NCBI GenBank assembly: GCA_016287765.1
Contig: JAEEWS010000059.1
Span: 1 to 12,156 of the forward strand
Direction of reading: 5' to 3'
DNA length: 12,156 nt
Source: Lachnospiraceae bacterium
GTDB lineage: Bacteria > Bacillota_A > Clostridia > Lachnospirales > Lachnospiraceae
The position numbers and the translations under genes were made by a program. Below are positions 1 through 12,156 of the stretch, piece by piece. Below the pieces are notes generated by a model. It was not told the DNA's origin. It was given only the letters and a program-made list of their open reading frames with translations, and ran no database searches. Position 1 is the first letter of the stretch, and each line of letters starts with the position of its first letter.

Positions 1-81
1 CTGAAAGAGCAGATAATCGAGTTTATCGTTGCTCTACAGGGGTATCACCAGACTCAACTCGAAGGGATGGATGTTAATTGA
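1..81 (+). CDS. 3' end of an unidentified upstream gene (partial)
   Basis: An open frame runs from the window edge to a TGA at 79-81, giving 26 C-terminal residues that begin LKEQIIEFIVAL and end GMDVN. The peptide looks helical and amphipathic. The stop overlaps the TTG start of the next gene (TTGA), the kind of overlap seen between translationally coupled operon members, which is the main reason to think the frame is real. Too little is visible to assign a family or function; it probably belongs to the same early or nucleotide-metabolism operon. Confidence 0.5.
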   Translation: MKEQIIEFIVALQGYHQTQLEGMDVN

Positions 82-833
82 GAGAGGTTATTGTTACAGG
101 CAGAACGCTTCCCGAGGCATATCATGCGGCGCTTAAAGCGCTGTATGATGCCGGGGAAGTCTGTCCGTGTCCGGATTACAACACAAACCAGAAGGAACTT
201 TCCATGACCTTCTGTGTACTTGAACCCTTAGCGGAGCCAATGATTTCTAAGCTGTCTCTTGCGTCCCCGAGGGAATTGGAACAATATCGTCAGGAAATTC
301 TGGACGGGATTCTGGATTTTGAGATAGAACGCGGCAACTGGGCTTATACATATCATTCCCGCATGGCAGAACAAATTCCTTTCATCCTGTGCGAGCTGCG
401 CCGCAACCCGGACTCGCGCCGTGCGGTGATAGACGTGCGCGATTGGCGGCACGACGCGGCGGAGGGAAATGAAAACCCCGCTTGTTTACAGCATTTACAG
501 TTTTTCATCAGAGACAACAAGCTGCATTTAAAGGTGCTTTTCCGCTCAAACGATGCTTGCAAGGCAGCGTTTATGAATGCTTTCGCCCTTATTATGTTGC
601 AGAAAAGAATAGCAGACGAGCTTGGCGTAAAGGTTGGAACTTACACCCACAGAGCTAATAGTTTTCACTGTTATGAAAAAGATTTTGCAATGCTTGACGG
701 GTATATTCGTCGCATAGAACGAGGAGATGTGACCTTTAATTATGACGGTGATTGGGACGAGCTGATGGAGGATTCCAAAAAAGAAATCGCTTCATTCGTA
801 AAGGAACTGCGTGATAGGGAGGTGAAGTCGTGA
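78..833 (+). CDS. Thymidylate synthase (ThyA) family protein
   Basis: The 251-residue product would methylate dUMP to dTMP with methylene-tetrahydrofolate, or hydroxymethylate a pyrimidine dNMP. Family landmarks are in order: YTYHSR near residues 90-95, the phosphate-binding DSRR at 112-115, the catalytic Cys136 in PAC (usual PPCH, with Leu replacing the His), QF at 141-142, RSND at 156-159, Asn167 at the position that selects uracil over cytosine, and SFHCY at 195-199. It is shorter than bacterial ThyA (about 264 residues). The start is TTG, with GAAGGGA about ten bases upstream, and overlaps the preceding stop; the N-terminus REVIVTGRTLPEAYH fits a full-length start. Its end overlaps the next gene's GTG (GTGA), and dUTPase downstream would supply dUMP. 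The ThyA family is clear. Whether it is a true dTMP synthase or a phage hydroxymethylase cannot be decided by eye. Confidence 0.85.
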   Translation: MREVIVTGRTLPEAYHAALKALYDAGEVCPCPDYNTNQKELSMTFCVLEPLAEPMISKLSLASPRELEQYRQEILDGILDFEIERGNWAYTYHSRMAEQIPFILCELRRNPDSRRAVIDVRDWRHDAAEGNENPACLQHLQFFIRDNKLHLKVLFRSNDACKAAFMNAFALIMLQKRIADELGVKVGTYTHRANSFHCYEKDFAMLDGYIRRIERGDVTFNYDGDWDELMEDSKKEIASFVKELRDREVKS

Positions 834-1390
834 GGCATCTGACTATACTTATCGACATGGATGACGTTCTTCAGGATTTGATCGGAGGCTGGGTAAATGC
901 CTTGAATACAAAATTCGGAACAAACGTCGGCGTCGAAGATATAACCGATTGGAATATTGGGAGCTTTTTCCCTAATGTATCCAAAGGGGAACTGTTCTCG
1001 ACGCTTCGTGACCCTAATTTATGGTACGGCCTGAAAGCGATTCCAAAAGCGCAGGAAACGGTAAAACAGATTATAAAAGACGGGCATACGGTTCGGGTGG
1101 TCACAGCGTCTTATTATGTCGGGCTTCCGGCAAAAATAGAACACTTTCTTTCTCTCTACCCATTCCTGAGTTGGAAAGATATAATCATCGCCTATGATAA
1201 GAGCGTAATCTCCGGCGACGTAATAATAGATGACGGAGTCCATAATCTGAAAACCGCGATTTGTCCACACAAAATGCTTTTTGAGCGCACTCACAATCTC
1301 TCCTATGACGCGGAAGTAAACGGCATAATCCGCGTAAAAAGCTGGGACGAAGTGTATGATATTATTTTAAAAATTGGAGGGGTTAAATGA
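830..1390 (+). CDS. 5'(3')-deoxyribonucleotidase, HAD superfamily (NT5C type)
   Basis: The 186-residue protein is a HAD phosphatase likely to dephosphorylate deoxyribonucleoside monophosphates, tuning the dNMP pool made by its neighbours. Motif I is DMDDV, with nucleophile Asp9 and acid/base Asp11 following a hydrophobic strand. Motif II is the Thr of VVTAS (Thr92). Lys124 and the acidic pair Asp134-Asp135 in DVIIDD supply motifs III and IV. The length fits the short NT5C/phage family. It starts at GTG in a GTGA overlap with the previous gene, preceded by AGGGAGGTGA. Its last codons overlap the nrdD start (ATGA), so the three genes are translationally coupled. It could instead be a broader HAD nucleotidase, but the operon context favours deoxynucleotides. 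Confidence 0.85.
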   Translation: MRHLTILIDMDDVLQDLIGGWVNALNTKFGTNVGVEDITDWNIGSFFPNVSKGELFSTLRDPNLWYGLKAIPKAQETVKQIIKDGHTVRVVTASYYVGLPAKIEHFLSLYPFLSWKDIIIAYDKSVISGDVIIDDGVHNLKTAICPHKMLFERTHNLSYDAEVNGIIRVKSWDEVYDIILKIGGVK

Positions 1391-3117
1391 TTTCACAAAT
1401 CAAAAAAAGAGACGGGCGTATCGAGCCCTTCAACGCAGACAAAATCGTAAATGCAATACTCAAAGCCATGCAGAGAACTGATGAAATCAGAGAGAATGTG
1501 GCTCATGAAATTGCAGAGAGAATCGCAAACAGCTCTGACAGCTCGCAGGTCGTAGATATCGAAGTTATCCAGGATATGGTGGAACGCGAGCTTATGGCGA
1601 GCGATTGTAAAAAAGCGGCGAAGGAATATATCACATACCGGGAAAAGCGCAGCCGGGAGCGTCAGCGCAACACGGCTATCAACAAACGGATAGAGGATAT
1701 ACTTCTTTGCAAAAACGTCCAGAATCAGAACGCCAACGTGGACGAACTTTCTTTCGGCGGCAAAAAGTTCGAGAGCGCAAATGTACTTCATAAGGATATC
1801 GCCCTCAATGTGTTTATCCGTCCCGAAGTAGCGCAGGCTCACAGGGAGTCCCGCATATACATACACGACCTTTCTGAGTACGATATCGGAAGTCACAACT
1901 GCCTGTTCTGTGACCTGCACAGACTTCTGACGAATGGTTTTTCAACAAGAAACGGCGACGTTCGTCCCGCGAACAGTTTTTCCACGGCATGTCAGCTTAT
2001 CGCAGTCATTTTTCAGGTGCAGAGCCAGGTTCAGTTCGGAGGGGTAGCTACGGCTCATATCGATTACGACCTCGCTCCGTTCGTAAAAAAGAGCTTTTAC
2101 AAACATTTTATAGACGGACTTAAATATGTTGAAAACGCCGTTATGCCAGAGAACAGCACTCTTACAAACGAAAGTTCGATTGACAATCCCGAGTATATGA
2201 AGTACCCGAAGGCCTACCAGTATGCGATGGATATGATGGAACGCGAAGGCAAGCAGAGCTGTCAGGGGCTTTATCATAACCTGCTCACTCTCGAAAGTCG
2301 CGCGGGCTCTCAGATACCGTTCACCTCGATTAATTTCGGAACGGACACATCAACAGAAGGACGTATGGTTTCCCGGTGGCTTATGGAGTCAAGCCTTGAC
2401 GGTGTAGGAAAGTACCATAAAACGCCGATTTTCCCGATTTCGATTTTGAAGTATAAAAAGGGCGTGACGGCAAAACCCGGAGACCCGAACTACGACATTA
2501 AGAAGCTTGCTATTAAGTCTTTATGTCATCGTATATATCCGAATATTGTCAACTGCGATTTTTCTCAGAACATAGAAGAGCCCGGAAATCCTGACACGGA
2601 ATCTGCGGCAATGGGATGTAGGACGATGCTGGGATTTGACCGTCATGGACTTGGTTATTCCAAGGTTGGACGCGGCAATGTGTGCCCCACAACGATGAAT
2701 CTGCCGAAAATCGGCATAAAGCACGGCATCTGTCTCGGAGAAAGAGAAGAACCTGATATCGAAGGATTTTGGGATGAACTTGATGAGGTACTCCATCTTA
2801 CGGAAATGTCGCTCGTAGACCGCTTTTACCATATCTGTAATCAGCCAGTTGCTTCCGCAAAGTTTATGTATAACAACGGAACGATAGCAGACGCGGATAA
2901 GGCTATGGCAAAGGGCATTTACGAAGCGATGAAACACGGAACTCTGGCCTTCGGATATATCGGTATAGCTGAAATGTGTCAGGCTCTTTTCGGCAAAGAC
3001 CATTCCGAGGATGAAAAGGTCTGGGAATTTGCGTTGAGCGTAGTTAAACATATTTCCGATTATGCTAAGGAAGCAAGTGAGCGTAATGACCTTAACTTCA
3101 GTTGTTATGCTACCCCT
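1387..3117 (+). CDS. nrdD: Anaerobic ribonucleotide reductase NrdD, exon 1 (codons 1-577)
   Basis: NrdD reduces ribonucleoside triphosphates to dNTPs by glycyl-radical chemistry in the absence of oxygen. Exon 1 carries an N-terminal ATP-cone allosteric domain (about residues 3-95, ISQIKKRDGRIEPFNADKI onward). The barrel follows, with Cys172 and Cys175 in NCLFC, the conserved Cys411 in AMGCR, and NVCPTTMNLPKI just after it. The start ATG overlaps the upstream gene in an ATGA and is preceded by GGAGGGG. The uninterrupted frame runs past residue 577 for 16 unrelated residues to TAA at 3166-3168. That tail is intron sequence: the family pattern CYATP-AENLC resumes at 4153. Spliced with exon 2 it gives 740 residues, a normal length for ATP-cone NrdD. 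Unspliced message would yield a protein with no zinc site or glycyl-radical loop. Confidence 0.96.
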
Positions 3118-4152
3118 GGGTTTTCTGCGGGGGCTTGCACGGTAACGTGTAATGAAAAATCTATCTAACCTTTTAGGGTGTATATTTCACGTTTAGGAGC
3201 CGTAGGAAATGACGGTTAAGAAATATGCTAACAGGGGAGTCACGATAAGTGTAATCCTGTGCTAAATACTATTACTAATATACCAGAAATATTATTGAAA
3301 AGAGGTGATGATATTGGAACTGCCAAAAACAGCGCTTCCGGTAAAAGGATCTATAGATCACTGGGTAGATGTAGACGGAAGCATTTATGCAATAGACCAC
3401 AGAAATGGGCATCATAAACTAATAAAGAAATCGTTATCAGAGGTATATGGATACAAATATGTTGGAATAAAATATAAAAACGAGAAACACAATATATCCA
3501 AAAGAGTACATAGACTTGTTGCTGAGGCTTTTATCCCAAATCCGATGGGTTATACAGTCGTTGGCCATAAAAACAATATAAAAAATGACAATAGGGTGGA
3601 TAATCTGTATTGGACTACGACATCGGAGAACACTCAAAAGGCGTTTGATGATGGTCTTGCAAAAAACGCAAGTGGATTTGAGGATAGTCAAAGTAATCCG
3701 GTTTCTATGTATGAGACCTCAACAAATAGTTTTATAAAAACATATGGAAGTATAAGAGAGGCGGCAAATGAGACTGGTATTAGTTTAAGCACAATATCAA
3801 GACAAGCAAAATATAAAAGACCTGTCAGAAAAAAATACTATTTCAGATTTATTGATGATCCTGATGTCCTCCCTTATAATCCGATAGGAATGTATGCCTA
3901 TGACTCGGACGAAATGGTCGAAAGATTTGAAAGCATTAAACACGCAAGAGATAAAACAGGCGTTGATGTTGATGTTATAAAATATCATTTAGATCATGGA
4001 AAACCAAAACGTAAATTTTCAGATTTCTATTTTAAGGTAATTAGTAATAGTTAAATGTGAACAGACTATCGAAATCTTAGTAAGAAAGTAGAGTAGCGAA
4101 AGCGAAAGGGTAGACTCCGTTGAGAAAACGGATGAAAATATAGTCGAAAATG
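3118..4152 (+). ncRNA. Group I self-splicing intron in nrdD
   Basis: A 1035-nt intervening sequence splits nrdD between CCT (Pro577) and GCA (Ala578). Exon 1 ends in T at 3117 and the intron ends in G at 4152, as group I introns require. The guide at 3121-3133 (TTTTCTGC then GGGGG) pairs with both exons. GGGGG pairs with CCCCT at 3113-3117, with the diagnostic G.U at the splice site (P1), and TTTTCTGC is perfectly complementary to the exon 2 start GCAGAAAA (P10, 8 bp). P2 is a GTAA-loop hairpin near 3136-3154. P7 is GACTAT (4064-4069) with ATAGTC (4140-4145), and P8 is TCCGTT/AACGGA just upstream of the second P7 strand. The reading frame is exact after excision. P3-P6 were not resolved, so the subgroup (possibly IA) is uncertain. 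Confidence 0.93.
3305..4054 (+). CDS. Intron-encoded HNH homing endonuclease with NUMOD repeats
   Basis: The product cuts intronless nrdD alleles so that repair copies the intron into them. Numbered from GTG at 3305 it has 249 residues. An N-terminal segment resembles NUMOD4 (about 17-60). An HNH_3-type core follows: VHRLVAEAFIPNP at 68-80, His88 in VVGHKNN, then NRVDNLYWTT at 96-105 with Asn100. Two NUMOD1-like DNA-binding repeats follow, at about 131-182 (NPVSMYE... ISLSTISRQ) and 192-246 (NPIGMYAYD...). AAAGAGGTG abuts the GTG and sits only a few bases from the ATG at 3308, so the TTG at 3314 (MELPKTALP), about seven bases further on, is the better-spaced start. Codons are noticeably more A/T-rich than in flanking nrdD, consistent with separate mobility. 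The gene lies entirely within the intron, between the 5' structured region and P7. Confidence 0.9.
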   Translation: MMILELPKTALPVKGSIDHWVDVDGSIYAIDHRNGHHKLIKKSLSEVYGYKYVGIKYKNEKHNISKRVHRLVAEAFIPNPMGYTVVGHKNNIKNDNRVDNLYWTTTSENTQKAFDDGLAKNASGFEDSQSNPVSMYETSTNSFIKTYGSIREAANETGISLSTISRQAKYKRPVRKKYYFRFIDDPDVLPYNPIGMYAYDSDEMVERFESIKHARDKTGVDVDVIKYHLDHGKPKRKFSDFYFKVISNS

Positions 4153-4644
4153 GCAGAAAACTTATGCCGCACATACGCCAAAGCGTTAAAGGGTGAATTT
4201 GGCGTAATTCCGAGAGTAACAGACCGCGAATACATAACGAATTCTCACCATGTTCCTGTATGGCAGAAGGTTTCGATTTATAAAAAGCTTCAGCTCGAAG
4301 CTCCCTTCTGTAAATATCCCACCGGCGGCTGCATCACTTATGTTGAGCTTGAAAGCTCTGTTATGCAAAATGAGAAGGCGATAGAGGATATCATAGACTA
4401 TGCGATGTCCCTGGACATCCCGTATCTGGCCTTCAATTTCCCGATTGATACCTGTCTTAAATGCGGCTATCAGGGAGAAATAAACTATAACTGCCCGAAA
4501 TGCGGCAATACGGAAATCCAGCGTTTGCGTCGTGTAACTGGCTACCTTTCGGAAGACTATCGCAACTTTAACGAGGGCAAAATAGCGGAGGTTCTTGACC
4601 GCGTGAAGCATAGCGAATATACCGATTTTACAAAACAGGAGTAA
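4153..4644 (+). CDS. nrdD: Anaerobic ribonucleotide reductase NrdD, exon 2 (codons 578-740)
   Basis: This is the C-terminal 163 residues of NrdD, beginning AENLCRTYAKAL directly after the intron. It contains the family's four-cysteine zinc site (Cys678, Cys681, Cys691 and Cys694 of the spliced protein, in CLKCGYQGEINYNCPKCG). The glycyl-radical loop is RRVTGYL, with radical Gly707 encoded at 4540-4542, 33 residues from the end, as in characterised class III enzymes. An ATG at 4150-4152 is in frame but is formed by the last intron bases and has no ribosome binding site, so it should not be called as a separate gene start. The stop lies two bases before the nrdG start, and AGGAG near the end of the exon serves as the nrdG ribosome binding site. 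Confidence 0.95.
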   Translation, partial: AENLCRTYAKALKGEFGVIPRVTDREYITNSHHVPVWQKVSIYKKLQLEAPFCKYPTGGCITYVELESSVMQNEKAIEDIIDYAMSLDIPYLAFNFPIDTCLKCGYQGEINYNCPKCGNTEIQRLRRVTGYLSEDYRNFNEGKIAEVLDRVKHSEYTDFTKQE

Positions 4645-4646
4645 GA

Positions 4647-5147
4647 ATGAATATAGCCGGAATCAATTTCGAGTCGATTGCTGACGGCGAAGGCGTGAGG
4701 GTTGTGGTCTTCACGAGCGGATGCCTTCATAATTGCAAAGGCTGCCATAACCCCACATCACATTCTTTTACAGCAGGGCGGGAATTTACAGCGGAAATAC
4801 AGGACGAAATCATTGATTATATTCGCAAGACTCCGTTTATCAGCGGAATAACTCTCAGCGGTGGCGATCCGATGTACAGCGCCGCAGAACTGACACCTTT
4901 CGTTCTGCGTGTAAAAAATGAAGCTCCAAACATATCAATCTGGATATACTCAGGCTTCACCTACGAAGAAATAGTATCAGATAATAATATGCTGGAACTT
5001 CTAAAAATATGTGACGTCTTGGTTGACGGTATGTTTGTTTTGGAGCGACGCGATATAACGCTTCCGTACAGAGGCAGTACGAATCAGAGGCTTATAGATA
5101 TAAAAGCCTCGCTTATTAAAAGGGAAATAGTGCCTTATAGCCCGTAA
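4647..5147 (+). CDS. nrdG: Anaerobic ribonucleotide reductase activating protein NrdG
   Basis: NrdG is a radical-SAM iron-sulfur enzyme that cleaves S-adenosylmethionine and abstracts hydrogen from the NrdD glycine (Gly707) to form the radical. The 166-residue length is typical. The cluster motif is C26-LHN-C30-KG-C33, followed by HNPTSH. SGGDP, the SAM-binding GGD-type motif, lies near residues 71-75, and the C-terminal RGSTNQRLID is a NrdG signature. Its ATG lies two bases after the nrdD stop with AGGAG upstream, so it is co-translated with its partner. The early part, INFESIADGEGVRVVVFTSGC, matches the family N-terminus, so the start is secure. No truncation or missing key residue is seen. 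Confidence 0.96.
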   Translation: MNIAGINFESIADGEGVRVVVFTSGCLHNCKGCHNPTSHSFTAGREFTAEIQDEIIDYIRKTPFISGITLSGGDPMYSAAELTPFVLRVKNEAPNISIWIYSGFTYEEIVSDNNMLELLKICDVLVDGMFVLERRDITLPYRGSTNQRLIDIKASLIKREIVPYSP

Positions 5148-5171
5148 ATAATACATAAGGAAGGATGATTT

Positions 5172-5759
5172 ATTATAAAAAATTCGACCCATTCGATGTT
5201 TGTAACAATAGGCGCTTCTAATCACGCGATGGACGAGCGCGAGGAATTTGATTATTACGCAACAGACCCGAAAGCTATTGAGCTGTTGCTTGAAATAGAG
5301 GAATTTTCTCCAAACGTATGGGAATGCGCCTGCGGAGCCGGACACTTGAGTAAGGTTCTGGATAAAAAAGGCTACAATGTAACCTCCACCGATCTCATAA
5401 ATCGCGGATACGGAACTCCCGGCGTAGATTTCCTTAAAAGCGACATATTGTTCGACGGAGATATTATAACAAATCCTCCGTATAAATACGCTAAGGAATT
5501 CGTGGAGCACGCGATAGAGTCCGTAACAAACGGACATAAGGTTGCGATGTTCCTGAGACTACAATTTCTTGAAGGAAAATCCAGAAGAGAATTGTTCGAT
5601 AAATATCCTCCGAAAACAGTATATGTCGCTTCCGGCAGAATTCCCTGCTGTAAGAACGGGGACTTTGACAACTGCAAAAACGGCAGCGCCGCTGCGTATG
5701 CGTGGTTTATTTGGGAAAAGGGATACGCCGGTCTCACGCAGATAAAATGGTTTAACTGA
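5172..5759 (+). CDS. DNA adenine-type methyltransferase, probable non-canonical start
   Basis: This is a class I SAM-dependent methyltransferase likely to methylate adenine N6 in DNA, perhaps to protect phage DNA. The first ATG (5196) gives 187 residues. There the SAM-binding motif is WECACGAGHLS (about 42-52), an acidic strand end STDLI follows (64-68), and the catalytic NPPY is at 93-96. Upstream codons in the same frame, from ATT at 5172, add IKNSTHS, which looks like the family N-terminus preceding GASNH and YYATDP. AAGGA at 5161-5165 lies six bases before this ATT, while 5196 has no ribosome binding site. A rare ATT or ATA start is therefore proposed. The alternatives are the internal ATG, or a one-base shift in the six-A run at 5177-5182 from an ATG at 5165. 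The gene interrupts the nucleotide-metabolism set and may be an accessory insertion. Confidence 0.82.
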   Translation: MIKNSTHSMFVTIGASNHAMDEREEFDYYATDPKAIELLLEIEEFSPNVWECACGAGHLSKVLDKKGYNVTSTDLINRGYGTPGVDFLKSDILFDGDIITNPPYKYAKEFVEHAIESVTNGHKVAMFLRLQFLEGKSRRELFDKYPPKTVYVASGRIPCCKNGDFDNCKNGSAAAYAWFIWEKGYAGLTQIKWFN

Positions 5760-5869
5760 TGAATAATACATACATAGAACTTTTCGGAGACTTCCTCGTG
5801 CTTATATCAATATGTACGATGGGCTTCTTAATATATAAATCCAAAAATAATTTCAGACCAAAGTTTTAA
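5759..5869 (+). CDS. 36-residue single-span membrane peptide
   Basis: A small frame starts at an ATG that overlaps the methyltransferase stop (TGATGA) and ends at TAA 5867-5869, 18 bases before the dUTPase start. The peptide begins MNNTYIELFGDF, has one hydrophobic span (about residues 12-26, LVLISICTMGFLIY), and ends in a basic tail rich in Lys, Asn and Arg. That layout fits a single-pass inner-membrane peptide with a cytoplasmic basic end. Support comes from the coupled start, the tight fit between two genes and the transmembrane pattern; there is no clear independent ribosome binding site. The function is unknown. A chance frame is possible given its size. Confidence 0.55.
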   Translation: MNNTYIELFGDFLVLISICTMGFLIYKSKNNFRPKF

Positions 5870-5887
5870 AGGAGAGATAAAGTAATC

Positions 5888-6316
5888 ATGGAAATTCTCA
5901 TTAAGTATCATAACGACGAACTTAAGAAAATCGAAGCCATTGAGCTCGGCGACTGGATAGACCTTCGCGCTGCGGAAAATGTAAGCCTCAAAAAAGGGGA
6001 GAGCAGGTATATATCCCTCGGCGTTTCGATGAAGCTGCCGGAAGGCTATGAAGCGCACGTCGCGCCGCGCAGTTCGAGCTACAAGACCTGGGGTATTATC
6101 CAGACAAACAGTGTGGCTGTCATTGATAACAGCTACAGCGGGAATAACGACATCTGGAAATATCCCGTACTTGCGACGCGCGATACGGAGATCAAGGTAA
6201 ACGACAGAATATGCCAGTTCCGCATTATCGAGAAAATGCCGAAGATTGAATTCATCGAGGTATCTGAGCTCGAGGGAGAAGATCGCGGAGGCTTCGGCTC
6301 TACTGGAAGCAATTAA
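5888..6316 (+). CDS. dut: Trimeric dUTPase (deoxyuridine triphosphatase)
   Basis: dUTPase hydrolyses dUTP to dUMP and pyrophosphate, keeping uracil out of DNA and feeding the thymidylate-synthase-family enzyme encoded upstream. All five motifs of the trimeric family are present in 142 residues: GDWIDLRA (21-28), [11 protein letters not shown] (60-70), [11 protein letters not shown] (76-86, with catalytic Asp80 and uracil-stacking Tyr83), NDRICQFRI (105-113) and the flexible C-terminal RGGFGSTGS (133-141). The ATG is preceded by AAAGGAGAGA, about ten bases upstream. The motif 3 spelling with NSY and an inserted GNND resembles a version I associate with Firmicute phages. No key residue is missing. 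Confidence 0.95.
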
Positions 6317-6336
6317 GAAAAGAAAGAAGGAATAAA

Positions 6337-6579
6337 ATGCCAAGAGTAAGAGAGCTGGCAAACCCCGTCGCCGAGCGCAGGAGACAAATAGAAAACGACC
6401 TGGCTGAGTTTTGCGGAGCGAGAGCGATTACCACGCGCGAGTTTGCTAAATGGTACGGATGCGAGGAACATGCGGCAGCTCGTATGCTGAAAAACGTAAG
6501 AAAAGTTGGAAAAGGACTACAAGCAAAACGTCTTATAGCTGATATCGCAGCGGAACTTTCAAAAGAAATTCCGGCGTAA
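6337..6579 (+). CDS. Small helical protein, possible helix-turn-helix (unknown)
   Basis: This 80-residue protein is basic at its N-terminus (MPRVRELANPVAERRRQ) and mostly helical. The stretch ITTREFAKWYGCEEHAAARM (about 31-50), followed by a basic segment LKNVRKVGKGLQAKR, could form a winged or simple helix-turn-helix that binds DNA, but no named family is recognised. The start has a good ribosome binding site (GAAAGAAGGAATAAA before ATG), almost identical to that of the integrase. It is the last gene of the + strand operon and ends about 110 bases before the bidirectional terminator, next to the first integrase-type repeat. It might regulate the integration region or act in replication; this is inference only. 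Confidence 0.7.
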   Translation: MPRVRELANPVAERRRQIENDLAEFCGARAITTREFAKWYGCEEHAAARMLKNVRKVGKGLQAKRLIADIAAELSKEIPA

Positions 6580-6587
6580 TGAAAGAA

Positions 6588-6689
6588 TGCTAACGGTAAA
6601 ATTGAGGCTAAAATGTTAGCATTTTCATTAGCATTTTGGCGTTCAAAGGAGCCCAAATGGGCGCAAAATGGTGCTAACACAATGCTAAC
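6588..6689. repeat. Left-arm TGCTAAY heptamers (probable integrase arm sites)
   Basis: Five copies of TGCTAAC/T (or the complement RTTAGCA) occur in about 100 bases: + strand at 6588-6594, 6672-6678 and 6683-6689; - strand at 6615-6621 and 6627-6633. Two pairs are spaced 12 and 11 bases apart, about one DNA helical turn. The - strand form extends to TTAGCATTTT in several copies. They lie left of the tRNA-like core and match the arrangement of arm-type sites bound by the N-terminal domain of tyrosine integrases. The repeats are visible; their role is inferred. Confidence 0.72.
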
Positions 6690-6735
6690 AAAAAAGCCTC
6701 GAAACCGCCGAAACTGGCTGATTTCAAGGCTTTTT
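6690..6735. terminator. Bidirectional intrinsic terminator
   Basis: AAAAAGCCT (6691-6699) is fully complementary to AGGCTTTTT (6727-6735). After one C-A mismatch, GAAA (6701-6704) pairs with TTTC (6722-6725), enclosing a 17-base loop. T-runs follow the stem on both strands (TTTTT on +, TTTTTTG on -). It can stop the + strand nucleotide-metabolism operon and the converging minus-strand transcription from int. It abuts the tRNA-like core, so after integration it could also terminate the host tRNA transcript. Confidence 0.85.
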
Positions 6736-6738
6736 CAG

Positions 6739-6765
6739 TGGCAGCGGAAGAAGGATTCGAACCTT
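6739..6765 (-). other. Probable attP core: tRNA 3'-end remnant
   Basis: Read on the minus strand this stretch gives AAGGTTCGAATCCTT followed by CTTCCGCTGCCA. That is a T-arm with the invariant GGTTCGAATCC, a 7-base acceptor strand, a discriminator G and CCA. No D-arm, anticodon arm or 5' acceptor strand precedes it; the adjoining sequence is A/T-rich. A tRNA 3' end next to an integrase gene is the hallmark of an attP core that recombines with the matching host tRNA gene. The tRNA species cannot be named from this piece alone. Exact core limits need comparison with attB. Confidence 0.8.
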
Positions 6766-6792
6766 ATAATATAACACAAAAAATAGTAGTAA

Positions 6793-7863
6793 TTATGCGG
6801 GTTGTGAACTTTCGTTAGCAATCTTATTAGCATTTTCCTCTTCGGAGTAAAATGCTAATAGCTTCAATTCGGCTTCTTTTTCATCGGCTTCAGCAAGCTT
6901 TGTATAAACTCGCCTCATAGTTCCCCAGTCGCTCCACCCTCCGATTCTCATACATTCAAGTTCCGAAACTCGTAAATGATAACAAAGGGATGCGAAGGAA
7001 CGTCTGAGCCCATGAACTCCTATGAGGGGAAGTTTATTCTTTTTACACACATAATCCAAATGCTGTTTTATAGCGTTTGGATGTCCCTGATAAATCTTGC
7101 CATGTTTATTTTGAACAGATTCCAACGCTTCTATAAGACGCGGTATCATAATCGGAACGGTACGACGACTGCTGCTGTTCTTATTGGTCTCCTTGTCCAC
7201 CATCTGATGATTTTCGTCCGGAACCGTAGCGCCATGAACATAAATTCTCTTATTCTTAAAATCGACCTTATCCCAAGTCAAAGCCAGTATCTCAGAGCGA
7301 CGAAGCGAGCATAGTGCAAGCAGGGCGGGAATTTCGTATTTATCGCCTTTGATAACGCGAAGAAATATTTTGATTTGCTCGTAATCAAGAAAAGGCTTCT
7401 CCTTTTTTACGCCCTGCGGAAGAATGACCTTGAAACTTTTTCCTGTGCTTTCACGCAAAACAGACGAAACAAATCCCCAAGCATTTTTTAGAGTCTTCCA
7501 TGAAACAAGCTTTGCTTCCTGATTGATCATCGCCTGTATATTTTTCTCGTCCATTTCTTTAATAGGGCGCTTCATATAATCCTTAAAACGGTTCTCCTGA
7601 ACAATACGATAGAAGAGAATCGTTGATGGGGATAAAATATTTTCACGAAGACGAATGTATTCATTTATTGCGCCGTAGAGCGTACCTTGAAGAGCTTTTT
7701 GCTGCTCGACTAAACCACCTTTAATCGCCGCAGCTTTTGCAATGCAAAGCTTCTCTGTGTCCTCCGTAATGGATATTGACTGCTTTACACCATCCGGATT
7801 CGTAAGACGTAATTGACAAAAATATTTTCCCGACGGGAGCTTTCTTACTTTTGGTAGTTTCAT
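6793..7863 (-). CDS. int: Phage tyrosine recombinase (integrase)
   Basis: This enzyme inserts the phage genome at its attachment site. The start chosen is ATG at 7861-7863 (MKLPKVRK), giving 356 residues, because AAGAAGGA lies six bases upstream; a frame nine codons longer has no such signal. The first 50 or so residues (GKYFCQLRLTNPDGVKQSIS) look like the small arm-DNA-binding domain. A SAM-like core-binding domain follows (about 60-145), then the catalytic domain: Arg188 in SLRRSEILAL, SSRRTVPI (231-238), His284 and Arg287 in HGLRRSF, Trp310 in GGWSDWG in place of the second His, and nucleophile Tyr320 in RRVYTKL. The C-terminal coding region (EENANKIANESS) is built on attachment-arm heptamers. 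The gene is convergent with the + strand operon and ends 27 bases from the att core. Confidence 0.95.
   Translation of the reverse strand: MKLPKVRKLPSGKYFCQLRLTNPDGVKQSISITEDTEKLCIAKAAAIKGGLVEQQKALQGTLYGAINEYIRLRENILSPSTILFYRIVQENRFKDYMKRPIKEMDEKNIQAMINQEAKLVSWKTLKNAWGFVSSVLRESTGKSFKVILPQGVKKEKPFLDYEQIKIFLRVIKGDKYEIPALLALCSLRRSEILALTWDKVDFKNKRIYVHGATVPDENHQMVDKETNKNSSSRRTVPIMIPRLIEALESVQNKHGKIYQGHPNAIKQHLDYVCKKNKLPLIGVHGLRRSFASLCYHLRVSELECMRIGGWSDWGTMRRVYTKLAEADEKEAELKLLAFYSEEENANKIANESSQPA
6814..6859. repeat. Right-arm TGCTAAY heptamers inside the 3' end of int
   Basis: Three more heptamers lie on the other side of the core: - strand at 6814-6820 and 6826-6832 (12 bases apart, as in the left arm) and + strand at 6853-6859. 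They sit within the last codons of int and encode parts of its ENANKIANES tail. The symmetric placement around 6739-6765 supports an attP site with P and P' arms. Confidence 0.7.
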
Positions 7864-7897
7864 TTTATTCCTTCTTTTCATATATTTCAACAGAAAT

Positions 7898-7927
7898 ATT
7901 GTACTATATTAGCAAATTGTTTTCCAA
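7898..7927 (-). promoter_or_regulatory. Putative int promoter containing a TGCTAAT site
   Basis: On the minus strand, TTGGAA (7927-7922, -35-like, 4 of 6) and TACAAT (7903-7898, -10-like, 5 of 6) are 18 bases apart, about 35 bases upstream of the int start. The spacer contains TGCTAAT (7914-7908), the same heptamer that flanks the att core, so integrase or a co-factor might repress its own gene here. The promoter is a consensus match by eye only, in an A/T-rich region where matches are easy to find. Confidence 0.5.
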
Positions 7928-7938
7928 TATAATAAAAC

Positions 7939-7981
7939 AAAAAATAGGGCAGCTATCATTTTTTTTTGGTAGCTGCCCTAT
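7939..7981 (-). terminator. Strong intrinsic terminator of the late operon
   Basis: A perfect 12-bp stem pairs ATAGGGCAGCTA (7944-7955) with TAGCTGCCCTAT (7970-7981) around a 14-base loop. On the minus strand the stem is followed by TTTTTTG, making a textbook rho-independent terminator. It lies downstream of the lysis and 83-residue genes and just upstream of the int promoter, so it insulates int from late transcription. The + strand has its T-run in the loop, so it should work mainly in the minus direction. Confidence 0.9.
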
Positions 7982-8023
7982 ATCTGTTTAACGGTCTTTG
8001 TCTCTATATGCGCGCGGATAACG

Positions 8024-8275
8024 CTAACCGTTAGAGTCCGCAGGCTCGTCGTCACTGTACGCCGTAGCATCGATTGTGTAATCAATTACCTCAACGACGA
8101 TAAAATCGGATTTTGCATAACCTTCATCGTTCAGCATCGTCTCCACCTTTTCGTCAAGCGCGGCCTTGGTCGGAAGCTCAACAGGGGAGATAACGCCATC
8201 AACGGTAGTGGTAAGGTACTGATAAAGAGAAGCGTAGTTATCCTTCTTGGATTTAACAATCATAATTCTATACAT
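8024..8275 (-). CDS. Small acidic phage protein of unknown function
   Basis: An 83-residue protein begins MYRIMIVKSKKDNYASLYQY and ends in an acidic, low-complexity tail (YSDDEPADSNG). GGGAGG lies six to seven bases before the ATG, so it is well expressed. A central hydrophobic strand, SDFIVVEVIDY, suggests a small alpha/beta fold; there is no signal peptide or membrane span. It is the last gene of the late operon, after the holin-type genes and before the strong terminator. No named family is recognised. The position suggests an accessory lysis or late-expressed protein, but nothing in the sequence shows its role. Confidence 0.75.
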   Translation of the reverse strand: MYRIMIVKSKKDNYASLYQYLTTTVDGVISPVELPTKAALDEKVETMLNDEGYAKSDFIVVEVIDYTIDATAYSDDEPADSNG

Positions 8276-8292
8276 ACTTGCCTCCCAAAATA

Positions 8293-8646
8293 TTATCTGC
8301 CGAAAATTACGACTGTGCCTATAATTCCGGTTCCGAGCAAAGACAACACGGACGTGATAAGGGACACCTTGATGGAATTCCAGTTATCCGCAACCTTCTT
8401 ATACGGAAGAATCTCATGCTGATTAACTTTTTCCGCGAGCTTATTGACCTTGTCGTTTGTGTCATTGACTTTGTCGTCGATCTGTTCAACGCGCTGCGCG
8501 ATGAGCTTGATAGAACTGGCAATCTCATAAATCGCCTTTTGGTCGCCCTTAACCTCACGAAGTTCTTCGGCAATATCACTTATCTTTGCTTCGTTATTTT
8601 TAGTTCTTGCCTCTGTTTCGACTATAATTTTTTCCATATCTGTCAT
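8293..8646 (-). CDS. XhlA-type coiled-coil membrane protein of the lysis cassette
   Basis: With the start at ATG 8644-8646 (AAGGAGGA seven bases upstream) the protein has 117 residues. A frame six codons longer includes the ribosome binding site and is rejected. It has a long charged coiled-coil region (about 5-85, with heptad-like IAQRVEQIDDKVNDTNDKVN), then NWNSIKVSLITSVLSLLGTGIIGTVVIF, a single C-terminal membrane span with a short exterior or basic end. This is the architecture of the haemolysin XhlA family, which in PBSX-like phages works with a holin and amidase in host lysis. It lies directly downstream of the LLH-type holin. The assignment rests on architecture and context. Confidence 0.75.
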   Translation of the reverse strand: MTDMEKIIVETEARTKNNEAKISDIAEELREVKGDQKAIYEIASSIKLIAQRVEQIDDKVNDTNDKVNKLAEKVNQHEILPYKKVADNWNSIKVSLITSVLSLLGTGIIGTVVIFGR

Positions 8647-8665
8647 GGCGAGTCCTCCTTGCATA

Positions 8666-9022
8666 TTAGTTTTCCTCCTTGACTTCGATAACGGAGGCTA
8701 TCTTAGCGTTTTTCTCAAGTAATTCCTTCATTTCCAGAAGCGCGTCATCGACGTAATCACTAAATATCTGGAATGGTATGATTTTTGCAAGCCACGGTAA
8801 TTGCTTACAGAATTCGGCGTATACGTTAGAAAGCTTAAGTTCACCAGTTCCACCGCCAAATTCTTTTTCCGCAAACATAACTGCCTGCAAAAGCCATCCG
8901 CGAATTTGCTGATAACGCTCTTCACTACTCATTTTCTTAAATCTGATAATAGAAACGACAAGCCAGACGAGAAAAATTAAAAGCATAAGAAGCGTATGCC
9001 AGTTGTCAATTATAAGCTTCAT
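8666..9022 (-). CDS. LLH-family phage holin
   Basis: Holins open the cytoplasmic membrane to release endolysin. The start is ATG 9020-9022 (MKLIIDNWHTLL), placed by AAAGGAGGA about six bases upstream; the frame extends 24 codons further without support. The 118-residue protein has one strong N-terminal membrane span (WHTLLMLLIFLVWLVVSIIRF, about 8-28). An amphipathic cytoplasmic part follows with WLLQAVMFAEKEFGGGTGELK (about 42-62), the AE...FG.GTGE-K pattern seen in the LLH holin family, and an acidic C-terminal helix. The length and order fit that family. It sits between a two-span membrane protein and the XhlA-like gene, as expected for a lysis cassette. Confidence 0.8.
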   Translation of the reverse strand: MKLIIDNWHTLLMLLIFLVWLVVSIIRFKKMSSEERYQQIRGWLLQAVMFAEKEFGGGTGELKLSNVYAEFCKQLPWLAKIIPFQIFSDYVDDALLEMKELLEKNAKIASVIEVKEEN

Positions 9023-9035
9023 AATTATCCTCCTT

Positions 9036-9350
9036 TCATATTGCAGGGCTTTCCCATTCCTGCTGAATAAATTCTTTTGCCTGTGCAGCGGCAAAGGTTA
9101 TCCCTGTACCATCCGCACTCTTATGATCGGACTTCGCCATATTAAAGTACCATGAACAAATTGCTCCGTGTGCAATCCAAGAACTACTTACCATTCCCGC
9201 AACCCAAGCAAGTCCGCCAACATAGCCCCTATAAACGCAGTAAAAGGCGAGCAAAAGCCCGCCTCCGTTTACAAGCCAAAGCAAATAACGGTTGTCGTTG
9301 ATGAGCTTTTTGGAAAACTCAAGAGGCTGTGGTTTTTTCTTCGTTTTCAC
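9036..9350 (-). CDS. Two-span membrane protein in the lysis cassette (unknown)
   Basis: A 104-residue protein starts at GTG 9348-9350, three bases after the endolysin stop, with a weak GGGAAAGG upstream, so coupled translation is likely. After a basic N-terminus (MKTKKKPQPLEFSKK) come two hydrophobic segments, about 23-41 (LLWLVNGGGLLLAFYCVYR) and 44-68 (GGLAWVAGMVSSSWIAHGA onward), then a soluble tail ending EFIQQEWESPAI. It could be an accessory holin, antiholin or pinholin-like protein, given that the holin follows and the endolysin precedes it, but it matches no family I can name. Confidence 0.75.
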   Translation of the reverse strand: MKTKKKPQPLEFSKKLINDNRYLLWLVNGGGLLLAFYCVYRGYVGGLAWVAGMVSSSWIAHGAICSWYFNMAKSDHKSADGTGITFAAAQAKEFIQQEWESPAI

Positions 9351-9353
9351 GCT

Positions 9354-10082
9354 TTACGCCTTTCCCAAAAACTTGGCAAAGTTGTAGATAAGTTGCATCA
9401 TCTGTTCACGAGTGAGCAAATCCTGAAACATATAATTAGGTTTGCCGTCAGCTCCGTTACCGCCGCCGTTGACGATGCCGTTCTTTATACAGAAATCTAT
9501 CGCCTCTTGCGCCCATGTGCTATGGTCGTTGTCCTGCAAGCTTTTGCGATATTCATGCATATACTCTTTAAACTGTTCGGAAGTCATCTCTTCATCACTC
9601 TCCTTGATTTCTTTTATATACTGAGGGCGGAAAGCGCCCTTGATTTGCTTCTTTGTCCGTGTGCGCCGCATGACTTCTCCGCCGTTAGACTCATTAGCAG
9701 GGGAGGTGTTGCCTTCGATGGTAATTACGGTGTTTCCGTCGACATTTTCGACGATGCCGACATGATCGCAGTCGCCGCTCGCGTCCCAGTCGTAAAAAAC
9801 GATATCGCCGGGCATATATCCGTCGGTTATTGTAAGCCCCTGAGACTGCGCCCAACGCCAAAGTGTAGTGCAGCTCGCGGTCTTTCTGCCTCCGTAGAAC
9901 AACTCATCTGCACCGACGACATGGAAAAGCCACCATATAAACGCGCAGCACCAGGAATATGCCGCACCGGAGACATCTCGGCCATAAAACAGTGTGTTGT
10001 ATTTCACATTGTTTACAGGCGCTTCCTTTGTCCCGATTTCTTTGCGGGCAAGCTCAAGAATTGCCGCAGCGGTTGTTTTCAT
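9354..10082 (-). CDS. Endolysin: CHAP cysteine hydrolase with C-terminal SLH-like domain
   Basis: The 242-residue lysin would cleave cell-wall peptidoglycan at the end of infection. The N-terminal CHAP domain (about 5-155) has Cys45 in YSWCCAF, His107 in CDHVGIV and Glu122/Asn124 in IEGN, the usual catalytic set, plus the PGDIVFYDW strand (91-99). After a charged linker (156-186), residues 187-235 read STWAQEAIDFCIKNGIVNGG...FQDLLTREQM. This matches the S-layer-homology pattern (WA..AI....GI..G, then TR.Q/E) and probably binds secondary wall polymer. There is no signal peptide, so release depends on the holin. The start ATG follows AGGAGATGATAGATA. It is the first gene of the lysis cassette in transcriptional order. 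Confidence 0.9.
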   Translation of the reverse strand: MKTTAAAILELARKEIGTKEAPVNNVKYNTLFYGRDVSGAAYSWCCAFIWWLFHVVGADELFYGGRKTASCTTLWRWAQSQGLTITDGYMPGDIVFYDWDASGDCDHVGIVENVDGNTVITIEGNTSPANESNGGEVMRRTRTKKQIKGAFRPQYIKEIKESDEEMTSEQFKEYMHEYRKSLQDNDHSTWAQEAIDFCIKNGIVNGGGNGADGKPNYMFQDLLTREQMMQLIYNFAKFLGKA

Positions 10083-10108
10083 TATCTATCATCTCCTGTA
10101 TCAATCAC

Positions 10109-10139
10109 TTAGGCGCGGCGTATTACATGCCGCGCCTAA
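10109..10139. other. Perfect 11-bp GC-rich stem-loop upstream of the endolysin
   Basis: TTAGGCGCGGC (10109-10119) pairs perfectly with GCCGCGCCTAA (10129-10139) around a 9-base loop. It lies between the MoaF-like stop and the endolysin ribosome binding site. Neither side has a T-run, so a normal intrinsic terminator is unlikely. It may stabilise or process the late mRNA, or act as a leaky terminator between the accessory genes and the lysis genes. Confidence 0.7.
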
Positions 10140-10157
10140 TTCAATAAGTAATAGAAT

Positions 10158-11069
10158 TTATCTTAGATTAAGATACGGATTTGGGTCTGTAAAATAAGAC
10201 CTGTCTACGATAGCAGGTTTACCATATCTGGTAAACGCCAAAAGTATCGGCTGGTCATTCTCAGTCGTGTCATCATCTGTTGCGACGGACGCTGTTCCGA
10301 AAGCGCGTCCAACACCGACCATCTTAGTCCAGCTATCAAGGAAACAGAGATTGGAGCACCTCATTCCCGCTTTGGGGCCGAGAAGCTGCTCCATCACCTT
10401 TTCAGTAATAGAAAGGAAGAACATGTCCCGTTTTATCTTAATCATAGTTATGGGTTCACTCGTTGTAGCAAGCTTAGGTTTTGTTGGGTCATTTTCCGCT
10501 GTGACTACCGGAGGCACGGAATCTTTATGCCAAATGATTCTATACCAGTCAGGATCGTAATACACATGAGTATAGACATGACGCGTAGAATATGTCCAGG
10601 TTATAGCGGAACCAACTGGTTCATCAGTATACCCATGCCGCGTCTTAGGCGGTTCTGCTCCTTCATGGTAAATATAACCGAACGCAAATGTAACGTCCTG
10701 AATATATCTTGATTTCGGATTTTTCCCCACCGTGCATAGCTGCATAGTTACAAGACCATTTTGAACATCGATAACAAACGTTACATTGTATTTCGGAATG
10801 TCTTTGGTGTAGCCTCCGATAGTAAGAAGATATGTGAAATCGTCAGCCTTGCGGCATTCATACCAGTCTTTGCCGGTAAGCTCGCCGTCTTTAATAGACC
10901 AATAACACCATCCGTCGTTAGACAGGTTAACAGTAGCCTCTCCGGTCTCGGTTCCTTCATCGAAGACAAACTTAAACTCTCTCCCAAAAAGCTCAAAGTT
11001 CTTAGGCTGCGCGTATTGCGTGATTTCCATAGCCATGGCTTCTTTGATAAATTTATCTACCAATCCCAT
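10158..11069 (-). CDS. MoaF-like protein (calycin-type barrel plus MoaF C-terminal-like domain)
   Basis: The start is ATG 11067-11069 (AGGAGGTG six bases upstream), giving 303 residues. The N-terminal half (about 25-110) contains FELFGREFKFVFDEG and a run of alternating strands ending in TFVIDVQNGLVTMQL, the style of MoaF and related small beta-barrels. The second half has RHGYTDEPVG (144-153), WTYSTRHVYTHVYYDPDWY (158-176), then IKIKRDMFFLSITEKV and a GRAFG segment (254-258), matching the order of MoaF C-terminal-domain proteins. MoaF was linked to molybdenum cofactor biosynthesis by context, and its reaction is not established. No other molybdopterin gene is nearby. It lies between an isochorismatase-like gene and the endolysin in the late operon, a common place for accessory genes. 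Family assignment is by pattern memory; function is unknown. Confidence 0.68.
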   Translation of the reverse strand: MGLVDKFIKEAMAMEITQYAQPKNFELFGREFKFVFDEGTETGEATVNLSNDGWCYWSIKDGELTGKDWYECRKADDFTYLLTIGGYTKDIPKYNVTFVIDVQNGLVTMQLCTVGKNPKSRYIQDVTFAFGYIYHEGAEPPKTRHGYTDEPVGSAITWTYSTRHVYTHVYYDPDWYRIIWHKDSVPPVVTAENDPTKPKLATTSEPITMIKIKRDMFFLSITEKVMEQLLGPKAGMRCSNLCFLDSWTKMVGVGRAFGTASVATDDDTTENDQPILLAFTRYGKPAIVDRSYFTDPNPYLNLR

Positions 11070-11087
11070 AAGTTTCACCTCCTGAGA

Positions 11088-11834
11088 TTATATAAGAGTT
11101 TTCGGATCGGTATATACAGGATACTCTGTAGCAACGAAATCGTTTTCCGCGTCGGGGTCTGTGTCTTCCCAATTCTCAACAACGAATAATTGCTCTTTCA
11201 GAGATCTCAATGCTTTTGTGTGAAGTTCTGGAGTGGTGCCGGCGCAACAGGCTGCGTCGATAGCCAACATAGTTCCCGGCATATATGTACGAATGTAATT
11301 CATGAAAGGATGGATGCACTCGTCTGTGCAATAACCGATGAAGGTTATCTTTTCTATGGGGTCTTCAGGATATGCCTCGTTGTAATCCCAGAAATAGTGA
11401 CATATTACTCCGTTAGTATGCTGGTATAGACCGAAAGTTTTCGGATATCCGTGTTCATAGTCTGTAAAATCTATGGGGCTTTCCACGGTTTCTCCGCGAG
11501 CTATCTTTTCAGCGCGCTCAGCATCATCGTGAGCTTTTCGTTCTTTAAGATATGTAAGAAGATTGTCAAACGGCCTCGCGTTTATGCTATTAATAATGTC
11601 TTTATTAGTAGTAAACCCGTAAGTACCATAAATACAATGTTTCGGATATCTGCCGCCCTCCGGAGAACTCAGATAGGCTTCTTCCGAGTTGTTCCAATCG
11701 AGTGCGGTTAGTATAATGCCCTCAAACGATTCGATACGCTCGCATATTCTCGGGACTATCGAAACCGCTTCGGCAGAGCCAAGAACACCGCTTATCTTGT
11801 CGTTCTGAGGGCACATTACGATTAAAACTTCCAT
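11088..11834 (-). CDS. Isochorismatase/nicotinamidase-fold protein with altered active site
   Basis: The 248-residue protein shows the cysteine-hydrolase landmarks: VLIVMCPQND at 3-12 (usual VDxQND), TALDW at 43-47, RYPKHCIYGTYG at 62-73 (compare WPxHCVxGTxG of nicotinamidases) and FIGYCTDECIHPF at 165-177 with presumptive nucleophile Cys173. Lys132 (PKTFG) may be the catalytic lysine. Two positions deviate: the catalytic Asp is Cys8, and the metal-site His two residues after Asp46 is Asn48, although His66 is kept. A charged insertion (about 92-128) enlarges the middle. ACGGAGAT precedes the ATG. It is followed 18 bases on by the MoaF-like gene, so the two are likely expressed together late in infection. 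It may be a specialised hydrolase, a binding protein or an inactive homologue; the substrate is unknown. Confidence 0.78.
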   Translation of the reverse strand: MEVLIVMCPQNDKISGVLGSAEAVSIVPRICERIESFEGIILTALDWNNSEEAYLSSPEGGRYPKHCIYGTYGFTTNKDIINSINARPFDNLLTYLKERKAHDDAERAEKIARGETVESPIDFTDYEHGYPKTFGLYQHTNGVICHYFWDYNEAYPEDPIEKITFIGYCTDECIHPFMNYIRTYMPGTMLAIDAACCAGTTPELHTKALRSLKEQLFVVENWEDTDPDAENDFVATEYPVYTDPKTLI

Positions 11835-11845
11835 ATAAATCTCCG

Positions 11846-12043
11846 TTAATCGTCTGAATACAGTTCTCCCGTAATCAGCTTATAATCCTCGGGGCTCAGG
11901 AAATGAAAAACTTTCACAAAGTTTTTAACCTTTTCTTTGCTTATCATTTCGTTTCTGTAGAGCATCAGTATCGCTTCAACTCTGGTTTCTTTGTTAGCGT
12001 CGCCAACCAGTCCATTAGTATTTGTCAGCCCAAAAGGACTCAT
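11846..12043 (-). CDS. XkdX-like small phage protein
   Basis: With the start at ATG 12041-12043 (MSPFGL; AGGAGGTG six bases upstream) the protein has 65 residues; a frame three codons longer overlaps the ribosome binding site. The C-terminal half, ISKEKVKNFVKVFHFLSPED, followed by YKLITGELY, matches the XkdX pattern (K-E/D-VK-FV, then EY-x-x-ITG-x-x-Y). XkdX-like genes usually sit at the end of the tail-fibre region just before the lysis genes of PBSX-like and many Firmicute phages, as here. The function is not established. The N-terminal part is longer than in typical 45-55 residue members. Confidence 0.65.
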   Translation of the reverse strand: MSPFGLTNTNGLVGDANKETRVEAILMLYRNEMISKEKVKNFVKVFHFLSPEDYKLITGELYSDD

Positions 12044-12069
12044 GAATAGCACCTCCTAAAATATCGATT

Positions 12070-12089
12070 TAAGTTTGCGGATAAACTTA
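12070..12089. other. Small hairpin at the end of the partial upstream gene
   Basis: TAAGTTT (12070-12076) and AAACTTA (12083-12089) form a 7-bp A/T-rich stem with a 6-base loop that includes the stop codon of the upstream minus-strand gene. It has no T-run, so it is more likely an mRNA structure near the XkdX-like ribosome binding site than a terminator. It is weak and may be coincidental. Confidence 0.3.
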
Positions 12090-12156
12090 CATCATCGCTA
12101 AAACTAATTCTAACTCAGTAAGCTTTCCCATTTTGACCGTGACTGTCCCGTCCCTA
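12087..12156 (-). CDS. 3' end of an unidentified late gene (partial)
   Basis: A minus-strand frame is open from the window edge to TAA at 12087-12089, giving 22 residues RDGTVTVKMGKLTELELVLA followed by MM. It lies 44 bases before the XkdX-like start in the same direction. In related phages a tail-fibre or baseplate gene occupies this place, but the visible peptide is too short to confirm that. The frame could be by chance. Confidence 0.45.
   Translation of the reverse strand, partial: RDGTVTVKMGKLTELELVLAMM

Follow-up and report, generated by a model that had tools for sequence, protein, structure and literature searches.

Two adjacent genes on the minus strand of a Lachnospiraceae contig, here called ISO and MOAF, may form a single accessory unit that is expressed late, at the 3' end of a temperate phage's tail-gene block. 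ISO, probably a pseudoenzyme on a nicotinamidase/isochorismatase-type fold, would be the adaptor, and MOAF, a member of the MoaF family with two beta-barrel-type domains, the ligand-binding partner, the two acting together; we give this reading a probability of about 45%. By fold, both proteins fall in known families, and within the searches made a phage-borne MoaF protein and its combination with ISO appear to be new. Here, we describe the locus within the window (the whole stretch of DNA analysed, 12,156 bases) and the two proteins in turn, and weigh the roles that the pair could have.

ISO (11088–11834, minus strand) encodes 248 amino acids and MOAF (10158–11069, minus strand) 303, and both reading frames are present and intact. 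As both recur in a second lineage (81% identity for MOAF, 70% for ISO), they are not chance open reading frames. The order on the minus strand is an XkdX-like gene, the last recognisable gene of the tail block (11846–12043), ISO, MOAF, a CHAP-domain endolysin (9354–10082), a small, conserved lysis-block protein that looks membrane-type by eye (9036–9350), a holin-like protein (8666–9094), a coiled-coil-like protein (8664–8293), an 83-aa protein (8275–8024) and an integrase (7890–6793), whose presence identifies the phage as temperate. Pfam and PHROG searches identify the endolysin and the integrase, and the holin-like protein matches LLH holin below the Pfam cut-off and a PHROG holin family at E 3e-6. 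The initial annotation had set the pair on one strand, 18 bases apart, between XkdX and the endolysin in a late operon, and this stands: both neighbours are confirmed by the same searches, and the gap from the ISO stop (11070–11087) is exactly 18 bases once MOAF is started at ATG 11069 and not at GTG 11078, which falls within the Shine-Dalgarno sequence AGGAGGTGAAACTTATG; the database copy of the protein, P0001, likewise has 303 amino acids. A strong ribosome binding site had been claimed for each gene, which is correct for MOAF (AGGAGGTG, within the gap), whereas that of ISO is only moderate, with a weaker GGAG (ACGGAGATTTATATG). XkdX ends 11 bases upstream of ISO, and its first ATG behind a Shine-Dalgarno sequence is at 12043, the mechanical reading frame beginning at GTG 12052. 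The GC content of ISO and MOAF (0.44) lies inside the 0.34–0.49 span of the other genes. No promoter-like site was found on the minus strand in the 322 bases of the window upstream of ISO, one lies within MOAF (10598), and the region has 14 on both strands together against 8.6 (sd 3.4) in shuffles; ISO and MOAF are probably co-transcribed.

Elsewhere in the window, the plus strand carries a nucleotide-metabolism block (78–6316) with a thymidylate-synthase-like 251-aa protein, an NT5C-type 5'-nucleotidase, the anaerobic ribonucleotide reductase NrdD, an NrdG-like radical-SAM protein and a dUTPase, as well as a Dam-like methyltransferase match below cut-off. The NrdD gene (1387–4644) is split into 1387–3168 and 4150–4644 by some 980 bases that contain a homing-endonuclease-type reading frame (HNH_3 and NUMOD1; 3305–4054) with a GC content of 0.34, against 0.45–0.46 in the flanks. 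The interruption seems likely to be an intron, and Rfam gave no family in the window, nor at 3100–4250.

Between MOAF and the endolysin lies a perfect 11-bp hairpin with a 9-base loop and no T-run (10109–10139, minus strand), with a folding energy of -26.5 kcal/mol (z -4.91) that none of 200 shuffles equalled. Hairpins occupy the same place in two relatives of the phage backbone, L147 (-36.2 kcal/mol) and L148 (-34.1 kcal/mol); all three energies take in pairs beyond the main stem, and the shuffle control refers to the window. None of the three hairpins was picked up by the terminator scans; in L148 the scan gave one weak site overlapping the XkdX end, in a total (six sites) close to the shuffle mean of 3.6. 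Since a stable hairpin separates this slot from the endolysin, the pair seems to close the tail block and not to belong to the lysis block.

The same slot can be followed in related phages. Common to the window, L147 and L148 are the 83-aa protein (80–81% identity), the coiled-coil-like protein (55–57%), the holin-like protein (63–69%), the small lysis-block protein (72–74%) and the C-terminal 80 amino acids of the endolysin (55–56%), the remainder of which has been swapped, CHAP in the window (9354–10082, minus strand) corresponding to Phage_lysozyme2 plus Amidase_2 in L147 (385–1710) and L148 (1422–2747). In L148, XkdX and the endolysin enclose two reading frames of 61 and 103 amino acids without a Pfam or PHROG family, and the L147 sequence starts inside the same arrangement. 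A third locus, L139, related by its endolysin only and with XkdX recognised there by eye only, has a 413-aa reading frame in the slot, so large genes at this position are not unique to the window; across the endolysin relatives (L138–L146) the backbones are mostly different. Five annotated, named phages, picked by hand out of 29 XkdX-matching records (Arawn, 268TH002, StB27, phiCD27 and HHU-22), likewise carry slot genes behind XkdX; all five have only small hypothetical, membrane, hemolysin or holin genes there, in contrast to the 248- and 303-aa metabolic folds of the window. Dulem virus 33, selected through a different gene and with XkdX not annotated, was left out of this count. Just upstream of XkdX, both L148 (10–543) and Butyrivibrio phage Arawn (L149, 2578–3723) encode a reverse transcriptase, a hint that tail diversity may be generated in this gene neighbourhood. 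A diversity-generating retroelement (DGR) was for this reason considered as the source of variation in the pair, and the idea was rejected on the alignments, in which most of ISO and most of MOAF match families that DGRs do not target.

Structure prediction and structure search, the latter with the D38A mutant of PhzD among its matches, assign ISO the predicted fold of the isochorismatase-like hydrolases, with a helical insert (about residues 81–135) and a C-terminal tail (about 223–248) as extra parts. Its match to the Pfam Isochorismatase profile covers residues 157–223 and, at 22.4 bits, lies below the cut-off of 27; sequence searches of solved structures return nicotinamidases (1ilw, E 2e-4), and PHROGs a single family, of unknown function there. 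This is the fold of nicotinamidase PncA and the cysteine hydrolases (PF00857), including the PncA of phage NAD salvage, from which ISO differs in having Cys for the catalytic Asp, Asn for a metal His, a Cys that varies within its clade, the insert and the tail, and in the absence of NAD-salvage genes beside it in the window.

The extent of this degeneration is seen against an alignment (A3) of 64 relatives, made up of 57 of 80 viral loci (those kept of 203 confirmed) and seven database proteins. Near-copies, short rows and rows with stops were left out of it by our choice, as they were from the MoaF alignment below, loci L056 and L026 among them for stops within the matched span. The ISO clade consists of three proteins from two lineages, namely the window copy, P0013 and P0014 (70% identical to ISO), and retains 11 of the 17 columns that are invariant in the 64. 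Five of those lost are D8 (Cys), F13 (Lys), T44 (Ala/Val), H48 (Asn) and N177 (Phe), the sixth being a Lys column whose loss depends on the alignment. Position 8 is the catalytic Asp in all 64 relatives and in 117 of the best 120 of 263 homologues, the exceptions having Tyr, Ala and a start behind the site, and is Cys throughout the clade. H48, a His in 64/64 and 120/120 of the same two sets, is Asn in all three members, D46 and H66 being retained; we take D46, H48 and H66 to be the Asp-His-His metal site of nicotinamidases and cysteine hydrolases. The catalytic Cys173, found in 63 of the 64 and in 119 of the 120 others (again the best 120 of 263), is present in the window and P0013 and replaced by Ala in P0014. 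At the catalytic Lys column the clade has S, T or N by alignment A3 against K in 64/64, and a K-x-T-F motif can be read by eye in the window (P131-K132-T-F) and in P0014 (K-R-T-F).

Single losses occur outside the clade (Tyr in P0025 and Ala in P0033 for the Asp, Ser in P0021 for the Cys), while among the 64 aligned relatives and the best 120 of 263 homologues only P0013 and P0014 lack both the Asp and the metal His; the motif check covered 122 proteins in all. The stem of the clade is long (3.68 + 0.87 under midpoint rooting), a length at which nesting within the relatives cannot be told. Having lost the catalytic Asp and a metal His, and with a Cys that its closest separate homologue does not share, ISO is, from its residues, unlikely to be a normal hydrolase and is probably a pseudoenzyme; with two catalytic features of the hydrolases missing, it should not be named a nicotinamidase or isochorismatase. 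Conservation within the clade points the same way. With segment borders that we drew after viewing the alignment, window ISO and P0014 are 84% identical over residues 1–37, 44% over the metal/substrate loops (38–80), 84% over the insert helix (81–112), 61% over 113–135, 84% over 136–160, 88% over the CTDEC region (161–186), 75% over 187–222 and 46% over the C-terminal tail. The metal/substrate loops are thus the least conserved segment, and since the insert and its flanks are better conserved than the pocket, selection seems to favour them over it.

MOAF scores above the two Pfam cut-offs for MoaF (33.4 against 23.3 bits and 24.5 against 22.1), has the N- and C-terminal MoaF domains (PF10703 and PF17409; structure 4q51), and its fold is borne out by structure prediction with structure search; a sequence search of solved structures gave nothing below E 1. 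The initial annotation had allowed that structure prediction might show neither fold; both were found, so its view of two small-molecule enzymes or binders holds for the metabolic type of the folds and fails, in all likelihood, for ISO as a working hydrolase. The MoaF family is not known to have a settled function or a biochemical activity. The 23 columns invariant among 51 relatives are all retained in the window copy and in P0002, including D40, Y73, K77, D104, R147, H148, H171, Y173, Y179, R180 and E208, and MOAF looks functional by this measure. At least nine columns conserved in 48–50 of the 51 are altered in both phage copies alike (E106, P124, F150, G164, P204, Y212, Y220, N228 and N249). 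The single-domain barrels of the same general type (phenolic acid decarboxylases or PAD, bacterial avidins, FABP, other calycin-type barrels and 5hal, titled a putative beta-lactamase) are unlike the two-domain MOAF, and the shared fold shows no function.

The cellular MoaF relatives (49 loci, 42 of them in alignment A4) come mostly from Oscillospiraceae and other Clostridia, and those aligned are 31–44% identical to MOAF, which differs from them in its phage location, its very long stem and the altered columns. In the tree, the two phage copies of MOAF are placed among 38 Clostridia-type rows that form a supported group (98/93), a placement to be read with long-branch caution given a stem of 2.16 changes per column. 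Matches occur in six of 394 genomes of one order (best identity 44%) and in three Rhizobium plasmid records (24%). Tandem MoaF arrays with three and four matches are seen in two Oscillospiraceae MAGs (L037 and L038), and MoaF-like stretches, mostly of the N-terminal half, lie within open frames of 578–928 codons in G003, G103, G137 and G139. Among 79 neighbours scanned at 15 loci (79 of 84 neighbours; 24 loci tried, nine without a reading frame under our rule) are five FAD oxidoreductases, three oxidoreductases of old-yellow-enzyme type and three aldehyde dehydrogenases.

The second lineage carries both proteins, P0002 (81% to MOAF) and P0014 (70% to ISO), both listed with a longest contig of 206,215 bases, and we infer that they share it. 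Beyond this lineage, the co-occurrence of the two families that had been proposed as a check was not seen: tblastn at E <= 1e-3, run over as much as 8 kb of flank where available, found an ISO partner at 0/49 cellular MoaF loci and a MOAF partner at 0/80 phage ISO loci, one of which (L087) has an endolysin match on the opposite strand. No MoaF relative was detected among 50,697 phage records, none in IMG/VR by short-peptide-pattern scans run without a positive control, and PHROGs has no family for MOAF. Relatives of ISO occur in six phage records (25–31%; one annotated nicotinamidase) and one plasmid record, with no match in four genomes reached via the loci. A good part of the phage ISO relatives, and only some, adjoin NAD-salvage genes: 150 neighbours scanned at 38 loci (of 213 neighbours; 80 loci, 12 without a reading frame, 55 distinct) include 15 NAPRTases, seven phosphoribosyltransferases, three cytidylyltransferase-like proteins and two NAD synthases. 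One relative, P0070 (332 aa), fuses a nicotinamidase-type domain to an NAD synthase domain (PF00857 and PF02540).

No molybdopterin, siderophore or NAD-salvage gene is present among the 18 window reading frames scanned with Pfam (the window ends at 12156), as had been stated. A molybdopterin link is rejected on the same scan, the MoaF name deriving from a monoamine-regulated operon, and a working NAD-salvage gene is rejected for the active-site changes and missing partners. The literature searched, which covers neither subscription papers nor preprints, agrees with the earlier statement that no phage role is described for the pairing, and joins MoaF neither with phage nor with lipocalin, nor isochorismatase with phage anti-defence; one report has an isochorismatase annotated in a honey-bee prophage (PMC10259446).

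Three roles had been offered for the pair, of which a late virion-associated one fits the slot best. A lysogenic-conversion cassette, a metabolic pair expressed in the lysogen to the host's benefit, is improbable: the integrase makes the phage temperate, and the FAD oxidoreductases and aldehyde dehydrogenases near cellular MoaF (five and three of 79) make a metabolic role possible, but the genes are packed behind XkdX with gaps of 11 and 18 bases and no promoter-like site on their strand over the 322 bases of window before ISO, the pair precedes the lysis genes instead of lying in the stretch that separates them from the integrase, and ISO has no catalytic Asp. Counter-defence, or a small-molecule sponge acting late, we regard as unlikely, if less so than conversion. 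ISO would here bind a nicotinamide-like or NAD-derived signal uncut and MOAF bind or convert a second product, so that host signalling or abortive infection is dampened, which suits a fold whose kin point to NAD metabolism (15 NAPRTases, two NAD synthases and three cytidylyltransferase-like proteins among the 150), the plausibility of non-catalytic, enzyme-derived binders as sponges and the retained MOAF core. The loss of F13, T44 and H48 and the poor conservation of the metal/substrate loops are, however, the opposite of a retained pocket; PADLOC gave no family for either protein at E <= 0.1, and the genes are late in position, counter-defence genes usually being early.

New chemistry in ISO, with Cys8 plus Cys173 or a moved Lys132 at work and MOAF handling the product, is slightly less probable than conversion. 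Cys8 is conserved in all three clade members, within the well-conserved residues 1–37 (84%), Cys173 is kept in the window, and D46 and H66 remain, so altered chemistry may exist; against it, residue 173 is Ala in P0014, the metal/substrate loops are the most variable part, and true isochorismatases, which have Asp-Lys and no Cys, still need the Asp that ISO has replaced by Cys8. Least probable of all is that the genes are decaying, neutral hitchhikers. They are rare and are missing from L147 and L148 as far as those sequences go, yet neither reading frame is interrupted in either of the two lineages, conservation along the proteins is structured, and MOAF retains all 23 invariant columns.

On the favoured reading of a late accessory unit, the phage, probably of an anaerobic Clostridia host, would have drawn ISO from the PncA family, with loss of the catalytic Asp and metal His and a seemingly dispensable Cys, and MOAF from a MoaF family common in Clostridia. 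ISO would most likely be a non-catalytic scaffold or adaptor, working by way of the helical insert it has gained and the helices on either side, and MOAF, since its invariant polar positions are retained, would probably still bind or convert a small ligand. Synthesis alongside the tail proteins and shortly ahead of lysis would make joint action the likeliest case: ISO would hold or present MOAF, either in the virion or tail tip as it assembles or in the cell late in infection, a contact suggested only by the adjacency of the genes. Several observations pull the other way. None of the homologues seen for either protein has a tail annotation, most carrying no name (consistent tail or baseplate annotation was the outcome that the initial annotation had counted against its own view), and PHROGs offers one function-unknown family for ISO and none for MOAF. 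The altered near-invariant columns of both phage MOAF copies also count against the late unit, and the preserved core would suit a free cytosolic binder or enzyme just as well.

A more specific proposal, which we hold only tentatively, is that a non-catalytic adaptor derived from a nicotinamidase and a captured MoaF barrel make up a new module that senses or carries a ligand and is either delivered with the tail or made alongside it. It might be a tail-tip unit that recognises a metabolite or a surface ligand of the host, or a sponge that soaks up an NAD-derived signal late in infection. If the late unit is confirmed, it would be a case in which a phage took up two metabolic folds at once for a late role, stripping one of them of catalysis, and a phage MoaF copy evolving under its own constraint could be of use in identifying the ligand of the MoaF family.
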